A DNA stretch of 64,000 bases, taken from Ktedonobacterales bacterium. Its GTDB lineage: Bacteria; Chloroflexota; Ktedonobacteria; Ktedonobacterales; DATBGS01. Location of the stretch: assembly GCA_036557285.1 (NCBI GenBank), contig DATBHW010000044.1:1-64000 (forward strand), written 5' to 3'. A program made the position numbers and the translations under genes. Under the pieces are notes generated by a model. The model was not told the DNA's origin. It did no database searches and saw only the letters and a program-made list of their open reading frames with translations. Positions 1 to 64,000 of the stretch are shown here, piece by piece; positions within the stretch are counted from its first letter, which is position 1; every line of letters starts with the position of its first letter.

Positions 1-28
1 ACTTGCGATAGAGAGACTGCGACGCCAT
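1..28 (-). CDS. dnaX: DNA polymerase III gamma/tau subunit, first nine codons (cut by window edge)
   Basis: Nine codons remain before the left edge and read M-A-S-Q-S-L-Y-R-K. This matches the usual opening of the DnaX clamp-loader ATPase (xxQ-xLYRKWRPQ). A GAGGCG-like ribosome site lies just upstream, and an in-frame GTG at 32-34 is an alternative start. The SRP RNA gene directly upstream on the same strand supports the call, because ffs and dnaX are often neighbours in bacteria. The product would load the sliding clamp at the replication fork. Only the N-terminal tag is visible, so the identification rests on this motif and on context. Confidence 0.62.
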
Positions 29-243
29 GCTCACACCCGCCTCAACAGCCTGAGAAGTACCCTGAGAAGTCACGGCGCACCGCGCGCCTGAGCGGTCTTA
101 ACAGCTTTGGCAGCACCAGCCGAGAACGCGGACCGGGGAGCGCCTCGCGCAGTTGCCGCGCAGAGTGGCCGTGGTAAGCATAACGAGCAAAGCGGCAGCA
201 AACGCGCGGAGTAGGAAAGAAGGGGGCGGTGGAGAAGGGTACT

Positions 244-512
244 GGTCGTGCACCCTCCGTTGTTCCGCGCCAACCCACCTCGCTCGACGCTCCAGCTCAG
301 ATCCGGCGATCCCGCGGCACCCAGAGCGGTCCACTTACCGCTGCTTCCTCCCGGACCTGACGGGGTTCGCAGGCATCTGCCGCGCAGGACCCGGTCCTCA
401 ACGCCACATACCGACAATTGGACCAACTACGTCGAGCCTCGGATGGGAATTCGATCCCGCATACTGAGCATTTCGGGTTCAGGGCAGCCCAGGCGCCCCA
501 TCTAGCACGACC
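244..512 (-). ncRNA. ffs: Signal recognition particle RNA, large form with Alu domain
   Basis: The minus strand holds the universal SRP S-domain signature GUCAGGUCCGGGAGGAAGC (positions 343-361) in the apical hairpin. Further 5', at about 440-512, is the Alu domain found in Bacillus-type scRNA, with the conserved stretch CGAAUUCCCAUCCGAGG. The ends pair perfectly: GGUCGUGC at 505-512 with GCACGACC at 244-251. An inner helix pairs GGCUCGACG with CGUCGAGC. The length, about 269 nt, is close to the 271 nt B. subtilis RNA. The RNA binds Ffh to target membrane proteins, and the Alu domain is associated with elongation arrest. A consensus promoter ends eight bases upstream of the 5' end. Confidence 0.93.
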
Positions 513-520
513 TACACATC

Positions 521-549
521 ATTCTATCCGCTGCCAGTCCAGGTGTCAA
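521..549 (-). promoter_or_regulatory. Promoter of the SRP RNA
   Basis: On the minus strand TTGACA (544-549) is followed by a 17-bp spacer and TAGAAT (521-526), an almost perfect housekeeping sigma promoter. The predicted start falls at about 512, exactly where the terminal helix of the SRP RNA begins. Confidence 0.85.
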
Positions 550-908
550 GAACGAATAAGCCTTGATCCTCTTCTCTCCATCATTCCTGGGGCTAACTTC
601 AGCTTCTACTATAGAACAATATTTCGATTCTGTCAAAGACGAGCGAGGCACAGCCCTTCCCGCAGGGAGGGCGCTTGTATGAACCAGACCACAACCAGGG
701 CGTGATCCATCTCATGGGCAAGCATGCTTCCAACACCTATACTGTGAAGCACAGCTATCCCCGCCTATCTACCCTATTGTCAACGCTGCTATACTGGTAA
801 GCAATCTTTCAGGTGTCCAGCTCTGCGGGCGCTTTGATGATTGCCCATTGGGACTATTGGAAGGAGGGGCGCGGCGGAGGACGGAATCACCCATACCGCG
901 CAATCATC
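550..908. other. Intergenic region upstream of the sedolisin lipoprotein gene
   Basis: No convincing gene or RNA is seen. A TATACT at 789-794 could be a -10 box for the downstream gene but has no good -35. In-frame upstream starts for that gene exist at 813 (GTG) and 837 (ATG). They would put a charged, non-signal extension before the signal peptide and are disfavoured. Confidence 0.4.
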
Positions 909-2687
909 ATGCAACTTTTTCTGACCATTTCTCGGTTCAAGGGGCGAGGGCCGAGGCGCAGCGCCTTTCTGGCGCTCTGCGCGCTGCTCCCCATGCTGGC
1001 GGCCTGCGGCGGCCAGGACACCGCCCAAAAGCCACAAAGCACACACGTCCCGCTTCCGCCGCTGCCACCAATCGGGCTATTACCACCTGGAGCAGCAGGC
1101 GCGCAACCTACTGGTCCGGTGCCTCCCGATACGCGCCTGCAATTGACGATTGGCCTGGCGACTAACCGACAGGCGCTTGCCGATGATCTAGCCGCCCTGT
1201 ACGATCCCCATTCGCCCCAATACGGCCATTTCCTGACGCCAGATCAACTTGCCTCGCGCTACGGCGCCCCCCAGCAAGCCATTGACGCCGCCAGCAACTT
1301 TCTGAAGCTGGCTGGCTTCCAGATTCTCGCGGTCTCCTCGCTGCGCGATTCACTCATCGTCTCGGCCACCGCCGCGCAAATCCAACAGGCGTTTCATATC
1401 GGCCTGCAAGTCTATCAGCAGAATGGCTCCAGCTTCTTTGGGCCATCAGGCAAGTTTGGCTTGCCCGACGAACTCGAACAGATTATTGACTACATCCTGG
1501 GGCTGAGCGATTTCGGCAAGCCCAAACCCAAACCGCCGACACCACCCGCGCCGCCACCGGCCTGCAAGGGCGAGAAAGGCGTCTCCCCCAGCCAGATAGC
1601 AGCCGCCTACAACTATACAGGCGCCTATCAAGCGGGCTACACAGGCAAGGGCATCGCTATCGGCGTCGTCGAGTTTAACGATGACGTTTCGGTAGACGAT
1701 CTGAATACCTTCCTGAGCTGCACCACCGGCGGCAAGCTTCACCGCACCATCGTTCGAGTCAACGGCGGCGCGCAAGATACCGATGATGACTCTACCGCCG
1801 AGGCAACGCTGGACTTAGAGTACCTGAGTACGCTTGCGCCGGATGCGGAACTGCTGGAGTATCAAACGACCTATTGCGCGCAGATCTTCTGTGATCCAAC
1901 CATCACCCCCTTCCCAGAAGGCTACGCCAATATCCTGAACCAGATCGCCAGCGAAAACCGCGTGCAGGTGGTCAGCGCCAGTTGGGGCGGAGAAGAGTCC
2001 TTCTTTAGCCGAGATGAGATTCAAGCCATTGACCAGGCCATTCAGCGCCTGGCGGCGGAAGGCATCACCCTGGCTGCCGCCTCTGGCGATTGCGGCGCTT
2101 TTGATGACGGCACCTTCGACAAACTCTCCGTTGATTTCCCCGCCGCAGACCCGTATACCCTGGCCGTCGGCGGCACCCTCCTGGCGACAGATAGCCAGGG
2201 GAAACGCACCGAGGAGCCAGCCTGGTCTGACCCCAGCCCGGACAAAAGCCAGTGCGGAAACTCCTGGGGGACGGGCGGCGGCTTAAGCATCGCCTTTCAG
2301 CAGCCCGACTGGCAGACAGGGCCAGGCGTCCAGAACCAGTATTCCAACGGCTCGCGCCAGATACCCGATGTCTCAGCAATCTCGCTGAATGTACCCCTCT
2401 ACTTCTTTGGCAAGTGGTATCGAAGCGGCGGCACCAGCCTGTCCGCGCCTGTCTGGGCCGCAGGCATCGCGCTGGTGGATCAGGGATTGCGCCAGCACAA
2501 GAAGCCGCTGGTCGGCGCTCCGCCAACCTTCTATCAACTGGCAAACAAGGGTGGGTCGCTGCATCCTTTCTTTGATGTCACCAAAGGTGATAATCTCTTC
2601 TATCCAGCTACCAGCGGTTTCGACCTGGCAACCGGATTGGGAGCGCCCAACCTCAGCGATTTCGGCAAAGCGCTGGGAGCCTTCTAG
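909..2687 (+). CDS. Sedolisin (S53) family serine-carboxyl protease, predicted lipoprotein
   Basis: A 592-residue secreted endopeptidase of the sedolisin/kumamolisin family, typically active at low pH. The start at 909 gives a basic n-region, a hydrophobic stretch and the lipobox L-A-A-C, so it is probably lipid-anchored on the outer face of the membrane. Next come a proline-rich linker, a pro-domain of the pro-kumamolisin type (YGHFLTPDQL) and the catalytic domain. The catalytic residues are visible: Glu298 and Asp302 in E-A-T-L-D, the oxyanion Asp394 in SGDCGAF and nucleophile Ser510 in GGTSLSAP. Calcium-loop motifs F-D-V-T and ATGLG lie near the C-terminus. It is probably a self-activating extracellular scavenging protease. 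The gene stands alone and no terminator is obvious. Confidence 0.9.
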   Translation: MQLFLTISRFKGRGPRRSAFLALCALLPMLAACGGQDTAQKPQSTHVPLPPLPPIGLLPPGAAGAQPTGPVPPDTRLQLTIGLATNRQALADDLAALYDPHSPQYGHFLTPDQLASRYGAPQQAIDAASNFLKLAGFQILAVSSLRDSLIVSATAAQIQQAFHIGLQVYQQNGSSFFGPSGKFGLPDELEQIIDYILGLSDFGKPKPKPPTPPAPPPACKGEKGVSPSQIAAAYNYTGAYQAGYTGKGIAIGVVEFNDDVSVDDLNTFLSCTTGGKLHRTIVRVNGGAQDTDDDSTAEATLDLEYLSTLAPDAELLEYQTTYCAQIFCDPTITPFPEGYANILNQIASENRVQVVSASWGGEESFFSRDEIQAIDQAIQRLAAEGITLAAASGDCGAFDDGTFDKLSVDFPAADPYTLAVGGTLLATDSQGKRTEEPAWSDPSPDKSQCGNSWGTGGGLSIAFQQPDWQTGPGVQNQYSNGSRQIPDVSAISLNVPLYFFGKWYRSGGTSLSAPVWAAGIALVDQGLRQHKKPLVGAPPTFYQLANKGGSLHPFFDVTKGDNLFYPATSGFDLATGLGAPNLSDFGKALGAF

Positions 2688-2722
2688 ACGCCCGCGCTAG
2701 ATTCAGGAAGGGATAGCTATCT

Positions 2723-3451
2723 ATGTGCGAGATGCTCGCCGTACAGGGGAGCGCGCCAGGGGCAACCTTCGCGCTCTCAGAAGTCCTGCCCCTGGCAGCC
2801 GAGCTAGAACGGCTGGGTATCGCCGGATTTGGTTGGGGAGTCGCCTGGCGCGACCCTGCAGCCGGGCGAGTGCGCCACACCATTCACCTGGGCGCGCTTC
2901 ATCCGCATCTGGCCGAAGCGCAAACCGCCCTGGGCCACGAGCGGGCAGACGCGGCGATCATTCATCTGCGCCGTCCAAACCAGCTCAGCACGATTGGTCT
3001 GGCCGATACTCAGCCCTTTTACAGCGAGCGGCATGGCTGCGCCTTCGCCCATAACGGCGACTTCGACAGGCATGCCGCGCTGCGGCCAGGCTACCAGGAA
3101 CAAGGGCTGCTGAACGGGAAAGCCGACAGCGAGGTAGGCTTCCGGCTATTTGAGGAAGAGCTAGATCGCGCCACCGGCGCTGCGCCAGAGGAAGAAGCGC
3201 TGCGCCGGGTCTACGCGACGCTTGGTGGGCGCGCCAACCTGCTGGCGCTGACGCCGGATGGTTCAGTGGTCGCCTTTTCCAACTACCAGGAGAACTGGAT
3301 GTTCTCCTGCCGTCGCGGCCCCTGGAACGTCATCGTCACCGCCCTCTATAGCTGGGACCAGTCCGTCTTCACCATGATCCTCCCTGATGCCCAGGCCATC
3401 CATCGGCTGGAGCCGGACGAGTACCTCACCCTCAAAAGCCGTTTGAGCTAG
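2723..3451 (+). CDS. Class II glutamine amidotransferase-like hydrolase
   Basis: A 242-residue protein of the N-terminal nucleophile (Ntn) amidotransferase fold. Met is followed directly by Cys2, which becomes the N-terminal nucleophile after Met removal. HLRRPN and AFAHNGDFDR supply the glutamine-binding Arg and the Asn-Gly-Asp oxyanion elements. There is no synthetase domain, so it resembles stand-alone YafJ-type proteins whose acceptor substrate is unknown. AGGAAGG precedes the ATG. It lies 35 bp after the sedolisin gene and meets the next gene tail to tail, both stop codons sharing the four bases CTAG at 3448-3451. Confidence 0.83.
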   Translation: MCEMLAVQGSAPGATFALSEVLPLAAELERLGIAGFGWGVAWRDPAAGRVRHTIHLGALHPHLAEAQTALGHERADAAIIHLRRPNQLSTIGLADTQPFYSERHGCAFAHNGDFDRHAALRPGYQEQGLLNGKADSEVGFRLFEEELDRATGAAPEEEALRRVYATLGGRANLLALTPDGSVVAFSNYQENWMFSCRRGPWNVIVTALYSWDQSVFTMILPDAQAIHRLEPDEYLTLKSRLS

Positions 3452-5565
3452 GCTGGCTCCCCCTTGCCAGCAGCCGGGTGTTCGCCCTCGGTATTTTCGC
3501 GGCGTTCCTTGCCGAAGGGGCGGAAGAGAAAACTGGAACTGGGGCCAACAGCGGGTCCGGCGCCAGCGGGTCCACCCAACGGGCCGCTCGCCCTGGCAGC
3601 AGGAGCGGGCGCTCCTGCTGGGGCTGGGGGTGGCGCTGCCGGGGCCGCCGAGGCGCTGCCTTTGGTCGCGCTGCCGGTCAGCGTGTTAAAGGTCGAAGCC
3701 CCGCTGAGCGCCCCCGCGGGCGCCTGCGCCGGGGAACCAGCCATTGATTGGCCCGGCGCAAGAATGCTCAATTCATTGCTGAGGATGCGCCGCCCGATAG
3801 CAATCGCCGCGCCATAGGTGGAATCCATGCCGAAGTAGGAGAGGCTCCCCGCGCCCAGGTTCTTGCCACGCGTATAAGGCGTATCCGAAGCGTAGTGCAG
3901 AATCCCCAGATCGAAAGGCAGACGTGCAAAGTTAATATTCTCGCCAGTTGGATAGCGCGTCGTGTAAAGCGTCTCATAGACGGCGTTGAGGTACGGGCCG
4001 CTCTCCATTTCCACCACTGTATAGTTCGCGCGGTAATAGAAATCCAGATACTGGCGATTTTGCAAGAAGGTACCCTTGTTTGAGACCGCCTTCTGATTAT
4101 CCAGCACCGAACCATAGATCAACTGCGGGCCAACATCCCCTGCCGTGAAGCAGTTTTCCAGCCAGTAAACGTTCTGGCTATGTTCATCCAGCACCACATC
4201 GGAGATCATCACATCACCGATGCTCCCATTCAGCGTAGCGGCTTTCCCCAGAATATAAATCCCGCGCGCCTGCGAAAGATTCTCCATCACCTCGCGCAGC
4301 ATCCGATAAGCGGCCATCCCCAGCGGATAATCAATATTCATGATGATCGCCCGGCTGCGCGCCAGCCGCTCCAGGCCAGGCAGGCGGCAGCGGGGATCAA
4401 TATCATCCATGCGCAGCTTCGAGAGATCAAAGATCTGGGCATCCACTTCCACGCCATGCCGCGCGGTAATATTCCAGATGCCGCGCTCCTGCTCCTCAGC
4501 AGAACGCTGGTGAGCGAAATCCTTGCTCTCAGGAGTCTTCACATATTCGCGGGCAGCGTAGTAGAGGAAGTTTTGCCAGTTGCCAGGGACACGCCCCTCC
4601 TGAAGCTTGCGGCACTCCTCAGCCAGCATGGGGTCTTTACCGCTGAGGGCAAACTTGGTGATTTCCGCTTCGCGCCGCAGCGCCGCCCCGGAGAAAAGGT
4701 TTGACAGGCTGTGCGTGTTGCTGGAGACAAAATACATGGGCCGGTCGGCCAATCCCAGGTCTTTGAGCAGCTTATCCACCGGCGCCCACCACTTGCGGGT
4801 TGCCCGTATATAGCCCACGTGCGAGCCGCCAATCATCTTCAGCGTGAAGTTTTTGCGCTCGCGGCCAATGGTCAGGAGATTCCCCCACATCTTATCGCCC
4901 CAGATCACTTCGAGGCGACGCCAATCATCCGGCGAAACCTGCAAGCGTTCGCGCAGCACCTTGGTAATCTCGGCAAAAACCGGCGAGGCTTTATCTACCC
5001 GGCTTTCCAGCAACTGCATCGTCGTCGGGTCAGCATTCAGCAGCCAGTTAAACTTATTCCACTCGATCTGCATCGCCACCAGCACCGGCACAATATCTTC
5101 GGTATCGCTGACACTGGCGACATAGGCTGCCAGGCTGTTCTTGCCATCGTAAAACCACTTGCGCCGCCGCGCCGACGCTGTGACCGACTCCCATTTGTCA
5201 ACATCATAACCCTGCTGCTGAAAGATGTCTTCGGATTGACCCAGCAAGATGCGATTACAACCCAGCACCGCGTCAGGCAGGCGCAGCACACTGTAGATAA
5301 AAGCCGACATATCCGGCTTGGTGGAGCGGGCTTCCGGGTGCAACGCGGAATCAATATTGTAATGCGCCTGCACTAATGCCTTCAGGCCCACCTCGCCTGA
5401 ACTGCGCAGCAGCGTATGGAAAGTGCGAATATACATCTCGACTTCGCGCTTGCCAGCCTCGTGCCGGGCTTCCCCGTTCTCCATCGTCCCCATCTCCATC
5501 CCATCGCTCGGCCCGCCCTGATTGCGCTCGCCGCCCGAACGGCGCGAAAGGGTAAACTCTGCCAC
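3448..5565 (-). CDS. Uncharacterised 705-residue protein with nucleoside-phosphorylase-like motifs
   Basis: I do not recognise a named family. The start is GTG, with AGGAGG eight bases upstream. The N-terminal 50 residues are polar. The central part is rich in Trp and Arg and looks like a folded helical domain. The C-terminal half contains GSIGDVMISDVVLDEHS and TVVEMESGPYLNAV, reminiscent of the GDxVI and V-x-(D/E)-M-E-(T/S) motifs of the purine nucleoside phosphorylase/AMP nucleosidase superfamily, plus a Rossmann-like AIIMNIDYPLGMAAYRML. The last 100 residues are a Pro/Ala/Gly-rich, probably disordered tail ending in a charged patch. No signal peptide or TM helix is seen. Nucleotide or nucleoside processing is only an inference. 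The gene lies next to the DinB gene on the same strand. Confidence 0.55.
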   Translation of the reverse strand: MAEFTLSRRSGGERNQGGPSDGMEMGTMENGEARHEAGKREVEMYIRTFHTLLRSSGEVGLKALVQAHYNIDSALHPEARSTKPDMSAFIYSVLRLPDAVLGCNRILLGQSEDIFQQQGYDVDKWESVTASARRRKWFYDGKNSLAAYVASVSDTEDIVPVLVAMQIEWNKFNWLLNADPTTMQLLESRVDKASPVFAEITKVLRERLQVSPDDWRRLEVIWGDKMWGNLLTIGRERKNFTLKMIGGSHVGYIRATRKWWAPVDKLLKDLGLADRPMYFVSSNTHSLSNLFSGAALRREAEITKFALSGKDPMLAEECRKLQEGRVPGNWQNFLYYAAREYVKTPESKDFAHQRSAEEQERGIWNITARHGVEVDAQIFDLSKLRMDDIDPRCRLPGLERLARSRAIIMNIDYPLGMAAYRMLREVMENLSQARGIYILGKAATLNGSIGDVMISDVVLDEHSQNVYWLENCFTAGDVGPQLIYGSVLDNQKAVSNKGTFLQNRQYLDFYYRANYTVVEMESGPYLNAVYETLYTTRYPTGENINFARLPFDLGILHYASDTPYTRGKNLGAGSLSYFGMDSTYGAAIAIGRRILSNELSILAPGQSMAGSPAQAPAGALSGASTFNTLTGSATKGSASAAPAAPPPAPAGAPAPAARASGPLGGPAGAGPAVGPSSSFLFRPFGKERRENTEGEHPAAGKGEPA

Positions 5566-5610
5566 GTTACATGCCTCCTCATGAATAAAAAGAGCGCGCT
5601 CCCCGTGATC

Positions 5611-6099
5611 TCACTGCGCGAGCGCCATCGCTTTCAACTGCTCCACATGCTCATCCAGATGATCGATCAGCCACTGCTGGATCGCCTGGCGAACGGTCTG
5701 CGCGCCATATTTCACATGCTGGCCCGTCGTCTCCAGATCGGCGGGGCGCAGCCGTTGCAGCAAAGCCAGAGCAGTACCATAACCGCTCTCCAGAAGCGCC
5801 GCCATCTGCTCAGGCGTATCATGCGCGTGCGCCTCGATAAACCGAACGCGCTCAGGATTGCTCGCCACGCGCCCAAACGCAGCGCCAGGCTGGCGCTGGA
5901 AACGATCAATCTCGCCGGACCAGTAGCCAAACATCTCGGCGACATGCGCCAGGTCTTCCAGCGGCGTCCAGCCGCCGGAAGCCGGTTGAACAGCCAGCCT
6001 GGCGGGGGAAATCTCCGCCAGGCTGGCACGCAGTTCGCCATACAGACGATTCAGTTCTTCAATGAAGCGCTCCAGGTCTCCGGTTGAACTGGCCGCCAT
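5611..6099 (-). CDS. DinB-family protein
   Basis: A 162-residue four-helix protein of the DinB/YfiT superfamily, small metal-binding enzymes including thiol-dependent transferases. His residues occur at the three usual positions: in DLAHVAEM, in the EAHAHD loop and in the C-terminal IDHLDEHVEQL. The Trp of GGWTPLEDLAHV is typical of the first helix. The start at 6099 is chosen because GGGAGGA lies six bases upstream. Extension to 6144 would have no ribosome site. It is transcribed ahead of the large unassigned protein gene, with 45 bp between them. The substrate cannot be deduced. Confidence 0.82.
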   Translation of the reverse strand: MAASSTGDLERFIEELNRLYGELRASLAEISPARLAVQPASGGWTPLEDLAHVAEMFGYWSGEIDRFQRQPGAAFGRVASNPERVRFIEAHAHDTPEQMAALLESGYGTALALLQRLRPADLETTGQHVKYGAQTVRQAIQQWLIDHLDEHVEQLKAMALAQ

Positions 6100-6319
6100 G
6101 CGCGCGTTCCTCCCATTTTTCGCAGACGATATTGAGAGCGCCAATCCTTCTCCCGTTTCCTCTCCCGCTCATTGTAACACACATGGGGGAAAGCCAATGG
6201 CCTACCGTCCGGTTCCCAGTGTTTGCAGCCTCCACAGGCCATAGCATATACTGTTTCAGACCCCTAAAAGGCGCGCCTTGCCAATGCTGGCAGGCCGCGC
6301 GCCAGATTGAGGAACAAGT

Positions 6320-6481
6320 ATGCTTGGAACCTTACTTATCATCCTGCTGCTCGCCAGCATCGTGTTTCTCTCCGCCGGTTTTTTGATGGTGGCCTTGCGC
6401 ATGGGCAAGAACTTCGACCAGATGAGTAACCAGCCTCCCCAGTCAGATCAGCAGCGCCGCCGAACAGGAACCAGGCGCTAG
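6320..6481 (+). CDS. Small membrane protein (53 residues)
   Basis: A short ORF with a GAGG ribosome site seven bases before the ATG. It begins M-L-G-T-L-L-I-I-L-L-L-A and forms a single N-terminal hydrophobic helix of about 24 residues, followed by RMGKNF and a polar tail rich in Gln, Ser and Arg. This is the topology of a small single-pass membrane protein with a cytoplasmic tail. Codon use resembles the neighbours. No family is recognised. It stands alone between the divergent DinB gene and the convergent GalT-like gene. The hydrophobic pattern and ribosome site make it more likely real than chance. Confidence 0.55.
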   Translation: MLGTLLIILLLASIVFLSAGFLMVALRMGKNFDQMSNQPPQSDQQRRRTGTRR

Positions 6482-6500
6482 AATCTCGACACAGCGCCTA

Positions 6501-7529
6501 TCACAGCTTGATAGCCTGGCGCAGCCCTTCTGCCGCAGTTTCAGGCGTTTGCAGCATGAAATGTTCCTGGTAGAGATGCTGAAGAGCCGTTGTATCGCCG
6601 CCCCAGATACGCGGCGTCATATAGATACGTGGCGAGAGCCGCACATGCAGCCAGCTATCCTCGCGCCCGGTCACGCCCGAAAAGCACGCCAGATTAAAGC
6701 TATAGACGCCCTGCGATTCCAGGTGGCGCAGCGCCTGCCCCAAACCCAGGCAGAACTCATCCAGCGCCGCTTCAGGAAGGTTGCGTAATGTCTGCTGCCC
6801 CGGAAAGAGTACCAGCGTATCTCCCAGTACGCTTTGCGAGACAAAACTCGTCAGCCAGGCGCTGTATGTTCCACGTGAAACAAATCGCTCGCCCAATCGC
6901 TCCTCTTCCGCAAGCAAATCTGCCCAGTAGGAGCGGCCCGCCTCGCGGTAATAGCGCAGGCTGGCGGCCAATTCTTCCAGCAGCGCGTTGCCAGGTGTAT
7001 CGGTGGCAAATACCTGAAGATGCGGGTGAATCTGAGTGCCACCAGAGGCCGGGAAATAATTCCAGAACACGAGTGCATAGGTCGTATGCGCAAGATGCTG
7101 CACGCGCCGCACGTACTGCTGGCAAACGCCAAAAGCGTCGTGGAGCAGCGCCTGGCTGAACGCCCCGATAGGCACATAATGCGCCTGGCTCATAACCGCC
7201 ACCGCGCTGTGTTCATCATAAGGCGCAAGATTAGGAAAGATCATCGCTTCCCCCTGCTGCAAGCGCCCCTCCGGGATCACATCCGCCGGAAACCTGGGCG
7301 TCACCCGAAAGATGCGCTCTGGACAAAAAGGGCATGACTGCCGCGAAGCCTCAATCAACGGCTCCAGATCGGGCGGACTGAGATGCGCCGCGCCCACATG
7401 AGCGACCCGCCCGCTGCGACCCGTCAGCGGGTCCAGGCGCATCTCGCAGGGAATGGCCGTTTCCTGAAAGTCTGCGCCTGGGTCAAGATAGCGAGCCATT
7501 TTCTCCCGTCGCTCAAAACGAATCGGCAT
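6501..7529 (-). CDS. Galactose-1-phosphate uridylyltransferase-like (HIT superfamily) nucleotidyltransferase
   Basis: A 342-residue GalT-family protein. Cys66 and Cys69 in SCPFCPER form half of a zinc site. GGTQIHPHLQ carries the active-site His-Pro-His-x-Gln (His168, His170, Gln172), whose second His forms the uridylyl-enzyme intermediate in GalT. The start at 7529 has GGAGAG five bases upstream. The sequence diverges from classical GalT and no Leloir genes are adjacent, so the substrate could be another sugar or nucleotide phosphate (GalT or ADP-glucose phosphorylase type). It follows the carbonic anhydrase gene by 46 bp on the same strand. A parS-like ParB site lies inside the coding sequence at 6867-6882. 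Confidence 0.8.
   Translation of the reverse strand: MPIRFERREKMARYLDPGADFQETAIPCEMRLDPLTGRSGRVAHVGAAHLSPPDLEPLIEASRQSCPFCPERIFRVTPRFPADVIPEGRLQQGEAMIFPNLAPYDEHSAVAVMSQAHYVPIGAFSQALLHDAFGVCQQYVRRVQHLAHTTYALVFWNYFPASGGTQIHPHLQVFATDTPGNALLEELAASLRYYREAGRSYWADLLAEEERLGERFVSRGTYSAWLTSFVSQSVLGDTLVLFPGQQTLRNLPEAALDEFCLGLGQALRHLESQGVYSFNLACFSGVTGREDSWLHVRLSPRIYMTPRIWGGDTTALQHLYQEHFMLQTPETAAEGLRQAIKL
6867..6882. promoter_or_regulatory. parS: Candidate parS (ParB binding) site 1
   Basis: TGTTCCACGTGAAACA fits the bacterial chromosomal parS consensus TGTTNCACGTGAAACA at every position. The site is embedded in the GalT-like coding sequence, as intragenic parS sites often are. ParB-CTP clamps would load here and spread, recruiting SMC and the ParA segregation machinery near the origin. 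The parA and parB genes are not in the window. Confidence 0.8.
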
Positions 7530-7575
7530 AGCTTCTCTCCGGCTGAACACAGCGCGGCAGGCTGCTGCTTCGGCT

Positions 7576-8124
7576 TCACTCGCCGCGTTCGATCATCTCC
7601 AGCTTCCCGCTGTGGACATCAATCACCAGCGCGTGCACAGGGATGCCGCGCGGCAGATAGGGGCTGGTGCGAATGGCGCGGGCTGTGCGCGCGGTGTTTG
7701 CACGCACATCATGAAACGTCCCCAACCAGCGCAGCAGATCATCCCCCTGTTCAGGGAAGGCTGCCGGGTCCACCCCCAGCGCCTGCATCGAAGCGGTCAC
7801 ATGCCCCAGATCGCCATGCGACAGCCCACACTCGGTATGCCCGATGACGGCCACTTCGCGTACCCCCAGCAGATAAATAGCCCCCGCCAGGGAGCGAATC
7901 AGGTCGCCGTTGATCTCCTGCCCTTCAGGAATAGTCGCGCCCGCAGTGCGAAGCTGGAGAACTTCACCGCGATGCAGCCCCAGCGCCTCCTCAAATAGAT
8001 GCGTCAGGCGCGTATCCATACAGGTAACAACCGCCATCCGTCGGCGTGGCAGATGGCTGAGCTGCGCTGGTTGGTGCTTGCTCCCAAAAGTCTCGTTGGC
8101 CGCCAGAATCTCATCAATGACCAC
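7576..8124 (-). CDS. Beta-class carbonic anhydrase
   Basis: A 182-residue zinc enzyme that interconverts CO2 and bicarbonate in the cytoplasm. The zinc ligands Cys35 (in VTCMDTR, with the Asp37-Arg39 dyad), His96 and Cys99 (in GHTECG) are all present, and the length is typical of compact bacterial beta-CAs. The start ATG at 8124 has GGAGGCG upstream. The gene is first of a likely two-gene unit with the GalT-like gene. It is divergent from the trehalose synthase gene across a 260-bp gap that also holds a promoter for the latter. Confidence 0.92.
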   Translation of the reverse strand: MVIDEILAANETFGSKHQPAQLSHLPRRRMAVVTCMDTRLTHLFEEALGLHRGEVLQLRTAGATIPEGQEINGDLIRSLAGAIYLLGVREVAVIGHTECGLSHGDLGHVTASMQALGVDPAAFPEQGDDLLRWLGTFHDVRANTARTARAIRTSPYLPRGIPVHALVIDVHSGKLEMIERGE

Positions 8125-8189
8125 GTAGCGCCTCCTTCATATCCTGAACGCCCTGCCTTGCTGTCAGGCGTCGAACCCCTAAATCACGC

Positions 8190-8216
8190 TTGCGATGATC
8201 TCCCCCATGCTATACT
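8190..8216 (+). promoter_or_regulatory. Candidate promoter for the trehalose-6-phosphate synthase gene
   Basis: TTGCGA (8190-8195), a 15-bp spacer and TATACT (8211-8216) preceded by TG one base upstream, giving an extended -10. The short spacer is tolerated by extended -10 promoters. The resulting leader would be about 160 nt. Confidence 0.5.
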
Positions 8217-8384
8217 GCTATTTAAGGAACATAACAAGACTATCCGCTGCCATTGTAGGCCAAGGGTCAGCGGAAAACAAGGGCTGCGCGTTCTCGCTGC
8301 TGCTGCCCTGGCATATGACTTGCGCGCCAGGTATGGAAGTGAAGAGGGGATCAGCAGAACGCGAGCGGGAAGGGGCATCTCACC

Positions 8385-9986
8385 ATGCGGACAACACCAT
8401 ACAGCGGCCAGCGCCGCTTGATTATCGCCAGCAATCGCGGCCCTGTTGAATACAGCTATGATAAAAATGGCGTCCTCAGAACGAAGCGCGGCGCGGGCGG
8501 CATGATTACTGCCCTGCAACCGGCGGCGCGCTACGCCCCACCGGGCGGGTTCACCTGGATAGCTGTCGCTATGACCGATGCAGAGCGAGAGATCGCCGAG
8601 CGCCAGGAGCAATCCAGAACAACAGCAGACCCCGCTGTTCTATCAGCCGACCTCGCTGGCGCGAACGGTCATCAGCGCCCCAAACGACAAAGACCGAAGC
8701 AGGACCAGCCGCTGCCTCCCACGCGCTTTGTCAACGTGCCGCCAACAGTGTATCATCGCTATTACGAGGGCATCAGCAATCGGATTCTCTGGTTCTTGCA
8801 ACATTACCTCTGGAATACCGCCGAAGAACCAACCTTCACCGCGCAGCACTATCACCAGTGGGATCACGGCTACAAACTGGTGAATCGAGCCATTGCCGAC
8901 GCCATCTGCGAAGAAGTGGCCCGCGAGTCATCACCATCGCTAGTCTGGATTCAGGATTACCATCTCTATCTGGTCCCCGGCATGGTCCGCGAGCGCCTGG
9001 AACAGGAAGGGCGAGTGGAGGATACCATCATCAGCCACTTCATTCATATCCCCTGGCCCTCAGCCCGCTACTGGCAGTTGCTCCCCCGTCACATGTTGAT
9101 GGGTATCTATCATAGCCTGCTAGCTAATGACCTGATCGGCTTTCAGACCAAACGAGATGCCCGCAACTTTATCGGCGCTCTGCGTGTGCTGATCGAAGAT
9201 GCCGTAATCGCGCAGGATGAGCGCGGCGGGCGCATTGCCTGGCAGGCCCATACGACACTGGCGCGCTCGGAGCCTATTTCCATTGACGTGCAAGAGGTGC
9301 GCCAGGAAGCAGCGCGCGGCGCGCGCCAGTATGAACGGGCGGTGCGTCAGATACTTGGCGCGTTTACCTTTATGCGCGTGGATCGCGTCGAGCCAACGAA
9401 GAACATTGTACGCGGCTTCCAGGCATTTGAAGGGTTATTGAAGGCGCACCCGGAATTGGTGGGCAAAGTGAAATTCCTGGCCTTCCTGGTTCCCTCGCGC
9501 CAGGGCTTGCCCAGCTATCGGCGCTACGAGCGCGCGGTACACAACATCATCCAAAAAATTAACAGCGCCTATGGGAACGACGATTGGCAGCCTATCGAAG
9601 ACTTCTTCGGAAATAACCGCTCCAGGGCGCTGGCCGCCATGCGCCATTATGACGCCTTGCTGGTCAATTCAGTCATAGACGGCATGAATCTGGTGGCAAA
9701 AGAGGGGGCCATCGTGAACGAGAACAGCGGCGTCCTCATCCTCTCCGAAACAGCCGGAACCGCTCAGCAGCTAGGCGAGGTGAGCATTACCATTACCCCC
9801 ACCGATGTCGAGGAAACCACCCAGGCGCTCATCCGCGCGATGGAGATGCCCCTTGATGACCGGCGCCAGCGCGCCCAACAGGTACGCGCGCTTGTCGAAC
9901 GCGAAGACCTGGAAGCCTGGCTGAAGCAGCAGTTTGACGACGTAGAAGAAGCCTTGCATGGCAAAGCCGCCTGCGCGCTCAATTAA
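8385..9986 (+). CDS. otsA: Trehalose-6-phosphate synthase (GT20)
   Basis: A 533-residue retaining glycosyltransferase that joins glucose from a nucleotide sugar to glucose-6-phosphate. The conserved residues of OtsA are visible: SNRGPVEY (phosphate-binding Arg), GAGGMITAL loop, WIQDYHL (catalytic-site Asp), HIPWP, the Arg-Lys pair in DRVEPTKN and DGMNLVAKE, which binds the sugar nucleotide. A GGGAAGGGG ribosome site precedes the start. A 50-residue polar insertion after about residue 65 (NGHQRPKRQRPKQDQ) is unusual and probably a surface loop. No trehalose-phosphatase gene is adjacent. The 3' end overlaps the convergent pseudokinase gene by 8 bp. Trehalose would serve osmotic or desiccation protection. 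Confidence 0.88.
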   Translation: MRTTPYSGQRRLIIASNRGPVEYSYDKNGVLRTKRGAGGMITALQPAARYAPPGGFTWIAVAMTDAEREIAERQEQSRTTADPAVLSADLAGANGHQRPKRQRPKQDQPLPPTRFVNVPPTVYHRYYEGISNRILWFLQHYLWNTAEEPTFTAQHYHQWDHGYKLVNRAIADAICEEVARESSPSLVWIQDYHLYLVPGMVRERLEQEGRVEDTIISHFIHIPWPSARYWQLLPRHMLMGIYHSLLANDLIGFQTKRDARNFIGALRVLIEDAVIAQDERGGRIAWQAHTTLARSEPISIDVQEVRQEAARGARQYERAVRQILGAFTFMRVDRVEPTKNIVRGFQAFEGLLKAHPELVGKVKFLAFLVPSRQGLPSYRRYERAVHNIIQKINSAYGNDDWQPIEDFFGNNRSRALAAMRHYDALLVNSVIDGMNLVAKEGAIVNENSGVLILSETAGTAQQLGEVSITITPTDVEETTQALIRAMEMPLDDRRQRAQQVRALVEREDLEAWLKQQFDDVEEALHGKAACALN

Positions 9987-11751
9987 CCTTGAAAAAGATC
10001 GTCGCGTCAGGGGCGCCAGCGCCGGTATCGCGGCAAAGGAAACAGGCAATCTGCACTCGATATGTGCCAAAGCCTTTCTGCGTATCATCATTGGTATGAA
10101 AGGGCGTCACATAGGTATGCTCGCCAGCGCAGAGTAGAGGCGGCACAGGGCTAAACATAGCAACACTTTGCTTACCCACTATCTTGTTAACCCTGATGAT
10201 CAGACCAAGCTGATTATCAGTCAGATTAGCCGTGTAGACGATCATCACGGTATCGTTCGTCTGAAACTCAGGAGTGGAAGCCGTCGGGAAGGTGTTGTCA
10301 CATTCCCCATCCCCGGCAACCGTATCTGCCGTCGTCGCAATAGCCGTTACGAACTGATCGGTCAGGATCATTTGCGGGCCGGTGGGGGTGGGCGTCACAG
10401 CAGCAGTGCGGCCAGGTGTCGCTCCAGGGATAGCACCTGTTTGAGCAGGCTTCCCCCCAACTAGGACAATAATCAGCACCACCGCCAGAGCCACAGCCAC
10501 CAGACTGACGCCCCCCAACGCAAACCAGAGCTTTTTTGAGCGCGGCGGGACAACCTGGGGCGCAGCGGGAGCAGCTTCTACCGGGCGCGGGCCATATCCC
10601 TGCGGATTGGTTGGCGGTTCTCGCATCCAATCTTCATTCGCGCGCTCAGGGTTCCAGCCGCTTGCTGTCACAGCCGCTTGCTGTTGGGAGAACGCCGGGG
10701 CGGGCGCTGGCCTGGGAGGGGGCGTGGCCGGTCGCTGCTGAGCAACAGGCACAGGAACAGGCGCAGGAACAGCCGCCGACTGCGGGTAGCCAGCGGCAGG
10801 CTGGGCAGGCATAGCAGCATAGCCAGGCGCCGCAGGCTGGGCAGGCCAGGCGGCAGACATGGCAGCATAGCCAGGCCCGGCAGGCTGGGAGACACTGGAT
10901 CGCCCGATGAGCGCCTCTTGATAAGCGAGAGCAAACGCCGCGACGCTCGGCCAGCGGGTGATAGGATGTTTGGCGAGCGCGTGCAGCACGACTGTCTCTA
11001 CCATTGGCGGTACATTCGGGTTGAAGCTGCGCAGCGGCGTGGGCGGGGCCTGCATCTGCTGCTGCATCACCTGCTGGCTCTCACCGCCAAAGGGCAGCCG
11101 TCCGGTAAGCAACTGGTAGACGACCATCGCCAGACTATATTGATCGCTCGCCGCAGTGAGTTGATTGTAGAAAAGTTCTGGCGCGGCATAGAACACCGTG
11201 CTTGCCGTCACCGGGCTGCTGGCAAAGAGGCGCGACAAACCAAAATCGCTCAACAAGAGAGAGAGATTCCCCCCGGCGTCCGTTGAGATCAACAGATTGG
11301 CGGGCTTGATATTGCCATGAAACAGATTGCGCTCGTGCGCATACGTCAGGGCTGCGCACACCTGATTCAACAAGCTGCCAACTATTCGAGGGTCCAGCGG
11401 CAAGCCGAAGCGAAAGCTTGGTCGGCCTGGCGTAAAGGCATCCTGTAACGAGCCATCAGACGTATAGGCCGCGACCAGATAGCCCAGATCGTTTTGCTGG
11501 CCGTACTCATAGAGCGGCAGGATATACTGATGGCGCAACTCAACTAGCCGCTGGGCCTCCTGAGAAAAACGTCCCGCCAGACTGGGGCCAGCGGGGGCTT
11601 GAGGGCCAGGCGAGCGCAGTTGGACGATACGCATCACAGCCCGTTTCTGGACTGCCGCCTGCTCGACCAGATAGACTTCGCCATGCTCTCCCGCGCCTAG
11701 GTAGTTCTGGAGATGCCAGCCTCCAATTGTCTGTCCTTCCAACCGGGCCAT
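9979..11751 (-). CDS. Ser/Thr kinase-like membrane protein, predicted pseudokinase
   Basis: A 590-residue protein with a kinase-fold domain (about 1-270), a Pro/Ala-rich linker with repeated PGYAAM units, a TM helix near residue 410 and an extracellular domain of about 150 residues with four or more Cys. The glycine loop GAGEHG and DFG are kept. The ATP-anchoring Lys is Arg41 (AVMRIV against VAIKLV in the neighbour) and the HRD motif is His-Gly-Asn at 145-147, so both the catalytic Lys and Asp are lost. It is a paralogue of the upstream active kinase, 75 bp away on the same strand. It probably acts as a scaffold or regulator of that kinase. GAGGAGA precedes the ATG. Confidence 0.85.
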   Translation of the reverse strand: MARLEGQTIGGWHLQNYLGAGEHGEVYLVEQAAVQKRAVMRIVQLRSPGPQAPAGPSLAGRFSQEAQRLVELRHQYILPLYEYGQQNDLGYLVAAYTSDGSLQDAFTPGRPSFRFGLPLDPRIVGSLLNQVCAALTYAHERNLFHGNIKPANLLISTDAGGNLSLLLSDFGLSRLFASSPVTASTVFYAAPELFYNQLTAASDQYSLAMVVYQLLTGRLPFGGESQQVMQQQMQAPPTPLRSFNPNVPPMVETVVLHALAKHPITRWPSVAAFALAYQEALIGRSSVSQPAGPGYAAMSAAWPAQPAAPGYAAMPAQPAAGYPQSAAVPAPVPVPVAQQRPATPPPRPAPAPAFSQQQAAVTASGWNPERANEDWMREPPTNPQGYGPRPVEAAPAAPQVVPPRSKKLWFALGGVSLVAVALAVVLIIVLVGGKPAQTGAIPGATPGRTAAVTPTPTGPQMILTDQFVTAIATTADTVAGDGECDNTFPTASTPEFQTNDTVMIVYTANLTDNQLGLIIRVNKIVGKQSVAMFSPVPPLLCAGEHTYVTPFHTNDDTQKGFGTYRVQIACFLCRDTGAGAPDATIFFKVN

Positions 11752-11826
11752 CGGCGCATTCTCCTCTATCTTTTTTCTTCTTCGTTATCGCTCTTTATAG
11801 GAATGATGAAGGTAAGAAGCCAATGA

Positions 11827-13578
11827 CTACCGGCTGATCGTCACTGGCAGCGTTACTTCTGGCTTCTCGGGTATAGTAAACGTCTCGGAATAAAACACGC
11901 CCAGGATGTACTGCCCCGGATCCACAAAGGCAATTTTAAGAAACGAGGCATACTTGCCCGCTCCAGGGCAGGTGATGGGCTGCGGCGCGTCGTTAAGAAT
12001 CAACTGCCCCTTGCTATCGAGCAGCGCCACGCCTGCCTCCGCAGTGTGGCTGCCACCATTCTCTGCCGTATAAATAAGCCACATATACTCGTCCGTTTGA
12101 TGAAAGCTGGTGGTCGGGTTTTCGATCTGTATAGGCCGACACGAGTCGCCAACGTTCCCGGTAATACCCAACCCGGTCTGGATACTCTTGATATGTGGGC
12201 CACTGGGAACAACAGGTACCGCGCTGCCCAGGCCCGGCGTGCCAGTGACGCCAGGCGCGTTGGGCTGCCCGCTGTTCCCGCCTGGTCGCCCCATCACCAG
12301 CGTCACAATCAAAACAATCGCAACGACCACACTCACACCGCCAGCCAGGGCCGCCCAGGCGGTCCAGGAGCGCCGGGGGCGCGCGTATGACGGGAGTATC
12401 GGCGGTGGTGGGAGCGGACCCGCCGCCACAAACGAATCATCCGCAGACTGCCTTGCCTGCATCGTCATCGGCGGCGCAGGGACAAACGGCGCGCCACCCG
12501 GCATAAGCGGAGCAACCTGCGTCGCCCCGGCGGCAGCAGGTGGGAGGCGCTGCTGTGGAACCGCATCAGTGGCTGCCAGCGGCGGGCTGAGCGGCGTGGC
12601 AGCCTGTGGGGCCGGTAATACGGGTGCGCCGCCAGCCTGCGGCGCGCCAGCCGCGCCCGGCAGAGGCTGAGGTAACGGAGACGCCAGCGGCGCAGCGGCA
12701 GGTCTGGAAGCGGCTGAGCCTCGCGCCCTGGCGCACGCCTCACGATAGGCAGCCGCAAAAACGATCACGCTCGGCCAGCGATCCCCAGGATTTTTCGCCA
12801 GCGCCCGCAAGACCGCTTCATCCACCTCAGCCGGGATGGCCGGGCTGATCGCGCGCATCGGCGGCGCTGGGACCGCCAGTTGTTTCGTGACAACCTCAAG
12901 CAAGCCCCCCTGAAACGGAAGCTGCCCGGTCAACAAGAGATACACCATCGCCGCCAGGCTGTATTGATCGCTGGCCGGGAGCGCCTGGCGCTGAATCTGC
13001 TCTGGCGCGCTATAGGCAGCCGTCCCCGAGTACACGGCGCTGTTTGCCGCCCCGGAGGTGAACTTGGCAAGCCCAAAATCGGCCAGCAGCAGGTGAATAC
13101 TGCCCGGCGAACCCGCGCCCATCAAAAAGTTCGCCGGTTTCACGTCACGATGCAGCACACCGCGATCATGCGCGTGTTGCAGCGCCCGCGCCGCCTGATC
13201 AACGACCACCCCGGCCAGCTCAAGCGAAAGCGGCAGGCCAAAACGGAACGATGGATGCCCTGGCGTCAGCGCCTCTTGCAGCGAGCCATTGGGCGCGTAA
13301 GCCATCACCAGATAGGCCAGGCCACTCTGCTCCCCAAAATCATAGACAGGCAAAATATGCGGATGCTCCATCGCCGCAATGGCCTGCGCCTCGCGCGCAA
13401 AACGCTCAGCCGGATTCGCGCCGCTCGCTGCCGTTTCTACTTCCGGGCGAACCAGTTTGATCGCCACCTGGCGTTTCAGGCTGACCTGCTCCGCCAGATA
13501 CACCTCGCCCATCCCACCGCCGCCCAACCGCCGGATAATCCGACAGCCACCGATAATCTGTCCTTCTAATCCCGCCAT
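11827..13578 (-). CDS. Transmembrane Ser/Thr protein kinase (PknB type)
   Basis: A 583-residue membrane kinase. The catalytic domain (about 1-270) has GGGGMG, Lys41 in VAIKLV, His143-Arg144-Asp145 in LHRDVKPAN and DFGLAK, so it should phosphorylate Ser/Thr. A long Ala/Pro linker, one TM helix (VVVAIVLIVTLVM) and a small extracellular beta-rich domain of about 130 residues follow, without PASTA repeats. The start at 13578 (GGAG seven bases upstream) aligns with the paralogue's M-A-x-L-E-G-Q. Extension to 13644 would add a proline-rich, poorly supported leader. It is first in a kinase-pseudokinase pair. A TATAGT near 13671 on minus is a possible -10. Confidence 0.9.
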   Translation of the reverse strand: MAGLEGQIIGGCRIIRRLGGGGMGEVYLAEQVSLKRQVAIKLVRPEVETAASGANPAERFAREAQAIAAMEHPHILPVYDFGEQSGLAYLVMAYAPNGSLQEALTPGHPSFRFGLPLSLELAGVVVDQAARALQHAHDRGVLHRDVKPANFLMGAGSPGSIHLLLADFGLAKFTSGAANSAVYSGTAAYSAPEQIQRQALPASDQYSLAAMVYLLLTGQLPFQGGLLEVVTKQLAVPAPPMRAISPAIPAEVDEAVLRALAKNPGDRWPSVIVFAAAYREACARARGSAASRPAAAPLASPLPQPLPGAAGAPQAGGAPVLPAPQAATPLSPPLAATDAVPQQRLPPAAAGATQVAPLMPGGAPFVPAPPMTMQARQSADDSFVAAGPLPPPPILPSYARPRRSWTAWAALAGGVSVVVAIVLIVTLVMGRPGGNSGQPNAPGVTGTPGLGSAVPVVPSGPHIKSIQTGLGITGNVGDSCRPIQIENPTTSFHQTDEYMWLIYTAENGGSHTAEAGVALLDSKGQLILNDAPQPITCPGAGKYASFLKIAFVDPGQYILGVFYSETFTIPEKPEVTLPVTISR

Positions 13579-13718
13579 AGCTCTGCTCCAGTCCACCAGT
13601 CTGGATGAAGGGCGAGGCTGTGGCCTCACTCCCACTCTGCTCAACAGGATGCCGCCTGCTTTGAGGCTACTATAACATACCAGAAGTTCAGAGGCGATAA
13701 CCTAGTTCACACTTGCGC

Positions 13719-13784
13719 TCTAACACTTTTCTAATACTTTTCCTACAGACCTCTAACACTTCTCATACACCCTTCTAATACCCC
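13719..13784. repeat. Six in-phase 11-bp direct repeats (consensus TCTAAYACYYY)
   Basis: Consecutive 11-bp units are TCTAACACTTT, TCTAATACTTT, TCCTACAGACC, TCTAACACTTC, TCATACACCCT and TCTAATACCCC, beginning at 13719, 13730, 13741, 13752, 13763 and 13774. A weak seventh unit may precede them. The period equals about one helical turn, so all units face the same side of the DNA. The array lies between the divergent kinase gene and the Cys-rich/groESL unit. A candidate plus-strand -35 (TTGGAC at 13802) lies 18 bp beyond it. This layout resembles operators of SARP/AfsR-type activators, which bind heptads at 11-bp spacing. Confidence 0.7.
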
Positions 13785-13886
13785 ATATGCGATACTCCCC
13801 TTTGGACTGACTGAAAAGACGCGCAGAATGGTTCCATCCTTGCAGCAGGCGCGTCCGACAGAGAAGGAGTGAGCGGCTCCGCAGGC

Positions 13887-14126
13887 ATGATGAACGCAGG
13901 CTATTTTGCACAGCACGAAAGAGAGCGCCATGCGCCCGACGCGCCCGAAGAGCGCCCCCTCGCGCAAAACCCTCAATCGCTGCGGCGCTGCGCCAACTGC
14001 GACATTGAAATTGCCTGGTCGCCCATTATCTCTGATGGTCTGGCCTACTGTTGTACGGGATGCGCCCAGGGTGGGCCGTGTTCGTGTGACTACTCCGAGC
14101 ATGCCAACACGCCGTCCAGGCGCTAA
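13887..14126 (+). CDS. Small cysteine-rich, probably zinc-binding protein
   Basis: A 79-residue protein with Cys residues in [12 protein letters not shown] and [17 protein letters not shown], spaced like a metal-binding treble-clef or metallothionein-like knuckle. The N-terminal half is polar. A GTG at 13869 would add six residues, but it directly abuts the AGAAGGAG ribosome-site candidate. The ATG at 13887 sits 17 bases from it, so the start is uncertain. It lies 55 bp upstream of groES on the same strand and may share its promoter, suggesting expression under protein-folding or metal stress. Its function is unknown. Confidence 0.62.
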
Positions 14127-14181
14127 TTCCCAGCCTCTCGCATCCATCAAACAAAACAGTTCACAGAAGGGAGTTTGCAGC

Positions 14182-16118
<1,937 letters not shown>

Positions 16119-16156
16119 ACCATACCCGCGATTTTCGCGTATCCTACGTATGCAGC

Positions 16157-16192
16157 GGGACGGCTCAATGGCGCGCCGTCCCGTTTGTTTTT
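16157..16192 (+). terminator. Intrinsic terminator of groESL
   Basis: GGGACGGC (16157-16164) pairs with GCCGTCCC (16175-16182), followed by GTTTGTTTTT. It lies 38 bp after the groEL stop codon. Confidence 0.88.
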
Positions 16193-16201
16193 GCTCAGAG
16201 C

Positions 16202-16362
16202 GCCTCACACAACCTCCGCACGAGCAGAGGCGGGGTTGTAGCGCCGTCCTTCCAGGCGGCAGGGGCGGGGTTGTAGCGCCGTCCTTCCAGGCGGCAGGGG
16301 TAGGGTTGTAGCGCCGTCCTTCCAGGCGGCAGGGGTAGGGCCAACCGTCGGTTGTGTGAGGC
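16202..16362. repeat. 161-bp element with 13-bp perfect terminal inverted repeats enclosing a 3 x 35-bp tandem repeat
   Basis: The ends are GCCTCACACAACC (16202-16214) and its exact reverse complement GGTTGTGTGAGGC (16350-16362). Inside, a 35-bp unit beginning GGTTGTAGCGCCG starts at 16234, 16269 and 16304. Each unit contains a variant of the dispersed palindrome (GCCGTCCTTCCAGGCGGC). No open reading frame and no target-site duplication are seen. It is probably a non-autonomous mobile element or a repeat island between groEL and sixA. Confidence 0.75.
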
Positions 16363-16369
16363 ATTCTTA

Positions 16370-16849
16370 TTACGCCAGTTCCGGCGTCAACAGCCACTGA
16401 ACGGCGAAATGTTTGCCATCGCCCTTTGGCGCGAGGGCCACCAGCGCCGCATATTGAATCACCACCACCCCGATGTCCTCATCGCCCGTCACCAGCAGCG
16501 AAGCCAGGCGGTCCAGCAGCGGCAGATGGCTCACCAGCGCCACGCCGCCAACCATCTCCTTCTGCGCTTCCACCCGCAGCCAGCGCGCCAGCGGCTCAGC
16601 GCGATCTTTCGGACCAAGCCCGTCCAGTTCTTCCGCCCGGCTTTCCAGGTGAAGCGCCGCAGCCAGTACCTCAGCCGTCTGGCGGGCGCGCAGCTTGCCG
16701 CTGTGATAGATATACTCGACAGGCAGAGAAAGCTGCGCCGCGCGCGCCGCCACCCGCCCGACAGCCGCGCGCCCTTCCTGAGAAAGCGGGCGCTGGGCAT
16801 CCACTTCCCCGGACTCCGCTTGCGCGTGCTGCATCAGATAGAGCATCAT
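16370..16849 (-). CDS. sixA: Phosphohistidine phosphatase SixA-like
   Basis: A 159-residue protein of the histidine phosphatase superfamily, SixA branch. It starts MMLYLMQHAQAE, where the usual Arg-His-Gly is Gln-His-Ala, a substitution also seen in SixA relatives. The nucleophilic His is kept. The second catalytic His is in ALVSHLPLLDRLASLLV. It would remove phosphate from phosphohistidine in phosphorelay or PTS-type proteins. GGGAGGAAA precedes the ATG. It is a single gene whose 3' end abuts the repeat element. Confidence 0.84.
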   Translation of the reverse strand: MMLYLMQHAQAESGEVDAQRPLSQEGRAAVGRVAARAAQLSLPVEYIYHSGKLRARQTAEVLAAALHLESRAEELDGLGPKDRAEPLARWLRVEAQKEMVGGVALVSHLPLLDRLASLLVTGDEDIGVVVIQYAALVALAPKGDGKHFAVQWLLTPELA

Positions 16850-17324
16850 GGCTTTCCTCCCCGGTAGACTCGACTACCGCGTGACCAAACCTGGCAAAAG
16901 TCAACAAACACCATGCCAGCACAGCAGCCAGCATAGCATCAATCGGGCCAACCACCTCCAACCGCATCTGCCGAGACGGGCCGCGCCCCACCGTTCGCCG
17001 AAAGTTGCGGCGACCTCTCGCGTGTACCGCCGCCGTCCCTGGCGGCGCGGGCGGGGGGTGTGGCGCACACCGCGCACGCTGCCTCGCGCCAACAAGACGA
17101 ACCCCCAGGCATAGTACATGCGACAGCCACGCCGACCTTCGCCCCTGGCAGGGGTAGTCTCTGCGCCGCCTGCCAGCAGCCCCAGGCTTTCCGGCCAACG
17201 GCGTCAGAAGGTCGTGGTGTGGTCACAAAGGGACGCCTGGCGCGCCTGCACGTACCAGGCTAGCGCAAATACGATAGAACAGGAAGCAGTAGAAAAAACT
17301 GAAAAACCTAGAAAGAACCGTTTC
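16850..17324. other. Intergenic region upstream of the CHAP gene
   Basis: No gene is supported. At 17023-17049 lies a diverged copy of the dispersed palindrome (GTACCGCCGCCGTCCCTGGC). Arms CGACCTTC (17133-17140) and GAAGGTCG (17207-17214) could close a structured leader of about 80 nt. I could not match it to the c-di-AMP (ydaO) or c-di-GMP riboswitch cores that often precede cell-wall hydrolase genes. Confidence 0.35.
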
Positions 17325-17927
17325 ATGCGACAATTTTTCCTGGCCGCGATTGTTGCGGCCAGTCTTGTAGCTGTGTTTGCAGTTCCCAGCGCCGCGAAGG
17401 CGAGTGGACAGTGCTACTGGTGGTGGATGCAGAACGGCGTCAAACACTACTCCTATTATGACTGCGCGCACCCAACAAAGCCACCCTGGCAGGGTGGGCC
17501 GATGAACCCAAAACCCGGCAGCAGCCGCCCTCCTGCGTCAACCCTCGCAAGCCACCCCTCCACTCATCCGCACAGCAGCCGTATCTTCCCCAACAGATAC
17601 CTCTGGGGGCAGTGTACCTGGTGGGCGGCGCACACCAACCCACACAAAAACCTGGCGCGCCTGGGGAACGCTGGCATGTGGGCAATCAACGCGCGCAAAC
17701 GTGGCCTGCATGTGGGCACTGCCCCGCGCGTCGGGGCTACCGCCGTTTTTGCGGGAAGAGTGCAGGGAGCCAGCCCGTTCGGCCATGTGGCCCATGTAGT
17801 GGCAGTCTCTGGCTCGCGGTTCAAGGTCTCCGAGATGAACTATTACGGAGGCTCGCCGCGCGGCGGATTTGGCAAAGTGGATTACCGCTGGGCGCACACC
17901 GGCAGCGGAGTCAGCTTCATTTACTAA
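17325..17927 (+). CDS. Secreted CHAP-domain protein (cell-wall amidohydrolase-like)
   Basis: A 200-residue exported protein. The start at 17325 gives a classical signal peptide (RQFFLAAIVAASLVAVFAVPSAAKA). A short aromatic- and proline-rich segment (QCYWWWMQNG) and linker follow, then a C-terminal CHAP domain with LWGQCTWWA (nucleophile Cys), GNAGMWA, PRVGATAVF, the catalytic His in GHVAHVVAV and VSEMNYYGG. CHAP enzymes cleave peptidoglycan cross-bridges or stem amides, so it probably works in wall remodelling or as a lysin. A terminator lies 49 bp downstream. Confidence 0.87.
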   Translation: MRQFFLAAIVAASLVAVFAVPSAAKASGQCYWWWMQNGVKHYSYYDCAHPTKPPWQGGPMNPKPGSSRPPASTLASHPSTHPHSSRIFPNRYLWGQCTWWAAHTNPHKNLARLGNAGMWAINARKRGLHVGTAPRVGATAVFAGRVQGASPFGHVAHVVAVSGSRFKVSEMNYYGGSPRGGFGKVDYRWAHTGSGVSFIY

Positions 17928-17975
17928 CCCCACCAGGAACCGTTACACGCCCTCCCTGTGACCAGCACATAAGCC

Positions 17976-18025
17976 GCGCGAGCAGCCGCTATGCTATACG
18001 CTGCTCGCGCCTATTCTTCTTCTTG
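17976..18025 (+). terminator. Intrinsic terminator after the CHAP gene
   Basis: GCGCGAGCAGC (17976-17986) and GCTGCTCGCGC (18000-18010) form an 11-bp stem followed by the T-rich CTATTCTTCTTCTTG. The T-rich segment overlaps the last codons of the convergent sufU gene. Confidence 0.75.
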
Positions 18026-18409
18026 CAGCCTGAACCAGTCATCATCCCCCAGCGCGTGATGCAGCACGCGCATAGAGAGCATCGCGCACTTCATGCGCGC
18101 CGGGCTGATGCTTTCCAGGCCAAGGGCATCGAGGATGTCGTCCTTGCCAAGCTGCTTCAGTTCCTCCAGCGACTTCTCCTCGATCATCTCGGTCAGCAGC
18201 GAAGCGGATGCCTGGCTGATCGCGCAGCCGCGCCCGCTGAAGCGCACCGCGATCACGCGGCCATCCTCGCCCACCTTCAGAAAGAGTTCCACCTTATCCC
18301 CACACAGCGGGTTAGAATCGGCGGCATGAATATCAGCCGCATCCAGAACGCCCGCGTTGCGCGGACGGCGATAATGGTCAAGAATCACTTCGCGGTAATA
18401 ATCATCCAT
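18011..18409 (-). CDS. sufU: Fe-S cluster scaffold/sulfur-transfer protein SufU
   Basis: A 132-residue SufU/IscU-family protein. The three conserved Cys occur in PLCGD (with the adjacent Asp), GRGCAISQASASLL and MKCAML, with the SufU-type spacing. In Gram-positive systems SufU is the zinc-dependent sulfur acceptor that activates SufS. It is the last gene of the suf cluster, 84 bp after sufS, and ends in a run of Glu. Confidence 0.94.
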   Translation of the reverse strand: MDDYYREVILDHYRRPRNAGVLDAADIHAADSNPLCGDKVELFLKVGEDGRVIAVRFSGRGCAISQASASLLTEMIEEKSLEELKQLGKDDILDALGLESISPARMKCAMLSMRVLHHALGDDDWFRLQEEE

Positions 18410-18493
18410 CGTTTCGCCTCCGATGATAAGGCAGGAAATGCCAGGACTCGCCTGGTAGTTACGATCATATCACAGCATTTCCAGGCGAGTCCT

Positions 18494-19738
18494 TCAGAGC
18501 GCGAAGATCGCTTTCGCTTTCTCCAGCGTCTCCGCCAGCGCGTCCACTTCTTCAGGAATGTTATAGATATAGAAGCTCGCGCGGGCGGTGGCAGGCAGGC
18601 CCAGCTTCTCTATCAACGGCTGCGCGCAGTGATTGCCAGCGCGTACACAAATGCCTTCGCTGTCGAGAATCTGCGCCAGATCATGCGGGTGAATATCGCC
18701 CAGCGTGAACGAGACCACCCCGCCTCGCTTTGCCGCGCCCGGTCCATAGAGCGCCAGCCCCTCCACACCGCTCAGCCGCTCCAGCGCATAGCTGACCAGT
18801 TCCTGCTCGTGGCGCTGCACAAACTCCATGCCCAGCGCGTTCAGATAATCCACTGCCGCGCCCAGGCCAACAGCCTCTGCAATCGCCGGAGTACCCGCCT
18901 CGAACTTATAGGGCAGATCGTTCCAGGTGGCGCTGCGCAGATGCACCTCACGAATCATATCGCCGCCGGTCAGGAAGGGCGGCATCGCCTCCAGCAGATC
19001 GCGCCGACCATACAGGACGCCGATGCCTGTCGGACCCAGCATCTTATGGCCGCTAAAGACCAGAAAATCGCAATCCAGACTCTGCACATCGGTGGGCAAA
19101 TGGGGTACGCTCTGCGCGCCATCCAGCAGGACGACAGCCCCGGCGGCGTGCGCCTCGGCAATCATCTCCCTGGCGGGCGTAATCGTCCCCAGCACATTCG
19201 ACATGGCGGTAAAGGCCACCAGCTTAGGCCGGGTCTGACCGAGCATGCGGCTATATTCGGCCTGATCCAGCACGCCCTCCTCAGTAAACGGCACGAACTC
19301 CAGCCGCGCGCCGGTTCGCGCCGCCAGCAGTTGCCAGGGGACCAGATTGGCATGGTGTTCCATCTCGGTCAGCAGGATCGTCTCCCCCTCCCGAATGTTG
19401 GCGCTGCCCCAGCTATAAGCCACCAGATTGATTGACTCGGTGGCGTTGCGCGTGAAGATGATCTGCTTCGCCGATTTCGCCTTGATAAAACGGGCCACCT
19501 TCACGCGCGCCTGCTCCATCGCCGCCGTAGCCTCCTCGCTCAGCACATAGACCCCGCGATTCACATTCGCGTGCGAGGTGCGATAGTAGCGATCCATCGC
19601 CTCAAGCACAGAGATCGGCTTCTGCGAGCTTGCCCCGCTGTCCAGATAGACCAGCGGTTTGCCATGCGTCCGCCGCGCCAGGATCGGGAAATCCTCGCGG
19701 ATCGCCAGCGTTTTTTGTAGATCAGCCGCGCTGAGCAT
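18494..19738 (-). CDS. sufS: Cysteine desulfurase SufS
   Basis: A 414-residue PLP enzyme (group II NifS-like) that extracts sulfur from cysteine as a persulfide. The PLP Lys is in FSGHKMLGPTGIGVLYG. The catalytic Cys region is RAGNHCAQPL, and the N-terminal DFPIL and YLDSGASSQKP are typical. Partners are SufU (downstream) and the SufBC(D) scaffold (upstream). The 215-bp gap before it carries two operator-like palindromes, so sufSU may have its own promoter besides read-through. Confidence 0.96.
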   Translation of the reverse strand: MLSAADLQKTLAIREDFPILARRTHGKPLVYLDSGASSQKPISVLEAMDRYYRTSHANVNRGVYVLSEEATAAMEQARVKVARFIKAKSAKQIIFTRNATESINLVAYSWGSANIREGETILLTEMEHHANLVPWQLLAARTGARLEFVPFTEEGVLDQAEYSRMLGQTRPKLVAFTAMSNVLGTITPAREMIAEAHAAGAVVLLDGAQSVPHLPTDVQSLDCDFLVFSGHKMLGPTGIGVLYGRRDLLEAMPPFLTGGDMIREVHLRSATWNDLPYKFEAGTPAIAEAVGLGAAVDYLNALGMEFVQRHEQELVSYALERLSGVEGLALYGPGAAKRGGVVSFTLGDIHPHDLAQILDSEGICVRAGNHCAQPLIEKLGLPATARASFYIYNIPEEVDALAETLEKAKAIFAL

Positions 19739-19767
19739 CTATGCGCTCCTTCTTGCCTGGAGAAACT

Positions 19768-19785
19768 TATATCACTAGTGATATA
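19768..19785. promoter_or_regulatory. Palindrome 1 upstream of sufS
   Basis: TATATCACTAGTGATATA is a perfect 18-bp palindrome 30 bp upstream of the sufS start. It shares CACTAGTGATATATATC with a second copy whose centre is 59 bp away. The pair looks like a two-site operator of a dimeric regulator for sufSU. Confidence 0.6.
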
Positions 19786-19825
19786 TATCGCTACTGAACA
19801 TCTGTGCGCTGCTTCATGAAAGAAG

Positions 19826-19845
19826 ATATATCACTAGTGATATAT
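19826..19845. promoter_or_regulatory. Palindrome 2 upstream of sufS
   Basis: ATATATCACTAGTGATATAT is a perfect 20-bp palindrome with the same core as the copy at 19768-19785. The two are separated by about 5.6 helical turns. Confidence 0.6.
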
Positions 19846-19880
19846 ATCATTTCTGAATTACCGCCAGCCCTGGCGGCCAC

Positions 19881-19904
19881 TTGTAGCGCCGCCTTCCAGG
19901 CGGC
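19881..19904. repeat. Dispersed palindromic repeat copy (sufB/D-sufS gap)
   Basis: TTGTAGCGCC followed by the hairpin core GCCGCC-TTCCA-GGCGGC. The same sequence is found near 24085-24112 and within 27652-27777, and related forms occur at 16234-16338, 17023, 37303 and 45098. It is flanked here by further GC palindromes (19861-19880 and 19928-19948). Confidence 0.75.
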
Positions 19905-19953
19905 AGGAGGGGCTGAAGGGGCGTGTCCCGCCGTCGTCCCTGGCGGCCCCGCC

Positions 19954-21360
19954 TTACTCGTCACCACCATAAATAGCGACGGCCTCTGCGCCAGCGCCCT
20001 CGATGTCCCATTGATCGGTGACATCGTGCCATTCGGTATCCTCAGCAATCGGCTGGCCCTCTTTCGCCATCTTGCTCACAATCGAGCGGCGCAGGCGAGC
20101 GCGCAGTTCATTGGACGGAATCTTATCCAGCACCGGCTCGAAGAAGCCTTGCACAATCAAACGCCGCGCCTCAGCTTCGGGGATGCCCCGGCACATCAGA
20201 TAAAATAACTGTTCTGCATCGATCTGCCCGGTAGTCGCTCCGTGACTGGCGCGCACATCGTTGGCGGCAATCTCCAGGCTGGGGATCGCCTCCGCGCGGG
20301 CCGCATCGCTCAGCAGCAGCGTGTGATCGGAGAGATACGAGTTCGTCTGCTGCGCCCCGTGCGCCACCTTAATCAGCCCCTCGAAATCCACGCGCGCCTT
20401 ATCGTCCAAAACGCCCTTGAAGTAGGTTTCGGCGGAAGTCGAAAGGGCCGCGTGATTGGAAAGCGTATTGATCTGGACAAATTGCTGGCCCGTAGCAAAG
20501 AGGACGCCCACAATATCGCCGTTGCTGCCCGAACCGGCCAGCGTCGTACCGAGATTCGCCAGCGTCGTATCGGCCCCAAGGTCGGCGACAATCCAGTGGA
20601 TATAGCCATCTTTTTCGGGAATGCCATGTTTGGTCGTCAGATTCCAGACGCCAGGACCAAAGTCCTGCACGCTGTTAAACTGGACGTGCGCGTTGTCTTT
20701 GGCGAAGATTTCCGCCACGCCGTTGAAAAGCGCCGTTGCGCCCGCAGGCAGCGAAGAGGCCGTTTCTTCGATATAGACTAACTGGCTGCTTGTTTCAGCG
20801 ATAAGCAGCGTGTGCGCAAAATTAGTAGCATTCGGCTGATCGAGCAGATAGCGCGCCAGCACAGGCCGGTCAACGACGACGCCCCTGGGGATATAGAGAA
20901 AGAGGCCGCCGCTCCAGAACGCGCCATGCAGAGCCGCGTATTTATTGTCGCCCGGCGTCACACCAGTCATAAAATAGCGTTGCACCAGTTCAGCATATTC
21001 GCGCACCGCCGTATCCATATCGGTCAGGATGACGCCTTTGGCCGCCAGCGCCGGGTCCAGTTCGCGTGCCACGACGCTCGAATTGCGCTGCACCAGCAGG
21101 CCAGCCTCCCAGGTCGGCAGGGGCAAGTGGCCGTCGGCGCGCGCGCCGTTCGCCACGTAGGGAATGAGCGTATCGTACTTATAGCGGGCGACTCGCTGCA
21201 ACACACCCAGGTCGCCGCGACGGCCCAGCGGCGCGGGCATCTGTTCGTAGACTTCCCACGCGGCCAGGCGTTTCTCCAGCATCCAGGCAGGCTCGCCCTT
21301 CAGCATCGAAAGCGCCTCCACCCCCTCGCGCGAGAAGCCTTTCGTCAAGGGTTGTATCAT
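19954..21360 (-). CDS. Fe-S cluster assembly scaffold of the SufB/SufD family
   Basis: A 468-residue right-handed beta-helix scaffold protein. The C-terminal signature [16 protein letters not shown] and [15 protein letters not shown] is most like SufD. The N-terminus ([26 protein letters not shown]) resembles both subunits. It is the only SufB/D gene in the cluster, so it may act as a homodimer or pair with a SufB encoded elsewhere. The start at 21360 forms an ATGA overlap with the sufC stop, indicating translational coupling. An upstream start at 21402 would overlap sufC by 46 bp and is less likely. It works with SufC to assemble and transfer Fe-S clusters. Confidence 0.9.
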
Positions 21361-22196
21361 GCGCTGGCCTCCGCGTTCTCGTCTTCTTCGCCGGTCAGCC
21401 ACTCATAGCCCTTCTGCTCCAGTTCCAGCGCCAGGTCAGGCCCACCATTGCGAACGATGCGCCCCTGATACATGACATGGACGGCATCCGGTTTGATATA
21501 ACCCAGGATGCGCGGATAGTGCGTGATAATCAGGATGCCCAGGTTGGGGCCGGTCAGCGCGTTCACGCCATCGGAGACGATCTTGAGCGCGTCAATATCC
21601 AGGCCGGAGTCGGTCTCGTCCAGCACCGCCATCTGCGGCTGAAGCACCGCCATCTGAAGGATCTCGGCGCGCTTCTTTTCGCCGCCGGAAAAGCCCTCGT
21701 TGATATAGCGGTTAATGAAGGTGCGGTCCACCTTCAGAATCTGCATCTTCTCCTGAAGCAGCTTGCGAAACTCCGCCGGGGGCATGCCCTTGCGCTTCTC
21801 CATCTGGCCCGTAGGCTGGGCGGGCGCATTGGGGTCATAGCCATCGCGCACCGACTCCACAGCGCGGCGCAAGAAGTTCGCCACGCTCACGCCAGGCACC
21901 GAAGCCGGATACTGGAACGCCAGGAACAGCCCCAGCCGGGCGCGCTTATCTGGCGAAAGCTCCAGCACATTCAGACCCTTGAACAGAATCTCGCCTTTGG
22001 TCACTTCATACTTCGGGTGGCCCATAATCACGTTCGCCAGCGTACTCTTGCCGGACCCGTTCGGCCCCATCAGCGCGTGAATCTCGCCCTGGCGCACGCT
22101 CAGATCAACGCCTTTGAGGATTTCTTTCTCTTCCACCTTCACGTGAAGATTGCGGATGACCAGCTCCGCCGTCTGAATCGCGGTTTGTGTTTCCAT
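21357..22196 (-). CDS. sufC: Fe-S cluster assembly ATPase SufC
   Basis: A 279-residue ABC-type ATPase of the Suf scaffold. Walker A is GPNGSGKST, the signature is SGGEKKR, and Walker B ends in the Suf-specific [13 protein letters not shown] Lys/Pro-rich insertion around [16 protein letters not shown] is somewhat longer than in E. coli SufC. The start at 22196 is the first Met preceding the domain. An AGGAGG lies about 14 bases upstream, which is rather far. It drives conformational change of SufB/D during cluster assembly. The last four bases overlap the next gene's start. Confidence 0.95.
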
Positions 22197-22352
22197 TGAA
22201 AAGCCAACAGCCTCCTTCAATTGCCAGCAGATATACGCGCCGGTCAGCGCGCTTCGTTTTCTCTCTAGCCAGCCTGGCAGCCGCAAGCCCCAGGCCAGGC
22301 AAAGGTATCTCGCCTGCTCTTGTTATAGAAGCAGAGCGCATAGTCCTTCAGG

Positions 22353-22895
22353 TCACTCAAGGTCACTGGTATCCTGATAGCCGCCGCGCACAATAAGCGG
22401 CGTCACCGGAATAAGCCGCTGGGCAGAAACCGCGCCAGGCGCTGGAACGGTTTGCCCGCGCGCAGGCAGGCGCTCCTGGGCGCTTGCGCTTGCCAGTTCA
22501 GCCAGGGTCATCCGATCCAGCGTTTGCACCAGCGCGTCGCGCAGTTTTGCCCAGAGATATTGGGTTGAGCAGCAATCCAGCCGGTCACAGATCAGTTCCA
22601 TCTCGCCATCAACGGCGCAGATCATCGGCGCAATCGGCCCTTCCAGCACGCGAATCACTTCGCTCATGCGAATATTCAGGGGATCACGGCTGAGTTGATA
22701 GCCGCCGTGAGCGCCACGAGTGCTCACGATCAGCTCTTTATCGCGCAAGAGCTTGACCAACTGCTCCAGATAGGGCAGGGGTAGCTGCTCCTCGCTTGAG
22801 ATGTCGGTGAGCGAGCGCGGACCTTTCCCATAATGGCGGGCCAGGTCAACCATGACACGCACCCCATATTCTCCTCTCGTCGAAACGCGCATCAT
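22353..22895 (-). CDS. Rrf2-family (IscR/SufR-like) transcriptional regulator
   Basis: A 180-residue winged-helix regulator. The N-terminus MRVSTRGEYGVRVMVDLA and the wing RGAHGGYQLSRDP are standard Rrf2. The Cys residues in MICAVDGEMELICDRLDCC sit where IscR binds a [2Fe-2S] cluster, although their spacing is not identical to E. coli IscR. The C-terminal 50 residues are low complexity. It is the first gene of the suf cluster, 156 bp ahead of sufC. An IscR-type palindrome overlaps its own promoter, so it probably senses Fe-S status and autoregulates the operon. GGGGAGGGG precedes tandem ATGs (22895 or 22892). Confidence 0.9.
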   Translation of the reverse strand: MMRVSTRGEYGVRVMVDLARHYGKGPRSLTDISSEEQLPLPYLEQLVKLLRDKELIVSTRGAHGGYQLSRDPLNIRMSEVIRVLEGPIAPMICAVDGEMELICDRLDCCSTQYLWAKLRDALVQTLDRMTLAELASASAQERLPARGQTVPAPGAVSAQRLIPVTPLIVRGGYQDTSDLE

Positions 22896-22920
22896 CTGAT
22901 GCCCCTCCCCTCTGAACTGG

Positions 22921-22946
22921 ATATTCCGACTAATTCACTCGGATAT
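22921..22946. promoter_or_regulatory. IscR-type operator at the rrf2/suf promoter
   Basis: The element has an ATA-start, TCC, GACT, AATTC, ACTC, GG, ATAT order. This follows the IscR type 1 consensus (ATASYYGACTRWWWYAGTCRRSTAT) with one extra base and two mismatches. It lies immediately downstream of the predicted -10, over the transcription start, as expected for repression. Confidence 0.65.
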
Positions 22947-22947
22947 A

Positions 22948-22977
22948 AGTATACCATTTTGGCCTGGGAAGCGTCAA
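22948..22977 (-). promoter_or_regulatory. Promoter of the rrf2-suf operon
   Basis: On the minus strand TTGACG (22972-22977), an 18-bp spacer and TATACT (22948-22953). The predicted start lies inside the IscR-like operator. The leader to the first ATG is about 45 nt. Confidence 0.75.
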
Positions 22978-23052
22978 TTCAGAGACCTCGTTCGTCTCCT
23001 TCTTAAACAAGCGCGCTGGCAGATAACCGCCGAAAAATGCTGCCCGGCGTTA

Positions 23053-23081
23053 TTGTCTGTTCATTCATCCCGGGCTATAAT
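23053..23081 (+). promoter_or_regulatory. Promoter of the paired lipoprotein genes
   Basis: TTGTCT (23053-23058), a 17-bp spacer and TATAAT (23076-23081), about 40 bp upstream of the first lipoprotein start. Confidence 0.75.
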
Positions 23082-23128
23082 AGTTTTCAACCTACCCGAC
23101 TGCCAAGCGGCCATCTGGAGGCGTTTCT

Positions 23129-23581
23129 ATGGACAGGTATCTTCCCCGTATTCTTCTCATCAGTATAGCCCTGACGCTCTTTCTGATTAGCTGTGGGGGA
23201 GAGCAGCCTTCTGGCCTCGCCAGAACTCCTCCTCCTTCAGGGCGGCCAACCGCAACCGACTCCCCCAGCCCCACTCCAACGGCTGGGCCACTTCCCGCTG
23301 ATATTGTCGTCTATCCAGACGCGCAGCTCGTGGTGGCGCAGCGCATTACTACCGGAATCCTCTATTTTTATCGTTCAACCGCTACCCTCGATGCCGTCAC
23401 AAAGTTCTACCTGGACCAGATGCCCAAACACGGCTGGACCCAGGCATCAGCGGAATTGAACGGCGCGAAAGGGAGCTTTCTGGTGTATATCAAAGACACC
23501 AGGAGCGTGTCAGTCAATATCGTTTCGGACCCCATTGCGACCGCCCAGACCGATATTAGCATCACGCTCGGTAATAGCTGA
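23129..23581 (+). CDS. Predicted lipoprotein, first of a tandem paralogous pair
   Basis: A 150-residue exported protein with signal peptide and lipobox (F-L-I-S-C-G-G), then a Pro/Thr/Ser-rich spacer. A compact C-terminal domain of about 100 residues begins PADIVVYPDAQLV and contains FYLDQMPKHGW and FLVYIKDTRSVSVNI. The pattern DIxxYPxAQL and YxxxMPxxGW is shared with the next gene and with many small secreted proteins of unknown role. GGAGG lies nine bases before the ATG. The function is unknown. A surface adaptor role is possible. Confidence 0.78.
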   Translation: MDRYLPRILLISIALTLFLISCGGEQPSGLARTPPPSGRPTATDSPSPTPTAGPLPADIVVYPDAQLVVAQRITTGILYFYRSTATLDAVTKFYLDQMPKHGWTQASAELNGAKGSFLVYIKDTRSVSVNIVSDPIATAQTDISITLGNS

Positions 23582-23593
23582 GGAGGCAGGCGC

Positions 23594-24022
23594 ATGAAAA
23601 AACCAGTTCTTACCAGCGTATCTATCAGCGCGCTGCTGATGCTGGTCCTGCTGGCGCCTGGCGGGTGTGGCGGCGGCGCCGGCGGCTTCTATGGACCCCC
23701 ACCCCCAGCGACGCCCTCGCCAACGAAGCCAGCCAGCAGCGGCCTGCCCAGCGATATTCCCATCTACCCCAACGCGCAACTGATTGGGAAGCCCGCAGCG
23801 AACCAGGCGACCTTCCAGGCGCCAGCCGACCAGCAGACGGTGAAGAACTTTTTTCAGCGGAACATGCCACAACAGGGCTGGAAGGCTGGACAGGTAGAAG
23901 ACAACGGGGCCGACGGCATCTTCTTGACTTTCACAAAAGATACACGAACGGTTCACATCAACATCTCGCCAGGAAGCGCGCCAGGCGCATCAACGCTCAT
24001 CATCACGGTGGACGCTGGCTAA
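23594..24022 (+). CDS. Predicted lipoprotein, second of the tandem pair
   Basis: A 142-residue paralogue of the preceding gene, 12 bp downstream with its own GAGGAGG. The signal peptide ends A-P-G-G-C-G-G, a less canonical lipobox with Gly-Gly before Cys. A PPPPATPSPTKP spacer and the shared domain (DIPIYPNAQLI, FFQRNMPQQGW, FLTFTKDTRTVHINI) follow. The aligned positions indicate a tandem duplication. The two proteins are cotranscribed from the promoter at 23053-23081. Confidence 0.78.
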   Translation: MKKPVLTSVSISALLMLVLLAPGGCGGGAGGFYGPPPPATPSPTKPASSGLPSDIPIYPNAQLIGKPAANQATFQAPADQQTVKNFFQRNMPQQGWKAGQVEDNGADGIFLTFTKDTRTVHINISPGSAPGASTLIITVDAG

Positions 24023-24051
24023 CACTGTCTCCGGTGGAAGAGGCATGCTTG

Positions 24052-24112
24052 CTTGTAGCCACCTGGAAGGCGGCTAGACGATTGGCTGCCTGGAAGGCGG
24101 CGCTACAAGTGG
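24052..24112. repeat. Inverted pair of the dispersed palindromic repeat
   Basis: The left arm begins CTTGTAGCCACCTGGAAGGC. The right arm (24085-24112) is the inverted GGCTGCCTGGAAGGCGGCGC followed by TACAAGT. It resembles the core of the 27652-27777 element but lacks its GGTTCCACC ends, so it may be a truncated copy. Confidence 0.65.
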
Positions 24113-24119
24113 CATAAGC

Positions 24120-24157
24120 AGCCAGAGGGCAGGAGATGGTTCCCCTGCCCTCTGGCT
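24120..24157. terminator. Strong hairpin between convergent lipoprotein and secF genes
   Basis: AGCCAGAGGGCAGG (24120-24133) and CCTGCCCTCTGGCT (24144-24157) form a perfect 14-bp stem with a 10-base loop. Neither strand has a clear T-run after it, so it may be a weak bidirectional terminator or an RNA-protecting hairpin. Confidence 0.5.
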
Positions 24158-24180
24158 CTGCGCTTTGCTGCGCCGCTGGC

Positions 24181-25713
24181 TCAGGCCCGCGCGCGGGCGC
24201 GGCGCGCCGGGCGACGATCTTGAGGCGAGCGCGGCTTGAAGCCGAAGATACGGCCAAGCTCGCCACGCTCCCAACTGACCAGCAGCATGCTGGCGTTGAA
24301 GATCGAAGAATACGTGCCGCTGAAGATGCCGATCAACAGCGTCAGCGTAAAGCTGCGGATGCTCACGCCGCCAAAGAGCGTCAGCGCGCTCAGCGTGAAC
24401 AACACCGTCAGCGAGGTATTGAGCGAGCGCGCCATCGTCTGCACCAGGCTGGCGTTGACCACCTGCTCGAACGTCTCGTTGGTGCGGCGCTGCAAGTTCT
24501 CGCGGATACGATCAAAGACCACAATCGTATCGTGGACCGAGAAGCCAATCACCGTCAACACCGCTGTGACAAAGAGCGAGTCCACCTGATAGTTGCGGTC
24601 GAAGTGTCCGATGATGGCCGCCATACCCAGCACCACCAGCGCGTCATGCGACAGGGCGATAACGGCGCAGGTTCCATAGCGCCAGGGTCTGGCAACCTTG
24701 CGGAAGGCAAACCAGATATAGAGCAGAATGGCAATCGAAGCCAGGGCCACAGCGCCGATAGCGCGATAGGTTGTCTCGCTGGCAATCGCCGCGCTGACCG
24801 TATCCTTGGATTGCTCGACCAGGTAAGAACCCTGCGATTGCATCAGGTTAAACTCGATGGTGTTAATCTGCTGATCGGTCAGGTTCGAGGTGGTGGTGAT
24901 CGTGAAGAGCGTGCTGGTGTCGCCCTGCTGAATGCCCTCACCCGGCTTACAGGTCACGCCGTTTTTAATATCCTTCGTGTCGCAGAGGAAGACCGGAATA
25001 TTGGCCTCCGGGTTCGGCGTCGGCGAGGGGGTCGCCGTTGGCGTCGGCGAGGGCGTTGGCGTCACCGACGGATTCGGCGTTGGCGAAGGCGTTGGCGAGG
25101 GCGTCGGCGAAGGCGTCGGTGAAGGCGTCGGCGTCGCTGCCGTTCCGGTAGGCGTCGGCGAGGGGGTCGGCGTCGGTGTCGGCGTCGGCGTCGGCTGCTG
25201 GGTGGTCTTCAAGTTCTTGATGCCTACGATAGCCGCCTGAATCTGCTCGATGGCCGGCGGCTTATCCAGCGTCTTCTTATCGAAGCGCACCACCATGATC
25301 GTGAAATACGTCTTGCCGCCATCGAACGTCACCAGGCGCAGATCGCCTGCGGCCTCGGTATCCAGTTTCCCGCCCTGCTTCAGTTGAGCAGCCAGATTGT
25401 TGAGCGCCGTGACCACCTGCGCTTTGGCGCTGCTGTCAATTCCGACGTTGAAGCGCAGCCAGAACGAATATTTGGGGTCGTGCGAGGTATCTTGCGCCTG
25501 GACCACCACCAGATTTTCGGCGTGCGCGTTGGCGAACGCCTGCTTTACGGCGTTGGAATTGACTTCCCGCGAAAACTGAAGGTCCACCACCGCGCCGCTC
25601 TGAAAGTCAAGGCCGACATTGAACCCCCAGACAAACAGAGCAATCACCCCAGGGATAATAATCAACAGCGAGAGCGCAAAAAAGATAAATCGTTTGCTCA
25701 CCAGGTTCAGCAC
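24181..25713 (-). CDS. secF: Protein translocase subunit SecF with Pro/Thr-rich insertion
   Basis: A 510-residue RND-type membrane protein that, with SecD, uses the proton gradient to pull exported proteins out of SecYEG. The sequence has six predicted TM helices, an N-terminal [14 protein letters not shown] and the conserved [17 protein letters not shown]. It is longer than usual (about 300-350 residues). The first extracytoplasmic domain carries about 62 residues of (Pro-Thr/Ser)n repeats (174-235), encoded by a hexamer-rich tract at 25009-25194. The C-terminus is basic ([11 protein letters not shown]). It lies 2 bp after secD on the same strand. Confidence 0.95.
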
Positions 25714-25715
25714 AG

Positions 25716-27491
25716 TTAGTCCTCCACGCCACGCTTGGAACCGGCGCGACCGGCGCGGGCGGTTTCCTCTTTGTTACCTTGCGCCTTGGAGCGCGCGGCG
25801 CCATTCGTTCCGCTCCCCACCTTCTCCGGCAGGTCTTCTTCGGCGTCCGCTGTAATGTCAGCCTCCTCCGCCTCCTCATCTGCGGCGTCCTCTTCTTCAG
25901 CGGCGGCATCCGCCTCTTCCTCGGCTTCATCTTCCTCCGCATCCTCTTCCTCGTCCTCCGCCTCGTCCTGGGCAGTATCAGCCGCAGCTTTGCCGCCGCC
26001 AGCCCGACGGAGCGCCAGGCGCTCTTTCAGGGAGAGCTGACGACCGGCAGGCTCTTCTTCCTCTTCCTCCTCCTCTTCTTCAACCTCCTCAACCACCCGC
26101 GCGCGCGCCGCGCCGCGCTGCGCCAGACGGCGCTCCAGGCTGGCGCGGCGGGTACTCCCAACGGTGATAGCGCCTCTGGGCAAGCCAAAGAGCGCGGGAT
26201 GCGTCGCCACACCCGTTGGCACCAGCAGGTTGAGGAAGGTGCGCGTGACGGTGATGGCGGTGAAGAGGCTGATGACCACGCCCAGGAACAGCGTCGTGGC
26301 AAAACCGACGATGATGCTCGCGCCAAAGTTGCTGCCGAACCAATACAGAATGCCGCAGGTAATCAGCGTAGAGGCGTTGGAATCGCGGATGGAGGGCCAG
26401 GCCCGCTTGAAGCCCACATCAATGGCTTGCGAAAGCGTTCTTCCTCCACGTAACTCTTCTTTGACCCGCTCAAAGATCAGCACATTCGCATCAACAGCCA
26501 TACCAATCGAGAGGATGAAGCCCGCGTAGCCAGCCAGCGTCATCACGACGGCCAACATTTTGAAGACCGCGAAGGTGAACCCCGCGTAGAGAATCAGTGC
26601 AATATCCGCCAGCAAACCAGGCAGGCGATAGTAGATAAGCATGAACAGGATGACGATGCCCAGGCCAATAGCGCCCGCGACCAGGCTATCATTCACCGAT
26701 TGCTGGCCCAGCGTCGCGCCGATCAGGCGCTCGCTGACCAGCGTCAGCGGCACCGGCAGCGAGCCATAGCGCAGCAGCGCGGCAGTCGCCTGCGCCTGGT
26801 CCAGCGTCATATTGCCGCCGGAGATTTGCCCCTGGCCGGTAATCTGGGTCTGGATGACCGCTGATTCAATAACCTTCCCATCCAGGGTGATGGTGAGATA
26901 TTGCTGGACATGGCTCTGGGTATAGTTCGCAAAAGCGCTCTGGGCCGAACCCTTGAATTGGAAAAGAATTTGAGGTTTCCCGGTTTGCGAGTCAATATTC
27001 GCATTGATGCTGTTGGGGTCAAGCTGATCGCCCGTGAAGACTACCGGATACTGCCCCTCCTTCACCACCGTACCCTCGGTTAACCGGTTAGGGCCGGTAT
27101 CAATAATCTCCAGCTTGCCTGTCTGGCCGAGCAGCGCCACCGCATCCTGCTCGTTCTTCAGGCCGGGGAGTTCAACCGAAATGCGGTAATCGCCTTGCAA
27201 CCGAATGACCGGCTCCGAGACGCCCAGGCCGCCATTGACGCGCCGCTCGATGTTATCGCGCACGTCGGGCATCAACTTCTTTGTCTCTGCGTTACACTGG
27301 TTGGGCGGCAAAGAGCATGACGCCTCTAAGAGTACCTGCACGCCGCCCTGAAGGTCCAGACCCTCGCGCACTTGCAAATCATTGTTATAGGCGCCAAGGT
27401 GGATGCCGCCGTTATTTGGCGCGTCAACATAGGCTGCCCCTGCTGCCAGCAGGAGAATAAAAAGGAGGAGAAGCAAAGTGCTACGCCGCAT
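25716..27491 (-). CDS. secD: Protein translocase subunit SecD with long acidic tail
   Basis: A 591-residue SecD starting at [11 protein letters not shown] (27491). Extension to 27662 would run through the MITE-like repeat and is rejected. The [16 protein letters not shown] motif, the first periplasmic domain with [11 protein letters not shown] and six TM helices with [17 protein letters not shown] are canonical. After the last helix come about 145 cytoplasmic residues dominated by Glu, Asp and Ala, with Glu runs of up to 11, then a mixed basic end. Such a tail is not part of the family core. It forms an operon with secF. Confidence 0.95.
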
Positions 27492-27651
27492 AAGTTCATT
27501 TCCCCTTCGCTGCACGCGAGCGATGATAAGTTCAGGATAAGGGCGCCAGGGCGCAGCAGAAGGCGCCCAGGGAAGCGCAGCCGCGCCTCTGAGTTCCACG
27601 ATTCGCACAGAGTATAGCCCTACATGCCCCGCACTGTCAAATGCAGGGCAG

Positions 27652-27777
27652 GGTTCCACCAACTATCGGGGGCTGCCACTTGTAGCGCCGCCTTCCAGGC
27701 GGCCAGCGTTGGCCGCCTGGAAGGCGGCGCTACAAGTAACGGGTCTCGCTTGCCAAAACCTCATGTCTGGTGGAACC
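27652..27777. mobile_element. MITE-like element with 9-bp target-site duplication
   Basis: A 126-bp element begins GGTTCCACCA and ends with the inverse TGGTGGAACC. It is flanked on both sides by GCAGGGCAG (27643-27651 and 27778-27786), a perfect 9-bp direct duplication. The interior is an inverted pair of the dispersed palindrome (CTTGTAGCGCCGCC ... and its inverse GCGCTACAAG). It has no coding capacity, so it was probably moved by a transposase in trans. A diverged sister element is at 45071-45231. Confidence 0.85.
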
Positions 27778-27880
27778 GCAGGGCAGAGGCGCTCGGCGGA
27801 ACCTTCAATGAGGTATGACGAATAGAGGGGGACATGTGCAACATGCCTGCGCCCGCCTGGCGCGCGAGGGAGGGGCGCTC

Positions 27881-28609
27881 TCAGCGTCGGGCAGGGGTGC
27901 GCCGCTTGAATCGGGCGCGGAAGAGTTCATAGATCGTCAGGCCGATATACACCAGCGAGCGCCTGACGTTGATCGAAGACGACTCCAGGGTATAGCGGGT
28001 GGGAATCGGCACTTCTTCGATAAGCATATGCTGTAAGACCGCATCAACAATCATCTGGCTGTCGAAGACAAAATCATCGGAATAGGCGTGATAGTTCAGG
28101 CGCTCCAGCACTGTGCGGCGATAGGCTTTGAAGCCGCTGTGCAGTTCGCTGAAGCGCGTCCCCAGCAGCAGGTTTTCGATAGCCGTCGTGAGCTTATTGC
28201 CCCAGTAGCGATAGAGCGGCATGCCGCCCTGGCGGGGATCAGCGCCCCTGGCAAAGCGCGAACCGAAGGTGAAATCAGCGCGGCCTTTCAGGATGGGTTC
28301 TACCAGGCGCACGATGGATTTGGGGTCGTATTGATAATCCGCGTGGAGCAAGACCACTACCTCAGCGCCCATGCGCAGCGCCTCATCGTAGCACGTCTTC
28401 TGATTCGCCCCATAGCCCTTATTGCGTTCGTGCAGAATGAGCATCAACCCCAACTCGCGGGCTACTTCAGCGGTGCGATCACGGCTGGCGTCATCCACCA
28501 CCAGCACCTCAGCCTCCAGTTCCGCCGGGATTTCCCGCACCGTCTGCGCCAGCGTCTGTTCGGCCATAAAAGCTGGCAAGGTCACAACCACACGCGCGCC
28601 CATCCCCAT
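27881..28609 (-). CDS. Family 2 glycosyltransferase (dolichyl/undecaprenyl-phosphate-sugar synthase type)
   Basis: A 242-residue GT-A enzyme. VLVVDDASRDRTAEVA supplies the nucleotide-binding Asp-Asp, VVLLHADYQYDP the D-x-D-like metal site, and SGFKAYRR is a conserved acceptor-loop motif. It has no obvious TM helix, unlike DPM1 forms with C-terminal anchors. It would transfer a sugar from a nucleotide donor to a lipid phosphate or other acceptor for envelope glycans. A MITE lies between it and secD. GGAG lies upstream of the ATG at 28609. Confidence 0.87.
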   Translation of the reverse strand: MGMGARVVVTLPAFMAEQTLAQTVREIPAELEAEVLVVDDASRDRTAEVARELGLMLILHERNKGYGANQKTCYDEALRMGAEVVVLLHADYQYDPKSIVRLVEPILKGRADFTFGSRFARGADPRQGGMPLYRYWGNKLTTAIENLLLGTRFSELHSGFKAYRRTVLERLNYHAYSDDFVFDSQMIVDAVLQHMLIEEVPIPTRYTLESSSINVRRSLVYIGLTIYELFRARFKRRTPARR

Positions 28610-29000
28610 GATAGCTCCTTCGTTGCAGATGGTGGCCGCTCCTGGCGACGATTGCTCTGCTCTATCAAGCGCGGCCTACTGAACACGGCTATTCTAACAG
28701 TTCGTCAGCAAGGTCTCAAGCCCAACAGGACTTTTGGGTCGGCGCTCCGGCTGGGCCAGCCGGAACCAGCGGCGGGCCATGCTGGCTCTCGCGCCCACCT
28801 ATCGGACTATAAGAAGACCGATCACATGACACCGCTGGCTATGACTTTCGACCTAACCGCCAATAGACCTTTCCACCTTCAAGAAATAGACCGTTTCGGA
28901 CTCTCTCTCTGCGGCTGCTCTCCACTATACTTTCCCTGGTAAGAAAACACAACCGCAGCACATCGCGGGCATACACCAATAGACCTTGAAAGGACTTGGT
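28610..29000. other. Divergent intergenic region before the ABC exporter
   Basis: No gene is supported. AATAGACC occurs three times in the same orientation (28862, 28885 and 28978). A TATACT at 28926-28931 is a possible -10 for the exporter operon but lacks a clear -35. The repeats could be regulator sites. Confidence 0.35.
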
Positions 29001-29936
29001 ATGGAAAACAAAACCGTCATCAGCATTCAAGACCTGACCGTCTCCTATGGCGAGGTCAAAGCTGTGGATGGCGTCTCATTCGAGATCGCGGAAGGCGAAT
29101 GCTTTGGCCTGCTTGGCCCCAACGGCGCGGGCAAAACCACCACGCTCTCCTGCCTGGAGGGGCTGAAGAAGCCGGACAGCGGCAGGATCACCGTTGAGGG
29201 GTTAGATGTCCAGAAGGACAGCGTGAAAGTCAAACAGAGACTCGGCGTGCAGCTTCAGGACACCACCCTGTTCCCTGACCTGACCTGCGCTGAACTGGTC
29301 GAACTCTACGCCAGCTTCTACAACGTCTTTCTCAGCCGCAAACAGATCATCAGCTATCTGGAACACTTTGATCTTCAGGAGAAAGCCCGATCAAAGGCAA
29401 ATCAATTATCGGGCGGGCAGCGTCAGCGGCTGGCGCTGGCGCTGGCCGTTGCGCACGATCCACGTATTGTCGTGCTGGACGAGCCAACCACCGGCCTGGA
29501 CCCGCAGGCGCGGCGCGGCATATGGGACAGCATCCGCCGCATGCGTTCAGAGGGCCGCACCGTCATTCTGACGACCCACTATATGGAAGAAGCCGAAGTC
29601 CTGTGCAAGCGCATTGGCATCATTGATCACGGCAAGATTCTGGCGCTCGATACTCCGCACGCCCTCACCAGCCAGCTTGGCGAAGCCGCAACCTTGAGCG
29701 CCGACGTGGAACTGGACCCGGAGCATATCGCCAGGATCAAAGTCCTGGCCGGTGTCTCTTCGGTCAGCTATGACGGCGGGCAGCTAGAGGTTCAGACGAC
29801 GCAATCGCAGCAGACGCTGGCCGACCTGCAACTGATCGCCGTCGGGGCGGGACGCTCCATCCGCAATGTCAACATCCGCCAGCCCAATCTGGAAGATGTC
29901 TTTCTCTCGATGACGGGGCGCAAGATTCGTGATTAG
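29001..29936 (+). CDS. ABC-2 type exporter, ATP-binding protein
   Basis: A 311-residue ATPase of the drug/lipid exporter (DrrA/CcmA) class. Walker A is LGPNGAGKTTT, the signature LSGGQRQRLALALA, Walker B VLDEPTTGLDP and the switch His lies in TTHYMEEAE. A C-terminal extension of about 90 residues (after ALTSQLGEAA) is typical of DrrA-like proteins. AAAGGA lies six bases before the ATG. It works with the membrane subunit 92 bp downstream and is cotranscribed with a two-component system that probably controls it. Confidence 0.93.
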   Translation: MENKTVISIQDLTVSYGEVKAVDGVSFEIAEGECFGLLGPNGAGKTTTLSCLEGLKKPDSGRITVEGLDVQKDSVKVKQRLGVQLQDTTLFPDLTCAELVELYASFYNVFLSRKQIISYLEHFDLQEKARSKANQLSGGQRQRLALALAVAHDPRIVVLDEPTTGLDPQARRGIWDSIRRMRSEGRTVILTTHYMEEAEVLCKRIGIIDHGKILALDTPHALTSQLGEAATLSADVELDPEHIARIKVLAGVSSVSYDGGQLEVQTTQSQQTLADLQLIAVGAGRSIRNVNIRQPNLEDVFLSMTGRKIRD

Positions 29937-30020
29937 CGCCAGGCCAGCGGGCAACGCTTGAACATCAGCCAAGCCGATGGATGAGAGCGATAGACGATAA
30001 ACGAGAGATGATATAAGGAG

Positions 30021-30036
30021 TGTTTCACGTGAAACG
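30021..30036. promoter_or_regulatory. parS: Candidate parS (ParB binding) site 2
   Basis: TGTTTCACGTGAAACG matches the parS consensus TGTTNCACGTGAAACA at 15 of 16 positions. The palindromic core TTTCACGTGAAA is perfect. It overlaps the GTG start codon and first codons of the ABC permease gene, 23 kb from site 1. Confidence 0.72.
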
Positions 30037-30805
30037 TTTTTTCATTTCCTTGAAGATGGTCTTCCTGGGAACCATCCGTAACCGTACAGCAACGTTCTTC
30101 AACTTGATCTTCCCAATGGTGCTGTTCCTGTTCTTTGGCTACATTTTCAAGGGCGGCACGAACGTGACCGGCACAGCCCAGACTGGCGGGATCAATACCG
30201 CCCTCTGGCTGCTGCCCGGCATCATCACGATCAGCATCGCCACGAACGGCATCTTTAATTCGATGCCGATGGTCATGCTGCGGGAAAACGGCGTTTTTCG
30301 CCGTATCCAGGCGACACCCATGCCCGTTTCACAGTATCTGCTGGCGCGCATCGTCATTCAACTGGTGGTGGTGGCAATGCAGGTCGTGCTGGCGCTGATT
30401 ATCGCGGCCATCGCCTTCCAGGCGTATCCTGAAAGCAGCGGCTGGTATCTGGATGTGGCCTTTATCCTGATCGGCGCGGTGGTCTTTATTACCATCGGTC
30501 AGTTTATTGCCGCCGTCTCGCCGCGCTTCGAGACGGCCAATATCATCTCGCAGATCATCAACCTGCCGCTCGTCTTCTTGAGCAACATCTACATTCCTTT
30601 CTCTATCATGCCAGATGCTGTTCAGAAGGTTGGCCGCGCCCTGCCGGGCTTCCTGATGGTGGATGTGCTGCGCCCGGCGATGATTGTGGGCAATGTCTCG
30701 CAGGCAGGGACCACCCTCAACAATCCGCTGGTTGACCTGGCCGGACTTGGGATATACTTTATCGTAGCCCTGGTGATTTCCGCTCGTTTCTTCCGCTGGT
30801 CGTAA
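30029..30805 (+). CDS. ABC-2 type exporter, permease
   Basis: A 258-residue integral membrane protein with six predicted helices. MRENGVFRRIQATPMP-like MLRENGVFRRIQATPM is the ABC-2 cytoplasmic gating/coupling segment before the second helix. The GTG start at 30029 has AAGGAG eight bases upstream. The GTG at 30020, nine bases earlier, has no room for a ribosome site. The substrate is unknown. Drugs, lipids or peptides are typical. The start region contains the parS-like palindrome. Confidence 0.92.
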   Translation: MKRFFISLKMVFLGTIRNRTATFFNLIFPMVLFLFFGYIFKGGTNVTGTAQTGGINTALWLLPGIITISIATNGIFNSMPMVMLRENGVFRRIQATPMPVSQYLLARIVIQLVVVAMQVVLALIIAAIAFQAYPESSGWYLDVAFILIGAVVFITIGQFIAAVSPRFETANIISQIINLPLVFLSNIYIPFSIMPDAVQKVGRALPGFLMVDVLRPAMIVGNVSQAGTTLNNPLVDLAGLGIYFIVALVISARFFRWS

Positions 30806-30835
30806 CACGACGTAACCAGAGTTAAGGAGGCGCCC

Positions 30836-32143
30836 GTGACGGAGCTAGAACGTCTGAGCCGATCAAGCCGCAGAGAAACTCTTTTCTGGCTGCTCGTTAC
30901 CGTCGGCCTGCTCGCCTACTGCCTCGTTGGCGCCTTCGCGGATCAGCCAGATATGCTCTACACCTGGAGAGGAGCGGCGCTTATCCTCCTCTCCATCGGC
31001 TATCTCTCCTGGTACGCTGCCTGGGCCGTGAAGCACGCCCGCAAAAAGCATATGGTCATCGGCAGTTGGCCGATACCCTGGCGGACCGCGCTCTCCCGCT
31101 GGGGATGGGTCTTTGTGACGATCTGCCTGATGACTGCGCTGAGTCCGATGATGGGCTGGATGTTCTGGGCAACGTTCGGCATGGCGCTGGGCATGTTCCG
31201 GTTTCCCCTGGCGCTGCTCCCGGCGGGGCTGAGCATTCTCGGCGTGTTTTACGCGCTGATCTGGACCACAGGCCCACCGCCGGAAGCCATCATCTGGATC
31301 GCTATCTCGATGGGCATGGGCATCTTAAGCGTTGGCTATACGACCTACACCTCCAGTCGGTTGAGGCGCGAGCGTGTTGAGCGTGAACACGTCTTCAGCG
31401 CCCTGGAGGACGCGCACCGCCAGCTCGCCGACGCGCACCGCCAGCTTGAGCTTTCCGCCGAACGCGAGGCCGAAATGGCGGTGATCTCCGAGCGCGGGCG
31501 GCTGGCCCGCGAGATGCACGACACCATCGGACACGCCCTGGTGCTGATTGCCGTCAAGCTGGAGGCCGCCCAGCGGCTGCGCGCGGTCAATCCTGAGCGC
31601 GCCGATCACGAAATCGAAGTGACCAAAGAAATTGTTCGCAGCACCATGAGCGAGATGCGCGCCTCGCTGGCGAATCTGCGCCTGCCCATGCCCACCCAGC
31701 AATCCATCGCTGAAATGCTGGCCCGACGCGCCCGCGAAAGCAGCGAGCGCGCTGGCTTTCACATGATCTATCACATCGAGCCGGACCTGGGCGACATCTC
31801 CACCCCCGTCCGCGAGGCGCTCTATCGCATCGGGGCCGAGGCGCTCACCAATATTGAAAAGCACGCCCACGCCCATGCCGTCACACTCAGCCTTTTGCGC
31901 TACGAAGAAACAATCACCCTCCAGGTTGAAGATGACGGCGTGGGCCTGCCCGCGCTCGTCACCGCCGGACAGCGATCAGCCGAGACGCAGCCTAACCGGC
32001 CCTCCAGCCCCCCAGGCCATTACGGCATCACCGGCATGCGCGAGCGAGTCGAAGCCCTGGGCGGGCGCTTGAGCCTCACCTCTCGCCCCAATAGAGGAAC
32101 TATCGTCGAAGCCAGTCTGCCACGCTCGGCTGCCTTGAATTGA
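30836..32143 (+). CDS. Sensor histidine kinase (NarL-partner, HisKA_3 type)
   Basis: A 435-residue membrane kinase with four or more N-terminal TM helices and almost no extracytoplasmic domain. A coiled-coil linker (HVFSALEDAHRQLADAHRQL) follows, then the H-box REMHDTIGHAL with phospho-acceptor His228 and a HATPase domain with GAEALTNIEKHA and GITGMRERVEALGG. The intramembrane-sensing layout resembles LiaS/DesK envelope-stress kinases. GTG start with TAAGGAGG. It is placed between the exporter and its response regulator gene, so it probably senses envelope stress or the exported compound. Confidence 0.93.
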   Translation: MTELERLSRSSRRETLFWLLVTVGLLAYCLVGAFADQPDMLYTWRGAALILLSIGYLSWYAAWAVKHARKKHMVIGSWPIPWRTALSRWGWVFVTICLMTALSPMMGWMFWATFGMALGMFRFPLALLPAGLSILGVFYALIWTTGPPPEAIIWIAISMGMGILSVGYTTYTSSRLRRERVEREHVFSALEDAHRQLADAHRQLELSAEREAEMAVISERGRLAREMHDTIGHALVLIAVKLEAAQRLRAVNPERADHEIEVTKEIVRSTMSEMRASLANLRLPMPTQQSIAEMLARRARESSERAGFHMIYHIEPDLGDISTPVREALYRIGAEALTNIEKHAHAHAVTLSLLRYEETITLQVEDDGVGLPALVTAGQRSAETQPNRPSSPPGHYGITGMRERVEALGGRLSLTSRPNRGTIVEASLPRSAALN

Positions 32144-32152
32144 GGATTCACC

Positions 32153-32821
32153 ATGCAAGAGCAGCGCCCCATTCGCATCCTGCTTTGTGAAGATCAGACC
32201 TTGATGCGTGAGGGATTAAAAACGATCCTTGAACTGGACAGCGACTCCCCTCCTTTCGAGATCATCGGAGAGGCCAGCGACGGCGAAGAAGCGGTGCGCC
32301 AGGCGAGCAGGCTTTCGCCCGACATCGTCTTGATGGACATTCAGATGCCCAAACAAAACGGCGTCCAGGCCACTGCGGCCATCAGCGCCACTCTTCCGGC
32401 CACGCGTGTCGTTATCCTGACCACCTTTGATAACGACGATTACGTCTTCGAGGCCATCAAAGCGGGCGCGATGGGCTATCTGCTCAAAGACACTCCGGCC
32501 AACGACCTGGCCGCCACGATTCGTCGCGTCCACCAGGGCGAATCGTTTATTCAGCCCAAGGTTGCTACCAAGCTGCTCATGGAGTTTGGCCGACGCGGAG
32601 CGTCTGCTAAAGGAGCTTCCCCCGAAGAGGAGGAACTCAGCCAGCGCGAACTGGATGTTCTCAAACTGCTGGCGCTGGGAGCCAGCAATCGTGATATTGC
32701 CGCCCGGCTTGTGCTGGCGGAAGGCACCGTCAAAAACCATGTCTCCAGCATCTTAATCAAGCTGCACGCGGCCAATCGAACCCAGGCGGCGAATATGGCC
32801 CGCGAGCGCGGCTTAATCTGA
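32153..32821 (+). CDS. NarL/LuxR-family response regulator
   Basis: A 222-residue two-domain regulator. The receiver has acidic residues in LCEDQ, phospho-acceptor Asp62 in VLMDIQMP, Thr in VILTTFD and Lys in YLLKDTPAND. The C-terminal LuxR-type HTH reads SQRELDVLKLLALGASN and AEGTVKNHVSSIL. It is nine bases after the kinase gene. It likely activates the exporter operon. The ATP synthase operon promoter follows directly. Confidence 0.95.
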   Translation: MQEQRPIRILLCEDQTLMREGLKTILELDSDSPPFEIIGEASDGEEAVRQASRLSPDIVLMDIQMPKQNGVQATAAISATLPATRVVILTTFDNDDYVFEAIKAGAMGYLLKDTPANDLAATIRRVHQGESFIQPKVATKLLMEFGRRGASAKGASPEEEELSQRELDVLKLLALGASNRDIAARLVLAEGTVKNHVSSILIKLHAANRTQAANMARERGLI

Positions 32822-32835
32822 TTGGGCGCAGATAT

Positions 32836-32864
32836 TTGCACACACTCAAACTTTGTGCTACAAT
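32836..32864 (+). promoter_or_regulatory. Promoter of the ATP synthase operon
   Basis: TTGCAC (32836-32841), a 17-bp spacer and TACAAT (32859-32864), with TG one base before the -10. It starts 15 bp after the response regulator stop codon. Confidence 0.75.
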
Positions 32865-32899
32865 CCCAGCGGCGCACAGCGTGGACGCCAGATAATTCG

Positions 32900-33145
32900 A
32901 TGAAGAACAAGAACAATCGACAAGTAAACAACGGGCTAGATCGCTCGTCTATTAATGCTTTTGCCGTTGCCAGCCAGGTAGCCTTTGGTATTATCACGCC
33001 CCTGGTTGGTGGCGCGATCATCGGTTGGTATCTTGACTCGCAAGTCTTCCACGATTCTGTGCCAATAGCGACACTAATCGGGCTGCTGCTTGGCCTGGCC
33101 GCTGGCGTGTATGGGCTTATCAGGCTCATCTCCTTACTAAGCTAG
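32900..33145 (+). CDS. atpI: AtpI/AtpZ-type small membrane protein of the ATP synthase operon
   Basis: An 81-residue protein with two TM helices (FAVASQVAFGIITPLVGGAII and PIATLIGLLLGLAAGVYGLI) and the Gly-rich GGAIIGWYLD motif of the AtpI/AtpZ family. These proteins assist c-ring assembly or carry Ca/Mg across the membrane in some species. The start at 32900 removes a 26-residue non-homologous leader. It is the first gene of the operon, 110 bp before atpB. Confidence 0.82.
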   Translation: MKNKNNRQVNNGLDRSSINAFAVASQVAFGIITPLVGGAIIGWYLDSQVFHDSVPIATLIGLLLGLAAGVYGLIRLISLLS

Positions 33146-33255
33146 CAGCGGGACTTCCGCCGCCAGCGGATGTTGCCCGCTGTACATGTAGAACTAGGGG
33201 GAGCGGTCGGAACATCAGAATGTAGGTGGCGGCCCGGCAGGAAGGGGGAATTCGG

Positions 33256-34107
33256 ATGTTCTGGAATCTGCCGGACATCAAGATCGCTCCAGATTTATTG
33301 TTCTACATCGGGCCTATGCCCGTCTCCAATACCCTCCTCGCCACGTGGTTCAGCGTCATCGTTGTGCTTGCCATTGGCTTTCTGGCAAAACGCAATCTCT
33401 CGCTGGTCCCGCGTGGCGTCTCAAACTTCTTTGAGTGGGTCTTCGAGCAGATTCTGAACCTCTGCGAAGAGGTTGCCGGACGCGAGCGCGGCAGGAAGTT
33501 CTTCCCGCTGGTTTGCACTATCTTCCTGTTTGTCCTCGTCTCCAACTACCTGGAGTTGATCCCATTCGTCGAGTCAATCGGAACGATCAATCATCCCAAC
33601 GTCCATCCATTTCTGGGCGTTTTCCTCTACCAGAAGGCCGATTCCAACGCCATCACGCCCTGGGTGCGTCCGGCTTCTACCGATCTGAATATGACGATTG
33701 GCCTGGCGATCATCTCGGTCATCGCTACCCAGATTTACGGCTTCCGCATGCTTGGCCCGAAGCTTCAGCTTGGGCGCTACTTCACCTTGCGCGATGGCCC
33801 CATCGGCCTCTTCGTTGGCATTCTGGAAGCCGTTCTGGAACTGGCGCGCGTCATCTCATTTAGCTTCCGTCTTTTTGGCAACATCTTCGCTGGCGACGTG
33901 CTGCTGCTGGTCATGGCGTTCCTGATCCCGGCGCTGGGTCCGGTCCCCTTCCTGCTGCTGGAAGTGCTGATCGGGCTGGTCCAGGCGTTCGTCTTTGCCA
34001 TGCTCACGCTCGTCTTCATGACCCTGGGTACGACGGCACACGGAGGTGAGGAAGGACACGGCGAGGAACATCGCGGCGGGGCAGCCGTTGAGAGCGTCGC
34101 GCACTAG
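33256..34107 (+). CDS. atpB: ATP synthase Fo subunit a
   Basis: A 283-residue membrane stator subunit that forms the proton half-channels. The essential Arg is in the helix reading ELARVISFSFRLFGNIFAGDVLL, and the last helices contain LIGLVQAFVFAMLTLVFM, both standard. AAGGGGG precedes the ATG. The His/Glu-rich C-terminal tail (HGGEEGHGEEHRGG) is an unusual short extension that could bind metal. Confidence 0.96.
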   Translation: MFWNLPDIKIAPDLLFYIGPMPVSNTLLATWFSVIVVLAIGFLAKRNLSLVPRGVSNFFEWVFEQILNLCEEVAGRERGRKFFPLVCTIFLFVLVSNYLELIPFVESIGTINHPNVHPFLGVFLYQKADSNAITPWVRPASTDLNMTIGLAIISVIATQIYGFRMLGPKLQLGRYFTLRDGPIGLFVGILEAVLELARVISFSFRLFGNIFAGDVLLLVMAFLIPALGPVPFLLLEVLIGLVQAFVFAMLTLVFMTLGTTAHGGEEGHGEEHRGGAAVESVAH

Positions 34108-34168
34108 CTGCGCCCACTCCTGCGCCTTCGGGCGGAGGTGAAATAGAGGCGAATCGCACTTTTCCTGA

Positions 34169-34462
<294 letters not shown>

Positions 34463-34504
34463 TGTCGCCTACCAACCTCTTCAAGAAGAAAGGAGGGGCC
34501 ACCA

Positions 34505-35005
34505 TTGGAGAATGGTTTGGGTATTAATGCCTGGTTCCTCGCGTCGCAGATCGTCAGCTTTCTGATCCTCTTCTTCGTCTTGTCGAAGTGGGTCTTCCCA
34601 GCGATCATGAAGACGCTGGATAAGCGCACAGCGGTCATCAAGGAAGGCGTTGATAACGCCGCCAGGGCGCAGCAAGAACTGGCAGCGACAAAAATACAGG
34701 TAGCGCAGATGCTTGATGAGGCTCGCAAGGAAGCCGCGCACACGCTGGCCCAGGCCACGCAGGCGGCGGAGCATGTGCGGGCGGAGATCGAGCAGCAGGC
34801 CCACAATCGCGCCAACGAGATCGTTCAGCAGGCGCAGGTACGCATCCAGCAGGAAGTGGCGCAGGCGCGGGCGCAGCTACGCAGCCAGGTCGCCGACCTC
34901 GCTATCCTGGCTGCCGGGCAGGTGGTCAACGCTTCGCTCGACGATGCGGGCCACCGCCGCCTGGTTGACGAGTTCGTGGCGCAAGCAAAGGAACTGCAAT
35001 GCTAA
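34505..35005 (+). CDS. atpF: ATP synthase Fo subunit b
   Basis: A 166-residue peripheral-stalk subunit with one N-terminal TM helix (FLASQIVSFLILFFVLSKWVF) and a long Ala/Gln/Glu-rich coiled coil that dimerises and reaches F1. The start is TTG with AAAGGAGG seven bases upstream. The stop codon overlaps the atpH start (ATGCTAA), indicating coupled translation. Confidence 0.94.
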   Translation: MENGLGINAWFLASQIVSFLILFFVLSKWVFPAIMKTLDKRTAVIKEGVDNAARAQQELAATKIQVAQMLDEARKEAAHTLAQATQAAEHVRAEIEQQAHNRANEIVQQAQVRIQQEVAQARAQLRSQVADLAILAAGQVVNASLDDAGHRRLVDEFVAQAKELQC

Positions 35006-35724
35006 AGGGAGCGGTAGCGCGCCGCTATGCTGAGGCCGTCTTCGATCTCGGCGTCCAGCAAGGCACGCTGGACCGCTGGCAGAGTGACCTGCATCTCATA
35101 GCGGAAGCGTATAGCAATCGTAAACTCGCGTTTATCCTGCGCCAGCCAAGGATTCCCTTCGCGCGCAAGGAAGCTATTGTGCGTGACCTGCTGGAAAAGC
35201 GGGTCACGCCGCAGGCGTTCGCCCTGGCGTCGCTGCTGGTGGAGCGCGAACTGGTAGAACTGGGGCCGAAAGTCGCTGAGGCGTTCGATCAACAACTCAA
35301 CGACTATCACAACCGGGCTACTGCCATCGTCACCAGTGCTGTCCCGCTGGCCGCGTCACAGCAAGCGGAGGTCGCAGACTACTTGCAGGCGCTCACCGGC
35401 AAAACGATCAGCCTGGAGACCAGAGTGGACCCGGCCATTCTGGGCGGCATTACCGCTCAGATCGGTGACACCTTGATTGATGGCAGCGTGCGCCGCCGTC
35501 TGGCGCTCTTGCGCGACCAGATCATTCGCGGCGGCACAGGCGGCCCAGATGATGGGGCTGTGGCAGCAACGCTGGGCAATGGGCATGGCCCGGATAGCCC
35601 GGCGGCTCCTGCGAAGCCCTCTGCGCCAGCAGGCAAAGCCAATGGGCAATCATCCAGTGACCAGGCGTCTCCTGGCAAGCGAGCGGGTAATAAATCAGGG
35701 AATGGGAATCGGCCAAAGCGCTGA
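34999..35724 (+). CDS. atpH: ATP synthase F1 subunit delta with extended C-terminus
   Basis: A 241-residue OSCP-type delta subunit that ties subunit b to the top of F1. The family core (about residues 1-180) has AVARRYAEAVFDLG, LASLLVERELV and ILGGITAQIGDTLIDGSVRRRL. About 55 further residues rich in Gly, Pro, Ser, Asn and Lys form a disordered basic tail not normally present. It overlaps atpF by 7 bp and is followed by atpA after 12 bp. Confidence 0.94.
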   Translation: MLKGAVARRYAEAVFDLGVQQGTLDRWQSDLHLIAEAYSNRKLAFILRQPRIPFARKEAIVRDLLEKRVTPQAFALASLLVERELVELGPKVAEAFDQQLNDYHNRATAIVTSAVPLAASQQAEVADYLQALTGKTISLETRVDPAILGGITAQIGDTLIDGSVRRRLALLRDQIIRGGTGGPDDGAVAATLGNGHGPDSPAAPAKPSAPAGKANGQSSSDQASPGKRAGNKSGNGNRPKR

Positions 35725-35736
35725 GGAGATACAACT

Positions 35737-37272
35737 ATGGCAATCGCTGATGAAATCACTGAAGTAATCAAGCGACGCATCACCCAATTTGACGGCGCTG
35801 GCGCTGAAACCTCGCTGGTCAGCGTGGGTACCGTCATTGAAGTGGGCGATGGCATCGCTCGCGCCTATGGCCTCAGCGGCGTGCGTTATCTCGAACTGGT
35901 CGAGTTTCCACGCACAGGTATCATGGGCATGGCCTTTAACCTGGAAGAAGAAACCGTCGCCATCACCATCCTGGGCGACTTTACTCAGATTCACGAAGAC
36001 GACGAGGTGCGCACCACTGGCCGCATCATCGAAGTGCCGGTGGGCGACGCCCTGCTGGGCCGCGTCGTGAATCCGCTGGGCGAGCCGATTGACGACGCTG
36101 GCCCGATCAACACCACGAAGCGCCGCCCCGTCGAGCGCGTGGCCCCTGGCGTCATCACCCGCAAATCGGTGAACGTCCCCGTCCAGACGGGCATCAAGGC
36201 GATTGACGCCCTGATCCCCATCGGGCGCGGCCAGCGCGAACTGATTATCGGTGATCGCCAGACGGGCAAAACGGCTATCGCCATTGACACCATCATCAAT
36301 CAGAAGGGCAAAAACCTTCTGTGCATTTATGTCGCTATCGGCCAGAAGAACTTCCAGATCGCCCGCATCCGCGAGATTCTCAAGGAATACGGCGCGATGG
36401 AGTATACGATCATCGTGGCGGCAGGCGCGTCCGATCCCGCCCCGCTGAAGTATCTGGCCCCCTACGCAGGCTGCGCGATGGGCGAAGAGTTTATGGAGAC
36501 AGGCCGCGACGCGCTGATCATCTATGATGACCTGACCAAGCACGCCGAAGCCTATCGCAATATCTCGCTTATCATCCGCCGTCCTCCAGGGCGCGAAGCC
36601 TTCCCTGGTGACGTGTTCTATCTGCACTCTCGCCTGCTGGAGCGCGCCGCGCGTCTCAACGAGGACTACGGCGGCGGATCGCTGACGGCGCTGCCCATCA
36701 TCGAAACGAAGGGCAACGACGTGGCGGCCTATATCCCCACCAATGTGATCTCGATTACCGATGGTCAGATTTACCTGGAGCCTGACCTGTTCAACGCGGG
36801 CCAGCGTCCGGCGTTGAACGTCGGCATCTCCGTCTCGCGGGTGGGTACGAACGCCCAGACGCCCGGCATGAAGCAGGTTTCAGGCACGCTCAAGCTGGAC
36901 CTGGCCCAGTTCCGCGAACTGGCTGCCTTCGCCCAATTCGGCTCCTCCGATCTGGACAAAGCCACCAAAGCGCGCATTGATCTCGGCCAGCGCCAGACGG
37001 AAATCCTGAAGCAGCCGCAGTATAGGCCGATGCCAGTTGAGCACCAGATCATGATTCTGTGGGTGGCTGGCAACGGCTACCTCGATGATGTGCCGGTGGA
37101 AAAAGTGGCGGAATGGGAAGAAGCTTTCCACCGCTACATGGACGCTACGCATCCTGAGATCGGCCAGGATATATACGAAACCACTGTTACCAACCAGAAG
37201 AAGATCAGCAGCGAGCAGTTCGAGCAACTGCGCGCGGCTGTCGTCGAGTTCAAGAAGTCTGCGCCGCAATAA
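35737..37272 (+). CDS. atpA: ATP synthase F1 subunit alpha
   Basis: A 511-residue non-catalytic nucleotide-binding subunit of the hexameric head. The P-loop is [13 protein letters not shown]. The arginine finger lies in the conserved [16 protein letters not shown], and [27 protein letters not shown] is typical. It assembles with beta into the alpha3-beta3 ring. GAGGAG precedes the ATG. Confidence 0.98.
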
Positions 37273-37302
37273 GAGCGCCTCAGAAAACCTCATGCCAGTC
37301 TG

Positions 37303-37345
37303 GGCGGGGTCGCAGCGCCAGCGTCCAGGCTTTCAGGGGTAGGGC
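37303..37345. repeat. Degenerate copy of the dispersed repeat inside the atp operon
   Basis: The segment GGGGTCGCAGCGCCAGCGTC and then CAGGCTTTCAGGGGTAGGG aligns with the 35-bp unit of the groEL-sixA element (GGGGTTGTAGCGCCGTCCTT, CCAGGCGGCAGGGGTAGGG). It fills most of the atpA-atpG gap and leaves the atpG ribosome site intact. Confidence 0.55.
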
Positions 37346-37357
37346 GAAGGAGGAAGT

Positions 37358-39723
<2,366 letters not shown>

Positions 39724-39740
39724 GGCCAAAGGAGCGCACT

Positions 39741-40205
39741 ATGGCAAGCGGACTGACCCTGCATGTGGAGGTGGTCACGCAAGATCGCAACGTCTACAGC
39801 GGCGAGGCCGATATGGTCGTGGCCCCTGGCTCGGAGGGCGTGCTGGGCATCCTGCCGCGCCACGCGCCGCTGCTGACGCTGCTTCAGGCGGGCGAGCTTC
39901 GCATCAAGTACGGCGGCGATGAAGAAGCCCTCTTCGTCGCTGGCGGCTTTATGGAAGTCTATCATAACGTCGTGACGGTGCTGGCCGACGCGGCAGAGCG
40001 CGCCGAAGACATAGACACGGCCCGCGCTGAAGAGGCGCGCCGCCGCGCGCAGGTCTCGCTGGAACAGCGCGAGACTGATGTTGATCGGGGCGCGCTGGAA
40101 GGCTCCTTGCAGCGCGCCATTGGTCGGCTCAAAGTAGCCGAAACGGTGCGGCGTCGGCATGGCCCCCGCCGCGCACCACAGCCGCCGCAGGAGACTGGCG
40201 GCTAA
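39741..40205 (+). CDS. atpC: ATP synthase F1 subunit epsilon
   Basis: A 154-residue regulatory subunit with an N-terminal beta-sandwich (LHVEVVTQDRNVYSGEADMVVAPGSEGVLGILPRHAPLL) and a C-terminal helical hairpin that can inhibit ATP hydrolysis. The C-terminal end is extended and basic (RRRHGPRRAPQPPQ). AAGGAG precedes the ATG. It is the last gene of the operon and two terminators follow. Confidence 0.96.
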   Translation: MASGLTLHVEVVTQDRNVYSGEADMVVAPGSEGVLGILPRHAPLLTLLQAGELRIKYGGDEEALFVAGGFMEVYHNVVTVLADAAERAEDIDTARAEEARRRAQVSLEQRETDVDRGALEGSLQRAIGRLKVAETVRRRHGPRRAPQPPQETGG

Positions 40206-40239
40206 GCTTCACCAACCTGATTCAGAGCGTGACACAACA

Positions 40240-40278
40240 GCAGGGACAGGGGACTATATCTCCCTGGCCCTGCTTTTT
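40240..40278 (+). terminator. Intrinsic terminator of the atp operon
   Basis: GCAGGG-A-CAGGGGA pairs with TCTCCCTG-G-CCCTGC (a symmetric A-G interruption), followed by TTTTT. It lies 35 bp after the atpC stop codon. Confidence 0.87.
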
Positions 40279-40334
40279 GACGTGGCTGGCAGAGCCACTG
40301 TGCTGCGCATGGATGGCGCCTGTGAGAAAGAGAA

Positions 40335-40367
40335 GGGGCAACCAGAGGGTGCTGGTTGCCCCTTTTG
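40335..40367. terminator. Bidirectional terminator between atpC and the secreted-protein gene
   Basis: GGGGCAACCA (40335-40344) and TGGTTGCCCC (40353-40362) are followed by TTTTGT on plus. On minus the stem is followed by TTCTCTTTCTC. It would stop residual atp read-through and end the convergent gene that stops at 40405. Confidence 0.8.
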
Positions 40368-40404
40368 TGTCAGATCGAGGAATGCCTGATGCTCCTGGGA
40401 CGAC

Positions 40405-41886
40405 TCACAGGCAGGCATTGACCTGTGGGCCGCTGCTCAGGGTTCCAGCGAACCAGGCCAGGTTGGGTGTGCCATATTGGGCGTCTTTGCCAAAGTCATT
40501 GACCCCATGCGTGAGGTTGCCAAACTCGAAGACGCACCTGTCGTCCCCATGATGCGCTACGCTGTAGAAGGGATAGAAGGCTGCGCCAGCCGGCGGTACT
40601 GTGCAACCTACCCCATTGGCGAAGTTGCAAGTAGTCTCGGAGGCCGCTACCTCCGTCTCAAGCTGCATAATGGGATAGCGCCCCTTATAGTGCGTGCTCC
40701 CGGTAGCAGCAAAGCGCGGCGCGGTGAACGTCCACGCTGTGGCGTTGTTCTTGGTCCCATCGGGATAATCCGCCTGGTAGGAAGTGCCGTCGAAGTCGTC
40801 ATCCTCGCCAACACACCCGGCCAGCAAGGCCGTTGGGCTGGCGGGGAAACACCCGGCGTCATCCGCGTCCCCATCGCCGGTCCCATTCTCCCAGTGGCCG
40901 ATCTCGTCAGAAAAACCGATATTGGCCTGCAACGCGGCCCAGGCTACAAAGTTCCCGAATTTGGCAGATGAGAACTCCGGGTGGAAGCTGAAATCGGTCC
41001 CCACGCAGGTATGCGGATTCAGCGTGCGGAAGCCATTGTGCGCGCTGCCGATCATAAAGCCGCTCTGGTGCGTGGTCAGATCATCAATGCGCTCGGTGAC
41101 ACCGCCGAAGACATCGCCAGGCGTGTCGTTGATCGTGATGCGCAGGGTATCGCCCTGATTCATCAACAAAGTCTGCGCATTGGGCGTGAAGGTGGAATCG
41201 TTGGCGGTGTCGGGGCCAGCCGGGCCGGTGGGAATCCCATCGCGCTGCACGAAGGCAAAGTTGGTTGGCTCAAAGCAGGCGGGATTGAGATCGCCCGTGG
41301 TCGGATCAACCTCAAGGCTGTTGATGTGCAGCGAAGCGCACCAGTGGGTGAGATCGCAGCTAATCACCGGGGCGAAGCCTGGCGGGTAGAACTGCATTTC
41401 GAGGAAGGCCGAGCCAGCCCGATTGGGGTTATTCTGGTCGCTATCAGGGATGCAGGCCCCATTGGGGAAAGAGTTGGGATCGCACAGGGCCATGCTAAAC
41501 CAGAACGTCGGCTCATTCTGGAAGGACTGCGTAGCTGGCAGCGGGCGCTCTCTGGGCAGGGTCAGGGTATATTGGACATTATTGCCTGAGCCGGCCACAT
41601 TGGAATAAAACTGAGCGGCAGGCTCATCATGGCCGATATAATGTCCGTTGTCATAGGCGCGCTCGCCCTCATACTGCGGATCGGTGCAGAAATTCACCGC
41701 CCGCAGGGGTTTCTGGACGGTGCTAAAGCCGTTACAATCCAGATTGCCCCTGGCGGGAAACGTCTGGCTCGCTGCGTGGGAGGATATGGGGTGGGTCAGC
41801 GCGACCGCCGTCAGCGCCATCAGCGCCGCCAGAACCGCGAGGATGGTCAGCGCCAGGTTGAGTTTCGACCCGAGCAGGGCTTTCAT
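40405..41886 (-). CDS. Secreted protein of unknown function
   Basis: A 493-residue exported protein with a Sec signal peptide (LALTILAVLAALMALTAVALTHPISSHA) and no later TM helix. The mature part is rich in Asn, Asp, Gly, aromatic residues and paired Cys (CDPNSFPNGAC, CDLTHWC, CNFANGVGC), suggesting an extracellular beta-rich, disulfide-bonded fold. I do not recognise a catalytic motif. It contains LRITINDTPGDVFGGV and HHGDDRCVFEFGNLTHG. GGAG precedes the ATG. It is a lone gene with its own terminator. It could be a sugar- or surface-binding protein, but no function is assigned. Confidence 0.7.
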   Translation of the reverse strand: MKALLGSKLNLALTILAVLAALMALTAVALTHPISSHAASQTFPARGNLDCNGFSTVQKPLRAVNFCTDPQYEGERAYDNGHYIGHDEPAAQFYSNVAGSGNNVQYTLTLPRERPLPATQSFQNEPTFWFSMALCDPNSFPNGACIPDSDQNNPNRAGSAFLEMQFYPPGFAPVISCDLTHWCASLHINSLEVDPTTGDLNPACFEPTNFAFVQRDGIPTGPAGPDTANDSTFTPNAQTLLMNQGDTLRITINDTPGDVFGGVTERIDDLTTHQSGFMIGSAHNGFRTLNPHTCVGTDFSFHPEFSSAKFGNFVAWAALQANIGFSDEIGHWENGTGDGDADDAGCFPASPTALLAGCVGEDDDFDGTSYQADYPDGTKNNATAWTFTAPRFAATGSTHYKGRYPIMQLETEVAASETTCNFANGVGCTVPPAGAAFYPFYSVAHHGDDRCVFEFGNLTHGVNDFGKDAQYGTPNLAWFAGTLSSGPQVNACL

Positions 41887-42366
41887 AGATAGTCTCCTAC
41901 CAATGACTCAAATTCCCTCACTAAAAGGAAACAACCAGTGCAAACATGCTTCAGTGATGCAAGAAACCAGGATAATCCAGGACATACCCCTTGAAGACGA
42001 AGCCATCCATTGTTGGGAAAAGTGAGTTAGCGAATCCTCCTTTCGTATTCTATAGTGAAGAAAGGGAGGCTACGGCACGGCGCCCCATAAGCCTCCAGGC
42101 GGGCCGAGGCAAGGGCTGCTCACTCGATCCAGATACAGGCCGCTTCGCCCTCTACACTGAAGCCCGGCCCGACCTGGGGTGAAGTGGGTGCGCAGCTTCT
42201 TTGCATACGCCAACTCAAGTGTAATCCGCTGCCAGGCAAAATACAGTGTATTTCCAGGCCAAAAGTGTCCTATCAGGAGAGAAAAGTCACAGATACGACT
42301 GGCAGGGAAGCAGCAGAAGCCGTGGCGCAGCTCTGCTATGCAGCAGCAAAGGAGGTATTGGCAAGC
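41887..42366. other. Intergenic region between the secreted protein and HTH regulator genes
   Basis: No gene is supported. A possible plus promoter is TTAGCG (42027-42032), 18-bp spacer, TATAGT (42051-42056). The perfect inverted repeat AAATAC-AGT-GTATTT (42239-42253) lies about 115 bp before the regulator start and is a candidate operator. The rest shows nothing recognisable. Confidence 0.4.
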
Positions 42367-43914
42367 ATGAGTAGCATACGATTCGGGGACTATTTAACTC
42401 AGCTTCTGCACGAGCGAGAGTGTTCCGGCTCACGTCTCGCCACCATGCTGAGCATTGATCCGGCCCTGGTGTATCGCTGGCTGCACAATAAAGCCATTCC
42501 CAAGCTGGACACCGCCTATTGCGACGAGATCGCGTTCAAGCTGCATCTGAGTCAGGCAGAACTCAGCCAACTGAAAGAAGCGCAAATCTTCTCCCTGAGC
42601 AGGCCAATGGAGCAACGGCCAAGAACCCGCCACGACAGCGCAGCCGTAGAACGTTTGCTGCGCCAGGCAGCGCCTCGCCCGCAAGCAAATGGAAGCAGCA
42701 CGGCGGCGCTGTCCTCGCTTCAGCCTCTGGCAGCCAGGCCTAGTGGAGTGATCTGGGGACGGCCTGCCATTCTGGAGGCCATCATCAGCCTGTTAGAAGC
42801 CCTCGCGCCACTTCCACCGCACCAGAACAACACCGTGATGCTCACCTTTCAGGGGGCGCAAGACGCCTATAGCGACTTCCCTGAGCTTCAGGATCGCTAT
42901 ATGAAGGCGCTCCAGAGCGTGCTGCAACGAGGCTGGCAGGTCTGTCACCTCTGGCGGATCGATCAAGACATACGGCGCTCTATCTTGTTGGTAGAGAATA
43001 TACTCAGGTTGCTTGGCACAGGCCGTTATTTTCCCTACTATATGAACTCCTACGGCACGCTCGCGCCGCCCTACGACCTGCTGATCGTTCCCAAGACCGC
43101 AGCCATGCTTTTCTTTGCGACCCAGAATCCGCGCCGCGCCGATGCCGCGCTGCTGGCCCATGATCTTGAGCAGATCGAATTGTTTCACACGCATTTCGAC
43201 CAGCTTTACGCCATGAGCCAGCCGCTGACGCATATCTATCTGCCGGAGGACGGAGCCAATATCTGGCAGGCATATGCTGACGCCGAGGATCAGCCTGGCG
43301 GCAGGCTGGCTGTCAAGGATGGCTTCACTTTTCTGACGGAGCCGCCCGCATGGTACCGCCAGGGCGCGCTGTTGGCCCAGGTCATTGCTGAGAGCGGTGT
43401 GCCCCTCAACGCCGCGCTGGAGTGTCAGTTTCGCAGGCAGACAGCCTTCCAGGCAAACGTCGCCGTACACCCCTATCGGGATATTTGCGCCCGCCGGGGC
43501 ATCGAACGGTTGATCCATCATGGAGAAGCGCCTCGCAATGATCGACTCCCCCCAGGCTTCACCCTCTCCGAAAAGGCGCGGCGCCAGCAGCTAGAGTATG
43601 CGATTCATCTGCTGCGAACACATGAGCATTACGAGCTTGCAATCATTGATGAGGAGGAAGAGCAGTTTGTGCCAAGCGAAATGTTCTGGGAGGTTGCCGG
43701 GCAGCATACGGCCCTGATGTTGAGTTGGTCCACCGATAGGACCGGCAAGGACATTATGATCGAACTGGTCATCAACGAGTCAACCATTGTCCACGCCTTT
43801 CACGATTACTTTACGGAGTTGTGGGAAAGGATCGCGCCAGAGCATAAGGACAAGGCGCATATCATCGCGTGGTTGGAACAGCAGCTTGACCTGCTCGGCG
43901 CAGCGACCCGCTGA
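42367..43914 (+). CDS. HTH (XRE-like) DNA-binding protein with large C-terminal domain of unknown function
   Basis: A 515-residue protein. Residues 5-65 form a Cro/C1-type HTH (YLTQLLHERECSGSRLATML, SIDPALVYRWLHNKAIPK). A linker of about 60 polar residues follows, then a folded domain of about 390 residues with no TM helix, containing DAYSDFPELQDRYMKALQSV, LLIVPKTAAMLFF and HYELAIIDEEEEQFVPSEMF. The repeated alpha/beta pattern hints at a ligand- or signal-sensing fold, but I cannot name it. The start at 42367 follows AGGAGG at 11 bases. The inverted repeat at 42239-42253 may be its operator. It converges on the next gene. Confidence 0.7.
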   Translation: MSSIRFGDYLTQLLHERECSGSRLATMLSIDPALVYRWLHNKAIPKLDTAYCDEIAFKLHLSQAELSQLKEAQIFSLSRPMEQRPRTRHDSAAVERLLRQAAPRPQANGSSTAALSSLQPLAARPSGVIWGRPAILEAIISLLEALAPLPPHQNNTVMLTFQGAQDAYSDFPELQDRYMKALQSVLQRGWQVCHLWRIDQDIRRSILLVENILRLLGTGRYFPYYMNSYGTLAPPYDLLIVPKTAAMLFFATQNPRRADAALLAHDLEQIELFHTHFDQLYAMSQPLTHIYLPEDGANIWQAYADAEDQPGGRLAVKDGFTFLTEPPAWYRQGALLAQVIAESGVPLNAALECQFRRQTAFQANVAVHPYRDICARRGIERLIHHGEAPRNDRLPPGFTLSEKARRQQLEYAIHLLRTHEHYELAIIDEEEEQFVPSEMFWEVAGQHTALMLSWSTDRTGKDIMIELVINESTIVHAFHDYFTELWERIAPEHKDKAHIIAWLEQQLDLLGAATR

Positions 43915-43935
43915 AGAGGAGAAGGCTCTTGCCGC

Positions 43936-44862
43936 CTATTTATACCTTGTCATCTTCAGCGCACGCGCGGCCCAGCCCAGCCCAAGCGTGACCACCAGGC
44001 CACCTAGAAGAATCGCTCCTACGCCCCAGGCCATCTGCTCCTGTGGATGGAGGATGCGCGATCCGCCTGAACTCGCTGGCGCCGTGATCGCTGCTTCACT
44101 TTCAGGCGCCTCGCCGAGCGGCGCTGCCCCGGCGCCAGCGGTTCCCACGCGCATCATTCGCTGTGGGCCGCCAGAGCGCACCGGAGCGCGTACCCTGGCC
44201 GAAATAGCTCCTGGCGTAATCGCCCGTTGCAGTTCCTGGTTTCGTCCTGGCGGGCAAAAGCGTTCCAACAGGTCAGCCGGAGTCATATAGGCCGGGTCTT
44301 TCCCCCACAGAAACCCGCCACGTTCCAGCGCCCGCGCCACCAGTTCAGCGGAGGTAAAGATGTTCTCCTCTTTCAAGACGAGCGCGTGATGATCGAAGAG
44401 CGCATGCAAAGGGCGCAGCGCGCGAAACGTGCCGGTCAGGTTGCGCGGCGCAACCCCAATGCCCAGGTGCAAGAGCAGCCCGGCGAACTGCCACTCGCTA
44501 AAGCGGCGCTGCTCGCGCAGCATCTGCTCGGCAAAGCGCACCACCTCATCGCGCGTGCCATCCAGCAGTTCCACATAACCCACCAGGACCGGCGCGCCAC
44601 GCTCCAGATATTCATTGATGTGCGAGCGACGCAGCCCACCCCACGTTGTCACAAAAAACGGATTGACCTCAATCAGTCCGCCGCTGCTGTCCACAATCAG
44701 CGCCGCCTGGTTCAATCGGCTGGCGGTTGCCAGGCCCATCGCCCGCGCCAGAGCGCCCTTGCTGCGCGTCAAAACAAAATCACCAGGCCGATAGGTGCGC
44801 TCGCTCGCCGTCTCTGCTGAAATCGGGTGCAGAATGGCTCGCCCACGTGGAGAAACTCGCAT
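43936..44862 (-). CDS. Membrane-anchored permuted NlpC/P60-like protein, probably inactive
   Basis: A 308-residue protein whose first 185 residues resemble circularly permuted papain-like (YiiX/LRAT type) proteins: YRPGDFVLTRSKG, a substrate loop, SGGLIEVNP and the helix FTSAELVARALERGG. In active members the strand after the first loop carries His and the late helix begins with Cys. Here these are Asn51-Gln52 (RLNQAALIVD) and Ser171 (TSAELV), so thiol catalysis is unlikely. A Pro/Ala linker and one C-terminal TM helix (MAWGVGAILLGGLVVTLGLGW) follow. The start is uncertain: 44862 (ATG) is preferred over a TTG at 44964, and neither has a strong ribosome site. Confidence 0.55.
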   Translation of the reverse strand: MRVSPRGRAILHPISAETASERTYRPGDFVLTRSKGALARAMGLATASRLNQAALIVDSSGGLIEVNPFFVTTWGGLRRSHINEYLERGAPVLVGYVELLDGTRDEVVRFAEQMLREQRRFSEWQFAGLLLHLGIGVAPRNLTGTFRALRPLHALFDHHALVLKEENIFTSAELVARALERGGFLWGKDPAYMTPADLLERFCPPGRNQELQRAITPGAISARVRAPVRSGGPQRMMRVGTAGAGAAPLGEAPESEAAITAPASSGGSRILHPQEQMAWGVGAILLGGLVVTLGLGWAARALKMTRYK

Positions 44863-45070
44863 AGCGCGTTGTACACTTTCTTTCTGGAGTCGCCCCCACG
44901 AACCCCGCCCGATCAGCAGGGATGAACCTGCCGAGCATCCAGACAAGGGGCTTTGATTATTCAACGGTTGAGCCTGGCAAGTCGTAACGCTTCTCTGGCT
45001 CTTTGCTTACCAGGGTCAGCCATTGGCTCTCAGGGCGCATCAACCGCGATTTCCCCAAAAGAGCGCCCCC

Positions 45071-45231
45071 GGTTCCACCAATGATCGGGGGTTGCCGCTG
45101 GTAGCGCCGCCGTCTCGGCGGCCAACGTTGGCCTGCTGGCGCCGTGGCCTGGCGGGCGAACGCTCGCCCTGGCGCAGCGTTCGCCGCCGAGACGGCGGCG
45201 GTACAGGTGGCCCCCGCTTTTTGGTAGAACC
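45071..45231. mobile_element. MITE-like element, diverged sister of the 27652-27777 copy
   Basis: It begins GGTTCCACCAATGATCGGGG, like the other copy (GGTTCCACCAACTATCGGGG), and ends TGGTAGAACC, the terminal repeat with one mismatch. The interior is an inverted pair, GTAGCGCCGCCGTCTCGGC and GCCGAGACGGCGGCGGTAC, in which the loop sequence has changed on both arms in a compensating way. Flanks GCGCCCCC and GCGCCCTA suggest a degraded target duplication. It has no coding capacity. Confidence 0.7.
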
Positions 45232-45244
45232 GCGCCCTATCCTC

Positions 45245-45273
45245 TTGACAAAGCGCGCATCGTAAGGTAGAAT
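45245..45273 (+). promoter_or_regulatory. Promoter of the tetR-led cassette
   Basis: TTGACA (45245-45250), a 17-bp spacer and TAGAAT (45268-45273), a near-perfect housekeeping promoter. Transcription would start at about 45280, inside the palindromic operator at 45278-45293. Confidence 0.85.
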
Positions 45274-45277
45274 GTTG

Positions 45278-45293
45278 TTAATTGATTAGTTAA
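45278..45293. promoter_or_regulatory. Candidate TetR operator 1
   Basis: TTAATTGATTAGTTAA is an imperfect palindrome over the predicted transcription start. It shares ATTAGTTAATA with the second site at 45972-45987 downstream of tetR. Confidence 0.6.
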
Positions 45294-45332
45294 TAAGTAA
45301 CGTGCAATTCAGGCATACAGGAGACCGGACGG

Positions 45333-45944
45333 ATGCCTCGCAAGCCAGGACCACCAACTGAAGAACGCCGCAGCCAGATTCTTGAAGCTGCCCTGAAAGT
45401 ATTTGCAGATAAGGGGTTCAAGGGCGCAACCAATCAGGATATTGCCGACGCAGCCGGTGTTTCGCCTGGGCTTATCTATTTTTACTTTAGAAACAAAGAA
45501 GATCTGTTCTTTGCTATACTGGAGAATCGCCTGGCGCCAGGAGCCTTTCCACTCCCCCTGGATCATATGCAAACCTTCCCACCCGAACAGGTCTTGCCAA
45601 TACTGGCTCACTACGGACTCAGCCGACTGGATAACCAGGATGCTATGAACATCTTCAAGGTTTTTGTGGGCGAGGCTGCCTACTCTGAACACATTCGCAC
45701 ACTGGCGAACACGAACATCAACCGGCTGCTGGAGACACTGGCCCGCTATCTTGCCGCGCAGATGGAGCAGGGGCGGCTCAGACAGGGCGATCCTACCCTT
45801 TGCGCGCAAACCTTCCTGGCGGGCCTGATGGCAAGCCTCGTCCGACGGCGGTTCCTGGGTGATGCGAAAATGCTGAGCTACTCAGCCGATGAGATCGTCA
45901 ACACCCTTGTTGGCATCTTTCTGCGTGGCATGCGGCCCGATTAG
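45333..45944 (+). CDS. TetR-family transcriptional regulator
   Basis: A 203-residue repressor-type protein. The N-terminal HTH is ILEAALKVFADKGFKGATNQDIADAAGVSPGLIYFYFRNKEDL. The helical ligand-binding domain follows. It heads a cassette containing an ABC exporter and detoxification-type enzymes, so it probably senses a toxic aromatic compound or drug. Two similar operator candidates flank the gene, one at its own promoter and one before the ATPase gene. Confidence 0.93.
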   Translation: MPRKPGPPTEERRSQILEAALKVFADKGFKGATNQDIADAAGVSPGLIYFYFRNKEDLFFAILENRLAPGAFPLPLDHMQTFPPEQVLPILAHYGLSRLDNQDAMNIFKVFVGEAAYSEHIRTLANTNINRLLETLARYLAAQMEQGRLRQGDPTLCAQTFLAGLMASLVRRRFLGDAKMLSYSADEIVNTLVGIFLRGMRPD

Positions 45945-45971
45945 GACCGCTTTTTTTGAGCCTTGATTTGA

Positions 45972-45987
45972 TTGACCAATTAGTTAA
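45972..45987. promoter_or_regulatory. Candidate TetR operator 2
   Basis: TTGACCAATTAGTTAA, an imperfect palindrome (consensus TTRACYAATTRGTYAA) between the tetR stop and the ABC ATPase start. It shares ATTAGTTAATA with site 1. Confidence 0.6.
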
Positions 45988-46009
45988 TATCAACGAGGAG
46001 GTTCGCAGC

Positions 46010-46816
46010 ATGTCCGCCAGTTCGCCAACACCCGCGCCTCATGGTCCAGAGAATGCTGACATCAGCTTGAAGGCCGCGAGCAGCGCCGAGCCACTGGTCG
46101 CTATTCGCGGCGTCACCAAGGATTTTGGGAAACTGCGCGCGCTTGACAACTTCACCATGAACATCCGCCCCGGAGAAACCTACGGATTGATCGGCCCTAA
46201 CGGCTCCGGCAAGACCACGCTGATTCGTATTATTGTTGGGCTGACCAGGCCCACCGCTGGCGAGGTGCGCATCCTGGGGCAGCGCATGCCCAACCGCCAG
46301 ATCGCCAAAGATATTGGCTATATGACGCAGAACAACGCGCTTTACCAGGAATTGACCATCCGCGAAAACCTGGAGTTCTTTGGCCGCATCTATGGGCTGC
46401 GCGGCCAGCCACTTCAGCAGCGCGTGAGCGCCGTACTTGAGACGGTTGACCTCGTTGACCGCGCGCGCAGCATCGTTGAGACCCTCAGCGGCGGCATGAA
46501 GCAGCGGGTGCTGCTTGCCAGCACCTTGATTCATCAGCCACGCTTGCTGCTGCTGGACGAGCCAACCGTTGGCATTGATCCTGAACTGCGCCTGGCCTTC
46601 TGGGACCACTTTATCCGGCTGAACGCCCAGGGTGTTACTATCGTTGTCTCCACCCATCATCTGGACGAAGCCTCGCGCTGCCATCACCTCGGCCTGATGC
46701 GCTCTGGCGCGCTGCTGGCCGAAGGTCAACCCAACGAACTCACCACGCTCTCTGGCAAAGAGACGATGGAAGAAGCCTTCCTGTACTTCGCCACCCGCAC
46801 CAGGGGCCAGGCGTGA
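46010..46816 (+). CDS. ABC-2 exporter ATP-binding protein of the TetR cassette
   Basis: A 268-residue ATPase. Walker A is IGPNGSGKTTL, signature LSGGMKQRVLLAS, Walker B LLLDEPTVGIDPE and switch His in STHHLDEA. The first 40 residues are an extra polar leader. The start at 46010 has GAGGAGG seven bases upstream. Its membrane partner is encoded at 49600-50757, separated by three enzyme genes on the same strand. It powers efflux of an unknown, probably lipophilic substrate. Confidence 0.93.
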   Translation: MSASSPTPAPHGPENADISLKAASSAEPLVAIRGVTKDFGKLRALDNFTMNIRPGETYGLIGPNGSGKTTLIRIIVGLTRPTAGEVRILGQRMPNRQIAKDIGYMTQNNALYQELTIRENLEFFGRIYGLRGQPLQQRVSAVLETVDLVDRARSIVETLSGGMKQRVLLASTLIHQPRLLLLDEPTVGIDPELRLAFWDHFIRLNAQGVTIVVSTHHLDEASRCHHLGLMRSGALLAEGQPNELTTLSGKETMEEAFLYFATRTRGQA

Positions 46817-46855
46817 ATCACTCGCGCCTATTCTTAAAGGAGAGGAGTCAAAGCA

Positions 46856-48520
46856 ATGGCTGAAGTACCTCAGAACACCCCGGCGGCGCTGGTCATTGGC
46901 GCTGGTCCAACCGGCTTGATGATGGCCTCGGAGTTGGCGCGGCATGGTGTCCCGTGTCGCATCATTGATAAATTGCCACACGCCAGCACCACTTCTAAAG
47001 CACTCGGTCTGCACTCACGAACGCTGGAGGTCTTCGAGCAGATTGGCGTTCTCGATGAGGCGCTGGCTCATGGTCTCAAGCAACACGGCGTCAACATTTA
47101 CGCCGACGGCCAGCGCATCATCCACATCAGCTTCGACGACCTGCATGGGCCTTATCCCTTCATGCTGAACCTGCCCCAAAGCGAAACCGAGCGTATCTTG
47201 AGCCAGCATCTTGAACAGTTGGGCGTTCAGGTTGAGCGGCAGGTAGAACTGATTGACTTCAGTCAGGACGAGCAGGCTGTCACTGCCAGGCTTCGCCATG
47301 CCGACAGCCACGAAGAAACCGTTACCACATCCTGGCTGACCGGCTGCGACGGCGCGCACAGTGCGGTGCGCCACAGGCTCAATGTTCCATTCAGCGGCTC
47401 AGCCTATCCTGAAGCCTTCGCGCTGGCCGATGTCAAGCTGCACTGGCCGCTTCCAGACGATGAATTGTACTTGTTTTTGAGCCAGGATGGCCTGTTCGCC
47501 GCTTTCCCCATGCCCGGCGGGCGCTATCGCCTGATCTTCGAAACAGCGGCGGAGGCTGGCGAAGAAAAGATGCCAGACCCGACTCTGGAAGAGATCCAGG
47601 GGTATCTCAACAAATTCGCCCCGGCGGGGAGTACCGCCAGCGATCCAGCCTGGCTGGCCGCGTTTCGCACCCATCTACGCCAGGCAGCGCACACGCGACA
47701 CGGGCGCGCCTTCCTGGCTGGCGACGCCGCGCATATCCACAGCCCCGCTGGCGGCCAGGGCATGAATACCGGCCTTCAGGACGCTTATAACCTGGCCTGG
47801 AAGCTGGCCCTCGTAACCGCTGGCTACGCGCCATCTTCGCTGCTCGATACCTACGAGAGCGAGCGCCATCCCGTCGCTGAAAGCGTCATGCGCACCACTG
47901 ATATGATGATCAAAGGCGCAACGCTGCGCAATCCGATTGCCCAGCACATCCGCAACCGGCTTGTGCCGCTGCTGGTACAGCAGGACTTCATCCAGCAGCG
48001 CCTGACCGGACAAATCTCCGAGTTAAGCATCAACTATCGCAAGAGCCAGATTGTCGCCGAATACCATCACAGCCGCTTCAATCACGGACACATCATTGGC
48101 GGCCCCAGGGCCGGTGATCGCGCGCCGGACGCCACCTCACTGCTGCGTGCGGATGGGACCAGCGTCCGGCTGTTCGAGGCGCTGCGCAGTACAAAGCACA
48201 CGCTCCTGCTTATGGCTGACACAGACCACCAGGAGGAATCCTGGCAGCGCCTGACGAGGCTGGCTGATGACATCAACGCCAGCTATAGCCAGCAGATCAA
48301 CGTCTATCTCGTCGCGGCAGGCAGGGCTGCGCCTGCCAGCGGCGCGTCCCGCGCAGCAATCCTGCTGGACCCGGAACTTACACTGCATCAAGGCTACGGC
48401 GCGATTGCCGAGTGCCTGTATCTGATTCGCCCCGACGGCTACATCGGCTATCGCAGTTATCCGGCTGAGGCCGCGCGCCTCATTGACTATCTGAAGCAGA
48501 TATTGCTTTCAGAACGCTAA
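46856..48520 (+). CDS. FAD-dependent aromatic monooxygenase (PHBH/PheA type)
   Basis: A 554-residue group A flavoprotein. The N-terminal dinucleotide fold is VIGAGPTGLMMASELARHG, the DG motif is GCDGAHSAVRHRL and the GD motif is AFLAGDAAHIHSPAGGQGMN. A C-terminal thioredoxin-like domain of about 140 residues follows, as in phenol hydroxylase and tetracycline/rifampicin-modifying relatives. It uses NAD(P)H and O2 to hydroxylate aromatic or polyketide substrates. In this exporter cassette it probably inactivates or prepares a xenobiotic. AGGAGAGG precedes the ATG. Confidence 0.92.
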   Translation: MAEVPQNTPAALVIGAGPTGLMMASELARHGVPCRIIDKLPHASTTSKALGLHSRTLEVFEQIGVLDEALAHGLKQHGVNIYADGQRIIHISFDDLHGPYPFMLNLPQSETERILSQHLEQLGVQVERQVELIDFSQDEQAVTARLRHADSHEETVTTSWLTGCDGAHSAVRHRLNVPFSGSAYPEAFALADVKLHWPLPDDELYLFLSQDGLFAAFPMPGGRYRLIFETAAEAGEEKMPDPTLEEIQGYLNKFAPAGSTASDPAWLAAFRTHLRQAAHTRHGRAFLAGDAAHIHSPAGGQGMNTGLQDAYNLAWKLALVTAGYAPSSLLDTYESERHPVAESVMRTTDMMIKGATLRNPIAQHIRNRLVPLLVQQDFIQQRLTGQISELSINYRKSQIVAEYHHSRFNHGHIIGGPRAGDRAPDATSLLRADGTSVRLFEALRSTKHTLLLMADTDHQEESWQRLTRLADDINASYSQQINVYLVAAGRAAPASGASRAAILLDPELTLHQGYGAIAECLYLIRPDGYIGYRSYPAEAARLIDYLKQILLSER

Positions 48521-48541
48521 AAGCAAGGAGGTATTTTCACT

Positions 48542-48997
48542 ATGGCAGGGCAGAGCAAATCCACCCGGCTTCCCTGGTTCGTCCCCATCTTCAACCCCAT
48601 AGCCCGGCTGCTCCTGGCTGCTGGCATCCCGATGGGACCCAACGTGCTTGTCACTGTGCGAGGTCGCAAGAGCGGTCTGCCTCGGACCACGCCCTTGACC
48701 GTCATCGAGTTCTCCGACAAGCGGTGGCTGATGGCCCCCTACGGCGAAGTCAACTGGGTACGCAATTTACGTGCTGCTGGCCGGGCCACTATCACTGTGA
48801 GACGGCGAAAAGAAGAGGTGACTGCCGTCGAGTTAGGGCCGACAGAAACCACTGCGTTCTTTCGGGACGTTCTGCGCCCTCGCGTCCAGCGGACACGGGT
48901 CGGCGCGTGGATTGTGCGTCACATTGATCAGGTTGATCTCGACCACCCAGAAGAAGCGGCTAGAGGCCGACCAGTTTTCGAACTCCATCCACAATGA
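48542..48997 (+). CDS. F420-dependent nitroreductase-like (DDN family) protein
   Basis: A 151-residue split-barrel protein. The signature VLVTVRGRKSGLPRTTPLTV and the downstream MAPYGEVNWVRNLRAAG are typical of the deazaflavin-dependent nitroreductase family. Many members bind F420 and reduce quinones or nitro compounds, while others act as plain flavin-binding reductases. AAGGAGG precedes the ATG. In context it would detoxify quinones made or met by the neighbouring monooxygenase. Confidence 0.88.
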   Translation: MAGQSKSTRLPWFVPIFNPIARLLLAAGIPMGPNVLVTVRGRKSGLPRTTPLTVIEFSDKRWLMAPYGEVNWVRNLRAAGRATITVRRRKEEVTAVELGPTETTAFFRDVLRPRVQRTRVGAWIVRHIDQVDLDHPEEAARGRPVFELHPQ

Positions 48998-49030
48998 GAG
49001 AGACCGAAACGCAAACAGGGAGGTACGTCT

Positions 49031-49537
49031 ATGACACTGCTAAAGACACTACTGTTCACCGTCCTGGTTCCCGGCGCGGTAATAGTCTATTTCCCTTTGT
49101 GGCTGCTGGCCTCCCAGGAGGGCGGATTTCATCTGGAGATAGGCTCGCTCTGGATGCTTGGGATGCTTCCCTTCCTGATCGGTGTGGGCATCTACCTGTG
49201 GTGCGCGTGGCATTTTACCTTTGCAGGCCAGGGGACGCCCGCCCCGATTGACCCGCCGAAACATCTGGTGGCAAGAGGCCCATACCGCGTGGTGAGGAAC
49301 CCAATGTACGTGGGCGTTCTCACGGCCTTGCTTGGCGAGGCGCTGCTGTTCCACTCGCTGAGCCTTGTCATCTACGCCGCGCTGGTCTTCGTGGCTGTTC
49401 ACCTGTTTGTCGTGTTCTATGAAGAGCCGCGCTTGCGGCGACAGTTTGGCGCATCCTACCAGGACTACTGCGCCCAGGTACCCCGCTGGATTCCGCGTCT
49501 GTCACTCTGGCGACGAAAGCGTTCTCTTGCTGGCTGA
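49031..49537 (+). CDS. Isoprenylcysteine carboxyl methyltransferase-like membrane protein
   Basis: A 168-residue protein with four hydrophobic helices and the SAM-binding C-terminal motif RGPYRVVRNPMYVGVL plus FYEEPRLRRQFGASYQDYCAQVPRWIPR of the ICMT/PEMT superfamily. Bacterial members methylate small lipophilic acids or phospholipids, so protein isoprenylation need not be involved. GGGAGG lies eight bases before the ATG. Its placement inside the exporter cassette suggests modification of the exported compound or protection of the membrane. Confidence 0.85.
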   Translation: MTLLKTLLFTVLVPGAVIVYFPLWLLASQEGGFHLEIGSLWMLGMLPFLIGVGIYLWCAWHFTFAGQGTPAPIDPPKHLVARGPYRVVRNPMYVGVLTALLGEALLFHSLSLVIYAALVFVAVHLFVVFYEEPRLRRQFGASYQDYCAQVPRWIPRLSLWRRKRSLAG

Positions 49538-49599
49538 GGAAACGCTCACTTTTTGCATCGTTTTCGTACTAACACCGTCATCAACAGGAGGCTTGCGCT

Positions 49600-50757
49600 A
49601 TGTCGTTCCTGCGTATCGGCGCTCTGACGCTGCGCATCGTGCGTCAGTTCCTGCGCGACCCGCGTACCCTGGCGCTCATTTTTCTGGCGCCTATCCTGGT
49701 CATGACCCTGCTCAATCTGGTTCTGAACAATCAAACATCAGCGATTACACTGGCCGTCGTCCTGCCCACCGGCAGTGATCAGGCCACCGCTCTCTTTAAC
49801 CAGAATCTGAAGCAGGCGCTTGAGCAGCAAAAAGACACGCTGAGCGTCAGCTACATCGCCGCCAGCGATGTGGACAGCACGCTCGACAACGGCGACGCCA
49901 ATGGGGTGCTGATCTTCCCAGCCGATTTTGCTGCCCAACTTCAGCAAGGCAACGCGGCAGCCGAAAGCGTCACCCTGAAGCTCGATGGCTCAAAACCTGG
50001 CCCGGCCAAAGCCCTCAATAACGCCGTGACAGCCCTCATCAAAAATCTGACGCAGCAGGCGGCTCCAAGCGGCCAGAGCGCGGCGGGCGCGTCTCTAACC
50101 AGCAGCCCCGCTCTCAGCGTGACCAGCGAATATCTGCCCGCCAGCAGCAAAGACTACGGCCAGACGGATGCGCTCGCGCCGCTCTTTGTCGGGCTGTTCG
50201 CCTTCTTCTTCATCTTTCTGCTCACCTCTGTCTCGTTCCTGCGCGAGCGCGCGCGCGGCACCATCGAGCGGCTGCTGATCTCGCCGCTGAGCCGCGCCGA
50301 ACTGGTACTGGGCTACGTGCTGGGCTTCACCATCTTTGCTGTCGTGCAATCGCTGCTCATCCTGCTCTATGTGATCTATGTTCTCCAGGTGCATTATGCG
50401 GGCAACCTGGGGCTGATCTTCCTGATCACCCTGGCCCTGACGGTGGGCAGCGTCAACCTGGGCATCTTCCTTTCCACCTACGCGCGCAACGAACTCCAGG
50501 TCATCCAATTTATCCCGCTGGTGCTGGTCCCCCAGGCGCTGCTCGGCGGCCTCTTCTGGTCGGTCAGCAGCCTGCCAGTCGTCCTCAAGCAGATCGCCTA
50601 TGCCTTGCCGCTCACCTGGGCCAACTTTGGCCTTACGGATGTCATGCTCAAAGGCAAGGGGTTAGAAACCATCTGGCCCGATCTGCTGGTGCTGGTTGGC
50701 TTCGCCGCCTTGATGGTGGTGCTGGCGGCCTTCACCGTTCGGCGCGAAAGCGCCTGA
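49600..50757 (+). CDS. ABC-2 exporter permease of the TetR cassette
   Basis: A 385-residue permease. One N-terminal helix (TLALIFLAPILVMTLLNLVL) is followed by a large extracytoplasmic domain of about 150 residues (NQTSAITLAVVLPTGSDQ...), then five C-terminal helices with SFLRERARGTIERLLISPLSRAELVLGY, the ABC-2 coupling segment. The layout matches YhgE/DrrB-type exporters. It is the partner of the ATPase at 46010. A hairpin lies 16 bp after the stop codon. Confidence 0.93.
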   Translation: MSFLRIGALTLRIVRQFLRDPRTLALIFLAPILVMTLLNLVLNNQTSAITLAVVLPTGSDQATALFNQNLKQALEQQKDTLSVSYIAASDVDSTLDNGDANGVLIFPADFAAQLQQGNAAAESVTLKLDGSKPGPAKALNNAVTALIKNLTQQAAPSGQSAAGASLTSSPALSVTSEYLPASSKDYGQTDALAPLFVGLFAFFFIFLLTSVSFLRERARGTIERLLISPLSRAELVLGYVLGFTIFAVVQSLLILLYVIYVLQVHYAGNLGLIFLITLALTVGSVNLGIFLSTYARNELQVIQFIPLVLVPQALLGGLFWSVSSLPVVLKQIAYALPLTWANFGLTDVMLKGKGLETIWPDLLVLVGFAALMVVLAAFTVRRESA

Positions 50758-50773
50758 TCGCGCTCCGCTGCGC

Positions 50774-50807
50774 TGGCGGCGTCTCTCTGTCTAGGGAGAC
50801 GCCGCCA
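50774..50807 (+). terminator. Hairpin after the TetR cassette
   Basis: TGGCGGCGTCTC (50774-50785) and GAGACGCCGCCA (50796-50807) form a perfect 12-bp stem. The following GGATTGTG lacks a T-run, so it is at best a weak or Rho-assisted terminator. Confidence 0.5.
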
Positions 50808-50834
50808 GGATTGTGCAGCGTCCTCATTTTTCCC

Positions 50835-50864
50835 GCAAGATGTTTCGCGCAAGATATTTCTTGC
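50835..50864. promoter_or_regulatory. Direct plus inverted repeat upstream of pyrE
   Basis: GCAAGATGTTTC (50835-50846) recurs as GCAAGATATTTC (50849-50860), a 14-bp period. The second copy with TTGC forms the perfect hairpin GCAAGA-TATT-TCTTGC. It ends 58 bp before the pyrE start and looks like a protein or RNA regulatory site. Confidence 0.45.
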
Positions 50865-50922
50865 AAAGCACCCATATCGGTGGTAGCATGCGGAAAATAC
50901 CCACACCTGGAAAGCGCCCTCT

Positions 50923-51516
50923 ATGTCCGACCTGAACGAACACGCTGTTGAGCAGATTTTCCGCGCGGCAGGAGCCGTGTTGGAGGGGCATTTTTTGCTG
51001 ACCTCTGGCCGACACAGCGCCGCCTATTGGGAAAAGTTTCAAGTTCTCCAGTGGCCTCAGCATACCGAGCGCCTGTGTCGCGCCCTGGCCGAACATTACC
51101 GCCCAGCCAACGTCGAGGTGGTTGTTGGCCCGACCACCGGAGGCATTCTGCTGGCCTATGAAGTCGCGCGCCAGCTTGGCGTGCGCGGCATCTTCGTCGA
51201 AAACGACTCTGACCGACCCGGCCATCGCGCCCTGCGGCGCGGCTTTCAAGTGCGCCCTGGCGAGCGCGTGCTTATTGTTGATGATGTGCTGACGGCGGGC
51301 ACCTCTATCCGCGAAGTGCTAGAGGCGCTCACGCCCTTTCAACCTGATATAATCGGCATTGGCGTCCTCATTGACCGCAGCCAGGGGCAGGCGGATTTTG
51401 GCGTGCCCCTGCACGCGCTGCTGCATCTGTCTATTCCCAGCTATGCGCCCGGCGATTGCCCTCTCTGCGCAGCGGGGCAGCCGCTGGTGAAGCCTGGTTC
51501 TCGGAAAATTACATGA
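50923..51516 (+). CDS. pyrE: Orotate phosphoribosyltransferase
   Basis: A 197-residue type I phosphoribosyltransferase that converts orotate and PRPP to OMP in pyrimidine synthesis. Key motifs are FLLTSGRHSAAYWEK, VVGPTTGGILLAYEVA and the PRPP loop VLIVDDVLTAGTSI. The C-terminal CPLC adds a Cys pair also seen in the longer OPRT subfamily. The substrate residues are kept. No other pyr genes are adjacent. The stop codon overlaps the next start (ATGA), so the two products are translationally coupled. Confidence 0.94.
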   Translation: MSDLNEHAVEQIFRAAGAVLEGHFLLTSGRHSAAYWEKFQVLQWPQHTERLCRALAEHYRPANVEVVVGPTTGGILLAYEVARQLGVRGIFVENDSDRPGHRALRRGFQVRPGERVLIVDDVLTAGTSIREVLEALTPFQPDIIGIGVLIDRSQGQADFGVPLHALLHLSIPSYAPGDCPLCAAGQPLVKPGSRKIT

Positions 51517-52265
51517 AAAACTGGTACGAGCAGACCTTCGAGGAGATCGGCGAAGATTTTGAGATTATTTTCGCCGGGCAAATGCCGCGCACACGCGCGC
51601 AGGTCGAGTTTGCCATTCAAGCCCTGCGTCTGGCCCCTGGCGCGCGAGTGCTGGATATTGCCTGTGGCGTGGGGCGGCACTCCATCGAACTTGCCCGGCG
51701 CGGTTATCAGGTAACGGGGCTGGACCTCTCTTCTACGCTGCTGAACATCGCCGCCGAACGCGCCGAGCGCGCGGGGGTACAGATCAACTGGGTGCGCGCC
51801 GATATGCGCGAGATCCCCTTCGCCCACGAATTCGACGCCGCATTCAACATCTTCAGCAGTTGGGGCTATCTCGAATCCGAGGAGGAGGATGAAAAAGTGC
51901 TGGCCGCTGTCGCGCGCGCGCTCCGGCCAGGCGGCGCTTTTCTGCTGGAAACAGCCCACCGCGACTGGCTCATTCGCAATTTTCAGGCGCGCAGTTGGAG
52001 CGAAGGCATCGGTGTGCTGGTGCTGGAAGAGCGCGTGCTGGATTTGCTCAGCAGCCGCTTGCTCGCCGCATGGACAGCGATCTATGATGATGGTCGGCGG
52101 CGCCAGTGGCAGATCAATACCCGCCTGTATACTGCCGCTGAGCTACGGCGTATGCTGGAGAGTGCTGGCTTCAGCGTCAGCCAGTCTTTTGGCGGCTACG
52201 ACGGCGCGCCGCTCACGCTTGATAGCTCTCGACTGATTCTCGCCGCCGAGTTGCCCACGCCCTAA
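51513..52265 (+). CDS. Class I SAM-dependent methyltransferase
   Basis: A 250-residue Rossmann methyltransferase. Motif I is VLDIACGVGRHSIELARRGY, followed by an acidic residue in GLDLSS, the motif II/III region VRADMREIPFAHEFDAAFNIFSSWGY and LRPGGAFLLET. These mark the Methyltransf_25/11 group. The N-terminal WYEQTFEEIGEDF is common in this group. The start at 51513 overlaps the pyrE stop by 4 bp. The substrate is unknown. Confidence 0.88.
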   Translation: MKNWYEQTFEEIGEDFEIIFAGQMPRTRAQVEFAIQALRLAPGARVLDIACGVGRHSIELARRGYQVTGLDLSSTLLNIAAERAERAGVQINWVRADMREIPFAHEFDAAFNIFSSWGYLESEEEDEKVLAAVARALRPGGAFLLETAHRDWLIRNFQARSWSEGIGVLVLEERVLDLLSSRLLAAWTAIYDDGRRRQWQINTRLYTAAELRRMLESAGFSVSQSFGGYDGAPLTLDSSRLILAAELPTP

Positions 52266-52421
52266 ATCTGTTTCGTAACAAGCCTTGCCAAATGCCCCGC
52301 GCATATAATACTATGAGTCCGGGACGCAAACTTGATCTTTTCCCTACCCACCGCAGGCAACTCTTACAACAGACCTTCATGAGTACGTATTGGAGAACGG
52401 GCTGGCTCGCCAGCCCGCCTT

Positions 52422-52466
52422 CCACGAGCAGCCTATGAAACAAACGCTCGTGGTGTTCTTTTTTAG
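52422..52466 (+). terminator. Intrinsic terminator upstream of rsgA
   Basis: CCACGAGC (52422-52429) pairs with GCTCGTGG (52446-52453) across a 16-base loop, followed by TGTTCTTTTTTAG. It may end the pyrE-methyltransferase transcript or act as an attenuator for rsgA. Confidence 0.75.
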
Positions 52467-52537
52467 ACGCCCTGGCTGGTGATCTCGACGCTCGCGCTTT
52501 TGAGCAGCAGCGGTTCTTAATTATGAGGAGGTACCCG

Positions 52538-52573
52538 ATGTTTGATTGTGTTCTGGCCGTTTGTCCGGCATAG
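52538..52573 (+). CDS. Eleven-residue leader ORF before rsgA
   Basis: ATG-initiated ORF of 12 codons including stop (M-F-D-C-V-L-A-V-C-P-A), with an excellent ATGAGGAGG ribosome site seven bases upstream. It ends 10 bp before the rsgA ATG, so terminating ribosomes could reinitiate through the GGAGG in between. It may be a translational coupler and not a functional peptide. Confidence 0.45.
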   Translation: MFDCVLAVCPA

Positions 52574-52583
52574 TGGAGGTGAC

Positions 52584-53663
52584 ATGACTGGCAGCATGAC
52601 TGGCCTTGTGATTGGCAGTGCTCACGGTATTTTCGACGTCGCTCTGGAGGAGGAGACTCTCCGCTGCACCTTACGCGGCAAGCTTCGCAAACCTCATTTT
52701 CAGCCGGAACATGCAGTGGCCGCTTCAGGCCGCAAAGGATTCTCGAAGTTCCTCCGCCTCAGCAAAACCATTCTTCCTCACCAGAACACCCCTGACAGGG
52801 GCGCAAGCAGAGCAACTGCCGTTGCTGATCCCCCCGAAGAAGAAGCTCCGCCCCTGCGTATCTGCGTTGGCGATCTGGTGCGTGTCACGCGCATTGACGC
52901 CAAAAACGGCGTTATCGAGGAAGCGCTTCCCCGGCGCAGCAAAATGTCGCGCGGCTCCTCCGAAACCGGCAATGAGCAGATCATGCTTGCCAATCTCGAT
53001 CAGGCTATCATCGTGCTTGCTGTCCGCGAACCTGAACCCCATTTCGGCTTGCTGGACCGCTATCTGGCGATTGCGGAACACAATCAGATCACGCCGATCC
53101 TCTGCTTGAATAAAATGGACCTGGGCTGCCCCAAAGAGGTCATGGAGGCGGCCAAGCTCTACGCTCGCCTGGGCTATCGCGTACTTGGCACCAGCACCAT
53201 CACCGGCGAGGGGCTGGATACGCTCAAAGACATCCTCGGTGAGAAAACTTCTTTACTGACCGGCCCATCCGGGGTCGGCAAAACATCCCTGCTCAACGCG
53301 CTGGAGCCGGGCTTCAGCCAGCGCATCGGCGCCATCAGCGAGGCTACCGGCAAAGGTCGCCATACCACCACCAGTGTGCGGCTTTTCCCGCTCTCGTTTG
53401 GCGGCTGGCTGGCCGATTCCGCCGGTATCCGTGAACTGGCGCTCTGGAGTATTCCCGCCGAAGGGCTGGCTTCCTGTTTTATTGAGATGCGTCCGTACCT
53501 GGGGAAATGTGAGTTCGAGGATTGCACTCACGCCGAAAATGAGGAGGGCTGCGCCATTCGGCGCGCCCGCAAGCAGGGCAAGATTCGCGTAGCGCGCTAT
53601 CGCAGCTACCTCCAGCTACGCCAGGAAGCCGAGGAAGACGAAAAAACGCTGGCGCGCGGCTGA
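52584..53663 (+). CDS. rsgA: Ribosome small-subunit-dependent GTPase A
   Basis: A 359-residue circularly permuted GTPase that checks late 30S maturation. An OB-fold N-domain is followed by G4 (LNKMDL), then G1 GPSGVGKTSLLN and G3 DSAGI, the permuted order. The zinc knuckle is CEFEDCTHAENEEGC. A 40-residue insertion in the OB domain (HQNTPDRGASRATAVADPPEE) is unusual. The start at 52584 follows GGAGG. A later ATG at 52596 is possible. The last codons overlap the terminator of the convergent relA gene. Confidence 0.93.
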   Translation: MTGSMTGLVIGSAHGIFDVALEEETLRCTLRGKLRKPHFQPEHAVAASGRKGFSKFLRLSKTILPHQNTPDRGASRATAVADPPEEEAPPLRICVGDLVRVTRIDAKNGVIEEALPRRSKMSRGSSETGNEQIMLANLDQAIIVLAVREPEPHFGLLDRYLAIAEHNQITPILCLNKMDLGCPKEVMEAAKLYARLGYRVLGTSTITGEGLDTLKDILGEKTSLLTGPSGVGKTSLLNALEPGFSQRIGAISEATGKGRHTTTSVRLFPLSFGGWLADSAGIRELALWSIPAEGLASCFIEMRPYLGKCEFEDCTHAENEEGCAIRRARKQGKIRVARYRSYLQLRQEAEEDEKTLARG

Positions 53664-53691
53664 AGATCGTCTATCAGCCCGCGCGCCAGCG
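53641..53691 (-). terminator. Intrinsic terminator of relA/spoT, within the rsgA 3' end
   Basis: On the minus strand CGCTGGCGCGCGGGCTGA pairs with TCAGCCGCGCGCCAGCG (one bulge), followed directly by TTTTTT. The stem starts 16 bases after the relA stop codon. Its sequence is also the last coding part of rsgA. Confidence 0.85.
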
Positions 53692-53706
53692 AATCGGTCA
53701 TGCCGC

Positions 53707-56238
53707 TCAGCGCAGGTCGCGCTCGACGTTGACCACATCCTTCATCTTTTTCAGCCTGGTAAAGATGTGATTTAACTGCTCCAGGCCCTCGATCTCCAGC
53801 GTCGCCGTGATGATTGCCTTGCGCGCCGAAGGAACGGTGGTCGCGCCCACCGCCGTCATATTGATGCCAATTTCCCCAACGGCTGTCGCCACATCGCGCA
53901 TCAGGCCAGGTCGGTCCTGGGCGGTAATAATAATGGGCGCCAGATAGCGTTCCTGCGGCATCGTCTCCCAGCTTACCTCGATCAGCCGCTCTCCATTGCG
54001 CTCCTTGTAGCGTCGCAGGTTCTTGCAATTGGCGCGATGCACCACCACCCCACGCCCCCGACTGGTAAAGCCGATCACTTCATCGCCTGGCAGCGGTGAA
54101 CAGCAGCTTGCCAGGCGGGTAAGCAGCCCACTCATCCCGCCAACAAGCAGCCCAGCCGCCTGCTTTGGCTCCGCAGGCGCTGTTGGCGTCAACGACGCCA
54201 GCACTGCCGAATCTTCCGCTGCCGCGCGCGCCTCGCGGTCGGTTGGCGTTTCATGGGCTTTTTGCTCCTCCTGGATATGCGCAACCAGCCGAAGCGCCAC
54301 CGTATGTGGGCGCAGCTTTTCGCGCCCGGCGGCAGCCAGCAAATCCTCCCACGCGCCCTCGCCAAACTCCCCCAGCAGCCAGCTTTTCTCATCCTCGGTC
54401 AGCGCCGCCAATCCCCGCGCGCCCAGCGCGCGCAGTTCGCGGTCCAGGTGTTCCTGCCCTATCTGAATATCAATATCGCGCTCCGTCGTCTTCAGATAGC
54501 GCAAAATCTTCTCGCGGGCGTGCTTGCTGCGCGCAAAGGCCAGCCAGTCGCGGGAGGGATGAGCGTTCTTGTTGGTGATAATATCAACGATCTCGCCATT
54601 CTTCAGTTCATAATCCAGCGGCACCATGCGCGTAATCAGCCGCTCGGTGTCTGTGATGATGCGCGCCCCCGCGCAGTGATCACCGACCTCGCTGTGGATG
54701 CGATAGGCAAAATCCAGCGGCGTCGAGCCGACGGGCAACTCCTTCACATCGCCCTTGGGCGTGAAGACAAAAATCTGATCTTTGAAGAGATCATCCTTGA
54801 CCGTCTCGACAAACTCCGTCGCCCCCAGCGATAGCTCTTTTTGCCATTCGCGTAGTTGCTCAATCCAGGCCAGCATCTCCTGACGTGGCAAGGCTGAGCC
54901 GCCGCTCTCTTTATAGTACCAATGCGTCGCCACGCCCAGTTCCGCTGTGCGGTGCATTTCGTGCGTGCGGATCTGAATCTCCGCCAGCCGGTTGTCCAGA
55001 CAAAAGACGGTGGTATGGAGGGACTGATAGCCGTTTTGCTTGGGCTGGGCGATATAATCCTTGATGCGCCCATCCTTGGGACGCCAGAGCATGTGGATAT
55101 GCCCCAGCGCCCGATAGCAATCCTCCACTGTATCCACCAGAATCCGAAAAGCGATCAGATCGTGAATCTCGCTGATGTCCACGCCTAGCCGCTCAATCTT
55201 GATATAGATGCTGTAGAGGTGCTTGGGGCGACCAGAGATTTCAGCCTTGATGCCAGCGCGGCGCATCTCTTCGTCCAGAATCTGGCAGACACGATCAATG
55301 TAGTCCTTGCGCTGCTCGCGCTTCTCGGACACTTGCTCTTTCAACCATTGATATTTCTTTGGCTCCAGATATTTAAAAGCCAGGTCTTCCAGTTCCGTCT
55401 TCACCAACCCCATACCCAGGCGGCCAGCCAGCGGCGCGTAAATCTCGCGCGTCTCGCGCGCTTTGGCTTGCTGCTGCGCCGGACTCATTGATTCCAGCGT
55501 GCGCATATTATGCAGCCGGTCGGCCAGCTTCACCATTACCACGCGCGGGTCTTCGGCCATCGCCAGCAGCAGCTTGCGCACTGTCTCAGCCTGCTGTTTG
55601 ATGTAGCTATCGCGCACGCGCTTCTTGCGCCGCTCTTCATCTTCTGAGGCTGGCACGGGCCGTAATTGGACGCCGCCTTCAGTCGAGGTCGTGCTATCGG
55701 CGGAAGCGTCTATGCGTCCGGCATCGTCTGCGCCTGCATGCTCCTCGGCCTGGCTCTGCTCATCGCTCGCGCGCGCGGGCGTGACCAGACGCAGCGCGCT
55801 CTTCGCAGGTCCGGTTTTCTTCTCTTCAAGGGCGCTCTTCCCACGCGCCGCTTTCTTCGTCTCGAAAGCGTTAAACTTGGTGACGCCATCAACAACGGCA
55901 GCGATCCCAGAGCCAAATCGCCCGCGAATATCGTCCAGCGTAAAGCGCGTATCCTCGACCACATCATGCAAAAGCGCCGCCGCCACCCCTTGCGCGTCAA
56001 TACGCATATCAGCCAGGATTTTTGCTACAGCCAGGGGGTGTTCAATATAGGCTTCGCCCGACTGGCGCGTCACGCCGCGATGCGCCTCCTCAGCCAGCGC
56101 ATAGGCATGCTCGACCAGTTCAATATCGCTGGCCGACATATAGCGTTGGCACTCATCCAGCAGCGCCTTCAACGCTCCTGTGGCTGGCTGAGCCGACTGA
56201 TGGTCCGGGTGAATATCCTTACGACTGGCCGTAGACAT
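53707..56238 (-). CDS. relA: Bifunctional (p)ppGpp synthetase/hydrolase (RelA/SpoT)
   Basis: An 843-residue Rsh alarmone enzyme controlling the stringent response. The hydrolase domain keeps the HD (LLHDVVEDT) and KLADRLHNMRTL motifs. The synthetase has EIHDLIAFRILVDTVEDCYRALG and QPKQNGYQSLHTTV. TGS (IFVFTPKGDVKELPVGSTPLDFAY) and C-terminal ACT domains follow. It is over 100 residues longer than typical Rsh because about 85 charged, low-complexity residues (126-212) are inserted in the HD domain between GVTKF and QAETVRKLLLAM. The start at 56238 has CAGGAG upstream. Transcription ends in a strong terminator. Confidence 0.95.
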   Translation of the reverse strand: MSTASRKDIHPDHQSAQPATGALKALLDECQRYMSASDIELVEHAYALAEEAHRGVTRQSGEAYIEHPLAVAKILADMRIDAQGVAAALLHDVVEDTRFTLDDIRGRFGSGIAAVVDGVTKFNAFETKKAARGKSALEEKKTGPAKSALRLVTPARASDEQSQAEEHAGADDAGRIDASADSTTSTEGGVQLRPVPASEDEERRKKRVRDSYIKQQAETVRKLLLAMAEDPRVVMVKLADRLHNMRTLESMSPAQQQAKARETREIYAPLAGRLGMGLVKTELEDLAFKYLEPKKYQWLKEQVSEKREQRKDYIDRVCQILDEEMRRAGIKAEISGRPKHLYSIYIKIERLGVDISEIHDLIAFRILVDTVEDCYRALGHIHMLWRPKDGRIKDYIAQPKQNGYQSLHTTVFCLDNRLAEIQIRTHEMHRTAELGVATHWYYKESGGSALPRQEMLAWIEQLREWQKELSLGATEFVETVKDDLFKDQIFVFTPKGDVKELPVGSTPLDFAYRIHSEVGDHCAGARIITDTERLITRMVPLDYELKNGEIVDIITNKNAHPSRDWLAFARSKHAREKILRYLKTTERDIDIQIGQEHLDRELRALGARGLAALTEDEKSWLLGEFGEGAWEDLLAAAGREKLRPHTVALRLVAHIQEEQKAHETPTDREARAAAEDSAVLASLTPTAPAEPKQAAGLLVGGMSGLLTRLASCCSPLPGDEVIGFTSRGRGVVVHRANCKNLRRYKERNGERLIEVSWETMPQERYLAPIIITAQDRPGLMRDVATAVGEIGINMTAVGATTVPSARKAIITATLEIEGLEQLNHIFTRLKKMKDVVNVERDLR

Positions 56239-56427
56239 GCCATTACTCCTGACAGTTTCCGCTGCAACCGATGTTGCTCGTATACGCGAAAACTTCATTT
56301 TAGTGTATCTGTTCGCCCGCAGGCGCGTCAAGGAGAAGAATAGAGTTGTTGCCAGCACATTCAATGCCAGCGTCCCTCAAGCCAGGGCAAGCGGCAGGCG
56401 CCAGATGCTGATAGATGATTGCGCCCC

Positions 56428-56472
56428 GCATTGAAGTGTTCCCATTTGCTTAGCATTGAAGCATTCCCATTT
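56428..56472. repeat. Tandem 20-bp direct repeat upstream of relA
   Basis: GCATTGAAGTGTTCCCATTT (56428-56447) and GCATTGAAGCATTCCCATTT (56453-56472) are spaced 25 bp. They lie about 190 bp before the relA start and 14 bp from the zinc-ribbon gene terminator. They are candidate regulator sites for relA. Confidence 0.55.
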
Positions 56473-56485
56473 TAAGAATCATAGC

Positions 56486-56525
56486 AAAAAAAGGAGAAAC
56501 AGGCCAGGAAGCTTCCTGGCCTGTT
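56486..56525 (-). terminator. Intrinsic terminator of the zinc-ribbon gene
   Basis: The perfect palindrome AACAGGCCAGGAAGC-GCTTCCTGGCCTGTT (56498-56525, with a shared centre) is followed on minus by TCTCCTTTTTTT. It lies 34 bp after the stop codon. Confidence 0.85.
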
Positions 56526-56558
56526 CATCGTGTTGTGTGACCTGATCCTTGAAACGAT

Positions 56559-56864
56559 CTAGCGGCGCACGCGCACTTTATCGTAGCAGGAGCTGCAATA
56601 CACCGGGCGATCATTCTTTGGCAGGAACGGAACCTCTGTCTCGGCGCCGCACTCGGCGCAAATGACCTGGTGCATTTCGCGCGGAGCGCGCTCACCGCCC
56701 GCCATCCGTCCGCCCCCCTGGGCGCGACGTGCCGCGCGGCACGTCGGACAGCGAGCAGGCTCATTCATCAAGCCTTTCTGCTGGTAGAACTCTTGCTCAC
56801 CGGCGGTGAATACAAAATCCTGACCGCACTCACGACACCTGAGCGTTTTGTCTGCGAAGCTCAA
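56559..56864 (-). CDS. Zinc-ribbon protein
   Basis: A 101-residue cytosolic protein with two CxxC-CxxC zinc ribbons: LRCRECGQDF ... ARCPTCRAARR and VICAECGAETEVPF ... VYCSSCYDKVRVRR. The first part matches the small 'probable zinc-ribbon' family (DKTLxCRxCGxxFxFTAGEQEFY), and the second resembles the CxxC knuckle found next to it in many bacteria. The central segment is Gly/Arg-rich. A nucleic-acid or ribosome-linked role is inferred from the basic charge. It is monocistronic. Confidence 0.85.
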   Translation of the reverse strand: MSFADKTLRCRECGQDFVFTAGEQEFYQQKGLMNEPARCPTCRAARRAQGGGRMAGGERAPREMHQVICAECGAETEVPFLPKNDRPVYCSSCYDKVRVRR

Positions 56865-57156
56865 CTAGGGACCTCCCTTTGAAATTATCGGTTATCCTGT
56901 GTCATGGTCCATAGCAGCGTGGCTTACCAGAGTTCCCCTAGCAGCGTGGGACGCCTTGTGCCAGGCCCGGAACGAGACCGAGTCGGATACCGGACAAAGC
57001 ATACACTATTTCAGCCCCTTTTTCAAGGGGTTTGCGAAGCAGTTTTCAAGGCTGTCAAATCCTGACACACTCTGAATCAAGTTGGTCTAGCATCAGGCGT
57101 CTGCTCTGCTGGCTGTTTCTCCGGTGCGGCTCTCCTTATGCTATAATGGGGCTGCT
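56865..57156. other. Divergent region between zinc-ribbon and tgt genes
   Basis: The tgt side has an extended -10, TGCTATAAT (57139-57147), with no good -35. Initiation at about 57154 would give an almost leaderless mRNA. A small hairpin CCCCTTTTTCAAGGGG lies near 57016-57031. Nothing else is recognised. Confidence 0.5.
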
Positions 57157-58413
57157 ATGTTGAGTTCTTCATCAGATCAACCAGTACTATCTTCCCATGA
57201 TCAGCACGACATGGCTGCATCCGTTGCCACGCCAGCCTTCACCTTCCAGGTTCACGCGCGCGATCCGCACAGCGCCGCCCGCGCCGGAACCATCCATACC
57301 CCACACGGCGACATCCCGACGCCTATCTACATGCCGGTGGGTACGCAGGCCAGCGTCAAAGCGGTCACGCCCGCCGAACTGGAGACGCTGGGAGCGAAGA
57401 TCATCCTCAGCAACACCTATCACCTGCTGCTGCGCCCCGGCCCCGAACTGATCGCCAGCTTTGGCGGCCTGCACAACTTCATGCAGTGGCAGCGCCCCAT
57501 CCTCACCGACAGCGGCGGCTTCCAGGTCTTCAGCCTGGGCCATCTGCGCAGGCTCACCGAGGAAGGGGCGCTGTTCCGCTCTCACCTGGATGGTTCCGAA
57601 CTCTTCCTGACACCAGAGCGCGTCGTTGCCGTCGAGGAGCAATACGGCGCGGACATCATCCTGCCACTGGACGAATGCCTGCCCTATCCCACCACGCCGG
57701 AGGCCAGCGTCATCGCTATGGAGCGCACGCACCGCTGGGCCGAGCGCGCCCTGGCCGCCAAACGCCGACCCGATCAAGCCCTCTTTGGCATCATTCAGGG
57801 CGCTTTTGACCCGGCGCTCCGCCGCGCCAGTGCGCGTTTTATTGGCGCGCTGCCCTTCCCTGGCTTCTCTATTGGCGGGCTTTCTGTAGGCGAACCCAAG
57901 GAACTGATGCTGCCGCTGCTGGAAGCGACGACCACCGAGCTTCCCGATGGCAAGCCACGCCATCTGCTGGGCGTTGGCTCGCCGGAAGATTTGCTGGAGT
58001 GTGTGGCGCGCGGCGTTGATATGTTCGATTGCGTCTTGCCCACGCGCACCGCCCGCAACGGCGGCCTCTATACCCGACATGGCCGCGTGAATATCCGCGC
58101 CGCTCGTTTCCGCGCTGAGCGCGGTCCCGTCGAGCCAGGCTGCGACTGCGCCGCCTGTCAGACCTTCAGCGCGGGCTATCTGCATCATCTGGCCCGCGCA
58201 GGCGAACTGCTCTACTATCGCCTCGGCACCATCCACAACCTGCGCTTCATGATCCGCCTGATGGAGCAGGCCCGCCAGGCCATTGTTGATGGGCACTTCA
58301 CCAGCTTCAGAGAGGAGTTTCTGGCGGGCTATACGCCGGTCAACGCCGAGGTGCGCGAGGCACAGCGCCGCAAATGGCAGGAAGCGCGAGCGCAAGAGCG
58401 TGGCAGCCTGTAA
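57157..58413 (+). CDS. tgt: Queuine/preQ1 tRNA-ribosyltransferase
   Basis: A 418-residue TIM-barrel enzyme that swaps guanine-34 for preQ1 in tRNAs with GUN anticodons. The active-site Asp residues lie in LTDSGGFQVFSLG and MFDCVLPTRTARNG. The zinc site is CDCAACQTFSAGYLHHL. The start is placed at 57157 just after the predicted transcription start. The first 30 residues are polar and non-homologous, and an internal ATG at 57211 (MAASVATPAFTFQ) could be the true start. No other queuosine genes are in the window. Confidence 0.93.
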   Translation: MLSSSSDQPVLSSHDQHDMAASVATPAFTFQVHARDPHSAARAGTIHTPHGDIPTPIYMPVGTQASVKAVTPAELETLGAKIILSNTYHLLLRPGPELIASFGGLHNFMQWQRPILTDSGGFQVFSLGHLRRLTEEGALFRSHLDGSELFLTPERVVAVEEQYGADIILPLDECLPYPTTPEASVIAMERTHRWAERALAAKRRPDQALFGIIQGAFDPALRRASARFIGALPFPGFSIGGLSVGEPKELMLPLLEATTTELPDGKPRHLLGVGSPEDLLECVARGVDMFDCVLPTRTARNGGLYTRHGRVNIRAARFRAERGPVEPGCDCAACQTFSAGYLHHLARAGELLYYRLGTIHNLRFMIRLMEQARQAIVDGHFTSFREEFLAGYTPVNAEVREAQRRKWQEARAQERGSL

Positions 58414-58428
58414 AAGGACAGAAAGCTT

Positions 58429-60036
58429 TCACCGCCAACGCTGCCGCATATGCGCCATCTCAGATTTTTGAGATGGCGCATATCTGCTCTGCTCATGATA
58501 GCCTTCAAGGCGATCTATCCATACCGTATACCCCATTTCCCGCAACCACTCTTTATCATGAGCAGTCAATCTGCCAGCGTGACGTGGTTTGCCCAGGCAA
58601 TGCGCTGCCTCCAAGCGCGCGGCAACCAGGACACACCGCCAGATAGACCAGCGCCTTCTGAGGCTTACTGTCGCTACTTCCCAGGCTTCCTCATAGCAGC
58701 CTGTGCGCAACAGGAGCACGGCCTTGAGGACTACAGCCATATTGGCCGCCCGCGAACCGCGTCCCTGGAACTGAGCGAGCGCCTCAATATCGGCTGTCGC
58801 CTCTGGAAACTTGCCTAGCTCCAGCCGCGCACGCGCCCGATCCCCCAGCGCGTACACTCCCAGCGGTCTGCCTAATTCGATCACTCTAGTGGTTGCCCGC
58901 TCCAACTCAGGCCATTTCCCCTGGGCGCTGGACGCATCAACGAGTTCCTGCCAGGCTTCCACAGAGTTTTCATCCCTTGAGATCACAGCTTGTGCGATCT
59001 GTTCAGCTTCAGCGTAGCGTTTCTGGTGGACGTAGACATGCGCCTGGAGCGTCAGGGCTTCGGCGTCATGAGGATGCTCTGCCAGCACCCGCTCAATAAT
59101 CTGCAAGGTTTCGGCATTGTGTCCCGCGTAGTAGAGGCTATGAGCAAAACCCAGTCGAGTCTCTTTGAGCGGCTGCTGAGCATGAACAGCCTCGACTAAA
59201 GACTCGAATGCCAGCGTGGTGACAAACACGCCAGGTTGTTTAGGCGCTTCGGCCAGCGTGGCAAGCGAGATTGAGACGCCGCCATGATAAGCCATCCAAT
59301 CACAGAGCGCTTTTACCGCTTCTGGGTACCTCTGCTCCAAATATGGAGCAGCCACCTGCTGCGCCCAGCGATATTCTCGCTGCTCAGCGTCTCGCTCTCT
59401 CGCCTCCCCATCTACGACACACCAGCGCCCCCGTGTCCTCTCGATTTTATGCTGCATATGATGAGCAATCTCGTGGAGCAAGGTCGAGAGCATGCGTAGT
59501 CGGAGATAGAGTTCTAGTATCTCCCGGTTGGGCAGCGCGTCATCATATACATGGGCGTAGAGCCTGATGGTTGCGCGATATGAAAAGTATGTCCCAAGGT
59601 AGCGCCCGCCAAAGACTCCTGGCAGGATTTCGCCGCCAAGACGCCCCGTCAAGGGATCGCGCTCAAGAGGAAGGCTTTCAACATCGAGTTCCTGGCGCTG
59701 ATACGGCACCCCCAGACACAACTCAATGAGACTTATCCCTGTGAGCGCCTCTGATGGCAAGCGCTGCATCACAGCCCGCAAATCCTCTACGCTCGCGGGG
59801 TAATGAACAAACGCTTTCTGGTCTACGACCAGGATGGGGGGAGGCTCGCCATCAATAGGCGCTTCAAGCGATGGCGGCTGGCGGCGTCCGCGCCATACCT
59901 CCGCCTTGATGGCGCGTTTCCGGCCAAGCAATGCGCGGATATGTTCGATGCGGACACGTCGCCGTTGCGACTGAGCATACTGGTCCTGCCGCGCTTCCTT
60001 AAGCTGTCGTCGCGTAGCATGAATGCTCCGTGACAT
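58429..60036 (-). CDS. TPR-repeat protein with HExxH zinc-protease-like motif
   Basis: A 535-residue protein of unrecognised family. A basic N-terminal helix (about 1-50) precedes a region containing MLSTLLHEIAHHMQHKIER near residue 190. HEIAHH is a zincin-type HExxH, but the third ligand is not obvious. From about residue 270 it has TPR-like helical repeats (GFAHSLYYAGHNAETLQIIERVLAEHPHDAEALTLQAHVYVHQKRYAEAEQIAQAVI). No signal peptide is seen. The last codons lie in a 15-bp perfect inverted repeat (58448-58483). Upstream on the same strand is a truncated metallophosphoesterase start, so this locus may have been rearranged. Confidence 0.65.
   Translation of the reverse strand: MSRSIHATRRQLKEARQDQYAQSQRRRVRIEHIRALLGRKRAIKAEVWRGRRQPPSLEAPIDGEPPPILVVDQKAFVHYPASVEDLRAVMQRLPSEALTGISLIELCLGVPYQRQELDVESLPLERDPLTGRLGGEILPGVFGGRYLGTYFSYRATIRLYAHVYDDALPNREILELYLRLRMLSTLLHEIAHHMQHKIERTRGRWCVVDGEARERDAEQREYRWAQQVAAPYLEQRYPEAVKALCDWMAYHGGVSISLATLAEAPKQPGVFVTTLAFESLVEAVHAQQPLKETRLGFAHSLYYAGHNAETLQIIERVLAEHPHDAEALTLQAHVYVHQKRYAEAEQIAQAVISRDENSVEAWQELVDASSAQGKWPELERATTRVIELGRPLGVYALGDRARARLELGKFPEATADIEALAQFQGRGSRAANMAVVLKAVLLLRTGCYEEAWEVATVSLRRRWSIWRCVLVAARLEAAHCLGKPRHAGRLTAHDKEWLREMGYTVWIDRLEGYHEQSRYAPSQKSEMAHMRQRWR
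58448..58483. repeat. Perfect 15-bp inverted repeat in the 3' end of the TPR gene
   Basis: ATATGCGCCATCTCA (58448-58462) and TGAGATGGCGCATAT (58469-58483) with a 6-base loop. It lies between the convergent tgt and TPR genes. There is no T-run on either strand, so it is a hairpin of unclear role, possibly mRNA 3'-end protection. Confidence 0.6.
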
Positions 60037-60049
60037 GCCACCGTCCTTT

Positions 60050-60121
60050 TTAGGCCCGTACAGCCTCCAGCGCCCAGCTATTGCCGTGAATATCAGCCAG
60101 CACAGCCAGGATGCTATTCAT
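60050..60121 (-). pseudogene. Truncated metallophosphoesterase N-terminus (23 codons)
   Basis: An ATG with GAGG seven bases upstream opens a frame reading NSILAVLADIHGNSWALEAV, then R-A and TAA. The Asp-x-His-Gly-Asn motif and following helix are the hallmark first metal-binding strand of bacterial calcineurin-like phosphoesterases (normally 200-250 residues). All later motifs are absent, and the TPR/HExxH gene begins 13 bp further on. It is most simply a gene cut by rearrangement. A functional micro-ORF is less likely. Confidence 0.65.
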
Positions 60122-60133
60122 TCCTGTTCCTCA

Positions 60134-60637
60134 TTACTCCCAGCCTGCCTCCATCGGCGGCGGGTTACGCAGCGTGGAAAGGACGACACAATATTTCTCC
60201 GCCTTCTCGCGCAGCGCGGCAAGCTGTTCCGGGCTGGCATCTGGCGCGACAATATCGAACCGTGTCCTGATCGCCAGAAAGCCAACCGGAACCGTGGGAT
60301 CAACCCCCAGCGTGCCTTTTAAGTCCAGGTCGCCCTCCACCGTCACGTTGATCTTTTCGGTCTTGATGCCCATCGCCTCGGCAACCATCTGCGTCGTTAG
60401 CTGCGCGCAGGCGGCCAGCGCCCCCAGCAGCAGATCGCCGGAGCAGGCTCCCGCGCCAGGCCCACCAACGCCAGGATGCGCCTCGGCTTGATAGATGGCG
60501 CGGCCCAGGTCCACATTGCACGCCACCGGCGTATCCGTCTGATCGCCTCTGGCCGTCAGGGTGATGATGGCGCGCTCTGGCTCCTGCCGGTACTGCTGCT
60601 TCAGCGGCTTTTGCTTCTCGCGTAGATTAAAGGTCAT
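60134..60637 (-). CDS. OsmC-family peroxidase-like protein
   Basis: A 167-residue OsmC/Ohr-fold protein. The two reactive Cys are in GACSGDLLLGALAACAQ and EKYCVVLSTLRN, and PVGFLAIRTRFDI is part of the domain-swapped beta sheet. Members reduce organic hydroperoxides, though this branch (with a long N-terminal strand and no Ohr signature) is poorly characterised. It lies 24 bp after gatA on the same strand and may be cotranscribed. Confidence 0.85.
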   Translation of the reverse strand: MTFNLREKQKPLKQQYRQEPERAIITLTARGDQTDTPVACNVDLGRAIYQAEAHPGVGGPGAGACSGDLLLGALAACAQLTTQMVAEAMGIKTEKINVTVEGDLDLKGTLGVDPTVPVGFLAIRTRFDIVAPDASPEQLAALREKAEKYCVVLSTLRNPPPMEAGWE

Positions 60638-60661
60638 GATGGTTGCTCCTGTCTCACCTGG

Positions 60662-62143
60662 CTACGCCGCGCTTGTAACATTCAGCGTCGGGCGGCGGCG
60701 ATGATAGTCTGTTACTTGTTGATAGGCATCGGCCACGCGCAGCAAGACCGCTTCCTTGAATGCAGCGCCCAGCAGTTGCACCCCCACCGGCAGGCCCTCG
60801 CTGAACGGGCCGGGCATCGAGAGGCCGCAGATGCCCGCCAGATTCGCCGGAATCGTAAAGACATCCGAGAGATACATCTGATAGGGGTCATCAACCTTCT
60901 CGCCAATCTTGAACGCCACCGTCGGCGAGACCGGACTGACCAGCACGTCGAACCGCTCGAACGCGCGATCAAAGTCTTGTTTGATCAGCGTGCGTATCTT
61001 TTCGGCGCGCAGATAATAGGCATCGTAATAGCCGGAAGAAAGGGCATACGTGCCAAGCATAATCCGTCGCTTGACTTCCGGCCCAAAGCCTTGCTGGCGA
61101 GTCTTTTTGTAGACATCCAGCAGGTCTTCGGCCTCCTCGCGCACTGAGAGGCCATACTTGATGCCATCATAGCGCGCCAGATTGGCGCTGGCCTCGGCAG
61201 GCGCGATAATGTAATAGGCCGCGACGCCATAGCGCGTGTGCGGCAGCGACACCTCGCCCACCTCCGCTCCCAGATCGCGCAGCGTTTCGATGGCCGCGCG
61301 CACCGAGGCGACGACGCCCGGCTCGGTACCCTCAATCCAGTATTCTTCAGGGATGCCCACGCGCAGCCCCTTGAGATCGCCAGTCAGCGCGGCGCTATAA
61401 TCAGGCACAGGCGCCTGAACCGCCGTCGAATCCAGCGGGTCCGCCCCGGCTATCGGCTGGAAGAGCAGGGCCGCGTCGCGGGCATCGCGGGCAAAGGGGC
61501 CAATTTGATCGAGCGACGAGGCAAAGGCAACCAGCCCGAAGCGCGAAACCCGGCCATAGCTGGGCTTGAGCGCCGTCACATTGCAAAGCGCGCCGGGCTG
61601 GCGAATCGAGCCGCCGGTATCGGTGCCATATGACCCCAGCGCCTCGCAAGCCGCCACCGCCACCGCCGAGCCGCCGCTGCTCCCGCCTGGCACGCGCGCC
61701 AGATCCCACGGGTTGCGCGTCGGAAAGAAGGCGGAGTTTTCGGTGGAAGACCCCATCGCAAACTCGTCCATGTTGGTCTTGCCCAGCATCACGATGCCCG
61801 CCGCATTGAGCCGCTGCATCACCGTCGCGTCGTAGGGCGGCACAAAGTCCTCCAGAATATGCGAGCCGCAGGTGGTGCGCACTCTATCGGTGCAGATGAC
61901 ATCTTTGATCGCCAGCGGAATGCCCGTCAGCGGCGAAACAGCCTCTCCAGCGGCAAAGCGACGATCCGCCGCTTCCGCCTGCTGCAATGCCAGATCAGGC
62001 GTCAAAGTGATAAAGGCGCGCAGCGCACGCTCAACCTCATCAATCCGCTCCAGATGCGCCCTGGTCAGTTCCACCGAACTGATCTCGCGGCGGCGCAATA
62101 ATTCAGCAGCTTCGTGTATGGTTACTTCCCAAAGTGGGGCCAT
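60662..62143 (-). CDS. gatA: Asp-tRNA(Asn)/Glu-tRNA(Gln) amidotransferase subunit A
   Basis: A 493-residue amidase that frees ammonia from glutamine for tRNA-dependent Asn/Gln formation. The Ser-cisSer-Lys triad is visible: Lys in [12 protein letters not shown] and the Ser residues in [30 protein letters not shown] is the standard signature. It is 3 bp after gatC. gatB is not in the window. Confidence 0.97.
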
Positions 62144-62146
62144 TCT

Positions 62147-62458
62147 CTATCCTCCAGCTTCTTCGCCAGCTTCTTCCAACACAGCGGGGACACGCAAAAA
62201 GTTCTCTTCAGCCTCAGGCGCGTTGGCAAGCAACTGCCTGGGCTGGTCAGAAGGGCGCGGCTGGTCGGGAGCCATCACATTACGCACTGGCAAGATATAG
62301 GCGCTGGCGGGTACCTGGCTTACATCAACCTCGTTCAAGATCGCCATATTTTCCAGAATCACCCCAAGCTGGCTCATCAGCCGCTCTTTCTCTTCTTCGT
62401 TCAACCCCAGGCGAGCCAGCAGGGCCACATTCTCAACATCTTCGCGTGTAATTGCCAT
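62147..62458 (-). CDS. gatC: Asp/Glu-tRNA amidotransferase subunit C
   Basis: A 103-residue subunit that wraps around GatA and stabilises GatCAB. The N-terminus TREDVENVALLARLGLNEEEKERLMSQLG and the later RxD-like VRNVMAPDQPRPSD and ANAPEAEENFLRVPAVLE are characteristic. It precedes gatA by 3 bp. Confidence 0.95.
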   Translation of the reverse strand: MAITREDVENVALLARLGLNEEEKERLMSQLGVILENMAILNEVDVSQVPASAYILPVRNVMAPDQPRPSDQPRQLLANAPEAEENFLRVPAVLEEAGEEAGG

Positions 62459-62470
62459 GATATTTTCTCC

Positions 62471-62758
62471 TCAATAGCGCACCCGGAATCCCGCAAATAC
62501 GCCGGTGGCTGGCCCCCAACCAGTCTCAACCTCCCGCACATAGGCCGCAGGTGGACCCAGACGCAGCGATTCCAGCAATCGCTCCAGCAGGGGGCGTGGC
62601 CCCTCGGCAATCACCTCAACCGTCCCATTGGGCAGATTGCGCGCATAGCCGCGCAGACCCAGCGCGTTGGCCTCTTCAATCACAAAATAACGATAGCCCA
62701 CGCCATGCACGCGCCCATGCGCGGTAGCCGTCAGGCGCACGATCTCTGTCTCCCCCAT
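62471..62758 (-). CDS. acyP: Acylphosphatase
   Basis: A 95-residue enzyme hydrolysing acyl phosphates such as carbamoyl or acetyl phosphate. The active-site GRVHGVGYRYFV (catalytic Arg in GYR) and Asn in GYARNLPNGTVEVIAEG are present, at normal family length. It lies between gatC and plsC, with gaps of 7-12 bp, in one operon. Confidence 0.94.
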   Translation of the reverse strand: MGETEIVRLTATAHGRVHGVGYRYFVIEEANALGLRGYARNLPNGTVEVIAEGPRPLLERLLESLRLGPPAAYVREVETGWGPATGVFAGFRVRY

Positions 62759-62765
62759 CGCAGCA

Positions 62766-63566
62766 TTACTCTATTTCAGTAGAATCACCAGAATGACCGG
62801 ACCCGCTGGCGGCCTCTGTACTCATGGCTTGCGCTCCAGGCGTGGCCTGTTTCTGCGCCGTGATGCTTTCCGGCGCGCTTGCGGGCAGCGACACGGGCGC
62901 TTCTGCGGCTGTCTCCGCGCTGCTCGCCTCATCGCCGTAGATGCCCCGATACTGCGGCGGCAGCAGCGCGGCGATCTGCCGCATAATCACATTCAACTGG
63001 CCCTGAAGGTCGGTATGCCCACGCCGATCTTCGCGGCTGAGCGTGAACGGCTCGCCATAAGTCAACGTAATGGGTGTGCGCCAGGGCCAGATACGCCAGG
63101 GCTTGAACCGCTCAGAGCCATAGATGCCTACCGGCACAATCGGCGCGCCCGAACGCATGGCGATCAGCGCCACGCCCGCTAACCCCTCTTTCATCTTGCG
63201 CGAGCGGCTGCGCGTGCCTTCTGGAAAGATCACCAGCACCTGCCCGGCCTTCAGCACATCGTCTGCCTGCTTGATCGCCTGGCGATCAGCCTCGCCGCGA
63301 CGCACCGGGAAAGCCCCCAGGCCAATCACCAGCCACTTGAGCGGCGCTTTCTGAAAGAGTTCAGACTTTGCCATAAAATGCGTGCGGCGCTTCACCCGCA
63401 GGCCAATCATCGGAATGTCGGTCCAGTTCAGATGATTGCTCACCAGGATGACCGGACCCGTTTGTGGCACGTTCTGGACCCCGGCCACACGCAGACGAAT
63501 GAACAGAGGCAGAAGGGTACGCACAATCGCGCGGCAGGTCTCATAGAACCACTTATACTCTTTCAT
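62766..63566 (-). CDS. plsC: 1-acyl-sn-glycerol-3-phosphate acyltransferase (PlsC)
   Basis: A 266-residue membrane-associated acyltransferase of phospholipid synthesis. Motif I is SNHLNWTD (His-x4-Asp), motif II GAFPVRR, motif III FPEGTRSRS and motif IV VPVGIYGSE. One N-terminal hydrophobic helix (CRAIVRTLLPLFIRLRV) anchors it. The last 60 residues are a disordered Ser/Ala/Glu-rich tail. The start at 63566 has GGAG upstream and overlaps the cmk 3' end by 14 bp, suggesting coupled translation. Confidence 0.93.
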   Translation of the reverse strand: MKEYKWFYETCRAIVRTLLPLFIRLRVAGVQNVPQTGPVILVSNHLNWTDIPMIGLRVKRRTHFMAKSELFQKAPLKWLVIGLGAFPVRRGEADRQAIKQADDVLKAGQVLVIFPEGTRSRSRKMKEGLAGVALIAMRSGAPIVPVGIYGSERFKPWRIWPWRTPITLTYGEPFTLSREDRRGHTDLQGQLNVIMRQIAALLPPQYRGIYGDEASSAETAAEAPVSLPASAPESITAQKQATPGAQAMSTEAASGSGHSGDSTEIE

Positions 63567-64000
63567 GGATGATCTCCAAGATGCGTTCAAGAACCTGCTC
63601 TATCGTGAGATGCTCTGTATGAATCACAACAGCATCGTCGGCGGGACGACTCTGCGCGCTATCCAGCATATCGCGGCGCTGCACCTCAGCCAGCACTTCC
63701 TCAAGCGTCGGCGCTTCATCCTGCTTGGCGCGCAACTCCAGCCAGCGCCGCCGGGCGCGCTCATCCAAAGAGGCGGTCAGATAGATTTTCACCTGCGCGT
63801 TGGGCATTACCACCGTGCCAATATCGCGTCCGGCCATCACCACGCCGCCGCGCTCGCCGCGTTCCCGCTGGCGGCGGCGCATCGCGGCGCGCACCGCCGG
63901 ATGATGTGAGACCAGCGATACCGCGTGATCGACCTCCGGGCTGCGCAGCTGCCAGGTCACATCGCGCCCCTCCACCCTGACGGTATACTGGCGGCCATCA
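63553..64000 (-). CDS. cmk: Cytidylate kinase, C-terminal part (cut by window edge)
   Basis: The frame is open to the right edge, and about 149 codons are visible. Signatures are RSPEVDHAVSLVSHHPAVRAAM, VMAGRDIGTVVMPNAQVKIYL (substrate-binding GRDIGT) and LDERARRRWLEL (lid). It phosphorylates CMP/dCMP. The P-loop lies beyond the window. It heads the visible operon cmk-plsC-acyP-gatC-gatA-osmC. A cmk-plsC pair is common in bacteria. Confidence 0.94.
   Translation of the reverse strand, partial: DGRQYTVRVEGRDVTWQLRSPEVDHAVSLVSHHPAVRAAMRRRQRERGERGGVVMAGRDIGTVVMPNAQVKIYLTASLDERARRRWLELRAKQDEAPTLEEVLAEVQRRDMLDSAQSRPADDAVVIHTEHLTIEQVLERILEIIHERV

Follow-up and report, generated by a model that had tools for sequence, protein, structure and literature searches.

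The locus described here raises the question of what six tandem 11-bp repeats do directly upstream of the groESL operon in a Ktedonobacterales bacterium, and which protein would read them. Bacterial heat-shock control is mostly known through repressors (HrcA, CtsR and HspR) or alternative sigma factors (RpoH and SigB), and the original prediction for this DNA was that the repeats are a binding region for a new stress regulator, possibly of the SARP type. We followed up the repeats within the window, by which we mean the whole 64,000-nucleotide stretch analyzed, in the genome to which it belongs and in related and unrelated bacteria.

The six-unit array and its operon

The array is 66 bp in length (13719-13784) and is composed of six exactly contiguous 11-bp units on the plus strand: unit 1 at 13719..13729 (TCTAACACTTT), unit 2 at 13730..13740 (TCTAATACTTT), unit 3 at 13741..13751 (TCCTACAGACC), unit 4 at 13752..13762 (TCTAACACTTC), unit 5 at 13763..13773 (TCATACACCCT) and unit 6 at 13774..13784 (TCTAATACCCC). 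These coordinates are exactly as first proposed, whereas the accompanying consensus, TCTAAYACYYY, is matched by units 1, 2, 4 and 6 only, and the description of identical bases on one DNA face was too strong because units 3 and 5 are degenerate. The six units have a mean pairwise identity of 0.642, the top score for any six 11-bp segments in the window, whereas the best scores in 60 replicates of 64 kb generated by a first-order Markov model averaged 0.448 and never exceeded 0.497. The array is also the sole strong site in the 5.1-Mb window genome. Unit 3 has a CCTA form that is kept as the third unit in relatives, where it reads TCCTAYG, GCTTACG or GCATACG and consistently not TCTAACA (alignments A2 and A3).

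Downstream on the same strand are an ORF for an 85-residue Cys-rich protein (13869..14126, start codon uncertain), groES (14182..14478) and groEL (14493..16118). The divergent neighbor is a Ser/Thr protein kinase gene (11827..13578, minus strand), in whose place relatives often carry a biotin-carrier gene. The expectation that the array would be conserved in relatives was borne out for its position upstream of groESL, as described below, and not for its position beside a Ser/Thr kinase gene, which is probably not part of the system.

Conservation of the array at heat-shock genes

The first arrays identified in relatives by DNA search were upstream of groESL. A three-unit pattern had matches in 45 of 47 Ktedonobacteria genomes, with reversed-control matches near zero, and most of the loci matched lie upstream of groESL, whether or not the Cys-rich ORF is present. 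This search, built on groESL sites alone, also matched htpG (L057, L077 and L081), hsp20 (L079) and a second groESL (L073), and many further hsp20 and htpG sites were identified using profile R1, mostly outside its training set. The exact four-unit pattern had only 31 matches in 84,980 genomes, comprising 28 at groESL (26 with groES read directly and two that are truncated but coincide in position with other groESL loci), two at clpB in Anaerolineae MAGs and one chance match inside an unrelated ORF. In other Chloroflexota classes, R1 and a broader profile, R2, identified sites at the promoters of dnaK or grpE-dnaK, groESL, hsp20 and htpG.

A heat-shock gene in the same orientation was found downstream of 107 of the 113 strong sites read, namely 85 of the 88 loci in Ktedonobacteria and 22 of the 25 elsewhere, counts which are approximate for the class loci because a few of these stand for one and the same place. 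None of 12 weak R1 matches had such a gene. For profile training and INDEPENDENCE, R1 contained groESL sites plus a few htpG and hsp20 sites, to which R2 added nine other-class sites; since the profiles were built on them, those sites are not independent evidence, but neither the three-unit nor the exact four-unit search involved such training, and 12 of 13 new R2 sites were heat-shock promoters. Three of the six exceptions reach contig ends (L078, L082 and L182) and a fourth, L187, is the regulator locus itself (see below), leaving L142 and L348 unexplained. Locus L348 (G193:C1:5587841-5587878) has three TCTAACAC-like units at 11-bp spacing and no recognised heat-shock gene downstream, and is a possible further regulon member.

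Across the class and beyond it, the position and sequence of the array were conserved while its flanks had diverged. Hence, neither an absence of conservation at orthologous genes nor a random genomic placement, either of which would have spoken against a stress-regulator binding region at groESL, was observed, and that part of the original prediction is supported by arrays in nearly every Ktedonobacteria genome and by related arrays at other heat-shock genes. Outside class Ktedonobacteria, matches were present in 10 of 60 sampled genomes, so either part of the phylum lacks the system or our model is too narrow. Two loci from Centralia MAGs titled "Proteobacteria bacterium" (L225 and L227) have array positions equal to those of the Ktedonobacteria genomes G005 and G006, and these titles look wrong.

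Promoter register of the array

A -10 hexamer, GATACT (13791..13796, plus strand), is situated 6 bp past the last unit, an equal distance to that in relatives, and is preceded, at a distance of one base, by the TG of an extended -10 (13788..13789, plus strand), which was read from the sequence and whose position is conserved in alignment A2. The layout in relatives is one of TCTAAC units with TCCTAY as the third, a last TCTAAC unit, 11 bases and then the -10, in forms such as CATACT, TATTAT and TATAGT. Between the last unit and the -10, the spacing does not change among the aligned Ktedonobacteria sites and differs by no more than about a base in other classes. Relatives have four or six units, a difference of 22 bp, equivalent to one pair. 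No TTGACA-like -35 was seen at the array promoters, in which the repeats occupy its place, and the -10 is weak but extended. With the -10 set at -12 to -7 from a predicted transcription start, unit 6 falls at -29 to -19 and unit 5 at -40 to -30.

These features correspond to two known types of operator. In boxes of the PhoB, PhoP and KdpE type, OmpR-type winged helices read direct repeats of 11 bp arranged in tandem, and the array likewise places such repeats upstream of a -10 that lacks a good -35. In addition, the predicted positions of its last two repeats are those of a SARP box: in the afs box of AfsR, two 11-bp direct repeats at -40 to -30 and -29 to -19 overlap the -35, each with eight conserved contact bases; a protomer touches the leading 8 bp of its own repeat, and sigma region 4 is engaged by the dimer as well (PMC10936776). 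Based on this shared register, the array is probably an activator site that takes the place of the -35. It differs from SARP boxes in having four to six repeats, not two, and in being found at chaperone rather than antibiotic genes.

A candidate two-component regulator

The window genome encodes some 16 OmpR-type regulators and gave seven BTAD hits. Reciprocal best hits among genomes pointed to a few widely conserved regulators, the strongest of which was a response regulator (L200; window genome G000, contig C50:1377-2126, minus strand) with 63-80% identity to its counterparts. Its partner is a GAF/PAS-type histidine kinase (C50:2151-3857, minus strand). L200 was chosen as a reciprocal best hit before any adjacency to an array was known. 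In a quick tree, eight L200 orthologues formed one clade with 99% support and one member per genome. In G293, regulators were sampled only in part.

Three arrays outside the family of the window genome abut genes of this pair. The hsp20 arrays of G085 and G193, which lie outside class Ktedonobacteria, are divergent from a GAF/PAS histidine kinase gene of the L200-partner family; the G085 kinase shares 42-43% identity with the partner kinases of G000 and G003 and 57%, over 526 aa, with the one next to the G179 orthologue, and the gene after the G193 kinase is an L200 orthologue (68% identity). The G204 array, initially listed as unclear, also lies directly beside this kinase-regulator pair, whose regulator has 66% identity. 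The array therefore adjoins the kinase gene in three other families, with the regulator gene directly next in two of them (G193 and G204), and in all three genomes the kinase start codon is within a few bases of the outer edge of the array. For about 25 sites, a simple count (two neighbors in 4,000 genes) gives an expectation of roughly 0.01 adjacencies to one specified gene pair, which the three seen appear to exceed by far. In the window genome, none of the regulator genes was preceded by an array that would point to autoregulation, and no related kinase was found beside the regulator in G002 or G125.

The regulators have REC and Trans_reg_C domains, and the kinases have PAS, HisKA and HATPase domains, with GAF detectable in most. 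The kinases have no obvious transmembrane segment, as judged by highest 19-residue hydropathies of 1.4-2.2 rather than by a dedicated predictor. Among models and structures, those of RpaB, KdpE and PhoP are the closest to the candidate regulator, but its best score against the RpaB, KdpE, PhoB and MtrA equivalogs (224.7 bits) is below the NCBIfam curated cut-off (330), and its targets are heat-shock genes, which sets it apart from the PhoB, PhoP and KdpE type despite the common domain composition. The pair can also be likened, in its proposed targets, to Hik34-Rre1 of Synechocystis, in which Rre1 has a DNA-binding domain of another type. In that system, the soluble kinase Hik34 controls htpG and groESL1 and is an inferred negative regulator (review PMC3264485).

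Given the single regulator clade and the arrays that adjoin the kinase gene in three other families, the C50-type histidine kinase with its OmpR-type response regulator is the likely reader of the array. It is rather unlikely that the array is an activator site for a different protein, either a SARP/BTAD activator or another response regulator, for example of the PhoP, L197 or L192 type. The exact correspondence to the AfsR/SARP register would by itself suit a SARP equally well, candidates of both kinds are numerous in the window genome, and regulators of the L190, L192 and L197 types are conserved in many genomes as well. Against this, only the C50-type pair was found adjoining arrays, and this in three families. 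The best candidate belongs to a two-component system and has no BTA domain, no link between the BTAD proteins of the window genome and the array was found, and the SARP-type reader suggested originally was not supported. PhoP (L190, beside phoU/pst genes) should have this box at phosphate genes, and is an unlikely reader because the strong sites are at heat-shock genes and the targets read include no phosphate genes. Two further candidates were set aside: the OmpR-type regulator L263, which lies 1.5 kb away from hsp20 in G125, falls outside the conserved clade, and in a REC-containing protein divergent from htpG in G042 (locus L057) no OmpR-type domain was seen.

Proposed mode of action

We consider it quite probable that the array serves as the operator in a heat-shock promoter that depends on an activator, and that its reader is the C50-type OmpR regulator with its partner kinase. 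In such a mechanism, the winged-helix response regulator would bind the 11-bp direct repeats head to tail on one DNA face, with two units per dimer. The promoter-proximal pair would occupy -40 to -19, where a -35 would otherwise lie, and hold sigma region 4 of RNA polymerase at the extended -10, and the upstream pairs (one in most relatives and two in the window) would provide cooperative binding. Upon heat or protein misfolding, this one operator would drive groESL, hsp20, htpG, dnaK/grpE and clpB in various Chloroflexota. The proximity of the kinase start codon to the array edge suggests feedback, in that regulator binding there may lower kinase-regulator expression.

Alternatively, a repressor comparable to CtsR or HrcA could cover the promoter at the array until relieved by heat. 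The array does extend to the promoter core, where it could block polymerase, and most known heat-shock operators (CIRCE, the CtsR box and HAIR) are repressor sites. We regard this as improbable, however, as a weak, extended -10 with repeats where a -35 would be, and four to six of them at a fixed spacing upstream, resembles activator promoters. The CtsR box in particular has tandem GGTCAAA heptads spaced 10 bp, unlike the TCTAAYA unit and 11-bp period of the array. A specialised sigma factor that recognises the conserved sequence as an unusual core promoter is very improbable: many relatives retain the extended -10, TGnNATACT, together with the array, but the tandem 11-bp periodicity, the variation by a whole pair (four versus six units) and the extension of the array to about -84 are not expected of a sequence recognised by sigma. 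Lastly, although short tandem repeats arise easily and the array is intergenic, a functionless product of chance or slippage can practically be dismissed given the conservation of its position and sequence between diverged flanks.

If the array is indeed an activator operator, two-component positive control of the main chaperone genes would represent a different logic from that of the repressors and sigma factors described above, in a large and poorly studied phylum. Somewhat more tentatively, we favor the view that a substantial part of Chloroflexota controls groESL, dnaK, hsp20, htpG and clpB positively through one cytosolic two-component system acting on tandem 11-bp repeats, which would partly replace control by HrcA/CIRCE and sigma factors. 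The open-access literature searched, both for the motif and for heat-shock regulation in Ktedonobacter or Chloroflexi, contained no earlier account of such an operator or regulon. The regulator, kinase and operator named here are open to direct test, and promoter arrays provide a means by which uncharacterised genes can be joined to a regulon.

Relationship to other heat-shock controls

Of the 47 class genomes, 44 have HrcA, and many of them have CIRCE-like sites near hrcA; five of six hrcA loci have a CIRCE match with two to four mismatches, and the window genome copy (L189) has three. Upstream of groES, the best matches to CIRCE (TTAGCACTC-N9-GAGTGCTAA) had 5 to 9 mismatches of 18, with six in the window, in agreement with the proposal that the groESL unit lacks this element. 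Since CIRCE-like sites are near hrcA and not at groES, groESL appears to have left HrcA control, which hrcA-grpE-dnaK appears to keep in Ktedonobacteria. While both array and CIRCE are associated with chaperone operons, the latter is an inverted-repeat repressor site with a different location in these genomes.

In Ktedonobacteria, 17 of 24 hsp20 sites have, by a strict pattern, the inverted repeat CTTGATA-N7-TATCAAG directly upstream of unit 1. Its spacing to the array is fixed in most of these promoters (e.g., L125, L126 and L130), and it was not seen at htpG sites. This repeat is perhaps a second input at hsp20. It has the geometry of the HAIR/HspR site, CTTGAGT-N7-ACTCAAG, with a different sequence, and no HAIR was seen beside the window array.

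Other features of the groESL region

The Cys-rich protein has no Pfam family and only a sub-threshold NCBIfam match (PP0621 family), and a related ORF opens the groESL operon in most f2 relatives. A different first operon gene is present at L343 (G228), where a DoxX-like ORF is located between the array and groES-groEL. Just downstream of groEL in the window (16224-16335) are approximately three copies of a 35-bp tandem repeat with 96% matches.

Follow-up and report, generated by a model that had tools for sequence, protein, structure and literature searches.

A MITE shell that probably carries a REPIN upstream of secD in a Ktedonobacterales genome

Upstream of secD in a Ktedonobacterales bacterium lies a short DNA with inverted ends between two copies of GCAGGGCAG. 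What kind of element is it, and does its strong internal hairpin belong to it? The earlier note had read it as a non-autonomous MITE. Direct reading of the window, that is, the whole stretch of 64,000 nucleotides analyzed, confirmed a real element of 126 bp (27652-27777), whose inverted ends GGTTCCACCA/TGGTGGAACC match perfectly over exactly 10 bp and which contains no ORF of at least 80 aa. Two inverted REPs (a REPIN) lie between two outer arms, here called the shell. The features of the site, and a second family member in the window, are the following:

25716-27491, minus strand: secD, recognized by its Pfam SecD domains, with the likely ATG at 27491
27611-27640, minus strand: promoter-like TTGACA-18-TATACT (11/12) facing secD, a consensus match only
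27643-27651, no strand: left copy of the target-site duplication, GCAGGGCAG, read directly
27652-27681, plus strand: A arm of the shell, 30 bp, opening with the terminal repeat GGTTCCACCA (27652-27661)
27681-27734, plus strand: REPIN, TGTAG...CTACA, placed by its REP matches, with outer limits taken from the REPIN-less shell; its halves are the REP at 27682-27703 and the inverted REP at 27712-27733
27734-27777, plus strand: B arm of the shell, 44 bp, closing with the terminal repeat TGGTGGAACC (27768-27777)
27778-27786, no strand: right copy of the target-site duplication, GCAGGGCAG, read directly
27881-28609, minus strand: gene for a family 2 glycosyltransferase (Pfam PF00535), flanking the element opposite secD
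45071-45231, plus strand: second family member, 161 bp, with an A arm at both ends and no clear duplication; its REP pair is at 45101-45122 and 45183-45204

The large hairpin described in the earlier note is indeed a strong internal fold. As RNA, the region 27640-27790 has a predicted folding energy of -95.6 kcal/mol (z -8.2) and a stem of 28 pairs; its shuffles average -61.9, and 0 of 200 equal the value of the real sequence. It is not merely internal structure, however, but an inverted pair of GTAG-type REPs. Searches of Rfam gave only sub-gathering matches, mostly to microRNA hairpins, which we judged to be chance matches due to the strong stem.

Between the element and the likely secD ATG (27491, minus strand) there are 160 bases, rather than the 152 bp given previously. 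The promoter-like site at 27611-27640 begins at a distance of 2 bases from the left duplication, so that the insertion leaves it whole and falls just upstream of the -35 box; the site itself is a consensus match and not evidence of use. Lying between the stop of the glycosyltransferase gene and this promoter-like site, and having a very stable fold, the element could now act at this locus chiefly to set a boundary, in transcription or at the RNA level, as a terminator or stabilizing hairpin, a role that would be compatible with the composite origin proposed below. The single terminator-like match inside the element is weak, though, and we consider such a role rather unlikely; any effect of the element on transcription near secD is one that we infer.

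The shell belongs to a large family. Taken with its complement, GGTTCCACCA has 152 exact occurrences in the 5.1-Mb genome, where the reversed control has 9, which excludes chance as the source of the ends, and a BLAST search with the element and its flanks gave 125 matches in its own genome (E up to 0.001), a number that includes pieces and both strands of the palindrome. Pairing of ends blind to duplications yielded 68 copies. A perfect 9-bp duplication flanked 26 of them (mean 0.41 and maximum 3 when the right flanks were shuffled), and a duplication of at least 8/9 was found in 36 (shuffled mean 0.57, maximum 4). These duplications, together with the excess of end motifs, show that the designation MITE was right: the element is multi-copy and non-coding, has inverted ends and is flanked by a target duplication of 9 bp. 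Nor is it a single copy, the outcome that the earlier note had set against its own claim, as the 152 exact end motifs genome-wide and the 68 blind pairs make plain.

A second script, which favored duplication-bearing pairs where ends competed, called 90 elements, reduced to 89 when a spurious pair at locus L047 was dropped. Among these 89 copies, from loci picked through matches to the element, its ends or the REPs and therefore not a random sample of the genome, the duplication was 9/9 in 34, 8/9 in 15, 8/8 in nine and 7/9 in 10, and was not recognizable in 21. Where the duplication was perfect over 8 or 9 bp or had a single mismatch, the copies measured 124-460 bp, save one implausible pair of 664 bp. 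For 57 duplication-bearing elements no paralogous empty site was found, the sole matches being those of L102 to its own locus and to L138, which overlaps it on one contig.

The perfect duplication upstream of secD had been taken as a sign of recent transposition. The closest copy, however, is just 90% identical, and the nearest among the 22 shells of the same length differs at 8 of 74 positions. Retention of a perfect duplication by 34 of the 89 copies would fit an age of about 5% divergence (0.95^18 = 0.40). Recency is thus not supported, since the nearest copy is so distant and perfect duplications are so often kept; in this family, a duplication without mismatches does not prove that an insertion is recent.

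The hairpin is repeated still more often than the shell. The REP motif GTAGCGCCGCC-N5-GGCGGC has 675 exact copies in the genome, and its reversed control has 0. Among 46 relatives of the order it was absent from 43 and present in 1, 1 and 10 copies in the other three. In G003, a genome of the same order and a different family, 10 exact copies were counted against 1 for the control. A sample of 86 REPs, consisting of the genome places listed first, in contig order, placed 38 inside shells and 48 outside, several of the latter being intact pairs with unrelated flanks. The window itself holds a lone exact REP, outside any shell, at 19883-19904. Strict pairing gave 57 distinct REP pairs in the loci examined, 13 of them outside shells, and no duplication of 2-10 bp was found around these 13 free REPIN pairs. 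The hairpin therefore has the properties of a REPIN, a GTAG-tagged palindromic REP in high copy whose inverted doublets also occur on their own.

Enzymes of the kind that would act on such repeats are encoded in the same genome. It contains six Y1_Tnp matches, and the three that were examined for this assignment (L083, L084 and L085) are REP-associated tyrosine transposases (RAYTs) that score above the NCBIfam NF047646 cut-off and have in common an HVH motif and QNPxKANL. The L085 RAYT matches TnpA-REP 4er8 (E 3e-4) and is flanked on both sides by exact REPs, and L083 and L084 are near variant REPs. Within this set identity to L085 is 52-57%, with each gene near a different REP variant, and the three may possibly represent matched RAYT-REP sets. 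By analogy, the RAYTs would mobilize the REPs described here.

The REPIN has a fixed place in the shell. A REP pair is held by 88 of the 90 TIR-bounded pairs, the exceptions being the spurious pair and one REPIN-less shell. An A arm is combined with a B arm in 77 copies, 76 of which contain a REP pair; among these 76, 74 have a B arm of 44 bp, and most A arms measure 27 or 30 bp. In twelve further REP-bearing copies, 45071-45231 included, both ends are A arms. Most REP-pair cores are 53, 104-105, 176-177 or 248 bp long. Whether a core is short or long is tied to the subtype of the A arm, an association matched in 124 of 20000 permutations, and this suggests joint movement of shell and REPIN; a comparison of nearest shells for a co-inherited core class gave a null result (18.8 of 74, versus 19.9 shuffled).

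The REPIN-less shell, L118:522-589, is 68 bp long, and in it arm joins arm directly, with a duplication of 7/9. Compared with the filled copies, it is without exactly TGTAG...CTACA. A genome search with this shell gave 41 matches, all others partial (most were scanned, not each by eye), and no further REPIN-less shell was found in the loci examined. Its A-arm subtype is also present in filled copies, and the shell could be an ancestral form or could have arisen by excision or deletion. This one precise REPIN-less shell is consistent with mobilization of the REPIN by a RAYT.

It could be argued that the element is an ordinary MITE to which the hairpin is native, that no separate REPIN exists, and that REP-like copies elsewhere are degraded fragments of this MITE; the hairpin's one position in 88 of the 90 called TIR pairs and the single known REPIN-less shell would agree with this. 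We find it quite improbable, because more than half of the sampled REPs (48/86) are not in shells, several of them forming intact pairs whose flanks are unrelated, RAYT genes are flanked by the same or variant REPs, REPs outnumber end motifs by 675 to 152, and a precise REPIN-less shell exists.

The element is instead very probably a composite of two non-autonomous mobile DNAs, a MITE shell that carries a REPIN, often with a third repeat of about 71 bp in the REP loop. According to this proposal, the outer shell of about 68-75 bp with ends GGTTCCACCA would be the MITE, on whose ends a DDE-type transposase would act in trans, its insertion generating a target duplication of 9 bp (sometimes 8 bp). 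The inner hairpin of two inverted GTAG-type REPs would be mobilized as single-stranded DNA by the RAYTs that the genome encodes. The REPIN would have entered the shell at a fixed position and early in the family, after which shell and REPIN would have multiplied jointly; later, some REPINs would have acquired a longer spacer and some the repeat of about 71 bp in the REP loop. The enzymes acting on shell and REPIN, and this order of events, are what we infer.

The third repeat (CCCTTCGGGAAGGGCCGCTTG ... CGCGCGTCCC) lies inside REP loops, for example at L052:2021-2270, L071:3971-4216 and L119:625-875. It is found in 17 of the 19 cores of 165-190 bp and in eight of the nine of 240-265 bp, and in 0 of the 49 shorter cores. 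In the loci examined it has 43 distinct contexts, 29 of them two-ended, of which 21 are 71 bp. These two-ended repeats have GCGCCGCC on the left in 27 of 29 cases and the other REP half on the right in 27 of 29, and in all cases the repeat has one orientation only relative to the REP. A tentative extension of the composite is a nest of three gene-less elements, each mobile in its own right, with a DDE-type MITE shell enclosing a RAYT-type REPIN, whose REP loop would receive an undescribed repeat of about 71 bp with specificity of site and orientation, a different enzyme amplifying each layer. A REP-targeting recombinase might place the 71-bp layer, and, if the nest is real, the inner layers would gain copies from outer transposition.

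The prediction that a transposase with these ends should exist in the genome or its relatives gained no support from the five Pfam families searched. No own-genome transposase bounded by GGTTCCACCA was found among the families PF01609, PF12762, PF00872, PF03400 and PF01610, for which the genome has 5, 0, 1, 1 and 1 matches, respectively. Two candidates for the shell's mover were rejected: L056, whose PF01609 element has other ends (CAGGGCTATTTAA), and L162, an IS1-like remnant with other ends. The L056 element, at L056:1370-2711, encodes a PF01609 transposase between ends CAGGGCTATTTAA and is flanked by a perfect 9-bp repeat, TCCTGATGC. Pairs of ends at most 4 kb apart gave no full-length element in the loci scanned for them. 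Because no transposase with the shell ends was found in these families, it is the duplications alone that point to a DDE-type step.

The shell was likewise in no relative searched. A search of 61 genomes (its own and 60 others) gave matches in two others, both of the same phylum; these matches lie in the hairpin and span only 27-32 bases. None of 46 relatives comes near its own genome in the number of end motifs, although several exceed their control. In G038, of family f2, GGTTCCACCA was counted 37 times versus 1 for the reversed control, and other f2 genomes are likewise in excess, which could come from codon use or from a related element. A 19-mer of the B arm matched one Planctomycetota MAG contig, in a contig database that may leave out its own genome; with no end or REP around it, the match was judged to be chance. 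Viral contigs gave 0 matches to this 19-mer.

To our knowledge, 9-bp duplications are not expected from single-strand transposition of the IS200/IS605 type. As such duplications flank 34 of the 89 copies and no TIRtron/TIRYT arrangement, that is, a pair of GGTTCCACCA ends with at most one mismatch, surrounds any of the six Y1_Tnp matches (one lone 1-mismatch shell end lies near the Y1_Tnp gene of L082), it is highly improbable that a tyrosine transposase moves the entire unit together with its ends, in the manner of the TIRYT genes that Di Nocera et al. 2013 describe as flanked by TIRs, even though the genome has six Y1 transposase genes and published TIR families are described as adjoining such genes (PMC3733652).

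Several known systems resemble parts of the composite. Dimers of GTAG-type REPs inside long palindromes are described for, among others, A. variabilis GTAG-15 and H. neapolitanus CGTC-1, and GTAG repeats are reported in the phylum Chloroflexi (PMC3733652). As in those palindromes, tagged REP dimers occupy here a fixed place in a repeated palindrome; the main text of that paper, however, does not mention target duplications, whereas the outer unit here has them, at 9 bp, and its authors found no REP-free palindromes in A. variabilis and H. neapolitanus, whereas one REP-free copy is found here. The hairpin-forming inverted REP doublet in many copies, with RAYT genes that have flanking REPs, is like the REPIN/RAYT systems in the description by Bertels and Rainey (2011), who defined REPINs, but about half of the sampled REPs here (38/86) are inside a separate MITE shell, unlike the REPINs described there (PMC3116915). 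MITEAba12, as reported, has a similar size (about 113 bp), inverted ends starting with GG, a 9-bp duplication and no gene, and differs in its other ends, its co-resident parent IS, ISAba12, and the lack of a REPIN (PMC6382973). A Porphyromonas gingivalis MITE is likewise described as carrying another repeat class, the cargo there being a minisatellite and here a REPIN (PMC4596501). In the titles and abstracts listed by searches of an open-licence library, no description of a MITE shell with a REPIN was found.

REP dimers in palindromes have been known since 2013, in a description that, as far as it deals with them, gives no account of the nature of the outer palindrome (PMC3733652). Since the outer unit bears target duplications, it is a transposon in this genome, and REPIN copy number can therefore rise without a RAYT. 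This matters for the persistence of REPIN populations and for counts that equate each REPIN with one RAYT event. The order of events is testable through the REPIN-less shell, through the ladder of core sizes (53, 104-105, 176-177 and 248 bp) and through the fact that the 71-bp repeat has one orientation only.
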